Source: Clostridia bacterium (lineage in GTDB: Bacteria; Bacillota; Clostridia; Christensenellales; Borkfalkiaceae). Taken from it: a DNA stretch of 64,000 nucleotides. Shown piece by piece: positions 1 to 64,000 of this stretch. Each line of letters begins with the position of its first letter. The stretch's first letter is position 1. The notes beneath the pieces were generated by a model that made no database searches, had not been told where the DNA came from, and saw only the letters and a program-made list of their open reading frames with translations. The stretch is taken from assembly GCA_029066845.1 (NCBI GenBank), contig JAIEFR010000002.1, positions 21,970 through 85,969 on the forward strand. Reading direction: 5' to 3'. The position numbers and the translations under genes were made by a program.

Positions 1-993
1 GAAAATTATGAGGGCAACGTGTTCTCGCCTATGGGTTGCCGTTCGTTCCTTTCACCCTGGAAGGACGAAAACGGCGAATACAAATTCGAGGGCAGGTTCA
101 ACCAGGGCGTCGTTTCTATAAATCTTCCCCAGTGCGGAATTCTTGCAAAGGGTGACGAAAAGAAATTCTGGGAGATTTTAGAGGACAGATTACAGCTCTG
201 CTACGACGCGCTTATGTGCCGTCACAACGCACTTTTAGGCACCGTTTCGGACGTTTCCCCCGTGCACTGGCAGTACGGCGCAATCGCAAGACTGGACAAG
301 GGCGAAAAGATAGACAAGTTCCTTTTCGGCGGCTATTCCTCCATATCCTTGGGATATATAGGACTCTACGAGGTGACGAAGCTTGTCAAGGGTGTTTCGC
401 ACACCACTCCCGAAGGACAAGAGTTTGCGCTTAAAGTTATGAACAGCCTGCGCGACCACTGCGAAAAGTGGAAGAAGGAAACCAACATCGGGTTCGCGCT
501 TTACGGCACTCCCGCGGAAAGCCTTTGCTACCGCTTTGCCCGCATCGATAAGGAGCGCTTCGGCACCATAAAGGACGTTACCGACAAGGGCTACTACACC
601 AACAGCTACCACGTGGACGTTCGCGAGGATATAGACGCCTTCTCCAAATTCACGTTCGAAAGCCAGTTCCAGAAGATATCTTCGGGCGGCGCGATTTCCT
701 ATGTCGAGGTTCCCAATATGAACGCCAACCTTACGGCTATGGAGGACGTGATAAAGTTTATTTACGACAATATCCAGTACGCCGAATTCAACACCAAGAG
801 CGACTATTGCCAGGTCTGCGGATTCAGCGGCGAAATTCAGATAAACGCCGACAACGAGTGGGAGTGCCCCAACTGCCACAACAAGGACCACCGCAGAATG
901 AACGTAACACGCCGCACGTGCGGTTACCTCGGCGAAAATTTCTGGAACGTCGGTAAGACCAAGGAAATCAAAGCGAGAGTGCTTCATCTGTAA
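1..993 (+). CDS. nrdD: Anaerobic ribonucleoside-triphosphate reductase (class III), C-terminal part; 5' end lies outside the window
   Basis: Frame open from base 1; Zn motif CQVC..CPNC and glycyl-radical motif RRTCGYLG near the C-terminus; followed by nrdG. Confidence 0.95.
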   Translation, partial: ENYEGNVFSPMGCRSFLSPWKDENGEYKFEGRFNQGVVSINLPQCGILAKGDEKKFWEILEDRLQLCYDALMCRHNALLGTVSDVSPVHWQYGAIARLDKGEKIDKFLFGGYSSISLGYIGLYEVTKLVKGVSHTTPEGQEFALKVMNSLRDHCEKWKKETNIGFALYGTPAESLCYRFARIDKERFGTIKDVTDKGYYTNSYHVDVREDIDAFSKFTFESQFQKISSGGAISYVEVPNMNANLTAMEDVIKFIYDNIQYAEFNTKSDYCQVCGFSGEIQINADNEWECPNCHNKDHRRMNVTRRTCGYLGENFWNVGKTKEIKARVLHL

Positions 994-1047
994 TTAAAAC
1001 GCGCGACTGCAAGCTCTCCGCTTGCAGTCAAATTATTTAAAACGAAT

Positions 1048-1581
1048 ATGAATTTTGCAACTATAAAATATACAGATATATCCAACGGACCGGGGGTGCG
1101 CGTCAGCCTGTACGTTTCGGGTTGCCGCAATCACTGCAAGAACTGCTTCAACCCCGAAACCTGGGACTTCAACTACGGACAGCCGTTCACCAAAGAGGTC
1201 GAGGATAAAATTATAGCGGCGATGAAGCCCGACCACATAAAGGGCTTTACCCTTCTGGGCGGCGACCCGTTCGAGCCGGAAAATTCCAAGGCGCTGGTGC
1301 CGTTTATGCAACGCTTACGCAAGATTTATCCGCACAAGTCCTTCTGGTGCTTTACGGGCTACGATTTCGAGCGCGACCTTCTGACGGGCAAGCTCGGCGA
1401 CCCCGACGACGTTATGGCGATTCTGGAAACGCTGGACGTGCTGGTGGACGGAAAGTTCGATGAAAGATTAAAGGACCTGAACCTGCGCTTTAAGGGTTCT
1501 TCCAATCAGCGCACTATCCTTGTAAAGGAATCGCTTGAAACTGACGAAGTAGTTCTGTGGGATAACGAAACACCGGTATAA
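1048..1581 (+). CDS. nrdG: Anaerobic ribonucleotide reductase activating protein (radical SAM)
   Basis: CRNHCKNCFNPETWDF radical SAM motif; adjacent to nrdD. Confidence 0.95.
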   Translation: MNFATIKYTDISNGPGVRVSLYVSGCRNHCKNCFNPETWDFNYGQPFTKEVEDKIIAAMKPDHIKGFTLLGGDPFEPENSKALVPFMQRLRKIYPHKSFWCFTGYDFERDLLTGKLGDPDDVMAILETLDVLVDGKFDERLKDLNLRFKGSSNQRTILVKESLETDEVVLWDNETPV

Positions 1582-1596
1582 AAAGGTAATGAACAA

Positions 1597-2034
1597 ATGA
1601 AAATCAACGTAAAGAAATTAAACGAAAAAGCAATTCTGCCCTCGTACGGCAGCGAATATGCCGCGGGCGCGGACCTGTACGCCTGCATTGACAGCGAGGT
1701 TACGGTTGCTCCGCACACGACGGTTATGATTCCCACGGGCATTGCGCTCGAGCTTCCCGTAGGATATGCGGGCTTTATCTATGCGCGCAGCGGACTTGCC
1801 TCCAAGCGCAACCTCGCCCCCGCAAACAAGGTGGGCGTTGTGGACTGCGACTACCGCGGCGAGGTTAAAGTTGCTCTGCACAACCACGGCGAAACCGCGC
1901 AGGTTGTGGCGGTCGGCGAAAGGGTTGCACAGCTGGTAGTTGCGCCCTATATCACGGCGCAGTTCGAGGAGGCGGAGGAGCTTTCCTCCACGGTGCGCGG
2001 CGCGGGCGGCTTCGGCTCTACGGGCACAAAGTAA
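1597..2034 (+). CDS. dut: dUTP diphosphatase
   Basis: YAAGADLYA, ARSGLA, GVVDCDYRGE, RGAGGFGSTG motifs. Confidence 0.96.
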   Translation: MKINVKKLNEKAILPSYGSEYAAGADLYACIDSEVTVAPHTTVMIPTGIALELPVGYAGFIYARSGLASKRNLAPANKVGVVDCDYRGEVKVALHNHGETAQVVAVGERVAQLVVAPYITAQFEEAEELSSTVRGAGGFGSTGTK

Positions 2035-2041
2035 ATAATAT

Positions 2042-2087
2042 ACGGGCGGCAATTCCCGAAAAAGGGACTGCCGCCGTTTGTTTTTTT
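2042..2087 (+). terminator. Intrinsic terminator after dut
   Basis: CGGGCGGCA..TGCCGCCG hairpin followed by TTTGTTTTTTT. Confidence 0.75.
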
Positions 2088-2099
2088 GCAAGGAGTAAT

Positions 2100-3032
2100 A
2101 TGAAGTATTATCTCGGTATAGATATAGGCGGCACGTTCGTAAAGGGCGTGCTGGTTGACGAAAGCGGCAAGGTGATAGCCGACGGCAAGACGCCCACGGG
2201 CTGTGCGGACGGCGGCGACGTTATGTGCGCGAATATTGCCGCGCTGTGCGCGCAGCTGCAAAGCGATGCGGCGGTCAAGGCGTGCGCGGCGGGGGTAGGC
2301 TGCGCGGGTATGATTTCGGACGACGGCACCGTGCTGTTCGCGGGCAACCTGGGCTTAAAGAACTATCCGCTTGCGGACAAGCTTTCGGCGTTGACGGGAC
2401 TGCCCGTAAAGGTGACAAACGACGCCAACGCGGCGGCTCTGGGCGAGGCGGCGTACGGCGCGGGCAGGGACTATCCGGACAGCATTTTCATAACGCTCGG
2501 CACTGGCGTGGGCGGCGGAATAATAATAGACGGCAAGCTCTTTCAGGGCGGCAAAAACGTCGGCGCGGAGATAGGGCATATGGTCATTGTGCACGGCGGC
2601 GAAAAGTGCACCTGCGGCAGAAAGGGCTGTTTCGAGGCGTACTCCTCGGCTACCGCGCTTATCAAATTCACGCGCAGCGCTATGGAGGAGGACCGCTCCT
2701 CGGCAATGTGGAAAACCTGTACGCCCGACACCGTTACGGGCAGGACGGCGTTCGATTACGCGGACTGCGACGACGCGGCGAAAAGAGTGGTGGACGGATA
2801 CATCTACAACCTTGCGTGCGGCATTATAAACCTTGCAAACGTGTTCCGTCCGCAGGCGGTAATTCTGGGCGGCGGTGTTGCCGAGCAGGGCGAAAGGCTG
2901 ATTGCGCCATTGCAGGAGCGGCTTGACGCAAAGATTTTCGGCGGGCAGGGTTACGCGCCCGTAAAGATAGTCAAGGCGACGCTGGGCAACCTTGCAGGCG
3001 CGCTGGGCGCGGCAAAGCTGGTCATCGGCTGA
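2100..3032 (+). CDS. ROK family sugar kinase (glucokinase-like)
   Basis: DIGGTFVKG, GTGVGGGIIIDGKL, CTCGRKGCFEAYSS ROK signatures. Confidence 0.93.
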   Translation: MKYYLGIDIGGTFVKGVLVDESGKVIADGKTPTGCADGGDVMCANIAALCAQLQSDAAVKACAAGVGCAGMISDDGTVLFAGNLGLKNYPLADKLSALTGLPVKVTNDANAAALGEAAYGAGRDYPDSIFITLGTGVGGGIIIDGKLFQGGKNVGAEIGHMVIVHGGEKCTCGRKGCFEAYSSATALIKFTRSAMEEDRSSAMWKTCTPDTVTGRTAFDYADCDDAAKRVVDGYIYNLACGIINLANVFRPQAVILGGGVAEQGERLIAPLQERLDAKIFGGQGYAPVKIVKATLGNLAGALGAAKLVIG

Positions 3033-3069
3033 GCATTTTTCAAGGGCTTGCGCCATAGAATATTAAACT

Positions 3070-4380
3070 ATGGCGGACAAGAAAAAGAACAACTTATTTG
3101 CGGCTGTCGGCGCGGCAACGGGGCTGGGCAACGCGTTCAGATTTCCCGCGCTGTGCGTAAGCTACGGCGCGGCTTTCGTATTTGCATATGCCGCGGCTCT
3201 CGCGCTGGTCTGTTTTCCGCTTCTGTGCGCGGAACTGCACTTCGGCAGGCGTGCGGGCAATATGCGGCGCGCAAGGCTGTGGGCGTTCGTTATGCGCGTT
3301 GCGGCGGCAAATTCGGCGTTGATAGCGCTATATTACGCGGTCATTGCCTCAAAACTCGGCTCCGCGTGCCTGTCCTTCGCCTGCTTTGCAGTGCCTGAGG
3401 CGGAATTGTCCACCGTGTTTTTCATAGTGACTGCCGTGCTCGTTACGGCGGTTGTCTTTATTTTGCTGAGCCGCGGACAGAGGGCTCTTGCCGTTTCGGG
3501 CAGGCTGTCCGTCGTGCTTTCGCTTGCTATGTTCTGCTTTCTGGCGGTAAAGGGCATATCGCGCGGCGGCGCGTTTTCGTCGCTCGATTTTTCGGCATTG
3601 CTAGGCGGTTCCATATGGGCGGACGCGCTCGGTCAGGCGCTTCTTGCTCTGTCGCTTGCCGCGGGGGTAATGCCGTCGTTCGCACGTGTGCAGGGGGAGG
3701 ACTTTTCCGTGCCGCGCACGGCGTTTATAATAGTCGCCGCAAACTTCGCGGGCTGTCTGCTCGCGCTGTTTTCAACGCTGCCCTTCGTTTCGTACTTTCC
3801 GCAGACGGACGGAATAAACTGCGCGCTTACGGTCTATCCGCAGGTGGTCGCCGCGGTTGCAAAAAGTCGGATAGGCGCGCGCGTTTTCGGCACGCTCGTC
3901 TATGCCGTGCTCACGGTGGTGGCGGTGCACTCGCTCGCTTCGCTCGCTACCCCCGCAATAACCATTGCGCGCAAAAGATTCGCATACGCCCCCGCAATTT
4001 TCTGCATTGCTTCCGCGCTGTTACTGCCGCTGTTTACGTCGTGCGGGTTGAAGGCGCTGTCGGCGTGCGACAGGGCGGCGTGCTCGGTTTCCGCAATTCT
4101 CATTGCGTTTGCGGAATGCCTGTTTTTCGCCTCGCAGAGGGATATAAAGGGGGCAAACAAGCTGTTTATGCGCTATTTATGTCCGCTTGCCTGCGGCTCG
4201 CTGGCTCTGTTCTCGCTGTGCTCGGCGCGGTTCGGCTGTTTTCCGCCCTTTGCCGCGGCGTGCGCGTTCGTTGCCCTGGCGGCGGTGTGGGGGTGCGGCG
4301 CGCTTCCTCAATTGACTTATTTTTCAAAACGCGTTAAAATATTGCGTAAGATAAAATCACCATATGAAAAAGACTCTTAA
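3070..4380 (+). CDS. Sodium-dependent transporter, neurotransmitter:sodium symporter-like
   Basis: N-terminal AAVGAATGLGNAFRFPALCVSYGAAF resembles the SNF/LeuT family TM1; about 11 hydrophobic segments. Confidence 0.8.
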   Translation: MADKKKNNLFAAVGAATGLGNAFRFPALCVSYGAAFVFAYAAALALVCFPLLCAELHFGRRAGNMRRARLWAFVMRVAAANSALIALYYAVIASKLGSACLSFACFAVPEAELSTVFFIVTAVLVTAVVFILLSRGQRALAVSGRLSVVLSLAMFCFLAVKGISRGGAFSSLDFSALLGGSIWADALGQALLALSLAAGVMPSFARVQGEDFSVPRTAFIIVAANFAGCLLALFSTLPFVSYFPQTDGINCALTVYPQVVAAVAKSRIGARVFGTLVYAVLTVVAVHSLASLATPAITIARKRFAYAPAIFCIASALLLPLFTSCGLKALSACDRAACSVSAILIAFAECLFFASQRDIKGANKLFMRYLCPLACGSLALFSLCSARFGCFPPFAAACAFVALAAVWGCGALPQLTYFSKRVKILRKIKSPYEKDS

Positions 4381-6061
4381 GTACTTAAAACCGTATTCGG
4401 GAATAGTCGCCTGGGGGCTGGTGTTCAAGTTTATCGGCAGCGTTGCCGAGCTCTTTCTGCCCCTCGTTCTCGATTACATAATAGACGAAGTCGTGCCCGT
4501 AAAGGATACGAAGATGATGATAATTCTCGGCGTTGCAATGCTCGGGCTGTCTTTCATCGCGCTGTTCGGCAACATTATCGCAAACCGCTTTGCCGCCCAT
4601 TCGTCGGGAAATATGACGCGCGACCTCCGTTACGATTTATTCAAAAAGACAAGCTCCCTCAAAAGCTCGCAGGTGGACGCCTTCACCTTGCCGTCCCTCG
4701 TTTCGCGCCTTACAAGCGACACGTACTACGTCAACCAGGCGGTTGCGCGTTCCCTGCGCCTCGGCGTGCGCGCGCCCATATTGCTTATCGGCGGCGTAAT
4801 ACTCACCTTCATACTCGACTGGCGGCTTGCGCTTGTACTGCTTGCCTGCGTTCCGCTTGTAAGCATAGCCGTGGTTATAATCACCAAAAAGAGCGTGCCT
4901 ATGTACACGACCGTACAGCAGAGCGGCGACGCGGCGGTGCGCTCTATGCAGGAAAATATTTCGGGCGTGCGCGTCATAAAGGCACTATCAAAGACGGACT
5001 ACGAAGTCGAAAAATTCGGCGCGGTCAACGATAAGCTCACCGCCGACGAATACAAAACCAATAAAATCACCTCGCTCACCAATCCGCTTGCAACCCTCGT
5101 TTTAAGCCTGGGGCTTGTCGGGGTGATTGCGGCGGGCGCATATCTCTCGGCGGAAGCGGGCACTGTGCTCGCCTTTCTTTCGTTCTTCACGCTTATTTTA
5201 AACGCGATGCTGGGCATTTCGAAAATCTTCGTTACGCTCTCGCGCGGCGTGGCTTCGGCGGAGCGCATTGAGTGCGTTCTGGCAACCGATGAGAGAATGG
5301 AAGTAACCGACCGCCCCGACGGCGACCACGAATACAAAATCGAGTTTAAGGACGTCAGCTTTTCCTACAACGGCAAGGAAAACAATCTGGAAGGCGTTTC
5401 GTTTAAAGTAAAGGCGGGGCAGACCGTGGGCGTAATCGGCGGCACGGGCAGCGGCAAGACCACTCTGATAAATCTTTTAATGCGCTTTTACGACGTCGGC
5501 AGCGGCGCGGTTTTCGTGGACGGAAAGGACGTGCGCTCTGTGGACGGCGGCGCGCTCCGTTCGCAGTTCGGCGCAGCTTTTCAGAACGACTTTTTAATCG
5601 CCTCCACGGTGCGCGAAAATATCGACTATTTCAGAGGGCTTAGCGAGGACGACGTTTCAAAGGCGGTCAGGTGCTCGTGCGCGGACGACTTCATCGAAGG
5701 GCTGGAAGGCGGACTCGATTTCGTGCTGGCGCAAAAGGGCGCAAACCTTTCGGGCGGACAGAAGCAGAGGCTGCTGATTGCCCGCGCGCTTGCCGGCAAC
5801 CCCGACATACTCGTGCTGGACGACAGCTCCTCCGCGCTCGACTACGCCACCGACGCGCGGCTGAGAAAGGGGCTCAAAGAATACTATCCCGACTGCACCA
5901 AGTTCATCGTCGCGCAGAGGGTTAGTGCGGTAAGGCACGCGGATATTATCCTGGTTATGGACGACGGCAGGGCGGTAGGCACGGGCACGCACGAACAGCT
6001 AATGGAGAGCTGCGAGGAATACCGCCAGATATGTACCGTTCAGTCAGGGGGTGATTTATGA
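4364..6061 (+). CDS. ABC transporter ATP-binding/permease, half of a heterodimeric exporter (degenerate Walker B, LDDS)
   Basis: Walker A GGTGSGKTT, LSGGQKQR, Walker B ILVLDDSSSALD; six-TM N-terminal domain. Confidence 0.93.
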   Translation: MKKTLKYLKPYSGIVAWGLVFKFIGSVAELFLPLVLDYIIDEVVPVKDTKMMIILGVAMLGLSFIALFGNIIANRFAAHSSGNMTRDLRYDLFKKTSSLKSSQVDAFTLPSLVSRLTSDTYYVNQAVARSLRLGVRAPILLIGGVILTFILDWRLALVLLACVPLVSIAVVIITKKSVPMYTTVQQSGDAAVRSMQENISGVRVIKALSKTDYEVEKFGAVNDKLTADEYKTNKITSLTNPLATLVLSLGLVGVIAAGAYLSAEAGTVLAFLSFFTLILNAMLGISKIFVTLSRGVASAERIECVLATDERMEVTDRPDGDHEYKIEFKDVSFSYNGKENNLEGVSFKVKAGQTVGVIGGTGSGKTTLINLLMRFYDVGSGAVFVDGKDVRSVDGGALRSQFGAAFQNDFLIASTVRENIDYFRGLSEDDVSKAVRCSCADDFIEGLEGGLDFVLAQKGANLSGGQKQRLLIARALAGNPDILVLDDSSSALDYATDARLRKGLKEYYPDCTKFIVAQRVSAVRHADIILVMDDGRAVGTGTHEQLMESCEEYRQICTVQSGGDL

Positions 6062-7857
6062 AAGAGCCCCGTATGAATCTTAACGACAGGCGTTCGTTCG
6101 CACGCAAAAAGGTCAACGTTAAATACACGCTGTCGCGGCTGTTCGGCTACCTGAAGCCGTCGCTTCCGCTGTTTATAATCGTCTTTCTCGGCAACATACT
6201 TTCAATCGTTCTGTCGCTGCTGGGCCCGTACATATGCGGTCTTGCCATAGGCGAAATAAAGACCGACGGCACCACCGATTTCAACGCGATAATTTACTAT
6301 TGCGTACTGCTGGTTGCGGTATATATCGCCTCCGAAGTAATAAACTACGCCACCACGGTGGGTATGGCGTACGTTGCGCGCAGGATGACAAACAAGATGC
6401 GCGGCGACCTGTTCAAGCGGCTTGTCAATCTGCCGGTAGGCTATTTCGATACCCGTCAGGCGGGCGACGTCATTTCAGTCCTTTCATACGATATAGATAC
6501 GGTAGGTACATCGCTTGCAAACGACGTGGTGCTGGTGCTGAAGAGCGCGGTGCAGATAATAGGCTCGCTGGTGATGATGCTGGTAATTGCCGCACCCCTC
6601 GTCGCGGTGTTCGTCGTCACCATTCCGCTGTCGCTCATCATAACGCGCATAATCACAAAAAAGGTTCAGCCGCTCTACCGCAGGCGTTCGGCTAAGCTGG
6701 GCGAGCTCAACGGCTTTGCGGAGGAAGTGCTCACGGGTCAGAAGACCACCAAGGCGTACAACAGGGAGGAGGAAATTCTGTCCCGCTTCGGCGAGAAGAA
6801 CGAGGCGGCTAACGATGCCTATACCAGGGCGGAATATCTCGGCACCATTTCGGGACCGAGCGTCAACTTAGTCAACAACCTTTCGCTTACGTTCATAAGC
6901 GTGCTTGGCGCAATGATGTACGCGTTCGGCTGGGGCGGAGTGGGCATAAGTCAGATAACATCGTTCGTGCTCTACTCGCGCAAATTCTCGGGACCCATAA
7001 ACGAAATTGCAAACGTAATAGGCGAATTCCAGTCGTCCATAGCCGCGGCGGAAAGGGTGTTCACCGTGCTGGACGAAAAGGAAGAGGTGCTGGAAGAGGA
7101 GGGCGCGGCAGCGCTTACAAACGTGCGCGGCGACGTCGCCTTAAAGGGCGTAACCTTCGGATATTTGCCCGATAAGCCCGTATTGAAGGACTTTACGCTC
7201 AATGCAAACGGCGGCGACGTCATAGCCATAGTCGGGCGTACGGGCGCGGGTAAGACGACGGTTATCAATCTTTTAATGCGTTTTTACGACGCAGACGAGG
7301 GCGCGGTCACGGTGGACGGCAGGGATATAAAGAGCTTCACGCGTTCCTCGCTGCGCAGCGCCTTTACAATGGTGTTGCAGGACACCTGGCTGTTTGCGGG
7401 CACGGTGTACGAAAATATCGCCTACGGCTCGGAGGGCGCAACGCGCGAACGTGTGGAGGAGGTCTGCAAGCGCGCAAAAATACATTCCTTTATCACGCGC
7501 CTGCCGCAGGGCTACGACACCTATCTTTCGGACAACGCCGTCAACATATCCAAGGGGCAGAAACAGCTTCTCACCATTGCGCGCGCAATGCTTTCGCCCG
7601 CGCCTATGCTCATTCTGGACGAGGCGACTTCCAACGTCGATACGCGCACGGAGCGCATTATACAGTCTGCAATGACCGAGCTTATGCGCGGCAAGACCTG
7701 CTTTGTAATCGCGCACAGACTGTCCACCATACGCAACGCGGACAAAATACTCGTCGTAGAGGACGGCAGGGTAATCGAGCAGGGAAAGCACGAGGAGCTG
7801 ATGGCGCGCGGCGGCGCGTACTGCAGGCTTTATAACAGCCAGTTCGAAAGTTATTGA
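6058..7857 (+). CDS. ABC transporter ATP-binding/permease, second half of the exporter
   Basis: Walker A GRTGAGKTT, ISKGQKQ, LILDEATSNVD; overlaps the previous CDS by 4 nt. Confidence 0.93.
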   Translation: MKEPRMNLNDRRSFARKKVNVKYTLSRLFGYLKPSLPLFIIVFLGNILSIVLSLLGPYICGLAIGEIKTDGTTDFNAIIYYCVLLVAVYIASEVINYATTVGMAYVARRMTNKMRGDLFKRLVNLPVGYFDTRQAGDVISVLSYDIDTVGTSLANDVVLVLKSAVQIIGSLVMMLVIAAPLVAVFVVTIPLSLIITRIITKKVQPLYRRRSAKLGELNGFAEEVLTGQKTTKAYNREEEILSRFGEKNEAANDAYTRAEYLGTISGPSVNLVNNLSLTFISVLGAMMYAFGWGGVGISQITSFVLYSRKFSGPINEIANVIGEFQSSIAAAERVFTVLDEKEEVLEEEGAAALTNVRGDVALKGVTFGYLPDKPVLKDFTLNANGGDVIAIVGRTGAGKTTVINLLMRFYDADEGAVTVDGRDIKSFTRSSLRSAFTMVLQDTWLFAGTVYENIAYGSEGATRERVEEVCKRAKIHSFITRLPQGYDTYLSDNAVNISKGQKQLLTIARAMLSPAPMLILDEATSNVDTRTERIIQSAMTELMRGKTCFVIAHRLSTIRNADKILVVEDGRVIEQGKHEELMARGGAYCRLYNSQFESY

Positions 7858-7895
7858 AAATTTTTTCCATTCTTCGACATTTTACCTCAATCGTC

Positions 7896-7925
7896 TTGCA
7901 TTTTGCGGGGCATTTGTGATAAAAT
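7896..7925 (+). promoter_or_regulatory. Putative sigma-A promoter for the hydrogenase operon
   Basis: TTGCAT-18-TAAAAT. Confidence 0.5.
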
Positions 7926-7957
7926 CAAAAGGTAAGATTTTATGTAGGAGTTAACGT

Positions 7958-8446
7958 ATGTCACAGACCAATTTTAACGGAACGGGCGAACAGGAAAAGG
8001 CTCTGCGCGAGTGCATTGCAAAGCACAAGAGCGAGCGCGGCTGTCTTATGCCCATTTTGCACGAAGCACAGGAAATTTACGGCTATCTTCCCGCTGAGGT
8101 TCAGCAGCTCATCGCGGAGGAGCTCAACATTCCCCTGTCGGAAGTTTACGGCGTAGCCACTTTCTACACGCAGTTTTCCCTTCAACCCAAGGGCAAACAC
8201 CGCATCAGCGTGTGCCTTGGTACGGCTTGCTACGTAAAGGGCTCGGATAAAATCCTTGCCGCGGTGGAGAGGGAACTCAGAATCTCCTGCGGCGAATGTA
8301 CCCCCGACGGCAGATTTTCAATCGACAGCTGCCGTTGCGTAGGCGCGTGCGGACTTGCACCCGTAATGATCGTTGACGACGACGTTTACGGCAGGCTTAC
8401 CGAAAAGGACGTGCCCGAAATACTCGAAAAATATATGCAGGATTAA
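7958..8446 (+). CDS. NADH-dependent/bifurcating hydrogenase subunit, NuoE/HydC (HndA)-like [2Fe-2S] thioredoxin-like protein
   Basis: CLGTACYVKGS...SCRCVGACGLAPV 2Fe-2S motif. Confidence 0.93.
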   Translation: MSQTNFNGTGEQEKALRECIAKHKSERGCLMPILHEAQEIYGYLPAEVQQLIAEELNIPLSEVYGVATFYTQFSLQPKGKHRISVCLGTACYVKGSDKILAAVERELRISCGECTPDGRFSIDSCRCVGACGLAPVMIVDDDVYGRLTEKDVPEILEKYMQD

Positions 8447-8457
8447 GAGGTGGAAAG

Positions 8458-10350
8458 ATGACCGTTAAAGAACTGGAAGAGAGAGCGGCCCGTAAAGCCG
8501 ACCTCGTAAAAGTAAGAAAGATTATAAGAGAGCAGGCTGAAAAGCTTGCCGAAAACACAAGCTACCGCAAGCAGGTTCTTGTCTGCGGCGGTACCGGCTG
8601 TACTTCTTCGAGCTCGCTCAAAGTTATCGAGCAGCTTGAAGCAAGCTTTAAGGAACTGGGCATCGACGACGTTTTAATCGTCAAGACGGGCTGTTTCGGT
8701 CTGTGCGCGCTCGGTCCCATAATGATAGTTTATCCCGAGGGTGCGTTCTATTCGCAGATGACCCCCGAGCACGCAAAGACGGTTGCCGAAAAGCACCTCG
8801 TCAAGGGCGGCGATATAGTTAAGGAACTGCTCTATGCAGGCACCGTTCACGAGGACGGAAGCGTTATTCCCTTCTCGGAAATTCCTTTCTATAAACACCA
8901 GATGCGTATCGCGCTTAGAAACTGCGGCGTAATCGCGGCGGAGGATATAGACGAGGCGCTTGCCGCGGGCGACTATCAGGCATTAAAGAAAGTGCTGTTC
9001 GAAATGACGCCCGACCAGGTTATCGAAACCGTTCTGGCTTCGGGACTCCGCGGACGCGGCGGCGCAGGCTTCCCCACGGGACGCAAGTGGGCGTTTACCA
9101 AGGCTTCGGTAAGCGACGTGAAATACGTCTGCTGTAACGCCGACGAGGGCGACCCCGGCGCGTTTATGGACAGGTCGGTTCTGGAAGGCGACCCCCACAC
9201 CGTGCTCGAAGCAATGACCATAGCGGGCTATGCGATAGGCGCGCATCAGGGCTACATATACGTCCGTGCGGAATATCCTATCGCCGTAGAAAGACTTAAC
9301 ATAGCAATCAAGCAGGCGAGAGAGGCGGGCTTGCTCGGCAAGGATATTCTGGGCAGCGGCTTCGATTTCGACATCGACATCCGTCTTGGCGCGGGCGCGT
9401 TCGTCTGCGGCGAGGAAACGGCGCTTATGCGCAGTATCGAAGGCGGCAGAGGCGAACCCCGTCCCCGTCCTCCTTTCCCCGCAGTCAAGGGACTTTTCGA
9501 TAAGCCTACGCTTTTGAATAACGTTGAAACGTGGGCAAACATTTCGCCCATCATCTTGAACGGCGCGGAGTGGTTTGCAAGCATCGGCACCGAAAAGAGC
9601 AAGGGTACCAAGGTTTTTGCGCTCGGCGGAAAGATTAACAACGTAGGTCTTGTGGAAGTGCCTATGGGCACCAAGCTCTCCACCATAATCGACGAAGTGG
9701 GTGGCGGTATACCCAACGGCAAAAAATTCAAGGCGGCTCAGACGGGCGGTCCCTCGGGCGGCTGTATCCCCGCGAAGTATATCGACATTCAGATGGATTT
9801 CGACAACCTCGTTGCAATCGGCTCTATGATGGGCTCGGGCGGACTTATCGTAATGGACGAGGACACCTGTATGGTGGACATCGCGAAGTTCTATCTTGAA
9901 TTCACCGCGGACGAGAGCTGCGGCAAGTGCGTGCCCTGCCGTATCGGCACCAAGCGTATGTTGGAGCTTCTCACCAAGATTACCGACGGTAACGGCGAAG
10001 ACAGCGACCTTGAAAACATCAAGGAAATCGCCGACCATATGAAGAGCTCCTCGCTGTGCGCGCTCGGACAGTCTGCGCCCAACCCCATACTGTCAACGCT
10101 TGCACATTTCGAGGACGAATATATCGCGCATATTCACGACAAGCACTGCCCCGCGGGCGTGTGCAAATCGCTTCTCAACTACTATATCGACCCCGACAAG
10201 TGCCGCGGCTGTACGCTGTGCGCACGCAACTGCCCCGCAGGCGCAATCAGCGGCGCGGTCAAGAACCCGCACGAAATCGACCTTAAGAAGTGCATAAAGT
10301 GCGGTCAGTGTATTGCGCACTGCAAGTTCAACGCAATCGAGAAGAGATAA
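8458..10350 (+). CDS. Bifurcating hydrogenase subunit, NuoF/HydB-like flavoprotein with C-terminal 2[4Fe-4S]
   Basis: GRGGAGFPTGRKW, ESCGKCVPCRIGT, C-terminal CRGCTLCARNCP..CIKCGQC. Confidence 0.94.
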   Translation: MTVKELEERAARKADLVKVRKIIREQAEKLAENTSYRKQVLVCGGTGCTSSSSLKVIEQLEASFKELGIDDVLIVKTGCFGLCALGPIMIVYPEGAFYSQMTPEHAKTVAEKHLVKGGDIVKELLYAGTVHEDGSVIPFSEIPFYKHQMRIALRNCGVIAAEDIDEALAAGDYQALKKVLFEMTPDQVIETVLASGLRGRGGAGFPTGRKWAFTKASVSDVKYVCCNADEGDPGAFMDRSVLEGDPHTVLEAMTIAGYAIGAHQGYIYVRAEYPIAVERLNIAIKQAREAGLLGKDILGSGFDFDIDIRLGAGAFVCGEETALMRSIEGGRGEPRPRPPFPAVKGLFDKPTLLNNVETWANISPIILNGAEWFASIGTEKSKGTKVFALGGKINNVGLVEVPMGTKLSTIIDEVGGGIPNGKKFKAAQTGGPSGGCIPAKYIDIQMDFDNLVAIGSMMGSGGLIVMDEDTCMVDIAKFYLEFTADESCGKCVPCRIGTKRMLELLTKITDGNGEDSDLENIKEIADHMKSSSLCALGQSAPNPILSTLAHFEDEYIAHIHDKHCPAGVCKSLLNYYIDPDKCRGCTLCARNCPAGAISGAVKNPHEIDLKKCIKCGQCIAHCKFNAIEKR

Positions 10351-10365
10351 GGGAGGAAGAGTGTA

Positions 10366-12081
10366 ATGGTAAATTTAAAAATTAACGGCATTGCGGTAAG
10401 CGTGCCCGAAGGTTCGACAATATTGCAGGCGGCAAAGCTCGCCAACGTGCGTATTCCCACCCTGTGCTATTTAAAGGAAATTCAGTGCATCGGTTCCTGC
10501 CGTATGTGCCTTGTAGAAGCAACGGGCGCAAGGGGACTTGTAGCCGCGTGCGTCTATCCCGTATCGGAGGGAATGGAAGTCAGGACTAATACCCCCAAGG
10601 TAAGAAAGTCCAGAAAGACCACTTTGGAGCTTATCCTTTCCACGCATAAAAAGAAGTGCTTATCCTGCGTGCGCTCTATGAATTGCGAGTTGCAGAAGCT
10701 CGCTCTGGAGTATAACGCGGAAGAGGACAAGTTCGGCACCGACCACGACATAAAGCCTATCGACGACCTTTCGCCGTCGGTTGTGCGCGACAATTCCAAG
10801 TGCATAATGTGTACGCGCTGCGTTGCGGCTTGCGAAAAGCAGACAATTGGCGCAATCGGTCCCAAGAACAGGGGCTATGCAAAGACTATCGGCTCTCCGT
10901 TCGACGTTTCGCTGGCGCATACCACCTGCGTAAACTGCGGTCAGTGCGTAGTTGCCTGCCCCGTAGGCGCGCTGTATGAAAAGAGCTCGGTTGCCGACGT
11001 ATGGGGCGCAATCGTAGACCCCAACAAGAAGGTAGTATTCTTTACGGCTCCTTCCGTAAGGGCAACCCTGGGCGAGGCGTTCGGTCTGCCCGTGGGCACC
11101 AACGTGGAAGGCAAAATGGTCACGGCTATAAAGCAGCTGGGCGACGTGGAGTGCTTCAATATGGACACCACCGCCGACCTCACCATAATGGAGGAGGCGA
11201 ACGAGCTGCTTGCACGCTTGAAGAACGGCGGCAAGACGCCTATGTTCACAAGCTGCTGCCCCGGCTGGATAAAATTCTGCGAGCATTACTATCCCGAATT
11301 CTTACCCAACCTTTCCACCTGCAAATCGCCGCAGGAAATGTTCTCGGCGCTGCTTAAAACCTACTACTGCAAGAAGAACGGCATAGACCCCAAAAATCTG
11401 TACGTCGTTTCGGTTATCCCCTGCACGGCTAAGAAGTTCGAGGTAACGAGGGAGGAGCTGGGCAATTATACGGACAGCGCAATCACCACGCGCGAGCTTG
11501 CCAAGATGATAAAGGAAGCGGGCATCGACTTTGCAAACCTTCCCGATACGCCTTACGACGATCCGTTCGGTCTGGCTTCGGGCGCGGGCGCAATCTTCGG
11601 CGCGACCGGCGGCGTTATGGAAGCTGCGCTCAGAACGGCGGCTATGGCGCTCGGCGACGGCGATAAACCCATCGTGTTCAACGAGGTACGCGGAACGCAG
11701 GGCCTGAAGGAAGCAACCTACACGCTCGGCGGCAAGACCGTAAAGGTTGCCGTTGCAAGCGGACTTGCCAACGCAAGAAAGATTTTAGACGGCTTGAAGA
11801 GCGGCGAAAAGGATTACACCTTCGTCGAGATTATGGCTTGCCCCGGCGGCTGCGTAAACGGCGGCGGACAGCCCTACGTTCACGACGAGGTGCGCAATTC
11901 CGTAGACCTCAAAACGCTGCGCGCGCAGGCGCTTTACGATTACGATTCGGACAACAAAGTACGCTGCTCGCACGATAACGCCACGGTTACGGCATTGTAT
12001 AAGGAATTCTTCGGAGAGCCCAACAGCCACAAGGCGCACGAACTTTTGCATACAACCTATGTAGAAAGACCTAAATACTAA
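10366..12081 (+). CDS. [FeFe] hydrogenase catalytic subunit, HydA type
   Basis: N-terminal 2Fe-2S; CIMCTRCVAAC; H-cluster motifs TSCCPGW, IPCTAKKFE, MACPGGCVNGGG. Confidence 0.95.
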   Translation: MVNLKINGIAVSVPEGSTILQAAKLANVRIPTLCYLKEIQCIGSCRMCLVEATGARGLVAACVYPVSEGMEVRTNTPKVRKSRKTTLELILSTHKKKCLSCVRSMNCELQKLALEYNAEEDKFGTDHDIKPIDDLSPSVVRDNSKCIMCTRCVAACEKQTIGAIGPKNRGYAKTIGSPFDVSLAHTTCVNCGQCVVACPVGALYEKSSVADVWGAIVDPNKKVVFFTAPSVRATLGEAFGLPVGTNVEGKMVTAIKQLGDVECFNMDTTADLTIMEEANELLARLKNGGKTPMFTSCCPGWIKFCEHYYPEFLPNLSTCKSPQEMFSALLKTYYCKKNGIDPKNLYVVSVIPCTAKKFEVTREELGNYTDSAITTRELAKMIKEAGIDFANLPDTPYDDPFGLASGAGAIFGATGGVMEAALRTAAMALGDGDKPIVFNEVRGTQGLKEATYTLGGKTVKVAVASGLANARKILDGLKSGEKDYTFVEIMACPGGCVNGGGQPYVHDEVRNSVDLKTLRAQALYDYDSDNKVRCSHDNATVTALYKEFFGEPNSHKAHELLHTTYVERPKY

Positions 12082-12094
12082 GTCAATAAAGAAC

Positions 12095-12122
12095 AAGCGC
12101 CGCGCATAATTGCGCGGCGCTT
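12095..12122 (+). terminator. Intrinsic terminator after the hydrogenase operon
   Basis: AAGCGCCGCGCA-TAA-TTGCGCGGCGCTT hairpin. Confidence 0.65.
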
Positions 12123-12135
12123 CTATTTAATCACG

Positions 12136-12462
12136 TCAAAGATTGTTTTTATAGTCGGTGCCCCATTCCAACATAGCGTCGAGTATGGGCTTTAACGATT
12201 TGCCGATGGGCGACAGCGAGTATTCAACGCGCGGCGGCACTTCGGCAAACACTTCCCTTTCCACAAGTCCGTCGTCCTCCAAAGCGCGGAGGTTGTCGGT
12301 CAATACTTTTTTGCTTATTGCGGGAATGGACTTTATAAAATCGCCGAATCTCTGCTTTTCGTTAAAGACCAGATTGCGGATAATCAAAAGCTTCCACTTG
12401 TTGCCTATAAGCTGCACGGTGGTGGCAACGGGACATTCGGGTAATTCTTCTCTCGTCAGCAT
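12136..12462 (-). CDS. HxlR family transcriptional regulator
   Basis: CPVATTVQLIGNKWKLLIIRNL winged-helix HxlR signature with conserved N-terminal Cys. Confidence 0.93.
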   Translation of the reverse strand: MLTREELPECPVATTVQLIGNKWKLLIIRNLVFNEKQRFGDFIKSIPAISKKVLTDNLRALEDDGLVEREVFAEVPPRVEYSLSPIGKSLKPILDAMLEWGTDYKNNL

Positions 12463-12582
12463 AGCGTTTAACTCCTTGTCTGTATGGTAGGGCTATTATA
12501 CTAAACTCTGAAAATAAAGTCAATAGTTTAAAAAAGAAACTAAGTAACAAATCTATTACCAGATAATAGAAAAGTAACGTTA

Positions 12583-12611
12583 TTGCAACAATTTTTTGCC
12601 TTTGCTATACT
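12583..12611 (+). promoter_or_regulatory. Putative promoter of the cupin-macrodomain-sirtuin unit
   Basis: TTGCAA-17-TATACT. Confidence 0.6.
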
Positions 12612-12643
12612 TCGGGTACAAATAAAATTTCGGAGGTTTAATT

Positions 12644-12994
12644 ATGAACAATTTCAAAAAAGTAAGCGTTTCGGAGGAGGCGCGCGTAGAGCTTCACGAC
12701 CTTTTAGGTCTTACTGGTGCGGAGGTAAGCATTAACGCGCTGCCCGCGGGTGCAAGCGTGCCTTTCGTTCATTCCCACAAGCAGAACGAGGAAATTTACG
12801 CCGTGCTCGAAGGCGAGGGCAAAGCGGTTATCGACGGCGAAAGCGTTGCCTTGAAGGCGGGCGACTGGGTGAGAATCGCACCTGCGGCAAAGAGGCAGTT
12901 TTTCGCAGCGGCTGATAAGGGCATAAAGTATATCTGCATTCAGGTAAAAGCCGGCTCGTTAGAGGGCTACACTATGGGCGACGCCGTAGTTTGA
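12644..12994 (+). CDS. Cupin domain protein
   Basis: PFVHSHKQNEEIYAVLEGEGKAVIDGE cupin motif; GGAGG SD. Confidence 0.9.
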   Translation: MNNFKKVSVSEEARVELHDLLGLTGAEVSINALPAGASVPFVHSHKQNEEIYAVLEGEGKAVIDGESVALKAGDWVRIAPAAKRQFFAAADKGIKYICIQVKAGSLEGYTMGDAVV

Positions 12995-13007
12995 TTTCTG
13001 CGTTTTT

Positions 13008-13775
13008 ATGGAGCAAAATCAAAGACGGGAAATTTTAATAAAAAGTCTGCTTGCGGAAAGCGATTTGCAAAACGAACTGCCCCAAGGCGAGTACGCGCAA
13101 AAGAGGTTGCTTCGCGCCCTTTTTAACGTGCGTGAGCCAAAGGCGGCAAGCAGTGAGTTTTTGCGTATTCAGGACGAATACTTGCAGGAGGAACTGCGCG
13201 GTAAAGGCATTACGGATATTGCCGACCTTTCGCCCGTTGCACCCGACGTATACCTGTGGAAAGGGGATATTACCACGCTGAAATGCGACGGAATCGTAAA
13301 CGCCGCAAACTCGCAGATGCTGGGTTGCTTCTGCCCCAACCACGGCTGTATAGACAACGCCATTCACACCTTTGCGGGCGTTCAGCTTCGCCGGGAGTGC
13401 GCGGAGATTATGCGTGCGCAGGGCAGAGAGGAAGGGACCGGGCAAGCCAAAATTACTAAGGCTTACAACCTGCCGTGCAAATACGTTCTGCACACCGTCG
13501 GTCCCATAGTTTACGGTAAACTTACCGAACGGCACGAAAACCGGCTTGCCGATTGTTACCGTTCGTGCCTGGCTCTCGCCGATAAAAACGGCTTGCAGAG
13601 CGTGGCTTTCTGCTGTATATCCACGGGCGAATTTCACTTCCCGAACGAGAAGGCGGCGGGCATTGCCGTGCGTACGGTTGAGGAATACAAGCGGCAGACG
13701 GGCAGCGCAATCAAAGTGATTTTCAACGTGTTCAAGGAGTGCGATTATGAAATCTACGCAAGATTACTCAAATGA
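13008..13775 (+). CDS. Macrodomain protein (protein-ADP-ribose hydrolase type)
   Basis: GDITTLKCDGIVNAANSQMLGCFCPNHGCIDNAIH; VLHTVGPIV; STGEFHFP. Confidence 0.92.
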   Translation: MEQNQRREILIKSLLAESDLQNELPQGEYAQKRLLRALFNVREPKAASSEFLRIQDEYLQEELRGKGITDIADLSPVAPDVYLWKGDITTLKCDGIVNAANSQMLGCFCPNHGCIDNAIHTFAGVQLRRECAEIMRAQGREEGTGQAKITKAYNLPCKYVLHTVGPIVYGKLTERHENRLADCYRSCLALADKNGLQSVAFCCISTGEFHFPNEKAAGIAVRTVEEYKRQTGSAIKVIFNVFKECDYEIYARLLK

Positions 13776-14592
13776 GATTGACAGGTTGAAAGCGGTTTTG
13801 AAAAGTGCGGACGCGGTTGTTATAGGCGCGGGCGCGGGGCTTTCCACGTCGGCGGGCTATACCTATTCGGGCAAGCGTTTTCACGAAAACTTTCACGACT
13901 TTGAAGTAAAGTACAATTTCCACGATATGTACACGGGCGGTTTTTATCCCTATGCCACACCCGAAGAACACTGGGCGTATTGGTCACGTAATATCCTCGT
14001 TAACCGCTATCAGGACGCGCCCAAGCCCGTATATGAACGGCTGTACGAAATTGTAAAGGATAAGGACTATTTCGTTATCACGACAAACGTAGACCATTGT
14101 TTTCAGAAGGCAGGGTTTGACAAGCGGCGGCTGTTCTATACGCAGGGCGATTACGGTTTGTTTCAGTGCTCCGTGCCGTGCCACGACAAGACCTACGACA
14201 ACGAAGAAATTGTGCGCCGTATGGTTGCCGAGCAGAGGGATATGAAAATTCCTTCGGAGCTCATTCCGCGCTGTCCCGTATGCGGCAAGCCTATGACTAC
14301 CAACCTGCGCTGCGACGATACGTTCGTGCAGGATAAAGGGTGGTATGCGGCTTGCGAACGGTACGAGAATTTTGTTAAGCAGCATAAGGATAGGCGCGTG
14401 GTCTATCTCGAACTCGGCGTGGGAGGGAATACCCCCGTGATTATCAAATATCCGTTCTGGCGGTTTACAAACGGCAACCCGAATGCGACATATGTGTGCA
14501 TTAACTTCGGCGAGGCGGTGTGCCCTTCGCAAATCGAAAAGCAATCAATCTGCATCAACGCCGATATAGGAGATATATTAGAACAAATTTAA
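13747..14592 (+). CDS. Sir2-family protein, SirTM (class M)-like
   Basis: VIGAGAGLSTSAGY; ITTNVDHCFQKAGF; FYTQGDYGLFQCSVPC with the catalytic His replaced by Gln; Zn Cys pairs; overlaps the macrodomain gene by 29 nt. Confidence 0.9.
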   Translation: MKSTQDYSNEIDRLKAVLKSADAVVIGAGAGLSTSAGYTYSGKRFHENFHDFEVKYNFHDMYTGGFYPYATPEEHWAYWSRNILVNRYQDAPKPVYERLYEIVKDKDYFVITTNVDHCFQKAGFDKRRLFYTQGDYGLFQCSVPCHDKTYDNEEIVRRMVAEQRDMKIPSELIPRCPVCGKPMTTNLRCDDTFVQDKGWYAACERYENFVKQHKDRRVVYLELGVGGNTPVIIKYPFWRFTNGNPNATYVCINFGEAVCPSQIEKQSICINADIGDILEQI

Positions 14593-14600
14593 AAATAAAA

Positions 14601-14630
14601 AAACCGCCGCGGCGACTGCCGCGGCGGTTT
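14601..14630. terminator. Bidirectional terminator hairpin between convergent genes
   Basis: AAACCGCCGCGGC-GACT-GCCGCGGCGGTTT. Confidence 0.7.
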
Positions 14631-14643
14631 CCATTTATTTAAT

Positions 14644-15873
14644 TTATTTACTTAACCCCTGCAAATACTCGTGCATTGCGTATGCAACGCGCTTGGACTG
14701 CTCAACCGCTTCCACGACGGTCTTCGCGCCCTTAACTACGTCGCCGCTGGCAAATACGCCCGCGCGCGTGGTTTCGCCGTTGTCGGCAATCTTTGCAAGT
14801 CCGCGCTCGTTAACTTCCAGTCCCTTGGTCTGGGTTAAAATCATATTGGAAGGTCTTTGCGAAATGCAAATCATAACGCAGTCCGCCTGGATAAGGGAGG
14901 GGGTATCGCCCGTCGAAATAATTTTGTGGTTTTCGTCGCAGACGGTGTCCACGAACATAACGCCCTCGTCGGTGATTTCCACGGGCTGCTTGTTGTAAAC
15001 GAACTCCGCGCCCTCGTACTCTGCGTACTCTTTTTCCTCGTCGCTCGCGCTGTAATTGTCCGTGCGCACCGTAATCTTAACGTCCTTAACGCCCATTCTC
15101 AGCGCCGTGCGCGCCACGTCCATTGCAACGTTGCCCGCGCCGATTATTACCATCGACTTGCCAAGCTGGTCGCGGTACGCTTCGGGCTTTTCCAGAAAGT
15201 GCACGCCGTAGTGCACGTGGCCCAGCGTTTCGCCCTTGATGTTCAGCGAGATGGGCCAAGTAACGCCCGTGCCTATGGAAATTGCTTTAAAGCCGTCGCG
15301 GAACAGCTCCTCAACGCCGAACGCCTTGCCTATAGTAACGTTGAATTTAATCTTTATGCCGAGGTGCAGCATAAGCGTCTTGTATCTGTCCACTATCGAC
15401 TTGGGCAGTCTGAATTCGGGAATGCCGAAGCGGAGGACGCCGCCTATGTCCGACTTGCTTTCGAACACGGTCACGTCGTAGCCCAGCTGCGCCATCTTTA
15501 TGGATATGGTTATGCCTGCGGGACCCGCGCCCACAACGGCAACTTTTATTCCGTTGGGCTCCGCCTTGTGCAGTTCCAGACTGTCAAGATACCTTTCGGA
15601 AATAAAGTTTTCAATCGTGGAAATTTCCACGGGCTCGCCTTTAAGACCCCTCACGCAGTGACCCTGGCACTGGTTGCCGTGGTTGCACACGATGGAGCAG
15701 ACGACGGAGAGGGGGTTGTTGTCGAACAACATTCTGCCCGCCTCGTCGATGTCGCCCTTTAAAAAGGTTTGTATAAAGTCGGGAATGGGCGTGTTGATGG
15801 GACAGCCCGTCCTGCATAAAGGTTTTTTACAGTTGAGGCATCTCTTTGCCTCCGCAATTACGTTATGTGCCAT
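14644..15873 (-). CDS. NAD(P)-dependent FAD oxidoreductase, glutamate synthase small subunit (GltD)-like
   Basis: CLNCKKPLCRTGCPINTPIPDFI; VVGAGPAGI; VIGAGNVAMD. Confidence 0.9.
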   Translation of the reverse strand: MAHNVIAEAKRCLNCKKPLCRTGCPINTPIPDFIQTFLKGDIDEAGRMLFDNNPLSVVCSIVCNHGNQCQGHCVRGLKGEPVEISTIENFISERYLDSLELHKAEPNGIKVAVVGAGPAGITISIKMAQLGYDVTVFESKSDIGGVLRFGIPEFRLPKSIVDRYKTLMLHLGIKIKFNVTIGKAFGVEELFRDGFKAISIGTGVTWPISLNIKGETLGHVHYGVHFLEKPEAYRDQLGKSMVIIGAGNVAMDVARTALRMGVKDVKITVRTDNYSASDEEKEYAEYEGAEFVYNKQPVEITDEGVMFVDTVCDENHKIISTGDTPSLIQADCVMICISQRPSNMILTQTKGLEVNERGLAKIADNGETTRAGVFASGDVVKGAKTVVEAVEQSKRVAYAMHEYLQGLSK

Positions 15874-16293
15874 TTAAAGTGCCGCCTTGATTTTTTCAAT
15901 CATCTCTTGATATTGCTCTTCGGAAAGGTAGGTCTTGCCGGGGTTCATCGTAAAGGTGCCTCCCCATTCGTCGCCGCCCTCGTACTTGGGGCAGAGGTGC
16001 ACGTGAAGGTGGCACCCCGTGTCACCGTACATTCCGTAGTTCAGCTTGCCGGGTTTGAATACCTTATGTATGGCTTTCGCCGCTCTGGTAACGTCCGCAA
16101 AGAACGCGTTTCTCTCCTCGTCGGAAATGTTTACGATTTCGCTTACGTGGTCCTTGTAGGCGACTATGCACCTGCCGGGTTTGGACTGCTCCTTGAAAAG
16201 TATGAGCTGCGAAACGTTCAAATCGCAGATTTTAATGCCGAATTTCGCGAGAGGCTCGCCGCCTACGCAGTATCCGCAATTGCAATCTTTCAT
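15874..16293 (-). CDS. HIT family protein
   Basis: HLHVHLCPKY HIT motif. Confidence 0.92.
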   Translation of the reverse strand: MKDCNCGYCVGGEPLAKFGIKICDLNVSQLILFKEQSKPGRCIVAYKDHVSEIVNISDEERNAFFADVTRAAKAIHKVFKPGKLNYGMYGDTGCHLHVHLCPKYEGGDEWGGTFTMNPGKTYLSEEQYQEMIEKIKAAL

Positions 16294-16508
16294 ATAATGC
16301 CCCCTTAATTGTTATCATTATTTATTCTACCACGCAATTTTGCACTTTTCAAGACCTATCTTTTATATTTTTTGGTTTTTTCTCTATTCCTATTTAATAA
16401 ATAAATTTGAATTATTTGTGAAAAGATATTGCAATTTACTGCCGTTTATGGTAAAATTTTTTCACAATGCGATAACATTTCGCATAAAATCTACACAAGG
16501 GGAAAATT

Positions 16509-18716
16509 ATGGCTCTTGAATTACTTCTAATTCTTGTGGGCGCGGCGGTTATACTTGCCGTTGCCTGCGCCGCTCTCAACTATTTCATCACGAAAAAGTT
16601 GAAAGAGGGAACGGACAGAATGCAGGAAATCGCCGCGGCTATCCGCGTCGGTGCAAACGCATTCATTAAGTACGAGTACAAAATCGTTGCAATCATCGGT
16701 TCTGTAGTCGCGGCTCTGCTTATTGCTTTCGTAAGCTGGCAGACGGGTATCGCGTTCATTATCGGCGCGCTGATGTCTGCGGGCGCAGGCTTCGTCGGAA
16801 TGAAGATAGCAACGTACGCGAACGTTCGCGTTACCAACACGGCAAACGAAACGCGCGACACGGGCAAGACCTTGAAGACCGCTTTCAGAGGCGGCTCGGT
16901 TATGGGCCTGTGCGTGGCGGGCTTCGCGCTTTTAGGTGCGGTTGTCGTATACGCGGTGTTCGGTATCGGTTGCCATCAGATTAACGACGTAATCGGCACG
17001 ACAAAGCCCATCTGGACCAACTGGACGGGACTTGACGCAGGCTTCACTATGACTCTTTCGGGCTACGCTCTCGGCTGCTCGATAATCGCGCTTTTCAACC
17101 GCGTAGGCGGCGGTATCTACACCAAGGCTGCGGATATGGGCGCGGACCTCGTAGGTAAGACCGAAGCGCACATTCCCGAGGACGACCCCCGCAACCCCGC
17201 AACTATCGCAGATAACGTTGGCGACAACGTAGGCGACGTTGCAGGACTCGGCTCCGACCTTCTGGAATCCTTCGTAGGCGCGTTGCTTTCGGGCGTTATC
17301 CTGGGCTGCGAGCTGTACGGTCACCAGCCTGCTCTTGTAGGTCAGGTTCAGCTGTTAAAGACCTTGCTCCTGTTCCCTATGGTATTTGCGGGCTGCGGTC
17401 TTATCGGCTGCGTAATCGGCATTTTCTATCTGCTGCTTGTTCCTCTTAAAAAGAACACAAACGTACATATGCAGCTGAATATTGCCACGTGGATTTCCGC
17501 GGGCGTTTCGGTCGTCGCGTGCTTCCTGTTAAGCTTCTTTATGTTCAAGGACTTCAACGCGGATATAATGAAGACGGCGCTCGGCTTCAAGGCGGGCAAC
17601 CTCTCGCCCTGGATAGCGGCAATCCTCGGTATTGCGGCAGGCATTATAATCGGTATCATTTCCGAATACTACACCAGCTACGACTACAAGCCCACCAAGG
17701 GCATCGCAAAGTCGGCAAAGGAGGGCTCCGCGCTCACCATTACCGAGGGTATGGCAACGGGTATGATAAGCTGTATGCTTCCCGTAGTAGTGCTCGGCGT
17801 TGCAATCTACGGCTCCTATGCGGTAGCGGGTATGTACGGCGTTGCGTGCGCGGCAATCGGTATGCTTTCGTTCGTTGCGGCAACCGTATCGGTTGATACG
17901 TACGGACCTATCTCCGACAACGCGGGCGGCATTGCGGAAATGTCCTTCCTCGACCCCGAGGTTCGTGAAATCACCGACCAGCTCGACGCTGTCGGCAACA
18001 CCACGGCGGCAATCGGCAAGGGTTTTGCAATCGGCTCGGCTTCGTTTGCAACTCTGTCGCTTCTGTGCTCCTATCTGTATGCGTTCGGCGGAATAGACGC
18101 CGTTGGTATGGTTACGCTTAACATCGTAAATCCTTTGACGCTTGTCGGCGCAATCGTCGGCGCGGCAATTCCCTTTATGTTCTCGGGTATGCTTATCCAG
18201 GCTGTTGCCAAGGCTGCAAGACATATGGTAGAGGAAGTTCGCCGTCAGTTTAAGGAAATTCCCGGAATACTCGAAGGCGAGGCTAAGCCCGACTACAAGA
18301 CCTGTATCGAAATTTCTTCGCGCGGTTCCTTAAAGGAAATGAAAATTCCCTGCCTTATCGCAATAGCAATTCCCGTCGTATCCGGCTTTATCTTCGGTGC
18401 GGAATTCGTTGGCGGCTTGCTTGTCGGCGCAATCATCGCGGCAATAATGCTTGCAATCTACACCGGTAACGCTGGCGGCGCCTGGGATAACGCAAAGAAG
18501 TTTATCGAAAGCGGCGGCGTTGAAGGCGTAAAGAAGGGTGAAGAGGGTTACGACTCGGTTCACGACGCGGCTGTCGTAGGCGATACCGTAGGCGATCCTC
18601 TGAAGGATACGGTAGGACCTTCCCTCGACATTCTCATCAAGATAATGTCCACCATATCGCTGGTTATGGTTGTAGTGTTCTACAAATACAACCTGTTCTC
18701 GGTCATTATCAAGTAA
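16509..18716 (+). CDS. hppA: Membrane-bound K+-dependent-type pyrophosphatase (H+ or Na+ pumping)
   Basis: DNVGDNVGDVAGLGSDLLES; GNTTAAIGKGFAIGSA (Ala variant typical of the K+-dependent class); about 16 TM. Confidence 0.95.
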   Translation: MALELLLILVGAAVILAVACAALNYFITKKLKEGTDRMQEIAAAIRVGANAFIKYEYKIVAIIGSVVAALLIAFVSWQTGIAFIIGALMSAGAGFVGMKIATYANVRVTNTANETRDTGKTLKTAFRGGSVMGLCVAGFALLGAVVVYAVFGIGCHQINDVIGTTKPIWTNWTGLDAGFTMTLSGYALGCSIIALFNRVGGGIYTKAADMGADLVGKTEAHIPEDDPRNPATIADNVGDNVGDVAGLGSDLLESFVGALLSGVILGCELYGHQPALVGQVQLLKTLLLFPMVFAGCGLIGCVIGIFYLLLVPLKKNTNVHMQLNIATWISAGVSVVACFLLSFFMFKDFNADIMKTALGFKAGNLSPWIAAILGIAAGIIIGIISEYYTSYDYKPTKGIAKSAKEGSALTITEGMATGMISCMLPVVVLGVAIYGSYAVAGMYGVACAAIGMLSFVAATVSVDTYGPISDNAGGIAEMSFLDPEVREITDQLDAVGNTTAAIGKGFAIGSASFATLSLLCSYLYAFGGIDAVGMVTLNIVNPLTLVGAIVGAAIPFMFSGMLIQAVAKAARHMVEEVRRQFKEIPGILEGEAKPDYKTCIEISSRGSLKEMKIPCLIAIAIPVVSGFIFGAEFVGGLLVGAIIAAIMLAIYTGNAGGAWDNAKKFIESGGVEGVKKGEEGYDSVHDAAVVGDTVGDPLKDTVGPSLDILIKIMSTISLVMVVVFYKYNLFSVIIK

Positions 18717-18733
18717 TTTAAAATAAAAGTTCG

Positions 18734-18766
18734 ACTGCCTGCGGCATTTTGCCGCAGGCAGTTTTT
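18734..18766 (+). terminator. Intrinsic terminator after hppA
   Basis: ACTGCCTGCGGCA-TTT-TGCCGCAGGCAGTTTTT. Confidence 0.8.
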
Positions 18767-18855
18767 ACTTAAAATTCACAAACTTGTTTTGACTTTTGCA
18801 CACCGGCATAATATAATTAGTATAGGCAAAACTTAAAGGTATATAGGTTTTTATT

Positions 18856-20256
18856 ATGAAAAAGAAGATTATAGCATCTTTAGCAGCCGCCGCGGCGCTC
18901 TCGCTTGGCGTGTTTTCGGGCTGTATGTTCAGCACTTCGGTAAGCGTCACTTCAATAGAAAAGACGAGCAGCGTGGGACTGGTAGATTACTATACCGTGA
19001 CCTACTCCAACGGTACCACCTCGCAGTTCACCGTAACCAACGGCAGGGACGGCGTCAACGGTACGGACGGCAGGGACGCGCAGAGCGTCACTGCGGAAGA
19101 GGTTTACGAAACATACAAACAAGTTTACCGCGACGATGAGATGACCTTTAAGGAGTTCTGCGAAAAATATCTCACGGTCAATACCGATACCAACGCTGCG
19201 CTCAATATGGCTCTGCGTTCGTGTATGAAGGTGTACACGGCGTTCCGCGAATCGTATATGTCGTCAAAGCCCTCTATGTACTGCGGCTCGGCGGTAATCT
19301 ACAAAATGGAATCGGACTACACCTATATCCTTACCAACTACCACGTGGTGTACGACAGCAAGGCGTACGGCTCCAACAAGATAAGCACGGAAATAAGCGC
19401 ATATCTTTACGGCAGCGAGTCAAGCCCCTATCTCAACGACTACGAAACGGGCTTCGTGTACGACGATTACACAATCAAGTGCGATTATATAGGCGGCGCA
19501 ATCAATTACGACGTAGCCGTTATCAGGGCGAGTACGGCGGATATCAAAAGGATAAATCCGCAGGCAATTCCCGTATCGGTCAACTATAATTACAGCGTAG
19601 GCGACAACACCTACGCGGTGGGCAATCCCGACGACGGCGGCATAAGCGTGACCGAGGGCATCGTCAGCGTGGACAGCGACTACGTCGAGCTGTCAATCGA
19701 CGGCAACGAGCGCACGTACCGCTCCATAAGGACGGATACGGCTCTCACGCACGGCAACTCGGGCGGCGGTCTTTTCAATATGCAGGGACAGCTTATCGGG
19801 CTCAACAATGCGGGCGACGGTGAAATAACCAGTATGAACTACGCAATTCCCGCGTCCATTCTCACGGGTATAGCCGACGGCGTTATGTATTACCATTCGG
19901 CAAACGGCGCAAAGTGCACTTACAGGACCCTTCTCGGCGTAACCTCCCAGTCGGAGAATTCGCGCTACGTCTATGACGAGACTACGGGCGGCGGACATAT
20001 AGAGGAGAACGTCGTAATAAAGTCGGTCAATCAGGGCAGCCTTGCCGAGGCTCTCAAACTGGAAGTGGGAGATATTATAACGGGCGTTACTTTCAACGGC
20101 AGGAAGTATGAAATTTCCAGACAGTACCAGATTGCAGATTTGCTTTTAAACGTGCGCGCAAGCGACACTATCAAGATACACTATACGCGTAGCGGCCAGG
20201 CAAGCGAAACGAAGGAAATGGCTGTGCGCGGCTCCGATATTGACAAGATAGATTAA
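18856..20256 (+). CDS. Secreted lipoprotein serine protease, S1C/DegP-like with PDZ domain
   Basis: Lipobox FSGC; triad regions NYHVV, YDVAVI, GNSGGGL; C-terminal PDZ-like. Confidence 0.87.
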   Translation: MKKKIIASLAAAAALSLGVFSGCMFSTSVSVTSIEKTSSVGLVDYYTVTYSNGTTSQFTVTNGRDGVNGTDGRDAQSVTAEEVYETYKQVYRDDEMTFKEFCEKYLTVNTDTNAALNMALRSCMKVYTAFRESYMSSKPSMYCGSAVIYKMESDYTYILTNYHVVYDSKAYGSNKISTEISAYLYGSESSPYLNDYETGFVYDDYTIKCDYIGGAINYDVAVIRASTADIKRINPQAIPVSVNYNYSVGDNTYAVGNPDDGGISVTEGIVSVDSDYVELSIDGNERTYRSIRTDTALTHGNSGGGLFNMQGQLIGLNNAGDGEITSMNYAIPASILTGIADGVMYYHSANGAKCTYRTLLGVTSQSENSRYVYDETTGGGHIEENVVIKSVNQGSLAEALKLEVGDIITGVTFNGRKYEISRQYQIADLLLNVRASDTIKIHYTRSGQASETKEMAVRGSDIDKID

Positions 20257-20325
20257 CTTGCCTTTCGGATAAAGATATGGTAAAATATTCCAAAGCACCG
20301 TTTCGGGCAGAGGAGAGAAGAATAT

Positions 20326-21327
20326 ATGGAAGAAAATAAAAAGACCCTGTATTCGGCTATTCAGCCAACCAACAGCCTAACCATAGGCAACTATATCGGC
20401 ACGCTGAAAAGCTGGGCCTCCTACCAGAACGACTACAACTGCGTTTTCGCAATGGCGGATATGCACGCTATCACCGTGCGCCAGCTGCCCGCGCAGCTCC
20501 GCGCCAACACGCTTGCGCTTGCCGCGCTGTTCATTGCCTGCGGCGTAGACCCGAGCAAGTGCACCTTCTACGTGCAGTCGCACGTGCCCTGCCACGCCGA
20601 AATGTGCTGGGCGCTCAACTCGCTTACATACGTGGGCGAAATGGAGCGTATGACGCAGTTTAAGGATAAGTCCAAACGTCACGCCGACAACATCAATATG
20701 GGGCTTATGGACTACCCCGTGCTTATGGCGGCGGACATTCTTTTATATCAGACGGACGTCGTACCCGTTGGGCTCGACCAGAGGCAACATCTGGAAATTA
20801 CGCGCGATATAGCAATCCGTTTCAACAACGCATATTCGCCCACGTTTACCGTACCCGAGGGCATATACGCCAAGGTGGGCGCAAAGATCTGCGACCTTCT
20901 GGACCCTTCCAAGAAGATGAGCAAGTCGGCGGAAAATCCCAACGGTTCGATATTTATGACCGACGACAGGGACACCGTCATAAGAAAGTTCAAGCGCGCC
21001 GTCACCGACAGCGACAACGCCGTTATATACGACCCAGAAAACAAGCCCGGCGTGAGCAACCTGCTTGCCATATACACCGCATTCTCCGGCAAGAGTATGC
21101 AGGAGGCGGAAAGGGAGTTTGCCGGCAAGGGCTACGGCGATTTCAAGCTTGCAGTCGGCGAAACGGTTGCCGATAAGCTTGCGCCCGTACAGGCGGAGCA
21201 GAAGCGCATTTTAGACGACAAGGCGTACTTGCAGGGCGTTCTTGCAGAGGGCGCGGGCAAGGCTTACGGAATTGCAAGAAAGACGCTTTCCAAGGTCTAC
21301 AAAAAGATAGGATTCTTTCAGGCGTAA
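20326..21327 (+). CDS. trpS: Tryptophanyl-tRNA synthetase
   Basis: SAIQPTNSLTIGNYIG and KMSKSAENPNGSI motifs. Confidence 0.97.
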   Translation: MEENKKTLYSAIQPTNSLTIGNYIGTLKSWASYQNDYNCVFAMADMHAITVRQLPAQLRANTLALAALFIACGVDPSKCTFYVQSHVPCHAEMCWALNSLTYVGEMERMTQFKDKSKRHADNINMGLMDYPVLMAADILLYQTDVVPVGLDQRQHLEITRDIAIRFNNAYSPTFTVPEGIYAKVGAKICDLLDPSKKMSKSAENPNGSIFMTDDRDTVIRKFKRAVTDSDNAVIYDPENKPGVSNLLAIYTAFSGKSMQEAEREFAGKGYGDFKLAVGETVADKLAPVQAEQKRILDDKAYLQGVLAEGAGKAYGIARKTLSKVYKKIGFFQA

Positions 21328-22208
21328 TGTTCGGATATATCAACCCCGACAGTCCTTATCTGTTTAAAAAGGACGAAACTTTATACCAGGCTATTTATTG
21401 CGGAATGTGCAAGTCGATAGGCGAGGGGTGCGGCAGCTTTTCCAAGTCCGCGCTCACCTACGATATGGCGTTTATGTCCGCTTTGCTGCACAATATCGCC
21501 AACTGCGACGTAAAGATAGAAAAACGCCGCTGCGGACTGCATTTAATCAAACGCCGCTTTATGGCAAAGCCCGACAATATCTCGGTGCTTTTGGGGTGCG
21601 TCAACACCGCGCTTGCCTACTATAAGTTGCTGGATGATAAGATCGACGGCGACAGAAAGGGCGCGCTTGCGTTTATGTACAAAAGGGGTTTTAAGCGCAC
21701 GCTCAAACGCCACCCGCAGGTTGCTCAAATTATACAAAAGCATATGCAGGCACAGCGCGAACTCGAAAAGGCGAATTGCACGATAATAGACCAGGCGTGC
21801 GAGCCTACCGCGTTTATGATTAAGGAGCTTTCCACCTACGCGCTGAGCGAATACGCTACGGCGGCAACCGAAGCGCTTTGCTACGATATAGGCAAGTGGG
21901 TATATCTTGCCGACGCGCTGGACGACTACGACAAGGACGTTAAAAAGGGGCGCTATAACGTGCTGTATAACGCCTTCGGTTGTACGACCAAGGCGGAGGC
22001 GGTTAATAAGTGCGGCGAGGAAATCGACTTCATTTTCAATACGCTGTTCGCCGATATGCGCCTGCAGCTTTCGAATATAAAATTTTATTTCAATCACGAC
22101 TTGACGGATAATATAATATTGAGGGGTATTCCGCTGAAAACCCGACGGCTGGTGCACGGCAAATGCGGAGAAGGTAAGAAAAAGGACGATGAACAAACGC
22201 AATCTTGA
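21327..22208 (+). CDS. DUF5685-family protein
   Basis: MFGYINPDSPYLFKKDETLYQAIYCGMCKSIG N-terminus. Confidence 0.8.
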   Translation: MFGYINPDSPYLFKKDETLYQAIYCGMCKSIGEGCGSFSKSALTYDMAFMSALLHNIANCDVKIEKRRCGLHLIKRRFMAKPDNISVLLGCVNTALAYYKLLDDKIDGDRKGALAFMYKRGFKRTLKRHPQVAQIIQKHMQAQRELEKANCTIIDQACEPTAFMIKELSTYALSEYATAATEALCYDIGKWVYLADALDDYDKDVKKGRYNVLYNAFGCTTKAEAVNKCGEEIDFIFNTLFADMRLQLSNIKFYFNHDLTDNIILRGIPLKTRRLVHGKCGEGKKKDDEQTQS

Positions 22209-22818
22209 AATTTTGGGACTAACCGAGGGGGCGACCGCAGAACAGATTGAGGAGGCTTATTCCGCACTCCGCGCAAAGCTTCTTGAAGACAGGTTCTTAG
22301 AGGGCGAGGCTGGCAACGAAGCCGCCAGAATGCTGACTAAAATACAGGTCGCGCACGACGAACTTCTTGCCGAAATCGCACAGCTGGAAAACGGCTCGCG
22401 AGAGAGCGACGGTTCCGCCTTTGCTCACGTGGAGGAGCTTATCAGGGCGGGCGACCTGCAGGAAGCACAGCGCGCTCTGGACGACTTCAACGAGCGCGGC
22501 GCGCAGTGGCACTACCTTCAGTCGGTGGTGTTCTACCGCAAGAACTGGGTCAACGAAAGTAAGAAGCAGCTTGAAATCGCAATGCGTTTGGACGGCGAAA
22601 ACGAAAAGTATAAGGAAGCCTACGTCAAGCTCAACGAAAAGATTGCCTACGACGCATCCAAGCCCGGCGCAAACGGCGAGGGCGAAAGCGTGTATAAGGG
22701 GCAGGATATGAACTCCTATTCCGACAACCAGATGGGCGGAAGCTTCTGTTCCTACTGCGTGGAGTGCTGTGCGCTCAACGCGTGCATCAATTGCCTATGT
22801 AATGGGTGTTGTCATTAA
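22189..22818 (+). CDS. J-domain-like protein with Cys-rich C-terminal tail
   Basis: NLEILGLTEGATAEQIEEAYSALRAKLLEDRF J-like N-terminus; CSYCVECCALNACINCLCNGCCH tail; overlaps the upstream CDS. Confidence 0.75.
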   Translation: MNKRNLEILGLTEGATAEQIEEAYSALRAKLLEDRFLEGEAGNEAARMLTKIQVAHDELLAEIAQLENGSRESDGSAFAHVEELIRAGDLQEAQRALDDFNERGAQWHYLQSVVFYRKNWVNESKKQLEIAMRLDGENEKYKEAYVKLNEKIAYDASKPGANGEGESVYKGQDMNSYSDNQMGGSFCSYCVECCALNACINCLCNGCCH

Positions 22819-22945
22819 CTTCTTGGTTAATAAGCGGCGCATTTCTGCGTTGCGGTGCGGCAACCCTCAGTCATTTACTTCATTGTAAACTCCTTCGGGT
22901 TTTCCTCCCGCGCCTTGAACTACTTGCTTCTTAACCGAGTGATGG
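22819..22945. repeat. Candidate small intergenic element with imperfect terminal inverted repeats
   Basis: TTGGTTAATAAGC (22823-22835) versus GCTTCTTAACCGA (22926-22938); no ORF. Confidence 0.4.
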
Positions 22946-23512
22946 GTGGTGTATATGCCTAAAAATAACCGTTTCAATTCTTTCGAAATTGCGCTTTCGG
23001 GCATATCGTGCGCGGTGGCGGTGCTCTTTCTCGCGCTCGGCATACTCAGCGGCTGGCTGCTTGCAACGGGCTATTTTATAGGCGTGGTGGCGCTTATGGT
23101 GCCCCTTTCCAAAAAGTTTTATAAGGGCGGTTTTCTCGCCTATGCGGGCACTTGCGTGCTCACGGTTATTATGGGCGCGGCGGCAAAGTTCTGGGACCTC
23201 GTGCCCTTTATTATGTTTTTCGGACTGCACCCGTTAATCAACGCGCTTATAGATAAAAGCAAGTTTAATAAATGGATATTCTTGCCCGCAAAGGCGCTGT
23301 GGTTCGACGCAATGCTTATCGTCGGGTACTATCTCGTGTTCGGCGGAGCTATGGGCGGCACGCTGCTTCCCGAAAACGTTTACGAAACTATAAACAGATA
23401 TTTCTTCCTGCTGGTTTTCACCGTCGGCACGTTCGTAGGGGTGATATACGACCTTCTCGCGTCGCGCTGTCAGCTCGCGGTCAACGCCGTAGTTGCGCGC
23501 ATCAGGAAATAA
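22946..23512 (+). CDS. Integral membrane protein of unknown function
   Basis: Multiple TM segments; GTG start here or ATG at 22955. Confidence 0.75.
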   Translation: MVYMPKNNRFNSFEIALSGISCAVAVLFLALGILSGWLLATGYFIGVVALMVPLSKKFYKGGFLAYAGTCVLTVIMGAAAKFWDLVPFIMFFGLHPLINALIDKSKFNKWIFLPAKALWFDAMLIVGYYLVFGGAMGGTLLPENVYETINRYFFLLVFTVGTFVGVIYDLLASRCQLAVNAVVARIRK

Positions 23513-23523
23513 ACGGATAATCT

Positions 23524-24927
23524 ATGGAAAAGAATAAGGAATACGTAGGGGAAGTCCTCTCTCTCGGCAGCGAGGGGGAGGGCGTTATAAAATGGGAGGA
23601 CTGCACCGCGTTCGTGCCCTTTTGCCTTGTCGGCGAAAAGGTGTCTTTCAAGGCGCTCAAAGTTTCGGGCAAGGTAGCTTACGGCAAGCTTACCGAGGTG
23701 CACAGCCTTTCGCCCGAAAGGGTAGAGCCCGTCTGCCCGCATTTCGAAAAGTGCGGCGGCTGTCAGTTGCAGCATTCGTCTTACTCCGCCCAGCTCGACT
23801 TCAAAAGACAGCTGGTGCAAAACTGCCTTAAAAAAATCGGCGGGCTGGACGTCGATGTCAATCAAACGGTATCGGGCGATAAGCAGTACGGCTATCGCAA
23901 CAAGCTTGCCCTGCCTGTCGGAGTGGACGGCGAGGGCAACACGGTCACGGGCTTTTTCGCGCCCCGTTCGCACCGCATTGTGCCCATAAATTCCTGCGCG
24001 CTCCAAGCCGAATGGTCGGGCGCGCTCATCGCCGCGCTCACGGACTTTATGAAGGAGGCGGGGCTTACCGGGTATGACGAACGCACCCAGTCGGGCGATA
24101 TCCGTCACCTTGTCGCGCGTGAAGTGGACGGCAGCCTGGTAATTACCGTGGTGGCAACCTCGCGCATAGATACGGAAAAATTTGCCGATGCGCTGGCGAG
24201 CAATTTCAAAAGCTTTACCCTGTGGTTGAACGTAAACAGAGCGAAAAGTAACGTGATTTTCGGCAAAGAGTGGCATATATGCAGCGGGGAAGGCTATTTT
24301 ACGGGCGAGGACGAGGGCATTAAGTTCAAGGCTGGCGCAAATACGTTTTTGCAAGTCAACGACGGAGTGCGCAAGCTTTTGTACCGTGCCGTCATCGACG
24401 CGGTTAAGGACAAGGATACCGTTGCGGTCGATTTGTACAGCGGCGGCGGTCTGCTCACCGCTATGCTGGCAAAGGCGTGCCGCGCAGCCTACGGAATAGA
24501 AATAGTGCCCGAAGCTGTTGCGTGCGCGGACGAGCTCAAAGAGCTCAACGGACTGTCGGACAGAATGTTCAATTACTGCGGCGCGGTGGAGGATAAGATT
24601 GACGAGGTTTTTGCTCTCAGCGCGGGATATAAGCGCGCAATCGTGTGCGACCCGCCGCGCAAGGGTATGGAACGGTCGGTCATAAAAGCCGTGCTCGCAA
24701 GCGGAGCTGACAAGGTGGTGCTGGTTTCCTGCAACCCCGCAACGCTGGCGCGCGACCTGGGACTTCTGTGCGGCAGCCTGAAGGAGACGGACGGTCAGAT
24801 AGTCAAAAATCCGTCCTATTCGCCCGAAAGTATGAGCGGTTTTTACCGCATATCTTCCGTCACCCCGTTCGATATGTTCCCCCAGACCAAACACGTCGAA
24901 ACGCTGGTTGTACTTTCAAGAAATTAA
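23524..24927 (+). CDS. rlmD: 23S rRNA (uracil-C5)-methyltransferase, RlmD/RumA family
   Basis: TRAM-like N-terminus, CGGCQLQH, DLYSGGGLLT, CDPPRKGM, VSCNPATLARDL. Confidence 0.93.
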   Translation: MEKNKEYVGEVLSLGSEGEGVIKWEDCTAFVPFCLVGEKVSFKALKVSGKVAYGKLTEVHSLSPERVEPVCPHFEKCGGCQLQHSSYSAQLDFKRQLVQNCLKKIGGLDVDVNQTVSGDKQYGYRNKLALPVGVDGEGNTVTGFFAPRSHRIVPINSCALQAEWSGALIAALTDFMKEAGLTGYDERTQSGDIRHLVAREVDGSLVITVVATSRIDTEKFADALASNFKSFTLWLNVNRAKSNVIFGKEWHICSGEGYFTGEDEGIKFKAGANTFLQVNDGVRKLLYRAVIDAVKDKDTVAVDLYSGGGLLTAMLAKACRAAYGIEIVPEAVACADELKELNGLSDRMFNYCGAVEDKIDEVFALSAGYKRAIVCDPPRKGMERSVIKAVLASGADKVVLVSCNPATLARDLGLLCGSLKETDGQIVKNPSYSPESMSGFYRISSVTPFDMFPQTKHVETLVVLSRN

Positions 24928-24946
24928 TTTTAAGGAGGAATAATAT

Positions 24947-25288
24947 ATGCCTTTTATCGACAACAAAGTGACCGTAAAACTTACGGAAGAGAAGAAGGAA
25001 AAAATCAAGCAAAAGCTTGGCAGGGCGGTATCGCTTCTTCACAAGAGCGAGACCTATTTGATGGTGGGATTTCAGGACGGCTACGATTTGTATCTGGGCG
25101 GCAAAAGACTGGCAAACGGCGCTTACGTTGAAGTGAGTCTTTTCGGCAGTGCGTCGTCTTCCGATTATTCCAAGATGACGGGAGAGATATGCCGCATTCT
25201 TTCGGAGGAAGCTGGCATTCCTGCCGAATGCGTATACGTCACCTATCACGGATTGGAGGACTGGGGCTGGAACGGCTCGAACTTCTGA
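24947..25288 (+). CDS. MIF/tautomerase family protein
   Basis: Starts MPFID (N-terminal Pro); VYVTYHGLEDWGWNGSNF C-terminus typical of the MIF family. Confidence 0.85.
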   Translation: MPFIDNKVTVKLTEEKKEKIKQKLGRAVSLLHKSETYLMVGFQDGYDLYLGGKRLANGAYVEVSLFGSASSSDYSKMTGEICRILSEEAGIPAECVYVTYHGLEDWGWNGSNF

Positions 25289-25348
25289 CGCGCGGGGCTT
25301 ATAGCACCTTAGCCGTATATAATTTGCGATATTGCCCACACTGTTTGT

Positions 25349-25513
25349 ATGGGTAAGAAGAACAGCAAAAAGATTATAAACGAGGTTTTCGAGGGCGGAG
25401 CAAGCGCCAACGAGTGCACTGGGGCGTTACAGAAGATTTCTGTTGACCCCGAAGAGGTGGCGCGCTTCCACGCCGAATACGTCGGTGAAAAGAAGAGTAA
25501 AGTAGATAACTGA
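25349..25513 (+). CDS. Small hypothetical protein (54 aa)
   Basis: MGKKNSKKIINEVFEGGASANECTGALQKISVDPEEVARFHAEYVGEKKSKVDN; followed by a terminator; no strong SD. Confidence 0.45.
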   Translation: MGKKNSKKIINEVFEGGASANECTGALQKISVDPEEVARFHAEYVGEKKSKVDN

Positions 25514-25522
25514 ATAAAAAAA

Positions 25523-25552
25523 CAAGGGACGGCAAAGTTTGCCGTCCCTTTT
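25523..25552. terminator. Intrinsic terminator
   Basis: AAGGGACGGCAAAGTTTGCCGTCCCTTTT. Confidence 0.75.
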
Positions 25553-25565
25553 GATTTGGTACGTA

Positions 25566-26186
25566 TCAGTTCAGAATACCCGACGAAATATAAAAGCTTT
25601 TCGCTCTGTCCTTGACGGGGGTGCCGCTAACAACTACGGGGTACTCCTTGGTCTTTCCGTGAACGTTGCTGACGAATTTAACGCTATCCGCTTCGCCGCG
25701 CTTAGCGGCAAGGTAGTAATAATCGTAAACGTAGTCCCTTATACATTTGACGATATATCCGCACACGCTCGTAAACGACTTTACGGGGGCGAGGTCGAAT
25801 TGCACGTAGCCGCCGCGCTCCGCACGCATAAGCACAAGGTTGTCGCCCGCAACCGAAAGTATGAGGTTTGCCGTGCGTTCGCCCTGCAAAAGCTTGCTGC
25901 CCTCAAAGCCCTCCGCAACGTAGCGGTGCATAGTTTCGCGGTAGCCCTTGCGCACCTTCAGTTCCCAGACAAGAATGAATATCAGATATGCGGGAATGAT
26001 GGCAAGCAGCACGTAGAACAATATTACCGTCCAGTCCGTATAACCGCGCCGCGTAATGGTGGAAAGCCATATGGCAATCACCGCGCACGCCACGGTAACT
26101 ACGCACATCACGATGTTGGTGATAAGCGAAACTCTCTGCAACTTTTTAAAGGTTGACTGCATTTCGGGTGCGGATAAGTCAATCAT
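25566..26186 (-). CDS. Membrane protein of unknown function, two TM then a YcxB-like domain
   Basis: Two hydrophobic segments and soluble C-terminal half; paralogous to the next CDS. Confidence 0.7.
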   Translation of the reverse strand: MIDLSAPEMQSTFKKLQRVSLITNIVMCVVTVACAVIAIWLSTITRRGYTDWTVILFYVLLAIIPAYLIFILVWELKVRKGYRETMHRYVAEGFEGSKLLQGERTANLILSVAGDNLVLMRAERGGYVQFDLAPVKSFTSVCGYIVKCIRDYVYDYYYLAAKRGEADSVKFVSNVHGKTKEYPVVVSGTPVKDRAKSFYISSGILN

Positions 26187-26853
26187 TTATAAGCCCTCTT
26201 TTAATAAAGTAATTGTTTCCCGCGGCGACGGGCTTGCCGTCCGCAACGAGAATTATTTTGCGCGGCGCGCCGCCCGTATCGTCGGTTACCGTCACGCCGT
26301 CTGCATTCAGTCTTTGCGCGTTTACAAGGTAGTAAGCCTGCAAAAATTGCAAAAGCTTTTCGCCCGCGGAGGAGTAAACCGACGGCGCGGTTTTGAGTGC
26401 GGACAAATCGAAAGATATTTCCGCTCCGCCGTCAGCAACCGAATTGCCGTTTTTGAAGGAGGCGGGGGAAATGATAATTTCGCCCGTATAGCCCTCGCGC
26501 GACAGCGTTAAAACGTCGCCCGAGTAGTTGACGGTGAAGCGGATATCGTTTCCCTTTAAGATATCCTCTCTGTCATAAAACGCTTCGGCAATAGTTTTGC
26601 AAACCAGATGATTTAGCTCTTTGCCGGGTTTGGCGCCGAAAAAAATCAGGAAGAAAACGAACGACAGCACCGCCATTATATAGACGCACAGAAATGCCAG
26701 ATACAATTCCCAATTGCTTTCGGCGTATTTGGAACAAGTCGCAATAATTACGCCGTATATTATCAGAGCGACAAAGAACATTATGCTTGTGCACCTGTAT
26801 ATTCTGCGCCGCTCCAATGCGGTGGTCGTTTTGGCGCCGTCGAACTTAATCAT
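26179..26853 (-). CDS. Membrane protein of unknown function, paralog of the neighbouring CDS
   Basis: Same architecture and similar ending (YFIKRGLIND versus FYISSGILN); 8-nt overlap. Confidence 0.7.
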   Translation of the reverse strand: MIKFDGAKTTTALERRRIYRCTSIMFFVALIIYGVIIATCSKYAESNWELYLAFLCVYIMAVLSFVFFLIFFGAKPGKELNHLVCKTIAEAFYDREDILKGNDIRFTVNYSGDVLTLSREGYTGEIIISPASFKNGNSVADGGAEISFDLSALKTAPSVYSSAGEKLLQFLQAYYLVNAQRLNADGVTVTDDTGGAPRKIILVADGKPVAAGNNYFIKRGLIND

Positions 26854-26904
26854 CTTATTTGTATAATATACCAGGCTGGGGTTTTAAGTCAAGTTAAACG
26901 CAAT

Positions 26905-26934
26905 GCCGTCCGCGCGAAAATTCGCGCGGACGGC
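26905..26934. terminator. Strong hairpin downstream of the 31-aa small ORF
   Basis: GCCGTCCGCGCGAA-TTCGCGCGGACGGC; weak T-run. Confidence 0.55.
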
Positions 26935-26976
26935 ACCTTATTCTCTCATATCATACTTTTCTTTTGTGTCCGACGA

Positions 26977-27072
26977 TTATCTTGCGCAGGACAGGACAAC
27001 GTAGGAAAGTGCGTTTACACCCAGCTCCTCGTTTTCCTCTTGCAGATAGTTCAGACTATCGTAAATAAACAT
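26977..27072 (-). CDS. Small ORF, 31 aa: MFIYDSLNYLQEENEELGVNALSYVVLSCAR
   Basis: SD GGGAGG 8 nt upstream, near-consensus promoter and terminator define a monocistronic unit. Confidence 0.55.
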   Translation of the reverse strand: MFIYDSLNYLQEENEELGVNALSYVVLSCAR

Positions 27073-27169
27073 ATATCTTACCTCCCGTAAGTTTTTGCGG
27101 CGCTTATCTTTTCCGATAAGCCGCTTTGTTTTTTAATTTTGCAGTCAGGTTTTTTCCTGATTTGCAAGC

Positions 27170-27198
27170 AGTATAGCACTTTAAAAAATGTCAGTCAA
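27170..27198 (-). promoter_or_regulatory. Promoter of the 31-aa small ORF unit
   Basis: TTGACT-17-TATACT on the minus strand. Confidence 0.7.
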
Positions 27199-27365
27199 TA
27201 ACATTTTTAAAAAATTAAAAATTTTTAAAACTGTTAGTTTGTAACATATCTATATGAAAATAACTATAAAATATGTTATATTTTCTGATAATTTTTTAAT
27301 GAGTGTGATAAATTATCAAAATTCACAAAATTTTATAGTTTTTAACACGGTTTGGGCAGCTAAGC

Positions 27366-27403
27366 AAAAAGCCCCGCAGAGCAATCGCTTTACGGGGCTT
27401 TTT
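27366..27403. terminator. Intrinsic terminator downstream of the M23 peptidase
   Basis: AAAAAGCCCCG...CGGGGCTTTTT. Confidence 0.8.
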
Positions 27404-27441
27404 ATAGGGGGAGGGATAATCAACTTTCCGAGTATTTCAAA

Positions 27442-28125
27442 TTACTTTTCGGCAATGTCGAGGAACTTGGCGGGGTCCTTCTTTTCGCCGTTCTCGATTA
27501 CTTCGAAGTGCAGATGCGCTTCCTGCTTGAACTCCGCGCCCTCGGGCTCGGAAACGGTGCCTATCTGGTCGCCGCGCTTAATGTTGTCGCCCTTTTTCAG
27601 ACCTTCCTTAAGGTCGATATAGGAGTATACCGTCTTTAAGCCGTTCGCGTGCTGGATGGTGACGGTGGTGCCGTCAAGCTTGTCGTCCACAACGATATCG
27701 GAAACCGTACCGTCAAGGCAGGCAACTACTGCGGTACCCGCGGTTGCAGCCATATCCAGACCGGTGTGGAAGTGCCAGTGCCCCAGGGAAACGTCCTTAC
27801 CGAAGTCGAATACGTTGATAACGTTCGGATTCGATACGGGCAAAGCAAACGTCGTTTCGTTGCCGGTGGGCTTATCGGGCTCGTTGGGCTTGCCGGGGTC
27901 TTCGGTGTGACCGGGATCTTCGGTGTTGCCGGGGTTGTCCGTATTGCCGGGATTGCTGGGCTTGGGTTTGTCCAGAACGTCGTCTATAGTGATGTCGCTC
28001 CTGAACCAGTCGTTCGCCGCAAACACAACCGTTACGGTTATAGCCGCAACTACCAGAATGCACGCTGCCAAAATCAGATATCTGAATAAGAGTTTCTTCT
28101 TACGTGTTTTCTTTTCTTCGCTCAT
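27442..28125 (-). CDS. M23 family peptidase with single TM anchor (SpoIIQ-like)
   Basis: N-terminal TM, Pro/Gly/Asp linker, HFHTGLDM and HLHFEV LytM motifs. Confidence 0.87.
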   Translation of the reverse strand: MSEEKKTRKKKLLFRYLILAACILVVAAITVTVVFAANDWFRSDITIDDVLDKPKPSNPGNTDNPGNTEDPGHTEDPGKPNEPDKPTGNETTFALPVSNPNVINVFDFGKDVSLGHWHFHTGLDMAATAGTAVVACLDGTVSDIVVDDKLDGTTVTIQHANGLKTVYSYIDLKEGLKKGDNIKRGDQIGTVSEPEGAEFKQEAHLHFEVIENGEKKDPAKFLDIAEK

Positions 28126-28149
28126 TTTTTTATCTCCTTTTAAAATTTA

Positions 28150-28179
28150 ATTTATTTTCAGCTTGTGGCTTGATTATTG
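28150..28179 (-). promoter_or_regulatory. Sporulation-sigma-like (sigma F/G type) promoter of the M23 gene
   Basis: CAATA-15-GAAAATAAAT about 25 nt upstream of the ATG; shares AGCCACARGCT spacer with the promoter at 28686-28715. Confidence 0.45.
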
Positions 28180-28220
28180 CCTTTACTTCAAATCTTATAC
28201 AAAGCCGTTCAAAATTTTTT

Positions 28221-28655
28221 TCAGTACCCGCCGAATATGATGGGGGAGGCTACCGTAACGCCGCTTTCCTTTACGCATACGTGCAGGTTTACCGTTTTGC
28301 CGTACAGCGTGACGGAGTAGGGCAGGCGCGCACTGCAATAATAATTGACGCTGTCGCTCATCTCCTCGGTAAAGAGTATTTCACCGCCAACGCTTTCGAT
28401 AAAGGACTGTACGTCAAGCGAGGAAAAAGTCGCGCTCTCTCCGCATACGCCGCTGAGCGTAAGCCGTTTTAAAGCGGCGGTGTCGCGGTCTGCGTCAACC
28501 ACGCGACAGTTTTTGGAGGTGTCGCCCAGGTAGAAGCAATAGCTGTCGCCGCCGTTGAAAGCCAGCCTTTGCGGAAGGACTATAAGCGATAGCAATAGGA
28601 TAAACGCCGCTGCCAAAGTCACAACTATAACTGTTGCCGTGCGCATTTTCCGCAT
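28221..28655 (-). CDS. Secreted/membrane-anchored protein of unknown function
   Basis: N-terminal TM; C-terminal VTVASPIIFGGY; good SD. Confidence 0.7.
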   Translation of the reverse strand: MRKMRTATVIVVTLAAAFILLLSLIVLPQRLAFNGGDSYCFYLGDTSKNCRVVDADRDTAALKRLTLSGVCGESATFSSLDVQSFIESVGGEILFTEEMSDSVNYYCSARLPYSVTLYGKTVNLHVCVKESGVTVASPIIFGGY

Positions 28656-28685
28656 AAAAAAGCCCTCCCGTAAGATTTACGAAAG

Positions 28686-28715
28686 GGTTATTGCCAGCCT
28701 GTGGCTTATTTATTC
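28686..28715 (-). promoter_or_regulatory. Sporulation-sigma-like (sigma F/G type) promoter
   Basis: GAATA-15-GGCAATAACC about 30 nt upstream of the ATG at 28655. Confidence 0.5.
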
Positions 28716-28795
28716 ACAATGTTTTAAAATATGTTTTGCTGTGACAGGCAGGGGTTACGAAAAGCAATTAAAGGACTTGCCCGCGGGGCACCCGC

Positions 28796-28993
28796 CTACC
28801 TGCAACCGCCGCAAGTCTTGCAGTTGCCGCTGCACTTTTTACTCTGCTTGCCCGTAGCGGTGTACATCTCGCCGCAGAAAGAGCGTTCCGCCGCGGCGCC
28901 GCAGTCTGGGCACTTCACATCGTCGGTATATTTCTTTACCAGTTCTTCGAATTGTTTACCGCACTTGGGACAGCGGTATTGTAAAAGCGGCAT
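28796..28993 (-). CDS. FmdB-family zinc ribbon protein
   Basis: MPLLQYRCPKCGKQFEELV...CPDCG; start chosen at the conserved MPLLQY. Confidence 0.88.
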   Translation of the reverse strand: MPLLQYRCPKCGKQFEELVKKYTDDVKCPDCGAAAERSFCGEMYTATGKQSKKCSGNCKTCGGCR

Positions 28994-28994
28994 C

Positions 28995-29987
28995 TTATTT
29001 TTTCTTCCTGTTCTTTTTCTGCCTTTTGGCTCTGCGCTTTGCAATCGGCTTGGATTTGAGCATTATCACCGCTATTGCCGCCGTCAGGGCGAGCGCGCAC
29101 GCAATTACCACCCAGAACCATACGGTAGAGGTTTCGCCGTGGAACGCCTGAAAGGGCACGGGCATATTCATACCCCAGAAGCCTGCAATCATAGTGGGAA
29201 TGGCAAGCAGAATGGTGATAATGGTCAGCTTCTTCATCGAGTCGTTGGCGTTGTTGGATATTACCGAGCCGTAAGCGTCCATCGAAACGGTGAGCGTGTC
29301 TTTATAGATTTTACACATTTCAATCGCCTGGTTGCATTCGATAACGAGGTCGTCGTAAATGTCGGCGTAGTCCTCGTACGCGGTCACGTGCCCGACCTTG
29401 GCAAGCTTTTCGTGCACCTTGGCGTTGGAGTTCAATGAAGTCGAAAAGTATACAAGCGAATTTTCAAGCTCCAGAAGCTGCAAAATGTCGTCGTTTTTCA
29501 GCTTGTTGCCCAGCTCCGCCTGTACGCGCTGGCTGCGCCTGTCAATCTGTTTAAGGCAGTACAGAAAGCGCTTTGCGTTGCCCAGCATAAAGTTCAAGAT
29601 GAACTGCACGGGGTCGTCGCACCTTACCTTTGTGCGCCCCGAGATAAAGTCCTTTAAAACGGGGTTGCCCTTTAAGCAGACCGTCATAATACAGTTCTTA
29701 TTGTATATGACCGCAAGGGGGAGTGTGGAGTAGGAGTCGCCCGCGTCGCTTTCCTCTATGATGGGACAGTCAACGACAAACAGCGAACAGCCCTCGTCGA
29801 ACTCCGTACGCGCCCTTTCCTCTTCGTCGAGGGCGGCTTTAATCATATCCTCGGGAATGCCCGTCTGCGCGGCAACCTTTTCAACCTCGCCGTCGGTGGG
29901 ACTGACCATATCTACCCAGCAGAGGGGCGTGAAATCTTCGCACTGCGTAAGCGCGGCGTTCTCGCCCGCATTAAAGTATTTAACCAT
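28995..29987 (-). CDS. CorA-family divalent cation transporter
   Basis: C-terminal two TM with GFWGMNMPVP (GMN motif). Confidence 0.92.
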   Translation of the reverse strand: MVKYFNAGENAALTQCEDFTPLCWVDMVSPTDGEVEKVAAQTGIPEDMIKAALDEEERARTEFDEGCSLFVVDCPIIEESDAGDSYSTLPLAVIYNKNCIMTVCLKGNPVLKDFISGRTKVRCDDPVQFILNFMLGNAKRFLYCLKQIDRRSQRVQAELGNKLKNDDILQLLELENSLVYFSTSLNSNAKVHEKLAKVGHVTAYEDYADIYDDLVIECNQAIEMCKIYKDTLTVSMDAYGSVISNNANDSMKKLTIITILLAIPTMIAGFWGMNMPVPFQAFHGETSTVWFWVVIACALALTAAIAVIMLKSKPIAKRRAKRQKKNRKKK

Positions 29988-29997
29988 AATTCACCTC

Positions 29998-30030
29998 AAA
30001 AAAAACCGTGCGGAAGTATACTCCCGCACG
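29998..30030 (-). terminator. Terminator/attenuator hairpin in the corA-like 5' leader
   Basis: Minus strand CGTGCGGGAGTATACTTCCGCACGGTTTTTTTT directly before the SD GAGGTG. Confidence 0.65.
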
Positions 30031-30070
30031 CAATACAAGGCAAATTGTGGTTTGCTGAATCGGAAGTTAC

Positions 30071-30109
30071 TTACTCTTTTAAATTAAGTATAGATGGATA
30101 ACTGTCCAT
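30071..30109 (-). CDS. Leader peptide ORF MDSYPSILNLKE
   Basis: SD GAGGGG 5 nt upstream; located between a promoter and the attenuator. Confidence 0.5.
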   Translation of the reverse strand: MDSYPSILNLKE

Positions 30110-30140
30110 AATACCCCTCGAAATTAACTTTCTAATAATC

Positions 30141-30169
30141 ATTATAATCTATATTTTCCGCGTTTGCAA
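30141..30169 (-). promoter_or_regulatory. Promoter of the leader peptide/corA-like unit
   Basis: TTGCAA-17-TATAAT. Confidence 0.65.
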
Positions 30170-30192
30170 CTAATTTTTACGGCAAAAGAAAA

Positions 30193-30219
30193 GCCGCCGC
30201 GCACGGTGTGCGCGGCGGC
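30193..30219 (-). terminator. Hairpin downstream of the M1 peptidase
   Basis: GCCGCCGCGCAC-GGT-GTGCGCGGCGGC. Confidence 0.6.
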
Positions 30220-30245
30220 GTATATACGCGGTTTATGCGGTTTTA

Positions 30246-31688
30246 TCAGATGACGACCTTGCCTTCTATGTAGCTATTGAATATACCCTCTACGTCGTGC
30301 AGCGCGGTGAAGTGGGAGATGAGCTCCTCGGGCGTAGCAATCTTGAAGCAGTTCGCCTCGAAATAGCTTTTCAGCGCGGAGAAGAATTTCTTGTCGCCCA
30401 TAGCCGTGCGCACCGATTCGCACATAAGTATGCCCTTGTTGTAGGCGATATTTATATATTCGTAATCGCTTGCAAAGTCCTTGAGATTTCTCGTCATAGC
30501 GGTGTCCGCCTTGCCGAAAATCTGGTTGTATACCGAATAGTACGCCCTGTAAGCCTTTATCGCCGAGCCGAGTGCGCCCGTCCTCGTAAAGCCGTAGGCG
30601 GGGTAGTTTTCAAAGAAGCATACCGTGGAGTAATCGGCAAGCCCCTCGTCCTGCCAGGCGCAGTTGACCTGATCGCTGCCCACCATTGCGTACCACCACT
30701 GGTGCGCGTTTTCGTGCGCTATGGTATATATGGCGTCGGATTCCTCCAGCTCGCTGTTTATCATAGTCAGCGCGGGATATTCCATACCGCTCACAGAAAG
30801 GGGGGTGAACACGACGGACAGGGTGGGATAGGCGTACTTCCCGAAGGTTTCCGTAAAGTATTCCAGGCTCTCGCACGCGGCGTCGAGCTGGCGTTTGGGC
30901 TGGGCTTCGCCGCAGTAATATAAGGTCACTTCGCAGCCCGCGCTCTCGCGCTTTATCGTCTTGAAATCGTCGGATAAAACGGCGGCAAAGTCACGCGCGT
31001 TTTTCAGCTCGTAGCGCGTCGTGCAAACCTCGCCCGCGGCATTGCTTTCAACCTCCTTTCCGCTGGTAGCCGCCGTATATTCCTTGGGTAAGGTCAGCGT
31101 AACGTCGTAATCGGCACATTCCGAAACGAACGGGTCGCCGCAGCTGTAGTAGGGGTTGCATATAAAACCTTCCTGCGAATAGGTGCATAACGTCGGGTAG
31201 AAATTGCCCAGGTTAACCGTGCTTTCGGTCACGCCCGTGCGGTGGTTTACCTGCGCCAGAGTGAGCGTATAGGTTATGGTCACTTTCACCGTATCGTCGG
31301 GATATACGGGCTCGTTTAAGGTCACGTTGAGGATATTTTCGTCCTCGCCGGTCACTTCCCAGCTTGCGCAGCCTTCAACCTTTTCAACGCTCTGTCCGCC
31401 GTAGCTCGCGCCCGCATAGTAAGCCTTTGCGTCCGCTTCGGTAAGGGGCTTATACTGTGCGCCCTCCCTGTAAGCGTTGCCCCAGAGGTTGAACTGCAGA
31501 TCGCGGATTTCGTTATTCGTGGAGTTGAAATAGGTAAAGTCCGCCGTGCCTTTAACGGTACGTTCGTTTTGGTCGTAAGTCGCCGTTATGACGTACTTGG
31601 ACCTGTCTGTTTGCTGCTTGTGGCAGGCTGCCAGAGGTAGTGCGGCAAGGGTGAGCGCCGCCGCTGCAAAAATCGCTAACTTTTTCAT
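30246..31688 (-). CDS. M1 family metallopeptidase, lipoprotein
   Basis: HENAHQWW with downstream E; lipobox LAAC. Confidence 0.9.
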   Translation of the reverse strand: MKKLAIFAAAALTLAALPLAACHKQQTDRSKYVITATYDQNERTVKGTADFTYFNSTNNEIRDLQFNLWGNAYREGAQYKPLTEADAKAYYAGASYGGQSVEKVEGCASWEVTGEDENILNVTLNEPVYPDDTVKVTITYTLTLAQVNHRTGVTESTVNLGNFYPTLCTYSQEGFICNPYYSCGDPFVSECADYDVTLTLPKEYTAATSGKEVESNAAGEVCTTRYELKNARDFAAVLSDDFKTIKRESAGCEVTLYYCGEAQPKRQLDAACESLEYFTETFGKYAYPTLSVVFTPLSVSGMEYPALTMINSELEESDAIYTIAHENAHQWWYAMVGSDQVNCAWQDEGLADYSTVCFFENYPAYGFTRTGALGSAIKAYRAYYSVYNQIFGKADTAMTRNLKDFASDYEYINIAYNKGILMCESVRTAMGDKKFFSALKSYFEANCFKIATPEELISHFTALHDVEGIFNSYIEGKVVI

Positions 31689-31771
31689 AGTTTTAAGTTA
31701 TGTCGTCACCCGCGCGGATAGAACGCCAAAATGTAACTTTTTTCGCACTTGAAAAATAGTATGTAGGGTAT

Positions 31772-32434
31772 ATGAAAATTTGCGTGGTAACGGACAGACG
31801 AAAACAACTCTCCGTGCGCCTGCCTCCCTGCGACGTCGTGTTGTTCGGGTTCGGCACGCTCGGTTTGGTCGATTACGAAAGCGAGCTCAGCGGCAAGACC
31901 GAAAAATTCGAAACGGCGGCAAAGCTTTCGCACGCCGCGCACTGCGGCGTGCTGTGCGGCTGCATAACCGACAGCCGCGGGCTTATGCGCAAGTCGGTTG
32001 CCGTGGCTTCCAACGGTAAGCTTCTGGGCATAACCGATATGCTCAATGTTCTGGACGGGGAGGAGTACAAGAGCGGCGCAAACGTGGGAGTATATACTAT
32101 AGGCGGCTACAAGGTGGGACTGTGTATCGACAACGATTTATATTTTCCCGACTGCGTAAAGACGTGCGCAATGTGCGGCTGCAATCTGCTTGTAGTGCAC
32201 GCCGAGGACGTCACCGACGGAATACCGCCCCTGCTCATTCGCGCGTACGCATATCTTTACGGTATGCCAGTCGTATTGTGCGCGGGCGGCACCGCGTATT
32301 TTGCCGACGTGTCGGGGGTGATAGCAAGCTCCAACCAGGACGTGGCGGTGTTCGAAACGTCGCCCAAAAACTGCTACCGCAAGGTTACTACGCGCGTGCG
32401 CGGGCTTTTTACCGATTCAACCGCCGACTTCTGA
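31772..32434 (+). CDS. Carbon-nitrogen hydrolase (nitrilase) superfamily homolog, probably catalytically inactive
   Basis: YKVGLCIDNDLYFPDC aligns to the nitrilase GxxICYDxRFPE strand. Confidence 0.7.
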   Translation: MKICVVTDRRKQLSVRLPPCDVVLFGFGTLGLVDYESELSGKTEKFETAAKLSHAAHCGVLCGCITDSRGLMRKSVAVASNGKLLGITDMLNVLDGEEYKSGANVGVYTIGGYKVGLCIDNDLYFPDCVKTCAMCGCNLLVVHAEDVTDGIPPLLIRAYAYLYGMPVVLCAGGTAYFADVSGVIASSNQDVAVFETSPKNCYRKVTTRVRGLFTDSTADF

Positions 32435-32527
32435 GCGGACGGCGAAATATTGCTTGTAATCGCTTGTTTTTTTTGGGGCATTATTGTATAATGTAAAAGC
32501 AAAATTATCGTTCGGAGCAAACAGGCT

Positions 32528-33403
32528 ATGTTCAGTATGACGGGCTACGGCAGAGGCGAATATAAAGAGGGCGGGCTGGAAATAACCGCAGAGATAAAAA
32601 CGGTCAACAACCGCTATCTGGATATTTCGGTAAAGTGCCCCAAAATTTTAACCGCGTGCGAGGAGATTATCCGCTCGCTCATAAGGGAAAAACTTACGCG
32701 CGGACACGCCGACGTCTTTATATCCGTGACGGACAAGCGCGAGAGGGCTAAGAGCCTTTACCTCGATATAGAGGCGGCGCGCGCGTACGTCGAGAGCGCA
32801 AAGGCAATCAAAGCCGCCTTTCCCGAGCTTGCGGACGACTTCACCGTATCCTCGCTTATGAGGCAGAGCGACGTTCTCAGACAGGAGGAGGTCAACTCCG
32901 CGGACGACCAGCTTATAGATGGCTTGAAAGCCGCGCTTAACTGCGCGCTGGACAAGCTGAACGCAATGCGCGAGGTGGAGGGCAAAAAGCTTTCCGCGGA
33001 TATGCTGGCAAGAGTGGACACCATAGAAAAATCGGTCAAAAAGGTTGCCGAGCGCGCGCCGCTCGTCGCCGCCGATTACAAAAAGAGGCTGGAAGAAAAG
33101 ATACGGCTGTATACCCAGAACGTCAACCCCGACGAGGGCAGACTGCTCACCGAGGTGGCGGTGTTTGCCGACAAGAGCAACATCGACGAGGAGCTTACCC
33201 GTCTCGGCTCGCACATCGCGCAGTTCAGGGAGATTGCAAAGGAAAAGCTGGTGGGCAGAAAGCTGGACTTTCTCGTTCAGGAATTCAACAGGGAAACCAA
33301 CACAATTTGCTCCAAGTCCAACGACATTACGATAACCAAGCTCGGACTTGAATTAAAGAACGAAATAGAAAAAATAAGGGAACAGGTGCAGAACGTTGAG
33401 TAA
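32528..33403 (+). CDS. YicC family endoribonuclease
   Basis: MFSMTGYGRGE N-terminus; REIAKEKLVGRKLDFLVQEFNRETNTICSKSND. Confidence 0.95.
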   Translation: MFSMTGYGRGEYKEGGLEITAEIKTVNNRYLDISVKCPKILTACEEIIRSLIREKLTRGHADVFISVTDKRERAKSLYLDIEAARAYVESAKAIKAAFPELADDFTVSSLMRQSDVLRQEEVNSADDQLIDGLKAALNCALDKLNAMREVEGKKLSADMLARVDTIEKSVKKVAERAPLVAADYKKRLEEKIRLYTQNVNPDEGRLLTEVAVFADKSNIDEELTRLGSHIAQFREIAKEKLVGRKLDFLVQEFNRETNTICSKSNDITITKLGLELKNEIEKIREQVQNVE

Positions 33404-33950
33404 GGGTAAATTACTTGTAATAAGCGGACCTTCGGGTGTAGGCAAGGGCACGATAGTAAAGGAGCTTTTAAAGCTACGCCCCAACGCTTCGCTGTCCGTA
33501 TCCTGCACCACGCGCGCGCCCAGACCGGGGGAAACCGAAGGAGAAAGCTATTTCTTCCTTACGAAGGACGCGTTTGAAAAGACGATAGCCGAGGGCGGCT
33601 TTCTGGAATATTCGGAGCATTTCGACAACTACTACGGCACGCCCAAAGCGTTCGTGGAAAGCAAGCTTAAAAGCGGCGACGTCATTCTGGAAATAGAGGT
33701 GGACGGCGCGCTCAACGTAAAGAGGGTTATGCCTCAGGCCGTGCTCATAATGATTGCCCCTCCCGATATGCAAACGCTTTACGCGCGGTTGAAGGGGCGC
33801 GGCACCGAGGGGGAGGACGTAATCAGCCGAAGAATGGACAGGGCGGACTACGAGCTGGGCAAAAGACCTCTTTACGACTACGTGATAATAAACGACGACC
33901 TGCAGACTGCGGTCAGGGAAGTTATGCAAATTTTGGAAAAGGAGAACTGA
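33396..33950 (+). CDS. gmk: Guanylate kinase
   Basis: ISGPSGVGKGTIV; SCTTRAPRPGE. Confidence 0.97.
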   Translation: MSKGKLLVISGPSGVGKGTIVKELLKLRPNASLSVSCTTRAPRPGETEGESYFFLTKDAFEKTIAEGGFLEYSEHFDNYYGTPKAFVESKLKSGDVILEIEVDGALNVKRVMPQAVLIMIAPPDMQTLYARLKGRGTEGEDVISRRMDRADYELGKRPLYDYVIINDDLQTAVREVMQILEKEN

Positions 33951-33956
33951 TATATT

Positions 33957-34178
33957 ATGATTAACGTACCTGCGGTAGACAACCTTATCGACAAGCTCGG
34001 ACACGACGGTCAGCCCGCTTCACGCTACGAACTGTGCGTAGTCGTGGCAAAGCGCGCGCGTCAGCTCATAGAGCGCAACAGCGTAAACAACGTCAACGAA
34101 AATCCCGGCAAGCTTAAAGAGATTGCGCTTGCGTGCGAGGAAATCGAGGACGGAAAAATCAAGTCGGTAAAGGACTGA
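33957..34178 (+). CDS. rpoZ: DNA-directed RNA polymerase omega subunit
   Basis: SRYELCVVVAKRARQL; position after gmk. Confidence 0.9.
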   Translation: MINVPAVDNLIDKLGHDGQPASRYELCVVVAKRARQLIERNSVNNVNENPGKLKEIALACEEIEDGKIKSVKD

Positions 34179-34276
34179 TTAAATTTACGCGCGTAATATT
34201 ACGCGGTGCAAAAGAAGACGACTTTTAAATATTTCGGCGATACCATCGCCGAAATATATTTATACGGTTAAAAACA

Positions 34277-36445
34277 ATGTTCGCGCAAGTCATAGTAGAC
34301 ATAGCCCACTCTCAGGTGGACAAGGTTTTCGAATATTCCTGTCCGCCCGAAACTAAGGTGGGGTGCAGGGTAAAGGTGCCGTTCGGCGGCAGAATTATCG
34401 AGGGGTTCGTCATCGGATTGAGCGAGACCTCTGCCTTTGCCGCGGAAAAAATCAAGCCCGTCACCTCTGTCTACGACGAACTCCCCGCGCTCGTTCCCGA
34501 ATGCTTTTCGCTTATGGAAAATATTGCGGAGCGTTACCGCGTGCCCAAAGCCGCGTCGCTCCGTCTGTTTCTTCCGTCCGAAATGCGCCTTGGCAAGGTC
34601 AACGAAACGTATATAAAGAGAATTAAGTTTACGGGTGTCGAGCCGAGCCTTTCCAAAGCCGCCAAAAAGCAGACAGAGGCGCTGGCGGAGTTAAAGGAAA
34701 AGGGCGACTGCGAGTACGTGCCGTTGACAAAGAAATACGGAAGCGGCGCCGTCAACGCCCTGGTTGAAAAGGGCGCGGCGGAAATTTATAAGGTCAAGCG
34801 CAACCGCACCCCCGCGTATGCGGAGGGCGACACAAGCGTAAAAGTGCTTACGCCCGACCAGCGCGGCGCGGTGGAGTATATCGAAAATTCCCCCTTCCGC
34901 GTCAACCTCATACACGGCGTTACGGGCAGCGGCAAAACCGAAATTTATCTGAACATAATCGCCGACAAATTAAGGGAGGGCAAGAGCGCGATTTTCCTCG
35001 TGCCCGAAATATCCTTAACGCCGCAGATGCTTGCCCAGCTCCGTGCGCGGTTCGGCGGTCAGGCGGCAATACTGCACAGCGGACTCTCCGCGGGCGAACG
35101 CTTCGACGAATGGTGGCGGCTGCGCTCGGGCGAAGCCAAAATCGCGATAGGCGCGCGCTCTGCAATCTTCGCTCCGCTCGAAAATATCGGAGCGATAATA
35201 ATAGACGAGGAGCACGATTCTTCCTACCGTTCGGAGACCGCTCCCAGGTATTCAACGGTGGATATTGCCCGTTTAAGGGCGGAATATAACGGCTGCAAGC
35301 TCATTTTGGGCAGCGCAACGCCGTCGGTTGAAAGCTATATAGAGGCAACCGAGGGGCGGTACGGTCTGGTCACTTTGACGGAGAGAATAAACGGCAGACC
35401 GCTTCCCGAAATAATAATCGCCGATATGCGCAAGGAGGTCAAAAGGGGCAACCCTTCCAACCTGTCGCGCGCATTGAGGGAGGAGCTTGACGAAACGCTT
35501 TCTAAGGGCAACCAGGCGATAATATTCATCAACCGCCGCGGCTATTCGCAGACGGTTATATGCACCGACTGCGGCTACGTTGCCAAGTGCGAAAACTGCG
35601 ACGTTTCGCTTACGTACCACAGCGAGGAGAACTGCCTGAAGTGCCACTACTGCGGCGCTAAATATCATATGCTTTCCGCCTGCCCACAGTGCAAGGGCAC
35701 GCATTTAAGATACAGCGGCACGGGCACGCAGAGGGTGGTTGAGGAGCTTTCGCGGCTGTTCCCGTCGGCGCGCATTATACGAATGGATAACGACACCGTT
35801 TCGGGCAAGGACGGGCACTATAAGATATTGAAGCAGTTTGCCGAAAAGAAGGCGGATATACTGGTGGGAACGCAGATGATTGCCAAGGGGCACGACTTCC
35901 CCGCGGTCACTCTCGTCGGTATTCTGGACGCAGATATGAGTTTGCATTTTTCGGACTACCGCAGCGGCGAGCGTACCTTTCAGCTGATAACGCAGGTCGC
36001 CGGCAGAAGCGGCAGGGCGGGTGATAAGGGCAAGGTTGTGTTGCAGACGTACTCGCCCGAAAATTACATACTGCGCTTTGCCGTGCAGTACGACTACAAG
36101 AGCTTTTTCGAAAACGAAGTCAAGATGCGCAAGGCGGCGCTCTATCCGCCGTACTCGCTTATATGCCGCGTAATGGTGGTTGCCGAAAAGGACGACAAGG
36201 CGCTGGAAGCGTTGAAGAACGTCTTCTTTGCAATCGATGAAATCAGGGCGGAGGACAGCGGCGACTTTATCTTTTTCAACAAGATGCACTCGCCTATAAA
36301 GCGCATACAGAACAAGGTGCGCTATCAGGTTCTCGCCCGTCTGCGCAGTCAGAAGCATTTAAAGCAAATCTACGATATTGCGGTGGAGTGCACCACGCCC
36401 GACGCGCTCGTGTACGTCGAGGAAAACCCCGCAAATTTGTCTTAG
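34277..36445 (+). CDS. priA: Primosomal protein N' (replication restart helicase)
   Basis: GVTGSGKTEIY, DEEHDSSY, CxxC zinc motifs. Confidence 0.97.
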   Translation: MFAQVIVDIAHSQVDKVFEYSCPPETKVGCRVKVPFGGRIIEGFVIGLSETSAFAAEKIKPVTSVYDELPALVPECFSLMENIAERYRVPKAASLRLFLPSEMRLGKVNETYIKRIKFTGVEPSLSKAAKKQTEALAELKEKGDCEYVPLTKKYGSGAVNALVEKGAAEIYKVKRNRTPAYAEGDTSVKVLTPDQRGAVEYIENSPFRVNLIHGVTGSGKTEIYLNIIADKLREGKSAIFLVPEISLTPQMLAQLRARFGGQAAILHSGLSAGERFDEWWRLRSGEAKIAIGARSAIFAPLENIGAIIIDEEHDSSYRSETAPRYSTVDIARLRAEYNGCKLILGSATPSVESYIEATEGRYGLVTLTERINGRPLPEIIIADMRKEVKRGNPSNLSRALREELDETLSKGNQAIIFINRRGYSQTVICTDCGYVAKCENCDVSLTYHSEENCLKCHYCGAKYHMLSACPQCKGTHLRYSGTGTQRVVEELSRLFPSARIIRMDNDTVSGKDGHYKILKQFAEKKADILVGTQMIAKGHDFPAVTLVGILDADMSLHFSDYRSGERTFQLITQVAGRSGRAGDKGKVVLQTYSPENYILRFAVQYDYKSFFENEVKMRKAALYPPYSLICRVMVVAEKDDKALEALKNVFFAIDEIRAEDSGDFIFFNKMHSPIKRIQNKVRYQVLARLRSQKHLKQIYDIAVECTTPDALVYVEENPANLS

Positions 36446-36461
36446 TCAAAAGGAGAAATAT

Positions 36462-36914
36462 ATGCCATACAGATACGTTGTACAAGTCGGTGACGAGGTA
36501 TTGAGGAAGAAGTGCGAAGAGGTGAGAAAATTCGACGGCGACCTTGCCGCGCTTCTGGACGATATGAAGACGACGGTGCGCCAGGAGGACGGCGCAGGTC
36601 TTGCCGCGCCGCAGATAGGCGTAAGCATAAGGGCGGTGGTAATCGACCTGGACGAGGGATACTTCGAAATGATTAACCCCAAAATACTCTCCGTCAAGGG
36701 CGAGCAGAGGGGTGAAGAGGGCTGCCTTTCCGTCAAGGGCAAGAGCGGCATAGTCACTCGTCCCAACAAGGTCAAGGCGGAATACCGCGACCGCACGGGC
36801 AAGAAGCACACCGTCACCGGCACGGGACTTTTCGCGCGCTGTATGTGCCACGAGTTCGACCACCTGGACGGCATCTTATATATCGACAGGGCGGAAGAGG
36901 TTTTCGATAAATGA
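36462..36914 (+). CDS. def: Peptide deformylase
   Basis: GAGLAAPQIG, EEGCLS, CHEFDHLDG; start at SD-preceded ATG. Confidence 0.96.
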   Translation: MPYRYVVQVGDEVLRKKCEEVRKFDGDLAALLDDMKTTVRQEDGAGLAAPQIGVSIRAVVIDLDEGYFEMINPKILSVKGEQRGEEGCLSVKGKSGIVTRPNKVKAEYRDRTGKKHTVTGTGLFARCMCHEFDHLDGILYIDRAEEVFDK

Positions 36915-37825
36915 AGCTTGTCTATGCGGGTTCGCCCGAATACGCCGTACAGCCCCTGCGCGCTCTCGTAGAGTCGGGCAGGGAAATAGTTGCGGTAATA
37001 ACTCAGCCGGACAAGCCCACGGGCAGAAAGCGCATTCTTACGCCTACGCCTGTCAAGGCTTACGCGCAAAGTCTGGGCATACCCGTGCTGGACTATCCCA
37101 AAATAAGGGAGCACGCGGCGGAGCTTGCCGCACTCGGCGCGGATATAATGTTTACCTGCGCCTACGGTCAGCTTCTTTCGCAGGACGTGCTGAACGCCTT
37201 CCCCAAGGGCGTGTATAACTTGCACGCCTCGCTGCTGCCCGAGTTCCGCGGTGCAAGCCCCATTCAGTCGGCAATACTGTCGGGTTGCGAATATACGGGT
37301 GTGACCGTTATGAAAACCGAGCTTGCCCTCGATTGCGGCGGCATACTGCTTGTCAAACGCTGTGCGGTGGGCGATATGACGTGCGGCGAGCTTTCGAACG
37401 AGCTTTCAGCTCTCTCGGCGCAGGCGGTTGTGGAGGCGGCGGATATTCTGGAACGCGGGGACGAAAACCTGCTTGTTCAGGACGAGGCGCGCGCAACCTA
37501 CTGCAAAAAGATTTCCAAGGACGACGCTCGCGTTGACTTCGGGGCAGGCGCAAAGGTTGTTGCAAATCTAATCAACGCAATGAGCCCTTCGCCCGCGGCG
37601 TTTGCATATCTCAACGGCAACCCCGTCAACTTACTAAAAGCCGTGCCGTGCGACGGCGCGGGGGAGTGCGGCGTCGTGCTCTCCGCGGATAAGCGCGGAA
37701 TAGTCGTCGCGTGTGCGGACGGCGCGGTCAATATAAGCGTCATACAGTTTGCGGGCGGCAAGCCCCTTGCGGCGGCTGACGCGGTGAACGGCAGAAAAAT
37801 CAAGGCGGGCGACAGGTTTGACTAA
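36911..37825 (+). CDS. fmt: Methionyl-tRNA formyltransferase
   Basis: YAGSPEYAV; NLHASLLPEFRGASPIQSAI. Confidence 0.96.
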   Translation: MKLVYAGSPEYAVQPLRALVESGREIVAVITQPDKPTGRKRILTPTPVKAYAQSLGIPVLDYPKIREHAAELAALGADIMFTCAYGQLLSQDVLNAFPKGVYNLHASLLPEFRGASPIQSAILSGCEYTGVTVMKTELALDCGGILLVKRCAVGDMTCGELSNELSALSAQAVVEAADILERGDENLLVQDEARATYCKKISKDDARVDFGAGAKVVANLINAMSPSPAAFAYLNGNPVNLLKAVPCDGAGECGVVLSADKRGIVVACADGAVNISVIQFAGGKPLAAADAVNGRKIKAGDRFD

Positions 37826-39038
37826 TCCGCTTACAGACCCCTATCTGGTGCTTACAAAGGTATATTCCGGGGGCAAATTTCTAAAACAGGCAATATCCGA
37901 AACGCCGGTCGAGCCTATAAACGCCGCTCGTACGGTGAAAATCTGCTACGGCGTTCTCGACAGGGATATATATTTAAACTACATAATATCCGCCAATGTG
38001 CAGAGCGCGCCCAAGGCGGCGGTCAGGCTCATTTTAAAGATTGCGCTGTATATGCTGGAATTTATGGGCAAGCACGACTATATGGTTGTGGACTGCGCGG
38101 TGGAGCTTTGCAAGAAGCTGGGCAAGGGCGGCGCGGCGGGATTTATCAACGGATTTCTGCGCTCCTACAAAGTGCCCGAACTTCCCGAAAATCCTACCGA
38201 AGCGCTTTCGGTAAAGTGCTCGGCTCCGCTGTGGCTGACCAAGAAAATCAAGCGCAGCTATAAGGCTGAGGCGGAACAGATTCTGTCTGCGCAGAGCTTG
38301 GGGCAATGCGTGCGCTTTGTGCGCGGCGATGAAAATTATCTGGGCGCACAGCACGTACAAACGCCGTTCGAGGGCGTATGTATCTTTCCCAACTTTCAGC
38401 GCGACGAGGGCTTTTTTGCAGGCGACTACACATTCCAGTCGGTTGGCTCGGTTGCAATCTGCGCGGCAATATCTCCGTGTGAAAAGCTTCTGGACGCGTG
38501 CGCAGCTCCGGGTGGCAAGTCGGTTTTGCTTGCGGGCAAGTGCGGGAGTGTGACCGCGTGCGAAATTCATCCCCACCGCAAAAAGCTTATTGAAGAATAC
38601 GCTGCGAGAATGGGAACGCAAAACGTCACCGCAACGGTTGCGGACAGCTCGTTTTTTAACCCGCAATTCGAAAACGCTTTCGACGCGGTGCTGGTTGACG
38701 CGCCCTGTTCCGGCACGGGAGTAATCGCCGAAAATCCCGACATAAAATTGAACCGCAGGGAGGAGGATATTGCCTCGCTTGCGGATGTGCAGTCGCGCAT
38801 ACTTTCAAACTGCGCGCGCTACGTCAAGTCTGGCGGCAGACTGTACTACTCAACCTGTTCGGTACTGCCCGAAGAAAACGACAGTATAGCGGTATCCTTT
38901 CTGGAAGGGCACACGGACTTCGAGCTGGAAGTGCCGTCGTCGCCGCTCGAACACAGGCGCACAAACTACGGCTTGCAGTTCCTGCCGCATATCTCGCTCG
39001 GCGCGGGTTTTTATCTGACGGCGTTCAGGAGAAAGTAA
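37818..39038 (+). CDS. rsmB: 16S rRNA (cytosine-C5)-methyltransferase, RsmB/Sun
   Basis: NusB-like N-terminus; DACAAPGGKS; DAPCSGTGV; TTG start. Confidence 0.92.
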   Translation: MTNPLTDPYLVLTKVYSGGKFLKQAISETPVEPINAARTVKICYGVLDRDIYLNYIISANVQSAPKAAVRLILKIALYMLEFMGKHDYMVVDCAVELCKKLGKGGAAGFINGFLRSYKVPELPENPTEALSVKCSAPLWLTKKIKRSYKAEAEQILSAQSLGQCVRFVRGDENYLGAQHVQTPFEGVCIFPNFQRDEGFFAGDYTFQSVGSVAICAAISPCEKLLDACAAPGGKSVLLAGKCGSVTACEIHPHRKKLIEEYAARMGTQNVTATVADSSFFNPQFENAFDAVLVDAPCSGTGVIAENPDIKLNRREEDIASLADVQSRILSNCARYVKSGGRLYYSTCSVLPEENDSIAVSFLEGHTDFELEVPSSPLEHRRTNYGLQFLPHISLGAGFYLTAFRRK

Positions 39039-40012
39039 TGAAAAAATCACGGAAGAATTATATTGAAAGCTGCGAGGTTTCCGAAGTAAGGGAAGTCGTT
39101 CTCGGCGGATATAAACAGAAAATCGCAATAGAGGGTAAAAAGAAAGATTTGCCCGTAGTCATCTGTCTGCACGGCGGACCCGGCTCGCCCGTGCCCTTTT
39201 CGGTGGGGTGTCGTGGACTCTTCCCCGAATGGACGGACGAGGCGATTATGGTTTACTGGGACCAGCTCGGCTGCGGTTGCAACAATCACAGAATCGACGA
39301 CAGTTTCAAAGTTGAAAATTTCGTGGATATGACGTGCGATCTCGTTTCCGAAATTAAGGAGAGGTTTCCCGGAAACAAGCTGTTTTTATTCGGCGTAAGC
39401 TGGGGCAGTATTCTGGCGCTCCACGCGGCTCAGCGCGTCAGCGAAAAGATTGACGGGATATTCGTCTACGGACAGGTTTTAAAAAATCTTTTCTTCAACG
39501 GCGAGGTGGAAGCTGCTTTTGACGGCGCTCCGCAAAAAGCAAAGCAATGCGCGTTAAAAATTTTAGAAAAGGGTACGGATTGCGATTACGCGGTTCTAGA
39601 TAAAAATCTCAGAAAGCTTCATAAACTTTTAAGAAAATATACGAACGCGTTTACCAACAGAAACGCAGCCCCTGCGCCCATCGGCGCGATAATTAAAGGA
39701 CTTCTCACAAGTCCCGATTATTCTTTCAAAGATTTCAAGGCGGTGGTGAGGAATGGGTACAGATTCAACAAAACTCTTTTGCTGGACCATCTCAATACCG
39801 ACTTGACGCCTCTGCTTTCCGAAGTGAAGGTCAGATACGTTATGTTGCAGGGCGATACGGACATTATAACGTCAACGAAGAACGTACTGGAAGCCGTTGA
39901 AAAGTGCGGCAACGAAAACGTGTCCGTCAGAGTAATAAAGGATGCGGGACATCTGCCCTCGGCAGCGGCTATGAACGAGTGCTTCAACACTCTCTTGCAA
40001 ATTATACAATGA
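39038..40012 (+). CDS. Alpha/beta hydrolase (proline iminopeptidase-like)
   Basis: HGGPGSPVP; GVSWGSILAL nucleophile elbow; DAGHLP. Confidence 0.88.
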   Translation: MKKSRKNYIESCEVSEVREVVLGGYKQKIAIEGKKKDLPVVICLHGGPGSPVPFSVGCRGLFPEWTDEAIMVYWDQLGCGCNNHRIDDSFKVENFVDMTCDLVSEIKERFPGNKLFLFGVSWGSILALHAAQRVSEKIDGIFVYGQVLKNLFFNGEVEAAFDGAPQKAKQCALKILEKGTDCDYAVLDKNLRKLHKLLRKYTNAFTNRNAAPAPIGAIIKGLLTSPDYSFKDFKAVVRNGYRFNKTLLLDHLNTDLTPLLSEVKVRYVMLQGDTDIITSTKNVLEAVEKCGNENVSVRVIKDAGHLPSAAAMNECFNTLLQIIQ

Positions 40013-41043
40013 AAAGAATAATTCAGGATTTGAATTACAACCAAATATGCGAGCTTGTAGTTTTGCTCGGTCAGCCCAAGTTCCGCGCAAAGCAGCTGTT
40101 TTTGGGAATTGCGCAGGGCAAAAAAATCAGCGAAATTTCCGTGCTTCCGCAGTCCTTCCGCGAACAGCTTCTGAGTGATTTCGAGGACTGCCCCGTGGAA
40201 ATAATCAAAACGCTGAAAAGCGAGGACGGCACCGAGAAATATCTGTTCCGCCTTGCCGACGGCAACGTTATAGAGGGCGTTTTAATGCGCTACAAGTACG
40301 GCAACACGCAGTGCGTTTCCACGCAGGTCGGCTGCCGTATGGGCTGCAAATTCTGCGCAAGCACGCTGGGCGGCAGAGTGCGCGATTTGACATCGGGAGA
40401 AATTCTTTCCCAGGTGCTCACGGTCAACGCGCTGCACGCGCAGGGCAAGGAAAGGGGCGTAACCAACATAGTTTTGATGGGCAGCGGCGAACCTCTGGAC
40501 AATTACCAAAACGTCGTTGAGTTCTTAAAAAACGTGACCGCGCAGGAGGGAATTAACATTTCGGCGCGTAATATATCGCTTTCAACCTGCGGTCTGGCGG
40601 ACAGAATGCGCGATCTCGCCGACGAGGGGATACCCGTAAATCTTACCGTTTCCCTGCATTCGACCAACGATGCGGAGCGCACACGCACGATGCCCATTGC
40701 CAACAAGTGGACGATTGCCGAGGTGCTGGATGCCTGCGCATATTACTTCGAAAAGACGGGCAGAAGGTACATATTCGAGTACGCGCTGATTGCGGGCGAA
40801 AACTGCGACGAGCGGCACGCCGACGAGCTTATAGCGCTGTTGAAGGGCAAGCCCTGCCACGTCAATTTAATAAGGTTGAACGAGGTAAAGGAAAGGAGTC
40901 TTGCCGCCGCCGACGAAAAGCAGGCTTACAGGTTTTTGGGCTTGCTTGAAAAGGGCGGACTTTCTGCGACGCTCAGGCGCAGGACGGGCGCGGACATTGG
41001 CGGCGCGTGCGGTCAATTAAGAGCATCTTATCTCGATACATAA
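40009..41043 (+). CDS. rlmN: 23S rRNA (adenine2503-C2)-methyltransferase
   Basis: QVGCRMGCKFCAS; GSGEPLDNY; ATG in ATGA overlap with the upstream CDS. Confidence 0.95.
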   Translation: MKRIIQDLNYNQICELVVLLGQPKFRAKQLFLGIAQGKKISEISVLPQSFREQLLSDFEDCPVEIIKTLKSEDGTEKYLFRLADGNVIEGVLMRYKYGNTQCVSTQVGCRMGCKFCASTLGGRVRDLTSGEILSQVLTVNALHAQGKERGVTNIVLMGSGEPLDNYQNVVEFLKNVTAQEGINISARNISLSTCGLADRMRDLADEGIPVNLTVSLHSTNDAERTRTMPIANKWTIAEVLDACAYYFEKTGRRYIFEYALIAGENCDERHADELIALLKGKPCHVNLIRLNEVKERSLAAADEKQAYRFLGLLEKGGLSATLRRRTGADIGGACGQLRASYLDT

Positions 41044-41065
41044 TCAAAAATAAGGATAAACACAT

Positions 41066-41740
41066 ATGTCAAAAGTTAAAGTAGCACCTTCTATTTTATC
41101 CGCCGATTTTTCGGCGATGGGGCAGGCGGTTAAAGCCGTGGAGGCGGCGGGCGCCGACCTGATACACTGCGACGTTATGGACGGCAGCTTCGTTGCGCCC
41201 ATAACATTCGGCGGTCAGATGGTAAAGAACATACGCAAGCTTACCGCCCTGCCGCTGGACGTGCACCTTATGATAGAGCACCCCCAGACGCAGATAAAGT
41301 TTTTTGCGGACGCGGGCGCGGATATAATAACCGTGCACTACGAGGCGTGCAAGAAAATTTCCGACGGCTATTTAAGGGAAACCTTGCAGCTCATCAAATC
41401 GCACGGCGTAAAGTGTGGCGCGGTAATCAATCCCGACACGCCTGCGGAGCGTATATACGACGTAATCCATTTGTGCGATATGGTGCTTGTAATGTCGGTG
41501 TTCCCCGGCTACGGCGGACAGAAATTTATACCTTCCGCACTGGAAAACGTGAAAAAGGTGCGCGAATATGCCGCGAATATCGGCAAAAGCGGACTTGAAA
41601 TAGAAATTGACGGCGGAGTGACTGCGGACAACGCGGAGCTCATCCGTCAGGCGGGCGCAACCGTACTTGTCGCGGGTTCGGCTGTGTTCGGCGCAAACGA
41701 TATGCACGCGGCAATAGAGAATATAAGAGGTGTAAAATGA
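41066..41740 (+). CDS. rpe: Ribulose-phosphate 3-epimerase
   Basis: APSILSADF; HCDVMDGSFVAPITFG; VFPGYGGQKF. Confidence 0.97.
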   Translation: MSKVKVAPSILSADFSAMGQAVKAVEAAGADLIHCDVMDGSFVAPITFGGQMVKNIRKLTALPLDVHLMIEHPQTQIKFFADAGADIITVHYEACKKISDGYLRETLQLIKSHGVKCGAVINPDTPAERIYDVIHLCDMVLVMSVFPGYGGQKFIPSALENVKKVREYAANIGKSGLEIEIDGGVTADNAELIRQAGATVLVAGSAVFGANDMHAAIENIRGVK

Positions 41741-42345
41741 GAGGAATACTGCTTTTAAACGGACAGCCGTACAGAGGAGAAATCAATACGCAGAACGCTT
41801 TCGTCGTCTGCTGCGACGGGGCTTACGAATGGGCCAAGGACAAGGTGAGAATAGATAAAAACGTGGGTGATTACGACAGCCTTCCCTACGTTCCCAATCC
41901 GCCCCCTTCCAAGATATATCCCGCCGAAAAGAATTTTACCGACGGCGAAATCGCAATGAACGCTCTGTTCGAGAGGGGCGTGGACACGATAGAAATTTAC
42001 GGAGGCGGCGGTGGCAGGGAGGACCACTTCCTTGGCAACCTGCACCTTTTATATCTGGCGCACGCGCGCGACGTAAGCGCGCAGTTCATTACCGAAACCT
42101 CGGTAATATTCCCCGGCAACGGCAAGGTGACGTTAAAGGGCGCGAAGGGCGCAACCTTTTCGGTGTTGCCTTTTGGCGGACCTGTGCATATAATAAAAAG
42201 TACAGGGTGCAAGTACGCCTATCCCGAAGTTATAGGCTACGGCGAGTGCCGCGGTATTTCCAACGTCGTCGTAAGCGACGAAGCGTGCGTGGATATTGAC
42301 GTTAACGACTGTGCCCTGATTATCGTAAACAGGGGTAAAGTATGA
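41737..42345 (+). CDS. thiN: Thiamine diphosphokinase
   Basis: GDYDSLP; FTDGEIAMN; GGGGREDHFLGN. Confidence 0.94.
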   Translation: MRGILLLNGQPYRGEINTQNAFVVCCDGAYEWAKDKVRIDKNVGDYDSLPYVPNPPPSKIYPAEKNFTDGEIAMNALFERGVDTIEIYGGGGGREDHFLGNLHLLYLAHARDVSAQFITETSVIFPGNGKVTLKGAKGATFSVLPFGGPVHIIKSTGCKYAYPEVIGYGECRGISNVVVSDEACVDIDVNDCALIIVNRGKV

Positions 42346-42410
42346 CCATAATATGCATTAAACCGCCAAAGCCTTTAAGGAAAATTTTAAAGTTGATATG
42401 CCGCAGATAA
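42342..42410 (+). CDS. spoVM: SpoVM-like 22-aa spore coat-localising peptide (MTIICIKPPKPLRKILKLICRR)
   Basis: I6, K7, P9, K10, L12 and I15 align in register with B. subtilis SpoVM; syntenic site after thiN; AGGGG SD; ATGA overlap with thiN. Confidence 0.8.
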   Translation: MTIICIKPPKPLRKILKLICRR

Positions 42411-43348
42411 AATACGCCGATATGCACTGCGACACCGTAACCGTCTGCTGCGACGCGGGCGGAAACCCGGACGGTTTTTGCGGTCAGATAAATTTGAAGA
42501 AATTGCGTGAAGGCGGCTGCTCGGCGCAGTGCTTTGCAATCTTTACGGAAGGTAAAAACGCCGCCGCGGACTTTAATAGGTACGCGGCGTTTTATAGTGG
42601 GCAATTTGCAAATAACCCGCTCATATTGCCCGTTCAAAGCTATTCCGACCTGCAAAAGGCGCAGGAGGAAGGCAGGATTGCCGCAATACTCACGGTTGAA
42701 AACCTCGGTTTTACGGGCGGCGATTTAAGCGTTATTCCCGAGCTTAAAAGGGCGGGCGTACATATGGCTTCGCTCGTGTGGAACAACGCCAACTGCTTCG
42801 CATATCCCAACCTGATTTTCGAGGGCGGCAAGCCGCTGTTTGAGGCAAGGGAAAAGCGTGGACTGACCGACTTGGGAAAGGACGCCGTGCGCGCTCTCAA
42901 CGAAAATAAAATCATTGTGGATATTTCCCACCTGTCGGACGGCGGAGCGGACGACGTTTTGAATATTTCAAATGCGCCCGTCGTTGCAAGCCATTCCAAT
43001 AGCGCCGCAGTGTGCAACGTCTGCCGCAACCTTACCGATAGCCAGCTTAAAAAAATAGCCGAAGGCGGAGGCGTTGCGGGACTGAATTTCTGCCGCGATT
43101 TTGTGGGCGGCGAGAGCGCGTTCGAAAGCCTTTGCCGGCACTTAAAGCATATGATAAAGGTCGGCGGTGAGGACCTGCCCGCGCTGGGCAGCGATTTCGA
43201 CGGCATACCGCCTTATGACGAGATAAGCGGCTGCGAAAAGGTGCAGAGCCTTCTGGAATACTTTGCGCGCAGCGGAATTTCTCCGCGCGTGCTCGACAAG
43301 GTGGCCTACGGCAATTTTGCAAGGGTTTTTAAGGAAGTAGTCGGATAA
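42398..43348 (+). CDS. Membrane dipeptidase (M19 family)
   Basis: DMHCDTVT; DISHLSDGGADDVL; ASHSNS; GSDFDGI. Confidence 0.93.
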   Translation: MPQIKYADMHCDTVTVCCDAGGNPDGFCGQINLKKLREGGCSAQCFAIFTEGKNAAADFNRYAAFYSGQFANNPLILPVQSYSDLQKAQEEGRIAAILTVENLGFTGGDLSVIPELKRAGVHMASLVWNNANCFAYPNLIFEGGKPLFEAREKRGLTDLGKDAVRALNENKIIVDISHLSDGGADDVLNISNAPVVASHSNSAAVCNVCRNLTDSQLKKIAEGGGVAGLNFCRDFVGGESAFESLCRHLKHMIKVGGEDLPALGSDFDGIPPYDEISGCEKVQSLLEYFARSGISPRVLDKVAYGNFARVFKEVVG

Positions 43349-43389
43349 TAATTGCAAATTGCGCGGCGGTGTGATAATATATTTACGTT

Positions 43390-44190
43390 ATGAAAAAGTT
43401 TGCTGTTGCCGCTGTATCGGCGGCGTGTATGCTTTCGGCAGTCGTTTTCGGCGGCTGTCAATCGGGCGAGGCGACGGTTGACTACCGTCTGTCCGAGGAC
43501 GGAACGCACTACATAGTTGCGCAGGTCACGGGTGATTTACGCGCGCTCACCGAATACGACGTGCCCTCAACCTACTGCGCGGAGGAGGGCGGACAAGCTC
43601 TGCCCGTCACCGAGATAGGCGACGACGCGTTTATGGGTTGCTCTCGCCTTGCAAAAGTCACCATTCCCGACACGGTTACGCGCATAGGCGCGCGCGCGTT
43701 CGCAAGGTGCGCGTTCACTTCTTTCGAAATACCCGAAAGCGTGACTGCAATCGAGACCAGAGCGTTTTTCGACTGCGGCTATTTGAAGGAAATAACGATT
43801 CCGCAAAGCGTCAAGTCGCTGGGCGAGATGGCGTTTTACAGCTGTACCTCGCTTGAAAAGGCGTACATAAAGGCGGATATAGAAACTCTGGAAGCGTACA
43901 CCTTTTACAACAGCGTATACGGGCAGGGGCAGAACGTCTTTTACAGCACCAGTCTTACCAAGGTGTACCTTTCCGCGTCTATAAAAAGAATTCATCTCTC
44001 CGCGCTTGCGGGCAATCTTATAACCGATATTTATTATGCCGGCAGCGAGGAGGAGTGGAACGAACTGTATTTCTACGATATGGTTCCCAAGACGGTGGAC
44101 GGCAAGGAAACCGAGGAGAAGGAAGAAAAGAGGTACGATAAAAAGGACGTCGTTGGAACGACGCAGTTGCATTTCAATTCGGAATTTTAA
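43390..44190 (+). CDS. BspA-like leucine-rich-repeat lipoprotein
   Basis: Lipobox VFGGC; repeats such as ITEIGDDAFMGCSRLAKVTIPDTVTRIGARAF. Confidence 0.9.
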   Translation: MKKFAVAAVSAACMLSAVVFGGCQSGEATVDYRLSEDGTHYIVAQVTGDLRALTEYDVPSTYCAEEGGQALPVTEIGDDAFMGCSRLAKVTIPDTVTRIGARAFARCAFTSFEIPESVTAIETRAFFDCGYLKEITIPQSVKSLGEMAFYSCTSLEKAYIKADIETLEAYTFYNSVYGQGQNVFYSTSLTKVYLSASIKRIHLSALAGNLITDIYYAGSEEEWNELYFYDMVPKTVDGKETEEKEEKRYDKKDVVGTTQLHFNSEF

Positions 44191-44200
44191 ATTGAATATG

Positions 44201-44241
44201 AAAAGTGCCGTGCGCTCAATCCGAGCACACGGCACTTTTTT
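44201..44241. terminator. Bidirectional terminator between the LRR gene and rpmB
   Basis: AAAAGTGCCGTG...CACGGCACTTTTTT. Confidence 0.75.
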
Positions 44242-44256
44242 ACTTTCAAATTGAAT

Positions 44257-44442
44257 TTACGCTCTATCCACGGTTTTAAGGCATCTCGTGCAAACGTAAT
44301 CGTTTACGGTCTTGCCTTCCGCATTAACGTAGGAAACTTTCTGAACGTTTGCTTTAAACGTTCTTCTCGTTCTTCTCTTGGAGTGGCTGACGTTGTTACC
44401 AGTCGTCTGACCCTTACCGCATACGCTACATACTCTGGACAT
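44257..44442 (-). CDS. rpmB: 50S ribosomal protein L28
   Basis: MSRVCSVCGKGQTTGNNVSHSKRRTRRTFKANVQK. Confidence 0.96.
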   Translation of the reverse strand: MSRVCSVCGKGQTTGNNVSHSKRRTRRTFKANVQKVSYVNAEGKTVNDYVCTRCLKTVDRA

Positions 44443-44779
44443 TTTATTTTTCCTCCCGCAAAGGTAATTTCTCTTAATTTTTAAGGTTAAAAATAACGCC
44501 GCATTTGTCATACAGCTCATCTATCATATCACGGCGTTTAAAAAAAATCAAACAAAAACGCGCATAACGATTAAATTTTTTTAACTTTATTCAAAATAAG
44601 TTTGAACGAATACGAATAAAATGCAACAAAATATATGGAAAGTGCTTGCCAAAACTTTAAAAACAGTTTAAAATCTATTTGTATAGCTTTAATTTTTCGG
44701 CAACAGGGCGCACAGCCCGAGGATTCGTTCGTCTGTTTTTCAAAGCGTTTGAAGAATAAACAACGGGAAGGATATTTTT

Positions 44780-45127
44780 ATGTCTGTTAATACCAGCAAC
44801 GTATACGGTAAAATCTCCATATCGGATTTAGCCATAGCAAAGGTGGCGGCAAACGCTGCCCTCGAATGCTACGGCATCGTTGATACCGTTTCGCGCCGCG
44901 TTACGGATACCGTGTCGGAATTATTGAAAAGACAGTCGGGTAAGGGCGTAAAGGTCGTTACCAACGGCGACAGAATTTACATTGACGTATACGTTATTAT
45001 TAAATACGGCGTATCCATCAACGCGGTTGCCGAGAGTCTTAAAGAAGGAATTAAATACAAGGTTGAAAAGTTTACGGGTATGATTGTGGACACCGTAAAC
45101 GTCAACATCATAGGAGTTAAACTTTAA
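44780..45127 (+). CDS. Asp23/Gls24 family protein (YloU-like)
   Basis: GKISISDLAIAKVAANAALECYGIV; position upstream of yloV. Confidence 0.93.
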   Translation: MSVNTSNVYGKISISDLAIAKVAANAALECYGIVDTVSRRVTDTVSELLKRQSGKGVKVVTNGDRIYIDVYVIIKYGVSINAVAESLKEGIKYKVEKFTGMIVDTVNVNIIGVKL

Positions 45128-45197
45128 ATTGCGGGTTTAACTCCCTTTTGCGTGCGGAAAAGTAGTTTCCGCTTTTAAATGTTTTTAAGGAGTAAAA

Positions 45198-46847
45198 ATG
45201 CAGAAAACACTCAACAGCACCGAATTCCGCAAGATGGTTGCTTCCGGTGCAAGAATGCTAGAAATAAACAGGGCTGATATAGACGCAAAGAACGTCTTCC
45301 CCGTTCCCGACGGTGACACGGGTACCAATATGTCGCTCACCCTTCAGTCGGCGGTAAAGGAGATGAACGCGTGTTCCTCCAACCGCTTCCAGGAAATATG
45401 CGACGCCGTTTCCAAGGGCGCGCTGCGCGGCGCAAGAGGCAACTCGGGCGTAATTACCTCCCAGATTTTCAGGGGTATTTGCTCGGTCATAAAGGACTGT
45501 AATCAGAATTTCGATACCAAAACTTTTGCCAAGGCTCTCGAAGCGGGCACCAAGGTTGCATATTCCGCCGTATCCATTCCCAAGGAAGGCACCATTTTAA
45601 CGGTCATAAGACTTATGAGCGAGTCGGCTTCCAAGCTGGCTTCCAAAAATAAGGACTTCGTCGATTTCTTGAAGGCGTTAATCGTCGTAGGCGACGAGGC
45701 GCTTGCGCAGACCCCCGAGCTTCTTCCCGTACTTAAAAAGGCGGGAGTTGTCGATTCGGGCGGCTACGGCTTAATGGTAATTATGCGCGGCTTCCTTGCG
45801 GCGATTTCGGGCGAGGACATCGGCACCGATTCCATTCCAACCGAAGCGCAGGTCAACGAAAAGGAGCCTGACTTCGACGACAACTCCGATATAATCAATC
45901 TCGATTTGGGCGAAATCGAATTCGCTTATTGCACCGAGTTTTTCGTTATAAATTTAAAGCAGCAGACCACGCTTGCCGATATAGATAAGTTAAAGGAAAG
46001 ACTTATGAGCATTGGCGATTCGGTCATCTGTATCGGCGACCTGGAATTTATCAAGGTGCACGTTCACACCAACACGCCGGGTATCGCGCTTACGTACGCG
46101 CTGGAGCTGGGCGAGCTTGACAGACTCAAAATCGAAAATATGCTGGAAGAAAACCGCCAGCTCAAAAAGAAGCTCGAAGCCGAAAAGAAGGCTATGGGTA
46201 TGCTTGCAATCTGCGCGGGCGAGGGACTTGCCGAAATTTTCAAGGACCTTATGGTAGACAGGGTTATCGAGGGCGGTCAGACTATGAATCCCTCCGCACA
46301 GGACATTGCGGACGCCGTGCAGAAGATAAACGCGGCAAACGTTTTCGTGTTCCCCAACAACTCCAACATCATACTTGCGGCGGAGCAGGCAAAGGGACTG
46401 GTCAACAACCGCACCATTCACGTTATTCCCACCAAGAACGTGCCCCAGGGCTTTGCGGCGGCGCTTGTGTTCAACCCCGAAGCGGGCGTTCCCGAAAACA
46501 AGACCAATATGACGCACGCAATCGACAACGTTGCGGCGGGTCAGGTCACCTATGCGGTGCGTAACACCACTATGAACGGCTTCAAACTCAAAGAGGGCGA
46601 CATAATAGGTCTTAACTCCAAAAAGATTTTGGCAAAGGGCACGAACGTGGACGACACCACGCTTGACCTCATAAGAAAGATGAAGACGGCAGAACACGAA
46701 ATGATTACGCTGTACTACGGCGAGGGCGTGGACGAGGCTGCGGCGGAAGCGCTTGCGGCAAAGGTTGGCGAGGCGTTCCCCGATTGCGACGTGGATTTCC
46801 ACTACGGCGGTCAACCCGTTTACTACTATATGGTAAGCTTAGAGTAA
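45198..46847 (+). CDS. DAK2 domain/DegV-like protein (YloV/FakA-like kinase)
   Basis: VFPVPDGDTGTNMSLT; GARGNSGVI; LLPVLKKAGVVDSGG. Confidence 0.94.
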   Translation: MQKTLNSTEFRKMVASGARMLEINRADIDAKNVFPVPDGDTGTNMSLTLQSAVKEMNACSSNRFQEICDAVSKGALRGARGNSGVITSQIFRGICSVIKDCNQNFDTKTFAKALEAGTKVAYSAVSIPKEGTILTVIRLMSESASKLASKNKDFVDFLKALIVVGDEALAQTPELLPVLKKAGVVDSGGYGLMVIMRGFLAAISGEDIGTDSIPTEAQVNEKEPDFDDNSDIINLDLGEIEFAYCTEFFVINLKQQTTLADIDKLKERLMSIGDSVICIGDLEFIKVHVHTNTPGIALTYALELGELDRLKIENMLEENRQLKKKLEAEKKAMGMLAICAGEGLAEIFKDLMVDRVIEGGQTMNPSAQDIADAVQKINAANVFVFPNNSNIILAAEQAKGLVNNRTIHVIPTKNVPQGFAAALVFNPEAGVPENKTNMTHAIDNVAAGQVTYAVRNTTMNGFKLKEGDIIGLNSKKILAKGTNVDDTTLDLIRKMKTAEHEMITLYYGEGVDEAAAEALAAKVGEAFPDCDVDFHYGGQPVYYYMVSLE

Positions 46848-46894
46848 TACAGACAGACAAGGAAGGCGCAACGCCTTCCTTAAATTTTGCGGCT

Positions 46895-48901
46895 ATGAAA
46901 CTGACGGAATTGAAATACGTGTCCGAAGCGCGTGAAAAACAATTCAATAAAATGGGAGTGTTTTCGCAGGAAGATCTGGTGCGGTTGTATCCGCGCGACT
47001 TCCTCGATTTGACGCGCACAAATTCCATTTTCGAAGCCTACCACAACTCCAAAATTTTAATCGCGTGCGAGGTCCTAAACGTAGAGAACAACCGCTACGC
47101 GCGCCGCCCTTACGTCAAAGCACTGTGCCGCCAGGGGGAGGGTCTGTTCCAGGCTATATGGTTCAACCAGCCCTACGTTGCAACCAAGCTGTCCCCGGGC
47201 GAATTTCTGTTTTACGGCAGGGTGCAGAACAAGTACGGAATGGGCGCGTCGCTTGTCAATCCCACGTTTGAAAAGTGCGACAAGGTGCGCAATCTCCAGG
47301 GCATACTGCCCGTCTATCCGCTCTCGGGCACGCTCACTCAGGGCGCGGTCCGCACGGCGGTAAGGCAGGCGTTAAAGAACGTAAATATCGTCAGCGCAAT
47401 TCCTTTGCCGCTCCAACGCAAATACGGCTTGTCACCCCTCAAAGAGGCGTATGAAAAGCTTCATAATCCCCTTTCGCAGCGGGATATTGACGGGGCAAGC
47501 GAAAGAATTGCGGTTGAGGAGTACTTTTTGCTCGTTTCCGCGTTCAAGGTTATAAAGGGCGACGGCGAGATTGCAAGGCTCAATAACTACTCGGTTACCG
47601 ATGAAAATATTCGGGAGTTTTTAAGCCGTTTCCCCTTCGGATTTACCGACGGTCAGAAGAGCGCGGTCGGCGAAATTATCTCCGACTTCCGCTCGCCCAA
47701 AATTATGAACAGGCTGTTGCAGGGCGACGTCGGCTGCGGCAAAACGGCGGTTGCTATGACCGCGGTATATGCCGCATTGAAGTCGGGTTATCAGGCGGCT
47801 ATGCTTGCGCCCACCGAGGTGCTTGCGCGGCAGAATGCCGAACAGCTCAAAAAATATCTGCCCGAATATAACGTGCGCTTTCTGTCGGGCTCGACTACCG
47901 CGGCGGAAAAGCGGGAGATCAAGGCGGGACTGAAGGACGGCACGGTAAACGCCGTCTGCGGCACGCACGCCGTGTTGCAAAAGGACGTTGCTTTCAAAAA
48001 TCTATCACTTGTCGTCTGCGACGAACAGCAGCGCTTCGGCGTGGCGCAGAGGTCCGCGCTCACCGAAAAGGGCGACGGTTGCGACTGCCTGGTAATGAGC
48101 GCGACGCCCATACCCCGTACGCTGTCGCTCGTCTTCTACGGCGACCTCGACGTGACCACCATAAAGGAAAAACCGCGTTCGAGGCAGGATATATCCACTT
48201 CAATCATAAAGGAAAGCAGATATTCCGATATGCTGAACTGGATAGGCGGCGAAACAAAGCGCGGCAGGCAGGCATATTTCGTCTGCCCCAAAATAGAGGG
48301 CGACGACGAGGGTACGGTTATGTCCGTCACCGAGCTTTTGGAGGATTTACAAAAGGCGTTGCCGACGGTGCGCTTCGGGCTGCTGCACGGCAAGATGAAC
48401 GACAAGAAAAAGGACGAGGTGATGGCGGCGTTCAAAAACAAGGAGTACGACTGCCTTGTGTCCACCACGGTTATAGAGGTGGGAGTTGACGTTCCCGACG
48501 CCACCGTTATGGTCATTTACAATGCCGACAGATTCGGACTTTCGCAGCTGCACCAGCTGAGGGGGCGCGTCGGCAGGGGGAGCGTGAAGAGCTATTGCTT
48601 CCTGCTGTCCGACAACGATTCCGACATTGCCAGAGAAAGGCTTGCGGTTTTAAAGAACAATTCGGACGGCTTTGCCATTGCCGAGTTCGATTTGAAGCTG
48701 AGGGGCGGCGGCGACTTTATGGGCACGCGCCAGAGCGGAAGAATTTTAACAGAGCTTAAAAATCTGCGCTTTCCCGTTTCGGCGGTGTTCACGGCAAAGG
48801 CTATTTCGGACGACGCGTTTTCGGGCGCGTTCGATACAACCGCACTGCGCCGCGCCGCGCTGCAGAAGTACGACAGCCTGAAGGACGTAATTTTGAACTA
48901 A
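46895..48901 (+). CDS. recG: ATP-dependent DNA helicase RecG
   Basis: LLQGDVGCGKTAVA; DEQQRFGV; MSATPIPRT; QLRGRVGRG. Confidence 0.96.
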   Translation: MKLTELKYVSEAREKQFNKMGVFSQEDLVRLYPRDFLDLTRTNSIFEAYHNSKILIACEVLNVENNRYARRPYVKALCRQGEGLFQAIWFNQPYVATKLSPGEFLFYGRVQNKYGMGASLVNPTFEKCDKVRNLQGILPVYPLSGTLTQGAVRTAVRQALKNVNIVSAIPLPLQRKYGLSPLKEAYEKLHNPLSQRDIDGASERIAVEEYFLLVSAFKVIKGDGEIARLNNYSVTDENIREFLSRFPFGFTDGQKSAVGEIISDFRSPKIMNRLLQGDVGCGKTAVAMTAVYAALKSGYQAAMLAPTEVLARQNAEQLKKYLPEYNVRFLSGSTTAAEKREIKAGLKDGTVNAVCGTHAVLQKDVAFKNLSLVVCDEQQRFGVAQRSALTEKGDGCDCLVMSATPIPRTLSLVFYGDLDVTTIKEKPRSRQDISTSIIKESRYSDMLNWIGGETKRGRQAYFVCPKIEGDDEGTVMSVTELLEDLQKALPTVRFGLLHGKMNDKKKDEVMAAFKNKEYDCLVSTTVIEVGVDVPDATVMVIYNADRFGLSQLHQLRGRVGRGSVKSYCFLLSDNDSDIARERLAVLKNNSDGFAIAEFDLKLRGGGDFMGTRQSGRILTELKNLRFPVSAVFTAKAISDDAFSGAFDTTALRRAALQKYDSLKDVILN

Positions 48902-49038
48902 GCGGCGTGTCGCCGCAGCCAAGTCCTTTAATAGCTGACGGCAAGTTCAAGTTTATTACAGCAAATAGGCTATTGACAAAATTCGCGGCTTTTGCTAAAA
49001 TGTTAATATAATATTTATGTAATAAAAAGGGGGAAATT

Positions 49039-50910
49039 ATGAAGATTAAAAAGGCTTTGCCCGTACTCGTTTCGCTGGTTATGGCGGGCGGTGTGCTTGC
49101 GGGCTGCGCACACACTCACACCTATTCGGATGAATGGACTAAGGCGGAGGACGGAAGCGGTCACTACCACGTTGCTACCTGCCATCCCGACGAGCACGAC
49201 GCGGTTAAAGACCACGTTTACGACAACGATGCGGACACCACTTGCAACGACTGCGGCTACGTGCGCACGGTTGAGCAGGAAACACCTACGCCGACGCCCA
49301 CCCCGACTCCTACCCCGACACCCACACCCACGCCAGAGGAGCAAATTACATATTCTCCGTTACCTGCAGACAAGAAAATTTACGTGGTCGGCGATTCTAC
49401 GGTGTGCTCGTTTACCGATGTAATGTATTTGCCTCGCTACGGCTACGGCACGCAATTGCACGAATATTTAAACGTGCAGGAAAGCCAGGTTAAAAACCTT
49501 GCACTTTCCGGAAGAAGCTCCAAGAGCTTTACATATAACTTGACTGTAGACAAAAGTAATAAAAACTCAGTTTCCGGTGATTTGTCTTGCTATGAATATT
49601 TGACGACAAATATTGCTGCGGGCGACTATCTCATTATCGGCTTCGGTCATAACGATGAAAAGAGCGACGATTCCGCGCGTTATACAACTGCTAAGGAAAC
49701 GGATACGTACACTACCGCGGGCTCTTTCCAGAAAACGCTTTACGACAATTATGTGAAAATGGCAAAGGATAAGGGAGCAACGCCTATTCTCTGTACGCCT
49801 ATTACCAGATACGACGCAAGCGGCGCATACACGGGTTCTAAGGTTCACGTAACGGCGGATGGTGACTATGCTAAAGCAATCAAAACTTTGGGCGATGCAA
49901 CCGAAACTACGGTAATTGATTTAACGGCTTTGACGGTTGCCGAGTATAAAAAGGACAATGCAGCGGCGCAGTACTATCACTCGCACGGTTCCTACGAGGG
50001 CGACCCTGTTACTGGTGACGTTACCGGTAACGAAACTCCTACGGGTAGGGACGATACGCACATTAACGAGTACGGCGCAAAAATGGTTGCTTATCAGTTT
50101 GCAAACGCACTGAAAACGACCAGCTGTACTTTGAGGTCGCACGTCAAGGAAAATATTTCTGCTCCTACGAAAGAGGTTGATTATATTGCGGCGGTTAAGC
50201 ACGCTAATTTTGTAAAGAAACCTTATAAGCCTTTTAACCCCGCAGACGCGTCTAGCAAATGGACGATTTCCGCAGAAGGCTGGTACGGCACCGTTATGGG
50301 CGAACACGGTGGCAACAGCATCGACAGTAATTACAGGGTGGAAGAGGCGGACGGTAAGTTCACCGTAGGTACGAGCGCAAAGAAGGGCAAGTTCTCAAGT
50401 AGCGCCGATGGTTTTGCTGCCGCGTTTATGCAAGTAGCAAAAGATAAAAACTTCAAGATTTCTGCTACGGCTAAGCTTACTACTGTAACGGCATCTGGCG
50501 ACAACCCCAATCAAGCGGCGTTTGGACTTATGTTGCGCGACGATATTTACAACAACGTAGCCGCTCAGGACAAATCTCTTAACAGCAATTACGTTGCCGC
50601 AGGCGTTTTTGGCGACGGCAAAAACGCAATTTTCAGCCGTAAAGATACAGTTTTAAGCACCAACGCCCGTACGGCTACTGTTTCGACAACGGCAAATTAT
50701 ACTATGTCTATCGAAAAGATAAATCAGTCTGTCACGGTTACTTTCTCGGACGGAACTAACAGCTATACCGTTAGTGATGAATTCCTTGACTTTAACTTCT
50801 GTGCGGTAGACAGCGATTATATGTATATCTGCCTGTTTGCAACGAGAGGTATAACGGCTGAATTTACCAATGTTACGTTCGAAGATAAGGGGACGAATGA
50901 AGGTGCGTAA
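49039..50910 (+). CDS. SGNH/GDSL hydrolase lipoprotein (rhamnogalacturonan acetylesterase-like) with (PT)n linker
   Basis: Lipobox LAGC; GDSTVC, GFGHNDEK, DDTHINEYGA. Confidence 0.88.
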   Translation: MKIKKALPVLVSLVMAGGVLAGCAHTHTYSDEWTKAEDGSGHYHVATCHPDEHDAVKDHVYDNDADTTCNDCGYVRTVEQETPTPTPTPTPTPTPTPTPEEQITYSPLPADKKIYVVGDSTVCSFTDVMYLPRYGYGTQLHEYLNVQESQVKNLALSGRSSKSFTYNLTVDKSNKNSVSGDLSCYEYLTTNIAAGDYLIIGFGHNDEKSDDSARYTTAKETDTYTTAGSFQKTLYDNYVKMAKDKGATPILCTPITRYDASGAYTGSKVHVTADGDYAKAIKTLGDATETTVIDLTALTVAEYKKDNAAAQYYHSHGSYEGDPVTGDVTGNETPTGRDDTHINEYGAKMVAYQFANALKTTSCTLRSHVKENISAPTKEVDYIAAVKHANFVKKPYKPFNPADASSKWTISAEGWYGTVMGEHGGNSIDSNYRVEEADGKFTVGTSAKKGKFSSSADGFAAAFMQVAKDKNFKISATAKLTTVTASGDNPNQAAFGLMLRDDIYNNVAAQDKSLNSNYVAAGVFGDGKNAIFSRKDTVLSTNARTATVSTTANYTMSIEKINQSVTVTFSDGTNSYTVSDEFLDFNFCAVDSDYMYICLFATRGITAEFTNVTFEDKGTNEGA

Positions 50911-50934
50911 TAGTTAAATTACAATTAAAACTAC

Positions 50935-50965
50935 AAAGCGGCGGCGGAAATGCCGCCGCTTTTTC
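50935..50965 (+). terminator. Intrinsic terminator
   Basis: AAAGCGGCGGCGGAAATGCCGCCGCTTTTT. Confidence 0.75.
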
Positions 50966-51061
50966 GTGCAAAAAAACGGGCGTGAAAAATGTGATTGTTG
51001 ATAACTTTTATGTAAATTGCAAACAAAATGTATCGCCAAATAAAAAAATTGTCGAAATTAC

Positions 51062-51101
51062 TTGACACGCAGGGGGGGGGGTGTTAACATTTACGTGTCA
51101 A
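51062..51101 (+). promoter_or_regulatory. Promoter with G10 spacer tract and flanking inverted repeat TTGACACG...CGTGTCAA
   Basis: TTGACA-17-TAACAT with upstream TGT; bases 51072-51081 are all G. Confidence 0.65.
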
Positions 51102-51162
51102 TATTAATATGTTGAAATGTTGGCAATTTAAATTGAAAATTTTTTTGGAGGGTACATAAATT

Positions 51163-52926
51163 ATGAAGGCAAAGAAGATTGTTGCCGTTGTTATGGGCGC
51201 TGCGCTTGCAGGAACTCTGGCAATCGGTATGAGCGCGTGCAGCGGCGGTAAAAAGCCCGAAAACTTAAAAGAGGGCACTTTAAACATCGCAAACTACGCG
51301 AAAGAGTATGACAGCGACGGCTTCACTACTCAGTATAGCGAAAAAGGCTTTACGGGTCTTGAAAAAGTTTTGTCTATGGGTCAGGAAGACGCCGTTGACC
51401 AGCTGATCGAGGGCTATTTAGTCGTTGAAGACGGCACGGATAAGTATGCCGTTCTGGACTTATATGCAAACAAGAAAATTATCAGCGGACTTACTGGCGT
51501 TCCTCAGAACTATTCTATTGGTTATCTCAACGTGATTATGGTAGTTTATGAGGGCACGGACGAGGATCAGGTTGAAATTTATACCTACGACGGCACCAAG
51601 ATTCTTGAAAAAGCTACTTATACTCAGCAGCCTCAAATTACCAGTTCGCAGCTTTTCGTCGGCAACGATACCACAAGGTCTACGGTTTATAAGATTGAAA
51701 CCGCAAAGCTTGTAAACGACGAGGAAGAGGACGTTGAAGTATACGTAAAGGCAACCGCGGACGAGAAAACCCAGGTCTTTACATATACCGTTGTTAAAGA
51801 GTCGGATTTAAAGACCTACGCTCCCGAATACGCAGTAGGCAGCGACAAGAGCGGTCTTAAAAACCCCGTATACATCACAAGCAAGGCCAAGCCCGTAGAA
51901 GGCGAAATCAAGGATTACGAATACAGCTATATAGGCAATAAGTATACCTTCTATAAAAACGGCGCCGAAACCGGCAGCGTTGACCTTACTAACGGCGAAG
52001 TTTTGGCGGTTATGGGCAACAGCTTATATTATACCGTAAGCATTCCCGTAAGCCCCGAAGCAACCAAGGGTTACAATCTGGCGGCAATCGGCAGCAAGGT
52101 TGATTACAGCCTCTATAAGTACGATATCATCGAAAATACTACGACCGAGCTTAACTATGACGTTGTTGTAATGAATATGAAAACACTTTACAATTACGAA
52201 ACCAAGGCTTACGACGCTGCGCTGATTTCAGGTATAAAGATTTCGGACGACGGCGTTGCTTACGGCGCAGACGAGTTTACGTACGTTATCAATAACAATT
52301 TCGAGCTCTGCTACGACGTAACCGGTATGATAAGCGAAGTTCGCAGCATCGCCAGCATCGGCAATGATAAGTATCTGATTGATGATTCGGTAATCGTTGA
52401 TTCCAACCTTAACGTTTTAAGCGAAACCGACTACTACGACAATGTTTATACCAACGAAGGGCTTGTCGGCTTTGAAGCGAGCAGCAGAATCGGTTTTAAA
52501 GATTTAAACGGCAAAGTTGTTATCGCTCCCGAATATACCGGCGTATCCGGCACCCCTATATTCTACGGCGGCGTTGCATACGTGAGAAACAAGGACGGCG
52601 AGCTTGTATTCCTTAAAAAGGACGGCACCGAAACGAAAATTTCCGACCTTGAAGAGAGCTCCGACGATAAAGTCGTAAAGACCGTACAGGTTAACTTTAA
52701 CGGCACTTATTCCATAACCACCGTTACTACTCCCGATCAGGGCGATGTTACGAGAACCCGTGCTTACTATTCGTATAACGGCACGCTTCTGAAGAGCTTT
52801 GACCTTACCAAGAGTTCGGTAAGCGGACCTATGCTTAAGAACGGCAGCTACTATATCATCGAAACTACCGTAAGCGGCACCGGTACCGATATTACTTATA
52901 CCTCGACTTTATACAAGCTGGTTTAA
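51163..52926 (+). CDS. Large surface lipoprotein of unknown function with WG-repeat-like C-terminal segment
   Basis: Lipobox IGMSAC; IGFKDLNGKVVIAPEYTGVSGTPIFYGGVAYVRN. Confidence 0.8.
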   Translation: MKAKKIVAVVMGAALAGTLAIGMSACSGGKKPENLKEGTLNIANYAKEYDSDGFTTQYSEKGFTGLEKVLSMGQEDAVDQLIEGYLVVEDGTDKYAVLDLYANKKIISGLTGVPQNYSIGYLNVIMVVYEGTDEDQVEIYTYDGTKILEKATYTQQPQITSSQLFVGNDTTRSTVYKIETAKLVNDEEEDVEVYVKATADEKTQVFTYTVVKESDLKTYAPEYAVGSDKSGLKNPVYITSKAKPVEGEIKDYEYSYIGNKYTFYKNGAETGSVDLTNGEVLAVMGNSLYYTVSIPVSPEATKGYNLAAIGSKVDYSLYKYDIIENTTTELNYDVVVMNMKTLYNYETKAYDAALISGIKISDDGVAYGADEFTYVINNNFELCYDVTGMISEVRSIASIGNDKYLIDDSVIVDSNLNVLSETDYYDNVYTNEGLVGFEASSRIGFKDLNGKVVIAPEYTGVSGTPIFYGGVAYVRNKDGELVFLKKDGTETKISDLEESSDDKVVKTVQVNFNGTYSITTVTTPDQGDVTRTRAYYSYNGTLLKSFDLTKSSVSGPMLKNGSYYIIETTVSGTGTDITYTSTLYKLV

Positions 52927-52959
52927 TAGTATTGCGTATAATATTATAAGGTAAAAGGA

Positions 52960-52994
52960 AGCCCGCGCGTTTTCAAAACGCGCGGGCTTTTTTT
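52960..52994 (+). terminator. Intrinsic terminator
   Basis: AGCCCGCGCGTTTTCAAAACGCGCGGGCTTTTTTT. Confidence 0.85.
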
Positions 52995-53034
52995 GCACCC
53001 TGTGGCAAGATTGTAAAAAACAGGTAAAATTTCG

Positions 53035-53063
53035 TTGACATTTGCGTTCGGGTTTGATAAAAT
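53035..53063 (+). promoter_or_regulatory. str operon promoter
   Basis: TTGACA-17-TAAAAT. Confidence 0.7.
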
Positions 53064-53205
53064 GTCATTCGCTCACTGTTTAAGGTGGGTCTTTATGTGT
53101 TGCGAAAACACGCTTTCTCCTTTGCATTTTAAGGGTAGGTGCAAAGCAAGAATATATTCCACAGGCGCGCTAAACCGCGTCGAGTAAAACAAGGAGGAAC
53201 AAGTA

Positions 53206-53580
53206 ATGCCCACAATCAACCAGCTTATCAAGCACGGCAGAGAAAAGCAGGTTTTCAAGAGCAAGTCGCCCATTTTGGACAACTGCCCCCAGAAGCGCGG
53301 CGTATGCCTTTCGGTTACGACCACCACGCCCAAGAAGCCTAACTCTGCAATCCGTAAGATCGCAAGGGTAAGACTTACCAACAAGCAGGAAGGTACTGTC
53401 TATATCCCCGGTGAAGGTCACAACCTTCAGGAGCACTCTTCCGTTCTCATCAGAGGCGGACGTGTAAAGGATCTGCCCGGCGTACGTTACCACATCGTGC
53501 GCGGCGCACTCGATACCGCAGGCGTTTCCAAGAGGAAGCAGGCGCGTTCCCGCTACGGCGCAAAGAAACCTAAGAATTAA
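53206..53580 (+). CDS. rpsL: 30S ribosomal protein S12
   Basis: [26 protein letters not shown]. Confidence 0.98.
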
Positions 53581-53776
53581 GTTCACGCAAATCTTTTGCA
53601 ATGAACCAAAACCCCTACTTGTCGGAATATATTTTTTGTACCCTTGCCGATAAAAGTAGGCAGTATTCGCGGATACACCGCGGAGAAGATTTGCTACCCC
53701 GGAAATCTTTAACCGGAGCAAGCGATAGCTTATTTAAGGTAATCCCTTAAAAAATCAAAACAGGAGGTAAAAAATT

Positions 53777-54247
53777 ATGCCCAGAAGAGGAAACGTCCCC
53801 AAGAGAGACGTATTACCCGATCCCGTGTATAATTCCAAGGTTGTAACCAAGCTTATCAACCAGATTATGTACGACGGTAAGCGCGGCACTGCGCAGACCA
53901 TAGTTTACGACGCATTCAAAATAGCGAGCGAGAAGCTCGGACAAGACCCTATGGACGTATTCAACCAGGCAATGAACAACATTATGCCCGTGTTGGAGGT
54001 CAAGGCAAGGAGAGTCGGCGGCGCCAACTATCAGGTTCCTATGGAAATCAGACCCGAAAGACGTCAGACCCTTGCAATCCGCTGGCTTGTAATTAGCACC
54101 AGAAAACGTTCCGAAAGAGAGATGAGCGCAAAGCTCGCCGCGGAACTTATGGACGCTTACAACAACGCGGGCGGCGCGGTCAAGAAGAAGGAAGACACCC
54201 ACAGAATGGCGGAAGCGAACAAGGCGTTCGCGCACTTCCGTTTCTAA
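53777..54247 (+). CDS. rpsG: 30S ribosomal protein S7
   Basis: [28 protein letters not shown]. Confidence 0.98.
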
Positions 54248-54259
54248 TCGAGGTCGGTT

Positions 54260-56368
54260 ATGGCAAGAGAATACGATTTATTGCATACAAGAAATATCGG
54301 TATTATGGCGCACATCGATGCGGGCAAAACCACTACTACCGAGAGAATACTTTACTATACGGGTATCAACCATAAGATAGGCGAAACGCACGACGGTACC
54401 GCCACGATGGACTGGATGGTACAGGAACAGGAGCGCGGTATTACCATTACGTCCGCTGCAACCACCTGCCACTGGACCAGAACGGGCAAGACCAAGGCGG
54501 ACGAGTGCCGTATCAACATTATCGATACCCCGGGACACGTTGACTTCACCGTAGAAGTTGAGCGTTCGCTGCGCGTACTTGACGGCGCGGTTGCAACCTT
54601 CTGCGCGAAGGGCGGCGTAGAGCCCCAGTCCGAAACCGTTTGGCGTCAGGCTGACAAGTACAAGGTACCCCGTATAGCTTACGTCAACAAGATGGACATC
54701 AACGGCGCAAACTTTTCAAGAGCCGTTCAGATGATGAAGGACAGGCTCAACGCCAATCCCGTGCCCATCGAGCTGCCTATCGGTAAGGAAGATACCTTCC
54801 AGGGTATTGTAGACCTTATCGAAATGAACGCGGAAATCTACGATTCCGACGACGGCAAGCAGTATCACAGAGCGGAAATTCCCGCAGATATGAAGGACGC
54901 TGCCGAGGAAGCGCATATGGCCGTTATGGAAGCGGCTGCCGAAGGCGACGACGAGCTTATGGAGAAGTTCCTCGAAACTATGGAGCTTACTCCCGAAGAA
55001 ATCCGCAAGGGTCTGCGCGCGGCTACCATAGCAATGAAGTGCACCCCCGTGCTTTGCGGTTCTTCCTATAAGAACAAGGGCGTTCAGATGCTTCTGGACG
55101 CGGTCATCGATTATCTTCCCTCTCCCGTAGACGTAGACCACGTAAAGGGCGTAAATCCCGACAGCGGCAAAGAGGAAGAGAGAAAGACCTCGGATAACGA
55201 GCCTTTCGCAGGACTTGCGTTCAAGATTGCAACCGACCCCTTCGTTGGTCGTCTTGCATATTTCAGAGCATACTCCGGCGTACTTTCCGCAGGCTCCTAC
55301 GTGTATAACTCCACGAAGGGCAAGAAAGAGCGCGTAGGCCGTCTGGTTCAGATGCACGCGAATACGCGTATGGAAATCCCCGAAATCTATTCGGGCGACA
55401 TCTGCGCAATCGTCGGCTTGAAGGACACCACCACGGGCGACACGCTGTGCGACGAAGCACATCCCATCATTCTGGAACAGATGACCTTCTCCGACCCCGT
55501 TATCCAGCTCTCTATCGAGCCCAAGACCAAGGCGGGACAGGAAAAGATGACTATGGCGCTTATCAAGCTCGCCGAGGAAGACCCCACGTTCAAGACCTAT
55601 ACGGATCAGGAAACGGGTCAGACCATTATCGCGGGTATGGGCGAACTTCACCTCGACATTATCGTTGACAGACTTCTGCGCGAATTCAAGGTTGAAGCGA
55701 ACGTAGGCGCACCCCAGGTTGCTTACAGAGAAACTTTCAGACAGGCTTGCGACGCGGAAGGTATGTACAAGCGTCAGTCGGGTGGTAAGGGTCAGTACGG
55801 TCACTGCAAACTGCACCTCATTCCCGGCGAGCCTGGTTCGGGTTACAGCTTCGAGGATATGACCGTAGGCGGCTCCATTCCCAAGGAATATATCCCCGCA
55901 ATCGACAAGGGTATTCAGGGCGCGGCTAAGAACGGCTATCTTGCAGGCTACGAAATGGTTGACTTCAAGGTGCAGGTATACGACGGAAGCTTCCACGAGG
56001 TTGACTCCTCCGAAATGGCGTTCCAGATTGCCGGTTCGATGGCGTTCAAGGACGGTATGACCAAGGCTAAGCCCGTACTTTTGGAGCCCATAATGAAGGT
56101 TGAAGTCATCGTTCCCGACGACTACTTCGGCGATATAATGGGTAACGTAACCGCACGCCGCGGCACGATTATTTCCACCGACGACAGAGCGGGCGCAAAG
56201 GTAGTGGACGCGGAAGTTCCCCTTTCGGAAATGTTCGGCTACGCAACCGACCTCCGTTCCAGGACTCAGGGACGCGGTCAGTTCACAATGCAGTTCGATC
56301 ACTATTCCGAAGTGCCTAAGAGCGTAGCGGAGAAAGTTATCGGCGAGCGCGCGAAGAAAGCGAACTAA
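54260..56368 (+). CDS. fusA: Elongation factor G
   Basis: [25 protein letters not shown]. Confidence 0.98.
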
Positions 56369-56568
56369 GCTGAAATCAGTCGAATAATGGCGACCAAAAT
56401 TTTTAAAAACCTTCGTCAAAATAATTGTGTTTTTAAAAGTTTTAATATATAATAAAAACAACGCGTAAGGCGCGAATAAAAGCAGCCCCAAAAAGACGAT
56501 ATGGATAGCTGCGACGCCTGCAAAGGCGTAAGTTATCATTTTATAAAAAATAATAGGAGAAAACAAAA

Positions 56569-57783
56569 ATGGCAAAAGCTAAGTATGACAACAGCAAGCC
56601 CCACGTTAACATTGGTACTATCGGCCACGTTGACCACGGCAAGACCACTCTGACCGCAGCTATCACTATGGTAATGGCTTGCAAGGGTCAGGCAGAGAAG
56701 ATGAGATACGACGAGATCGATAAGGCTCCCGAAGAGAAAGCCCGCGGTATAACAATAAACACCGCTCACGTTGAGTATCAGACCGACAAGCGCCACTATG
56801 CGCACGTTGACTGCCCGGGACACGCAGACTACGTTAAGAATATGATTACCGGTGCCGCTCAGATGGACGGCGCAATCCTCGTAGTTGCAGCAACCGACGG
56901 TCCTATGCCCCAGACCAAGGAGCACATCCTCCTTTCCCGTCAGGTAGGCGTTCCCTACATCGTAGTATTCCTTAACAAGGTTGACCAGATGGACGACGAA
57001 GAGCTTCTTGACCTCGTTGAAATGGAAATCACCGAAACCCTGGAAAGCTACGGCTTCAAGGATTGCCCCATCATCCGCGGTTCCGCACTCAAGGCTCTTG
57101 AAAAAGCAACCAGCGGCATCCCCGATGCAGACGTTCTTGCAGCTCCCGAGTGCCAGTGCATTCTCAAGCTGATGGACACCATCGATTCCTATATCCCTAC
57201 TCCTCAGAGAGATACCGATAAGCCTTTCCTTCTTCCCGTAGAGGACGTATTCACGATTTCCGGTCGTGGTACCGTTGCTACCGGTAGAGTAGAAAGAGGC
57301 GTTGCTCACGTAGGCGATCCCGCAGAAATCATCGGACTTATCGATAAGCCCGTTGGCACGACCATCACCGGTCTGGAAATGTTCCACAAGAGCGTTGACG
57401 AAGCTATCGCAGGCTTCAACATCGGCGCACTTCTCCGTGGTATCGACAGAAAGGGTATCGAAAAGGGACAGGTTCTCGCTAAGCCCGGCACCGTTAAGAC
57501 CGCAACCAAGTTCGAAGCTCAGGTTTACGTTCTTAAGGCAGAGGAAGGCGGACGTCACACTCCTTTCTTCAACCACTATCGTCCTCAGTTCTTCATCAGA
57601 ACTACCGACGTTACCGGTTCTATCGAACTTCCCGCTGGCACCGAAATGGTTATGCCCGGCGACCACGTAACCATCACCGTAGAGCTTATCAAGCCCGTTG
57701 CGGTTGAAGAGAAGTTGAAGTTCGCTATCCGTGAAGGCGGCAGAACGGTTGGTTCGGGCGTCGTTTCCAAGATTCTCAAGTAA
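56569..57783 (+). CDS. tuf: Elongation factor Tu
   Basis: [46 protein letters not shown]. Confidence 0.98.
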
Positions 57784-57806
57784 TCAACTAAACAAACAAA
57801 TAACAA

Positions 57807-57836
57807 AAGACGGCAGGTTTACTTGCCGTCTTTTTT
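57807..57836 (+). terminator. Intrinsic terminator after tuf
   Basis: AAGACGGCAGGTTTACTTGCCGTCTTTTTT. Confidence 0.85.
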
Positions 57837-57929
57837 GTCGTTTTTTGCCGAACGATATTGAATTTTCAAAATTATATATTATAATAAGTAGGAAGAGATT
57901 TTTTGCGTTTTAAATCGGGAGCGGTTGAA

Positions 57930-59354
57930 ATGAAAAAAGGTTTAACTAAAATTATTTCTGCGGTTGCTTTTTTTGCGGCGGCTTTGCCGTGCGCGGCGTC
58001 GCCCGTGCTGGCAAATTCGGGACCGAACAGCGAATACGGAATTACCGCGCAGGGCGTATTTGTCCGCAACGAGCAGAGCGTGCTTGCCGTAGAAAGCGAA
58101 AAGCTGACTTTCGATATTGTCGATATGCCCACGCTCAGTACGCTGGGGGACTATAAGTCCACCGTAACGACGGAATACAATTTTGTCAACACTTCGGCAA
58201 ACACCGTGCATACTTCTATGGCGTTCCCCTTAAAGACAAGTAAAAATTACAGGTACGGGGAGCAGGTGTTCACGCCCGAAATAAGCGTGAACGGCGTGCC
58301 TGTCGAGTGCGCGGCAAGGTATACTTATAGTACCTACACGGGTTTTGACGAAAGCGTTAAACAGATAAGCGACGCGTGGTATTCGGACGATTTCTACAGG
58401 GCGGATTTGCCCGTCACCAAATATGCGGTTTCGGTGGAACGCCCCGCGGACTATGAAAGCGTGCGTATATCCGCAAAAGTCAGGTGCGACGAAAGCAAGG
58501 CGCGCTATATCGGTTTGGGTTCCAGCCTTACGTACTATTTCGATTATTACAGAGAAGACGACCCGTTTAACGACGTCGATATGCAGGATTTATACAATTA
58601 TAGCTTTTACGTTCTGGGCGATGTCTCCGCGTTAAGCTGCGAATGGAAAACCGAGGCGGCAAATTACAGGAACAATTTTTTGACCTCCTACAAGAGGGTG
58701 GATATTCCCTGTTCCGTAACGGTGGACGGCGAAACGACTTTAAAGGAGCTTATACTTTCCAACCGCCCCGAAGACAGCGTGATAAGCGAGCTGGACTATT
58801 ATAACGCGGTTGCAAGCAATCTGTACGACGACGATTATGCGGGTTACCCTTCGCGCCTCAATTTTTACGAGGATGACGCGCTGCTATGGTATACCTACGA
58901 CGTGGAGGTGGAGCCTAACGGCAGGTTTACCAACAAAGTCACCGCGCCCATCTTCCCGACGATTGACTTCGATTACGACGCGGACGTCTGCGAATACGAA
59001 TACTATCTGTCGCCTGCCGCAAAGTGGGCAAGCTTCGGCACGCTGGAAGTGCGCGTAAATTCCAAATACTATATGTACGAGCCGCCCGCAGGGTTCGAAA
59101 AGTGCGAAGGCGGATACAAGGCGGAGTTTACCTCGCTGCCCCACGGCGAGCTTTCTTTTAGAATGAGTTCGTCCAAACACCCCAGGCTCAGGTATTCCGC
59201 GCTCATCTCGAAAATACTCGGCACGATAGGTCTGGTCTTTCTGTGCATAGTCTGTTTCGTAGTGCCGCTTGCGGTGTTTATGCCCAATATCGTCGCGGCG
59301 GTCAAAAAGCGGCGCGCGGACAGGAAGCTTGACTTTTCGTCGAGAGGGGACTAA
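57930..59354 (+). CDS. Secreted membrane-anchored protein of unknown function
   Basis: Signal peptide, large ectodomain, C-terminal TM; ATG at 57930 preferred over the track's TTG. Confidence 0.75.
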   Translation: MKKGLTKIISAVAFFAAALPCAASPVLANSGPNSEYGITAQGVFVRNEQSVLAVESEKLTFDIVDMPTLSTLGDYKSTVTTEYNFVNTSANTVHTSMAFPLKTSKNYRYGEQVFTPEISVNGVPVECAARYTYSTYTGFDESVKQISDAWYSDDFYRADLPVTKYAVSVERPADYESVRISAKVRCDESKARYIGLGSSLTYYFDYYREDDPFNDVDMQDLYNYSFYVLGDVSALSCEWKTEAANYRNNFLTSYKRVDIPCSVTVDGETTLKELILSNRPEDSVISELDYYNAVASNLYDDDYAGYPSRLNFYEDDALLWYTYDVEVEPNGRFTNKVTAPIFPTIDFDYDADVCEYEYYLSPAAKWASFGTLEVRVNSKYYMYEPPAGFEKCEGGYKAEFTSLPHGELSFRMSSSKHPRLRYSALISKILGTIGLVFLCIVCFVVPLAVFMPNIVAAVKKRRADRKLDFSSRGD

Positions 59355-59407
59355 AATATCCGCATAGGGATATAAATATAGCAAAGTGTTAAAAAGGGAG
59401 TAATGAT

Positions 59408-59848
59408 ATGTATTGCAGAAAATGCGGAAAGGAAATAGACGACGAAGCCGTTGTCTGCCCTCACTGCGGAGTGCTTACGGTAAGGAACGGGTCGCCGCGC
59501 TTTTACGGTCAGCCCGTGCAATCGGTACAGTATAATAACGCGCCCGTGCAACAGCCCGCGCAGCAGCCTGTGCAGACCATCGTGCCGTATGACGACGGGC
59601 TTAAAAGCGTAAACGGACTGGGCATTGCGGGCTTCGTGGTGGGCTTGGTTTCGCTTGCGCTGGGTATCTTCTTTTGTATCCCCGCGGTGGTCGGGCTTAT
59701 CATCAGTATATTCGCTGTTATAAACAGGAAAAAGTACAGGGCGTGCAACGGACTTGCAACGGCGGGCGTGGTAATAAGCGCTGTCGCGCTTGCAGGCTGG
59801 TTCAGCTTCTTTGCCAGGTTATTTATCTGTCTGATTCTCTTTTACTGA
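59408..59848 (+). CDS. Zinc-ribbon plus DUF4190-like membrane protein
   Basis: MYCRKCGKEIDDEAVVCPHCG; two TM segments. Confidence 0.85.
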   Translation: MYCRKCGKEIDDEAVVCPHCGVLTVRNGSPRFYGQPVQSVQYNNAPVQQPAQQPVQTIVPYDDGLKSVNGLGIAGFVVGLVSLALGIFFCIPAVVGLIISIFAVINRKKYRACNGLATAGVVISAVALAGWFSFFARLFICLILFY

Positions 59849-59911
59849 TTGTATTTTGTAAATATTGCGGCGCGGACGATTTTCGTCCGCGCCGCTTATT
59901 TTGTTATAGGT

Positions 59912-60535
59912 TTATTTTCCGTTATAAAATTTGCAGTATTCTTTAAGGGTGCATTCCGCGCAGGCGGGGCGTTGCGAGTGGCATACGCGCCGTCCGTGGT
60001 AGATAAGCCAGTGGTGCGCCTTGGACCAGTCGGACTTGGGGATAGCCTTTTTCAATCCCTCTTCAACCTTTAAAGGGTTGTCGGCGCAGGCAAGTCCCAG
60101 ACGGTTGGAAACGCGGAAGACGTGGGTGTCCACGGCAATGGCGTCCTCGCCGAAGGCGACCGACCAGACGACGTTGGCGGTTTTCTGCCCTACGCCGGCA
60201 AGGCTTTTAAGCTCCTCGAATCCGTGCGGAACCTCGCCGCCGAATTTTTGCATAATGTCCGCCGAAGCGGAAAGTATATGCGCCGCCTTGTTGCGGTAAA
60301 AGCCGCAGGAAAAGATATACTTTTCAAGCTCCTCCTGCGAAAGGGTAAGCATTGCGGCGGGGGTATTGTGCTCCTTGAAAAGCTCCGCCGTCACCTTGTT
60401 CACGCGTTCGTCCGTGCACTGCGCCGAAAGTATAACGGCAACAAGCAGCTCGTAAGGGCTGTTGTATTTAAGCGCGGGGCGTGCGTCGGGGTAAAGGCGT
60501 GCAAGCTCTTTCAGAATTTCATCGTTTGTCTGCAT
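59912..60535 (-). CDS. nth: Endonuclease III
   Basis: ILSAQCTDERVNKVT; GVGQKTANVV; VDTHVFRVSNRLGLA; C-X6-C-X2-C-X5-C FeS. Confidence 0.96.
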   Translation of the reverse strand: MQTNDEILKELARLYPDARPALKYNSPYELLVAVILSAQCTDERVNKVTAELFKEHNTPAAMLTLSQEELEKYIFSCGFYRNKAAHILSASADIMQKFGGEVPHGFEELKSLAGVGQKTANVVWSVAFGEDAIAVDTHVFRVSNRLGLACADNPLKVEEGLKKAIPKSDWSKAHHWLIYHGRRVCHSQRPACAECTLKEYCKFYNGK

Positions 60536-60575
60536 AGCCCTATTCTAACACGAAACGCGCCGTTATTTCAAGCGG

Positions 60576-60833
60576 TTAAAAGCCCCTTATAAACATTTTT
60601 CCGCCTCTGTAATCTATGCGCATATAGCCGTAGAACGAGGAATAGTTGACGCGTGAGATGACGTTTTTCGCCCTGCTTGCCGCGTTCTGCGGAAATTTAA
60701 GCGACAGCCCGCAGCCCACGTTCGCCTCCTTGGGGGTGTTGATAAGCTGCGCGGGAATATTTAAAGCCCTCATCTTCGTAATGCAGTCAATCGCCTGAGA
60801 GCGGGAGCGAAAAACCGCCAGAATTTCAGTCAT
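60576..60833 (-). CDS. DUF3343-family protein
   Basis: Small, VFRSRSQAIDCITKMRALNIPAQLINTPKEANVGCGLSLKF. Confidence 0.82.
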   Translation of the reverse strand: MTEILAVFRSRSQAIDCITKMRALNIPAQLINTPKEANVGCGLSLKFPQNAASRAKNVISRVNYSSFYGYMRIDYRGGKMFIRGF

Positions 60834-60960
60834 AATTTCATCCTTCGTTTCATAAATTATCCTACTATTATATTACGCCGCAAGCGGCGATTGTGATAAA
60901 CGCAGGAACGCCGAAATGCGACGGAAATGTGTTTCCGCCGCCACAGGGTAAGGGGGAGTT

Positions 60961-62076
60961 ATGATATATTTCGATAATGCGGCAACGGGCGGCTTCAAGC
61001 CCGACGGCGTGCTCGGCGCAACCGCCGCTGCGCTTAAAACCTGCGCCAATCCGGGCAGAAGCGGACACAAGCTTTCACTTGCCTGCGCGGAGAGAGTGTA
61101 CGAGGTGCGCAGCGCGCTCGCTTCGTTTTTCAACGCGCCCTCGCCCGACAGGGTGGTGTTCACCAAAAACTGTACCGAGGCGCTCAACATCGCCATATTC
61201 GGCACGTTGAAGGAGGGCGACAAGGTCGTATCGACAGTTGCCGAACACAATTCGGTGCTGCGCCCTCTGCATTACTTGCAGGGCAGGGGCGTAAAGGTGG
61301 AGCTTGCTCCGCTCACCGCCCACGGCGATATCGATATAACCGCGCTGATAGAGGCGGCTAACGAAGGGGCGAAGGCGGTGATAATCACCCTCGCTTCCAA
61401 CGTTACGGGTACCGCGCCCGACGTCACCAGAATACGCGCGGAAATTCCGCCCGAAACACTGCTTATATGCGACGGAGCGCAGGCGTGCGGTCACCAGAAC
61501 GTGGATATTTCCGCACTGGGTATAGACGCGCTTGCGGTGGCGGGGCACAAGGGTATGCTGGGCATACAGGGCAGCGGCGCGCTCGTCTTTTCCGAACGCT
61601 TCAACCCCTCGCCCGTAACCTTCGGCGGCACGGGCAGCGAGAGCATAAACCTGAATATGCCCGACTTTTATCCCGACAGACTGGAAAGCGGAACGCTGTC
61701 ATATCCCGCGATAGTATCGCTGGGCGAGGGCGTTCTGTATCTCAAATCGCATATGTACGAAAACCGTGACAGAACGCTCTATCTCACCGACCTTATGCTC
61801 AACGGGCTTAGCGGAATAGACGGCATCAAACTCTATTCCAAGCCCAACCACTTCGGCATAGTCGCGCTCGCGTTCGAAAAAATGCAGTCCGAAATGGCGG
61901 CGTACAGATTGTCGGAGGAGTTCTCGATTTGCGTGCGCGGCGGTCTGCACTGCGCGCCGCTTATGCACCGTGCGCTCAACTCCGACGGGCTGGTGCGCGC
62001 TTCGCTGTCTGCGTTCAATAACGAAAGAGAGGTCGATTATTTCCTGCGCGCGGCGGAAAAACTCGCTCAGGGATAA
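60961..62076 (+). CDS. Cysteine desulfurase family (class V aminotransferase)
   Basis: YFDNAATGGFKPDGV; CDGAQACGHQNVDI; AVAGHKGMLGIQGSGAL. Confidence 0.92.
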   Translation: MIYFDNAATGGFKPDGVLGATAAALKTCANPGRSGHKLSLACAERVYEVRSALASFFNAPSPDRVVFTKNCTEALNIAIFGTLKEGDKVVSTVAEHNSVLRPLHYLQGRGVKVELAPLTAHGDIDITALIEAANEGAKAVIITLASNVTGTAPDVTRIRAEIPPETLLICDGAQACGHQNVDISALGIDALAVAGHKGMLGIQGSGALVFSERFNPSPVTFGGTGSESINLNMPDFYPDRLESGTLSYPAIVSLGEGVLYLKSHMYENRDRTLYLTDLMLNGLSGIDGIKLYSKPNHFGIVALAFEKMQSEMAAYRLSEEFSICVRGGLHCAPLMHRALNSDGLVRASLSAFNNEREVDYFLRAAEKLAQG

Positions 62077-62125
62077 ATATATATTAAGGTCGTCGCTTTA
62101 TAATGCGGCGGCTTTTTCATATCCG

Positions 62126-62446
62126 TCAGATTGATTTCAGCTTTGAAATTATGCCTTTCAGCTTCTGCCGCTTAAAGCCGTCCAGAAGGGGCGCAAGCGT
62201 GTTGTAAAAATTGTCCAGGTCGGCGTTGGTCAGCGTGCCGTCGCGTTTGCCCTGCTCAGCCTGCGCAATAATGGTCTGCAATACCTGGGCTTCGCTCTTC
62301 CCCTCGAACGCCTTAGCAAGCATCGCCGCCATATTCACCGTCTGGTTGACGTTGCTGCCGCCCGAAGAGGCTGCCTTATCGGCGCCTCCCGACTTCGCGC
62401 CGGGTGCACCGGCGCCGTTTTGCGAATAACTTTTAAAGTCCTTCAT
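62126..62446 (-). CDS. Small hypothetical protein
   Basis: Good SD GGAGGG; low-complexity N-terminus and helical C-terminus. Confidence 0.65.
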   Translation of the reverse strand: MKDFKSYSQNGAGAPGAKSGGADKAASSGGSNVNQTVNMAAMLAKAFEGKSEAQVLQTIIAQAEQGKRDGTLTNADLDNFYNTLAPLLDGFKRQKLKGIISKLKSI

Positions 62447-62470
62447 TCAGCCCTCCGCATATAATGGAAT

Positions 62471-62490
62471 AAGCCGCCTAGCAACGGCTT
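62471..62490. promoter_or_regulatory. Inverted repeat AAGCCG-N8-CGGCTT between divergent small genes
   Basis: Perfect 6-bp arms in a short divergent intergenic region. Confidence 0.35.
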
Positions 62491-62519
62491 TTATACAGTT
62501 TATGACGGAGGGTCAAATT

Positions 62520-62849
62520 ATGCAACTACTCGTTCTGGTCCTTATGCTTATGCTTTCGGGCAACAACACGAACATAAAGGAGCTTCAACCCATTCTGGAA
62601 ACTATCGGCGGACAGGAGGCTGCGGGCGCGCTTAAACAGGCGGAGGAGCTTTCTGGCGTAATATCTGCGGTGCAGTCGCTTTCGGCTATGGCTCAGCCCG
62701 CAAACGGTCACGGCAAGGCGGACGGCGCGGATAGAGGCGCGTGCGTGGAGGAGTGGACCAAGGGCGGTTATCCGCTCGCGCCCATTGCCAACATCGCCGA
62801 CGAGCGCATTACCTATTGCCTGTCGCGCTACATAGCCCTCGGCGAATAA
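62520..62849 (+). CDS. Small hypothetical protein with N-terminal hydrophobic segment
   Basis: SD GGAGGG 7 nt before ATG 62520, preferred to the track start 62502. Confidence 0.65.
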   Translation: MQLLVLVLMLMLSGNNTNIKELQPILETIGGQEAAGALKQAEELSGVISAVQSLSAMAQPANGHGKADGADRGACVEEWTKGGYPLAPIANIADERITYCLSRYIALGE

Positions 62850-62862
62850 TTGCAAAAGCGTA

Positions 62863-62891
62863 TTGCAAACGCCGCCCGCTTGTGATACAAT
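62863..62891 (+). promoter_or_regulatory. Promoter predicting a leaderless mRNA for the downstream isomerase gene
   Basis: TTGCAA-17-TACAAT with TGA extension; ATG 7 nt after the -10. Confidence 0.6.
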
Positions 62892-62897
62892 AAACGT

Positions 62898-63683
62898 ATG
62901 AAAATAGGTATATCAACGGCGGCGCTCTTCCCCGAAAAGCACACGGAGGAAGCGGCAAGGATAATTAAATCGCTGGGCGCGGAAATCGCTGAGGTATTCT
63001 TTTCCACCTTTTACGAATACCGCCCCGAATTTTCCAAGGCGCTTGCGCCCGAGCTCAGCGGACTGGAAATAAATTCGGTGCACACTATGCCGCTCAATTT
63101 CGAGTGCAACTTTTTCAATACCACGCGCAGGGTGCGCGGCGACGGCTTTTACTGGCTGGACCAGGTTGCGCGTTCGGCGCAGCTTCTCGGTTGCCGCAAC
63201 TACACCTTTCACGGCTTCGTCAGGGCGGGCGACGGCAGGGACGATATGCGCTTTATCGGCGAGAGGTTTGCCGAAGCTCACGGCTTTGCGCGCGGCTACG
63301 GGCTGAATATGTGCATAGAGAACACCGCGCACTATGCCTACAACCGTCCCGGGTTTTTCCGCGAGTTGAAAAATTACTGCCCCGACCTTTCGGGCGTGTT
63401 TGACTTGAAGCAGGCGCGCAGAAGCGGCTATCCCTGGCAGGCGTATATCGCGGATATGGAGGGGGCTGTCGCCTACGCGCACCTTTCCGATATGGATGAG
63501 AACGGCAAGATGTGTCTTCCCGGCAAGGGTATTTACGACTTTTCGGAAATATTAAAGCGGTTAAAGGGTGCGGGCTTTGACGGCGCGTTGATTCTGGAAG
63601 CCTACCGCGGCGACTACGGCGCGTTCGAAGAGCTGAAAGAAAGCGTGGACTATTTGCGTGAACTTGCTGACAAAATTAAATAA
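62898..63683 (+). CDS. Sugar phosphate isomerase/epimerase (xylose isomerase-like TIM barrel)
   Basis: MKIGISTAALFPEKHTEEA...CIENTAHYAY...GVFDLKQARRSG...HLSDMDENGKMCLPGKG. Confidence 0.88.
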   Translation: MKIGISTAALFPEKHTEEAARIIKSLGAEIAEVFFSTFYEYRPEFSKALAPELSGLEINSVHTMPLNFECNFFNTTRRVRGDGFYWLDQVARSAQLLGCRNYTFHGFVRAGDGRDDMRFIGERFAEAHGFARGYGLNMCIENTAHYAYNRPGFFRELKNYCPDLSGVFDLKQARRSGYPWQAYIADMEGAVAYAHLSDMDENGKMCLPGKGIYDFSEILKRLKGAGFDGALILEAYRGDYGAFEELKESVDYLRELADKIK

Positions 63684-63766
63684 ATTTGTGAAATTATACC
63701 GTTTTGCGGTAATAATTATCACTTGTCAAAAAAGGTTGAAAAAATAAAAATAATTTTAAAAAATGC

Positions 63767-63795
63767 TTGACTTATAGTTTGCGTTTTGTTATCAT
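63767..63795 (+). promoter_or_regulatory. Strong promoter, possibly for a stable-RNA operon beyond the window
   Basis: TTGACT-17-TATCAT followed by a long, ORF-poor, hairpin-rich leader. Confidence 0.6.
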
Positions 63796-64000
63796 ATAAA
63801 AGCTGTCGGCTACGACAGCACGGTTTTTCTTACGGAAAACCACCCTCAACTTTAGTTGGGAAATGAAGATTGACAACTGCATAGAGAAGAAAAATAAAAC
63901 AAGTACAAAAGGCAATTTTATTTAAGATTGATTTAGGTTAATACGAAGTAGAAGTTACCAATTTTAAGGAAGCTTCCGAACTGTAGAAAAGTTAAATTAG

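Follow-up and report, generated by a model that had tools for sequence, protein, structure and literature searches.

A poly-G promoter spacer as a candidate phase-variable switch of a predicted lipoprotein gene from an uncultured member of the Clostridia

In this study we describe a promoter that carries a run of ten G residues (G10) in its spacer and that is most likely a transcriptionally phase-variable promoter. It lies in a 64-kb stretch of DNA from a Clostridia bacterium, which was analysed as a whole and is called the window here. A preliminary description had proposed such a switch, and phase variation proved to be the best reading, backed by evidence from the genome, the genus and the order. 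The -35 hexamer, the G10 tract, the -10 hexamer TAACAT and the 17-bp spacer that it had listed are all present and correct to the base (Table 1). The promoter reads TTGACA-CGCA-G10-TGT-TAACAT over positions 51062-51090. In a promoter scan it took the top rank of the region with 10 of 12 consensus matches and a TG directly 5' of the -10 element, and its transcription start is predicted at about 51097. As in promoters of the porA/tp0126 type, a homopolymer of at least about 8 bases lies wholly inside the -35/-10 interval, the spacing is near the 17-bp optimum (17 bp at G10), and the gene downstream codes for a predicted surface or secreted product with signal segment and lipobox.

Table 1. Features at and around the G10 promoter (positions in the window)
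Feature	Position	Strand	Remarks
SGNH/GDSL-type hydrolase (lipoprotein), 623 aa, upstream neighbour	49039-50910		signal peptide, Thr-Pro repeat; Pfam
Intrinsic terminator behind the SGNH-type hydrolase gene	50938-50960	+	terminator-like sites 50938-50956 and 50940-50960
-35 hexamer TTGACA	51062-51067	+	6/6 consensus match, promoter scan
G10 homopolymer, proposed slippage site	51072-51081	+	within the promoter spacer
TG-extended -10 element, TGT TAACAT	51082-51090	+	hexamer TAACAT at 51085-51090, 4/6 consensus match
CGTGTCAA	51094-51101	.	reverse complement of 51062-51069; spans the predicted start at ~51097
Shine-Dalgarno sequence GGAGGG	51147-51152	+	by inspection
Predicted lipoprotein, 587 aa, controlled gene	51163-52926	+	signal segment and lipobox by inspection

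The lipoprotein gene with its ribosome-binding site had also been described correctly. By inspection, the 587-aa open reading frame begins with a hydrophobic segment followed by a lipobox (..GMSAC), and its product is predicted to be a surface protein. Pfam and NCBIfam searches returned nothing but a sub-threshold WG beta-repeat at residues 444-477, and a structure prediction without alignment reached a mean pLDDT of 33.5, too low to be informative. The intrinsic terminator of the upstream gene shields the G10 promoter from read-through. Because this terminator closes the upstream gene, the lipoprotein gene probably relies on the G10 promoter. Just three distant homologues of the lipoprotein were found (in genomes G005, G041 and G055) and none of them has a G tract, hence gene and switch have not been conserved together. 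Searches of genome contigs and viral contigs found no other copy of the G10 locus. The SGNH/GDSL-type hydrolase gene stands between recG and the lipoprotein gene. In G005 the lipoprotein homologue directly follows recG with no hydrolase gene between them, and the hydrolase gene therefore looks inserted or lost.

Replication slippage, which we infer for this tract, would gain or lose G residues at 51072-51081. Tract length would set the distance between the two hexamers (16 bp at G9, 17 bp at G10, 18 bp at G11), and each shift would alter the helical orientation of the -35 relative to the -10 element. RNA polymerase would be expected to fire well at 17 bp and less well on either side, and cells within one clone might in this way make differing amounts of the 587-aa lipoprotein. 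By analogy with tp0126, porA and fetA the assembled G10 state would be the ON state, with G9 and G11 being weaker. Since the -10 element carries its TG extension along, expression may be graded over G9-G11 rather than strictly on or off; the TG could also make the promoter less sensitive to spacing. The central position of G10 in the top-ranked promoter speaks for phase variation, whereas the -10 hexamer with just four of six consensus bases, the distant homologues without the tract and the single assembly of the species count against it.

An ordinary constitutive promoter, in which the G run stands in the spacer by happenstance and its length has no biological role, is the alternative that survives best, although it is unlikely. 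It is favoured by the fact that we are dealing with a single locus from one assembly whose distant gene homologues have no tract. Against it stands the composition of the window, where runs of G or C become rapidly rarer with length: we counted 199 runs of length 4, 51 of length 5, one of length 6, none of length 7-9 and one of length 10, so that no G/C run other than G10 exceeds 6 nt. An iid model predicts 0.14-0.19 runs of at least 10 per window, where one is observed. For runs of at least 7 the expectation is 7.7 and G10 again is the only one present, which shows that long G runs are otherwise scarce in the window. Two further observations argue against happenstance. The other long G runs of the genome occupy frame-switch positions, and the promoter architecture recurs far above controls, in front of surface-type genes.

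The genome (1.56 Mb, 25 contigs) contains few G runs of at least 8 in a pattern search, and apart from the G10 promoter all mid-contig ones lie at the 5' end of giant paralogous genes. Their tracts sit 23-24 nt after the ATG, and the genes typically start with ATGAAGATGTTTAAAATGACNACT-G(n)-CAAGCACTTTTAAG. Where the long frame can be traced to a stop, the products measure about 1500-1900 aa; they have a hydrophobic segment at the N-terminus, and a membrane segment plus tail at the C-terminus. The tracts measure G8 to G12 between near-identical flanks; that such flanks carry different lengths is evidence for length changes of G tracts in this lineage. In ten copies the frame is open at G9 or G12 only, in the paralogue on contig C21 at G10 (or G7, G13), and in the one cut by the end of C14 at G8 or G11. 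Comparing the tracts with these lengths puts 3 of the 12 readable paralogues in frame (on C7, C17 and C20) and 9 out of frame. The paralogues are found on contigs C7, C8, C11, C14, C17, C19, C20, C21, C22 and C24 (loci L036-L038, L040, L053-L060). Several contigs break within giant paralogue genes, and the end of C9 and the start of C12 each consist of impure long poly-G inside a gene of this family. A protein search with the N-terminal part gave 20 matches in the same genome (G000). Of the 94 genomes of the genus, 10 contain the family, the highest number of matches being 21, and some relatives have G9 or G11 at the equivalent place. Judged by these sequences, the family would comprise about 20 surface-type genes, each putatively gated by a coding G tract.

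Poly-G promoters themselves are widespread among the relatives. In a pattern search TTGA-N3-11-G8+ was present in 43 of the 94 genomes of the genus. A -10 element (at least 5/6) at a spacing of 15-20 followed 24 of 48 TTGAC sites, compared with a mean of 5.3 and a maximum of 13 when the 40 bases after the tract were shuffled in 1000 trials; at sites with TTGA but not TTGAC such a -10 was found in one of 16. Among the 28 strong sites of the genus, tract length ranges from G8 to G15 and spacing from 12 to 21 bp, as would be expected if switching promoters had been caught at one moment. The strict pattern TTGACA-N3-9-G9-N0-3-TATAAT yielded 66 sites in 38 of 397 genomes of the order, belonging to 16 of 142 genera, and its reversed control gave no sites in the same 397 genomes. 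A scan of a public collection with one genome per species returned at least 119 matching stretches. Among the matches listed, most come from Clostridia and Bacilli MAGs, and Saccharibacteria, Helicobacter, Streptobacillus, spirochaetes and Chloroflexi are represented as well; the match in Pumilibacter muris (L200) is identical in sequence and contig coordinates to one in G188, so that Pumilibacter (class Clostridia) appears to belong to the order. A C-run control was not clean, because some of its matches are poly-C promoter spacers. These loci (L134, L135 and L140, all of the same genus) have tracts of nine or ten C residues in spacers of TTGACA/TATAAT-like promoters, and it is possible that they represent the opposite-strand counterpart. 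Two genomes contain four copies each of one poly-G promoter, TTGACAAAC-G9-TGATATAAT in G177 and TTGACAAGACGGGAC-G10-TATAAT in G324, which suggests duplicated families of switchable genes. G-tract promoters recur among these relatives, most likely as a device for the random up and down switching of surface genes.

The genes behind poly-G promoters differ from their neighbours. We compared ORFs of 100 aa or more whose start lies no further than 220 bp from such a promoter with the other ORFs of the same loci, using identical, crude sequence rules for N-terminus and lipobox in both sets. A signal-peptide or membrane-type N-terminus was found in 70 of 107 ORFs (65%) behind poly-G promoters versus 78 of 594 (13%) in the background (p about 3e-28, an indicative value given the dependence among related loci); the share with a lipobox was 26% versus 4%. 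One example is the promoter TTGACAATTCCGCTC-G10-TATAAT of a related genome (L190). The gene behind it codes for a lipoprotein of 675 aa and comes immediately after tuf, in a ribosomal neighbourhood shared with the window. Moreover, between homologous promoters of different species the tract is kept and its length differs, as judged from BLAST pairs and direct reading (MAFFT misplaced the tracts in some groups). The homologous promoters L068 and L069 have G10 and G12. Related loci in four species (L083, L086, L117 and L122) have tracts of G11, G9, G9 and G10, and three of them precede ABC-transporter-like ORFs. The promoters TTGACAAATATCGTC-G9-TATAAT at L086 (spacing 18) and TTGACAAATATTTTA-G10-TATAAT at L122 (spacing 19) both stand before an ABC-transporter-like gene; at L083, with TTGACAATTTGCGTC-G11-TATAAT (spacing 20), the downstream gene is cut off by the contig end. 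At two other homologous loci from two species (L088 and L110), G10 and G11 lie directly 5' of the ATG with no clear -10 element, a position from which the tract may influence the ribosome-binding site or switch the start codon.

Still less likely than the constitutive promoter is a fixed regulatory element, in which the G tract or an inverted repeat serves as a binding site or structure without slippage switching. Such an element could make use of the perfect 8-bp repeat, one arm of which (TTGACACG, 51062-51069) lies on the -35 hexamer and the other over the predicted start, with a gap of 24 bp (32 bp from start to start). The preliminary description had noted this repeat around the hexamers and suggested an operator. 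The repeat is exact as given; the operator role did not hold up. The window contains 156 perfect 8-bp inverted repeats whose arms are separated by 3-60 bp, and when the 197-bp intergenic stretch is shuffled, such a repeat turns up in 19% of cases; with the repeat at chance level, we dropped the operator. An invertible promoter (inverton) finds no support either, as judged by the same chance-level 8-bp repeat with its 24-bp gap. In addition, the sequence next to the tract is not constant from one recurrent poly-G promoter to another, and tract length varies from 8 to 15, which speaks against a fixed site. The least probable explanation is an artefact of sequencing or assembly that concerns the tract itself or the length given for it. 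Contigs C9 and C12 of this assembly do terminate in long stretches of impure poly-G, and poly-G read artefacts at G tracts have been described (PMC9187656), but the tract lies mid-contig between intact promoter elements and the same architecture was met independently in many other assemblies. The exact tract length in the assembly is doubtful.

Taken by itself, the single promoter is of moderate interest, and the wider repertoire is of greater interest. It is likely that the G10 locus is part of a large and apparently undescribed repertoire in uncultured Clostridia, made up of order-wide poly-G spacers in front of genes for lipoproteins and secreted proteins and, in this species, of about 20 giant genes each gated by a coding G tract; our search of open-licence papers found no description of G-tract promoter switching for this lineage. 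The recurrence of the architecture across this order of mostly uncultured Clostridia implies that clonal populations are heterogeneous in surface composition. Such heterogeneity matters for phage predation, immune recognition and strain-level metagenomics.

Phase variation through homopolymers is familiar from Neisseria, Campylobacter, Helicobacter and Treponema. Closest to the G10 promoter are two systems. In porA of Neisseria meningitidis (van der Ende et al. 1995) a poly-G promoter spacer has a reported 17-bp optimum (PMC7864442, PMC5320596), and as here the tract lies wholly between -35 and -10 in front of a surface-protein gene; organism and gene are unrelated, however, and for porA there are measurements of how tract length varies and what this does, whereas our case is known from sequence. 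In Treponema pallidum tp0126, an OmpW homologue, poly-G likewise lies between -35 and -10 and transcription is optimal at 17 nt (PMC7864442), the spacing of the G10 state, although the product is an outer-membrane protein of a spirochaete and not a lipoprotein of a Clostridia-type bacterium. A homopolymer in the same interval changes the expression level of fetA in Neisseria gonorrhoeae (PMC5320596), but there it is poly-C on the coding strand and the gene codes for a TonB-type receptor. In Bifidobacterium breve, a Gram-positive gut commensal as well, G-tract slippage controls the pilus, a surface structure (PMC9187656). This tract is a frameshift switch in a coding region, resembling the giant paralogue family, whereas G10 lies in a promoter spacer. 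In conclusion, our findings support assigning the G10 promoter to the porA/tp0126 type, with slippage as the presumed step. The mechanism is already known from Neisseria and Treponema, and what is new is apparently the lineage in which it is found.
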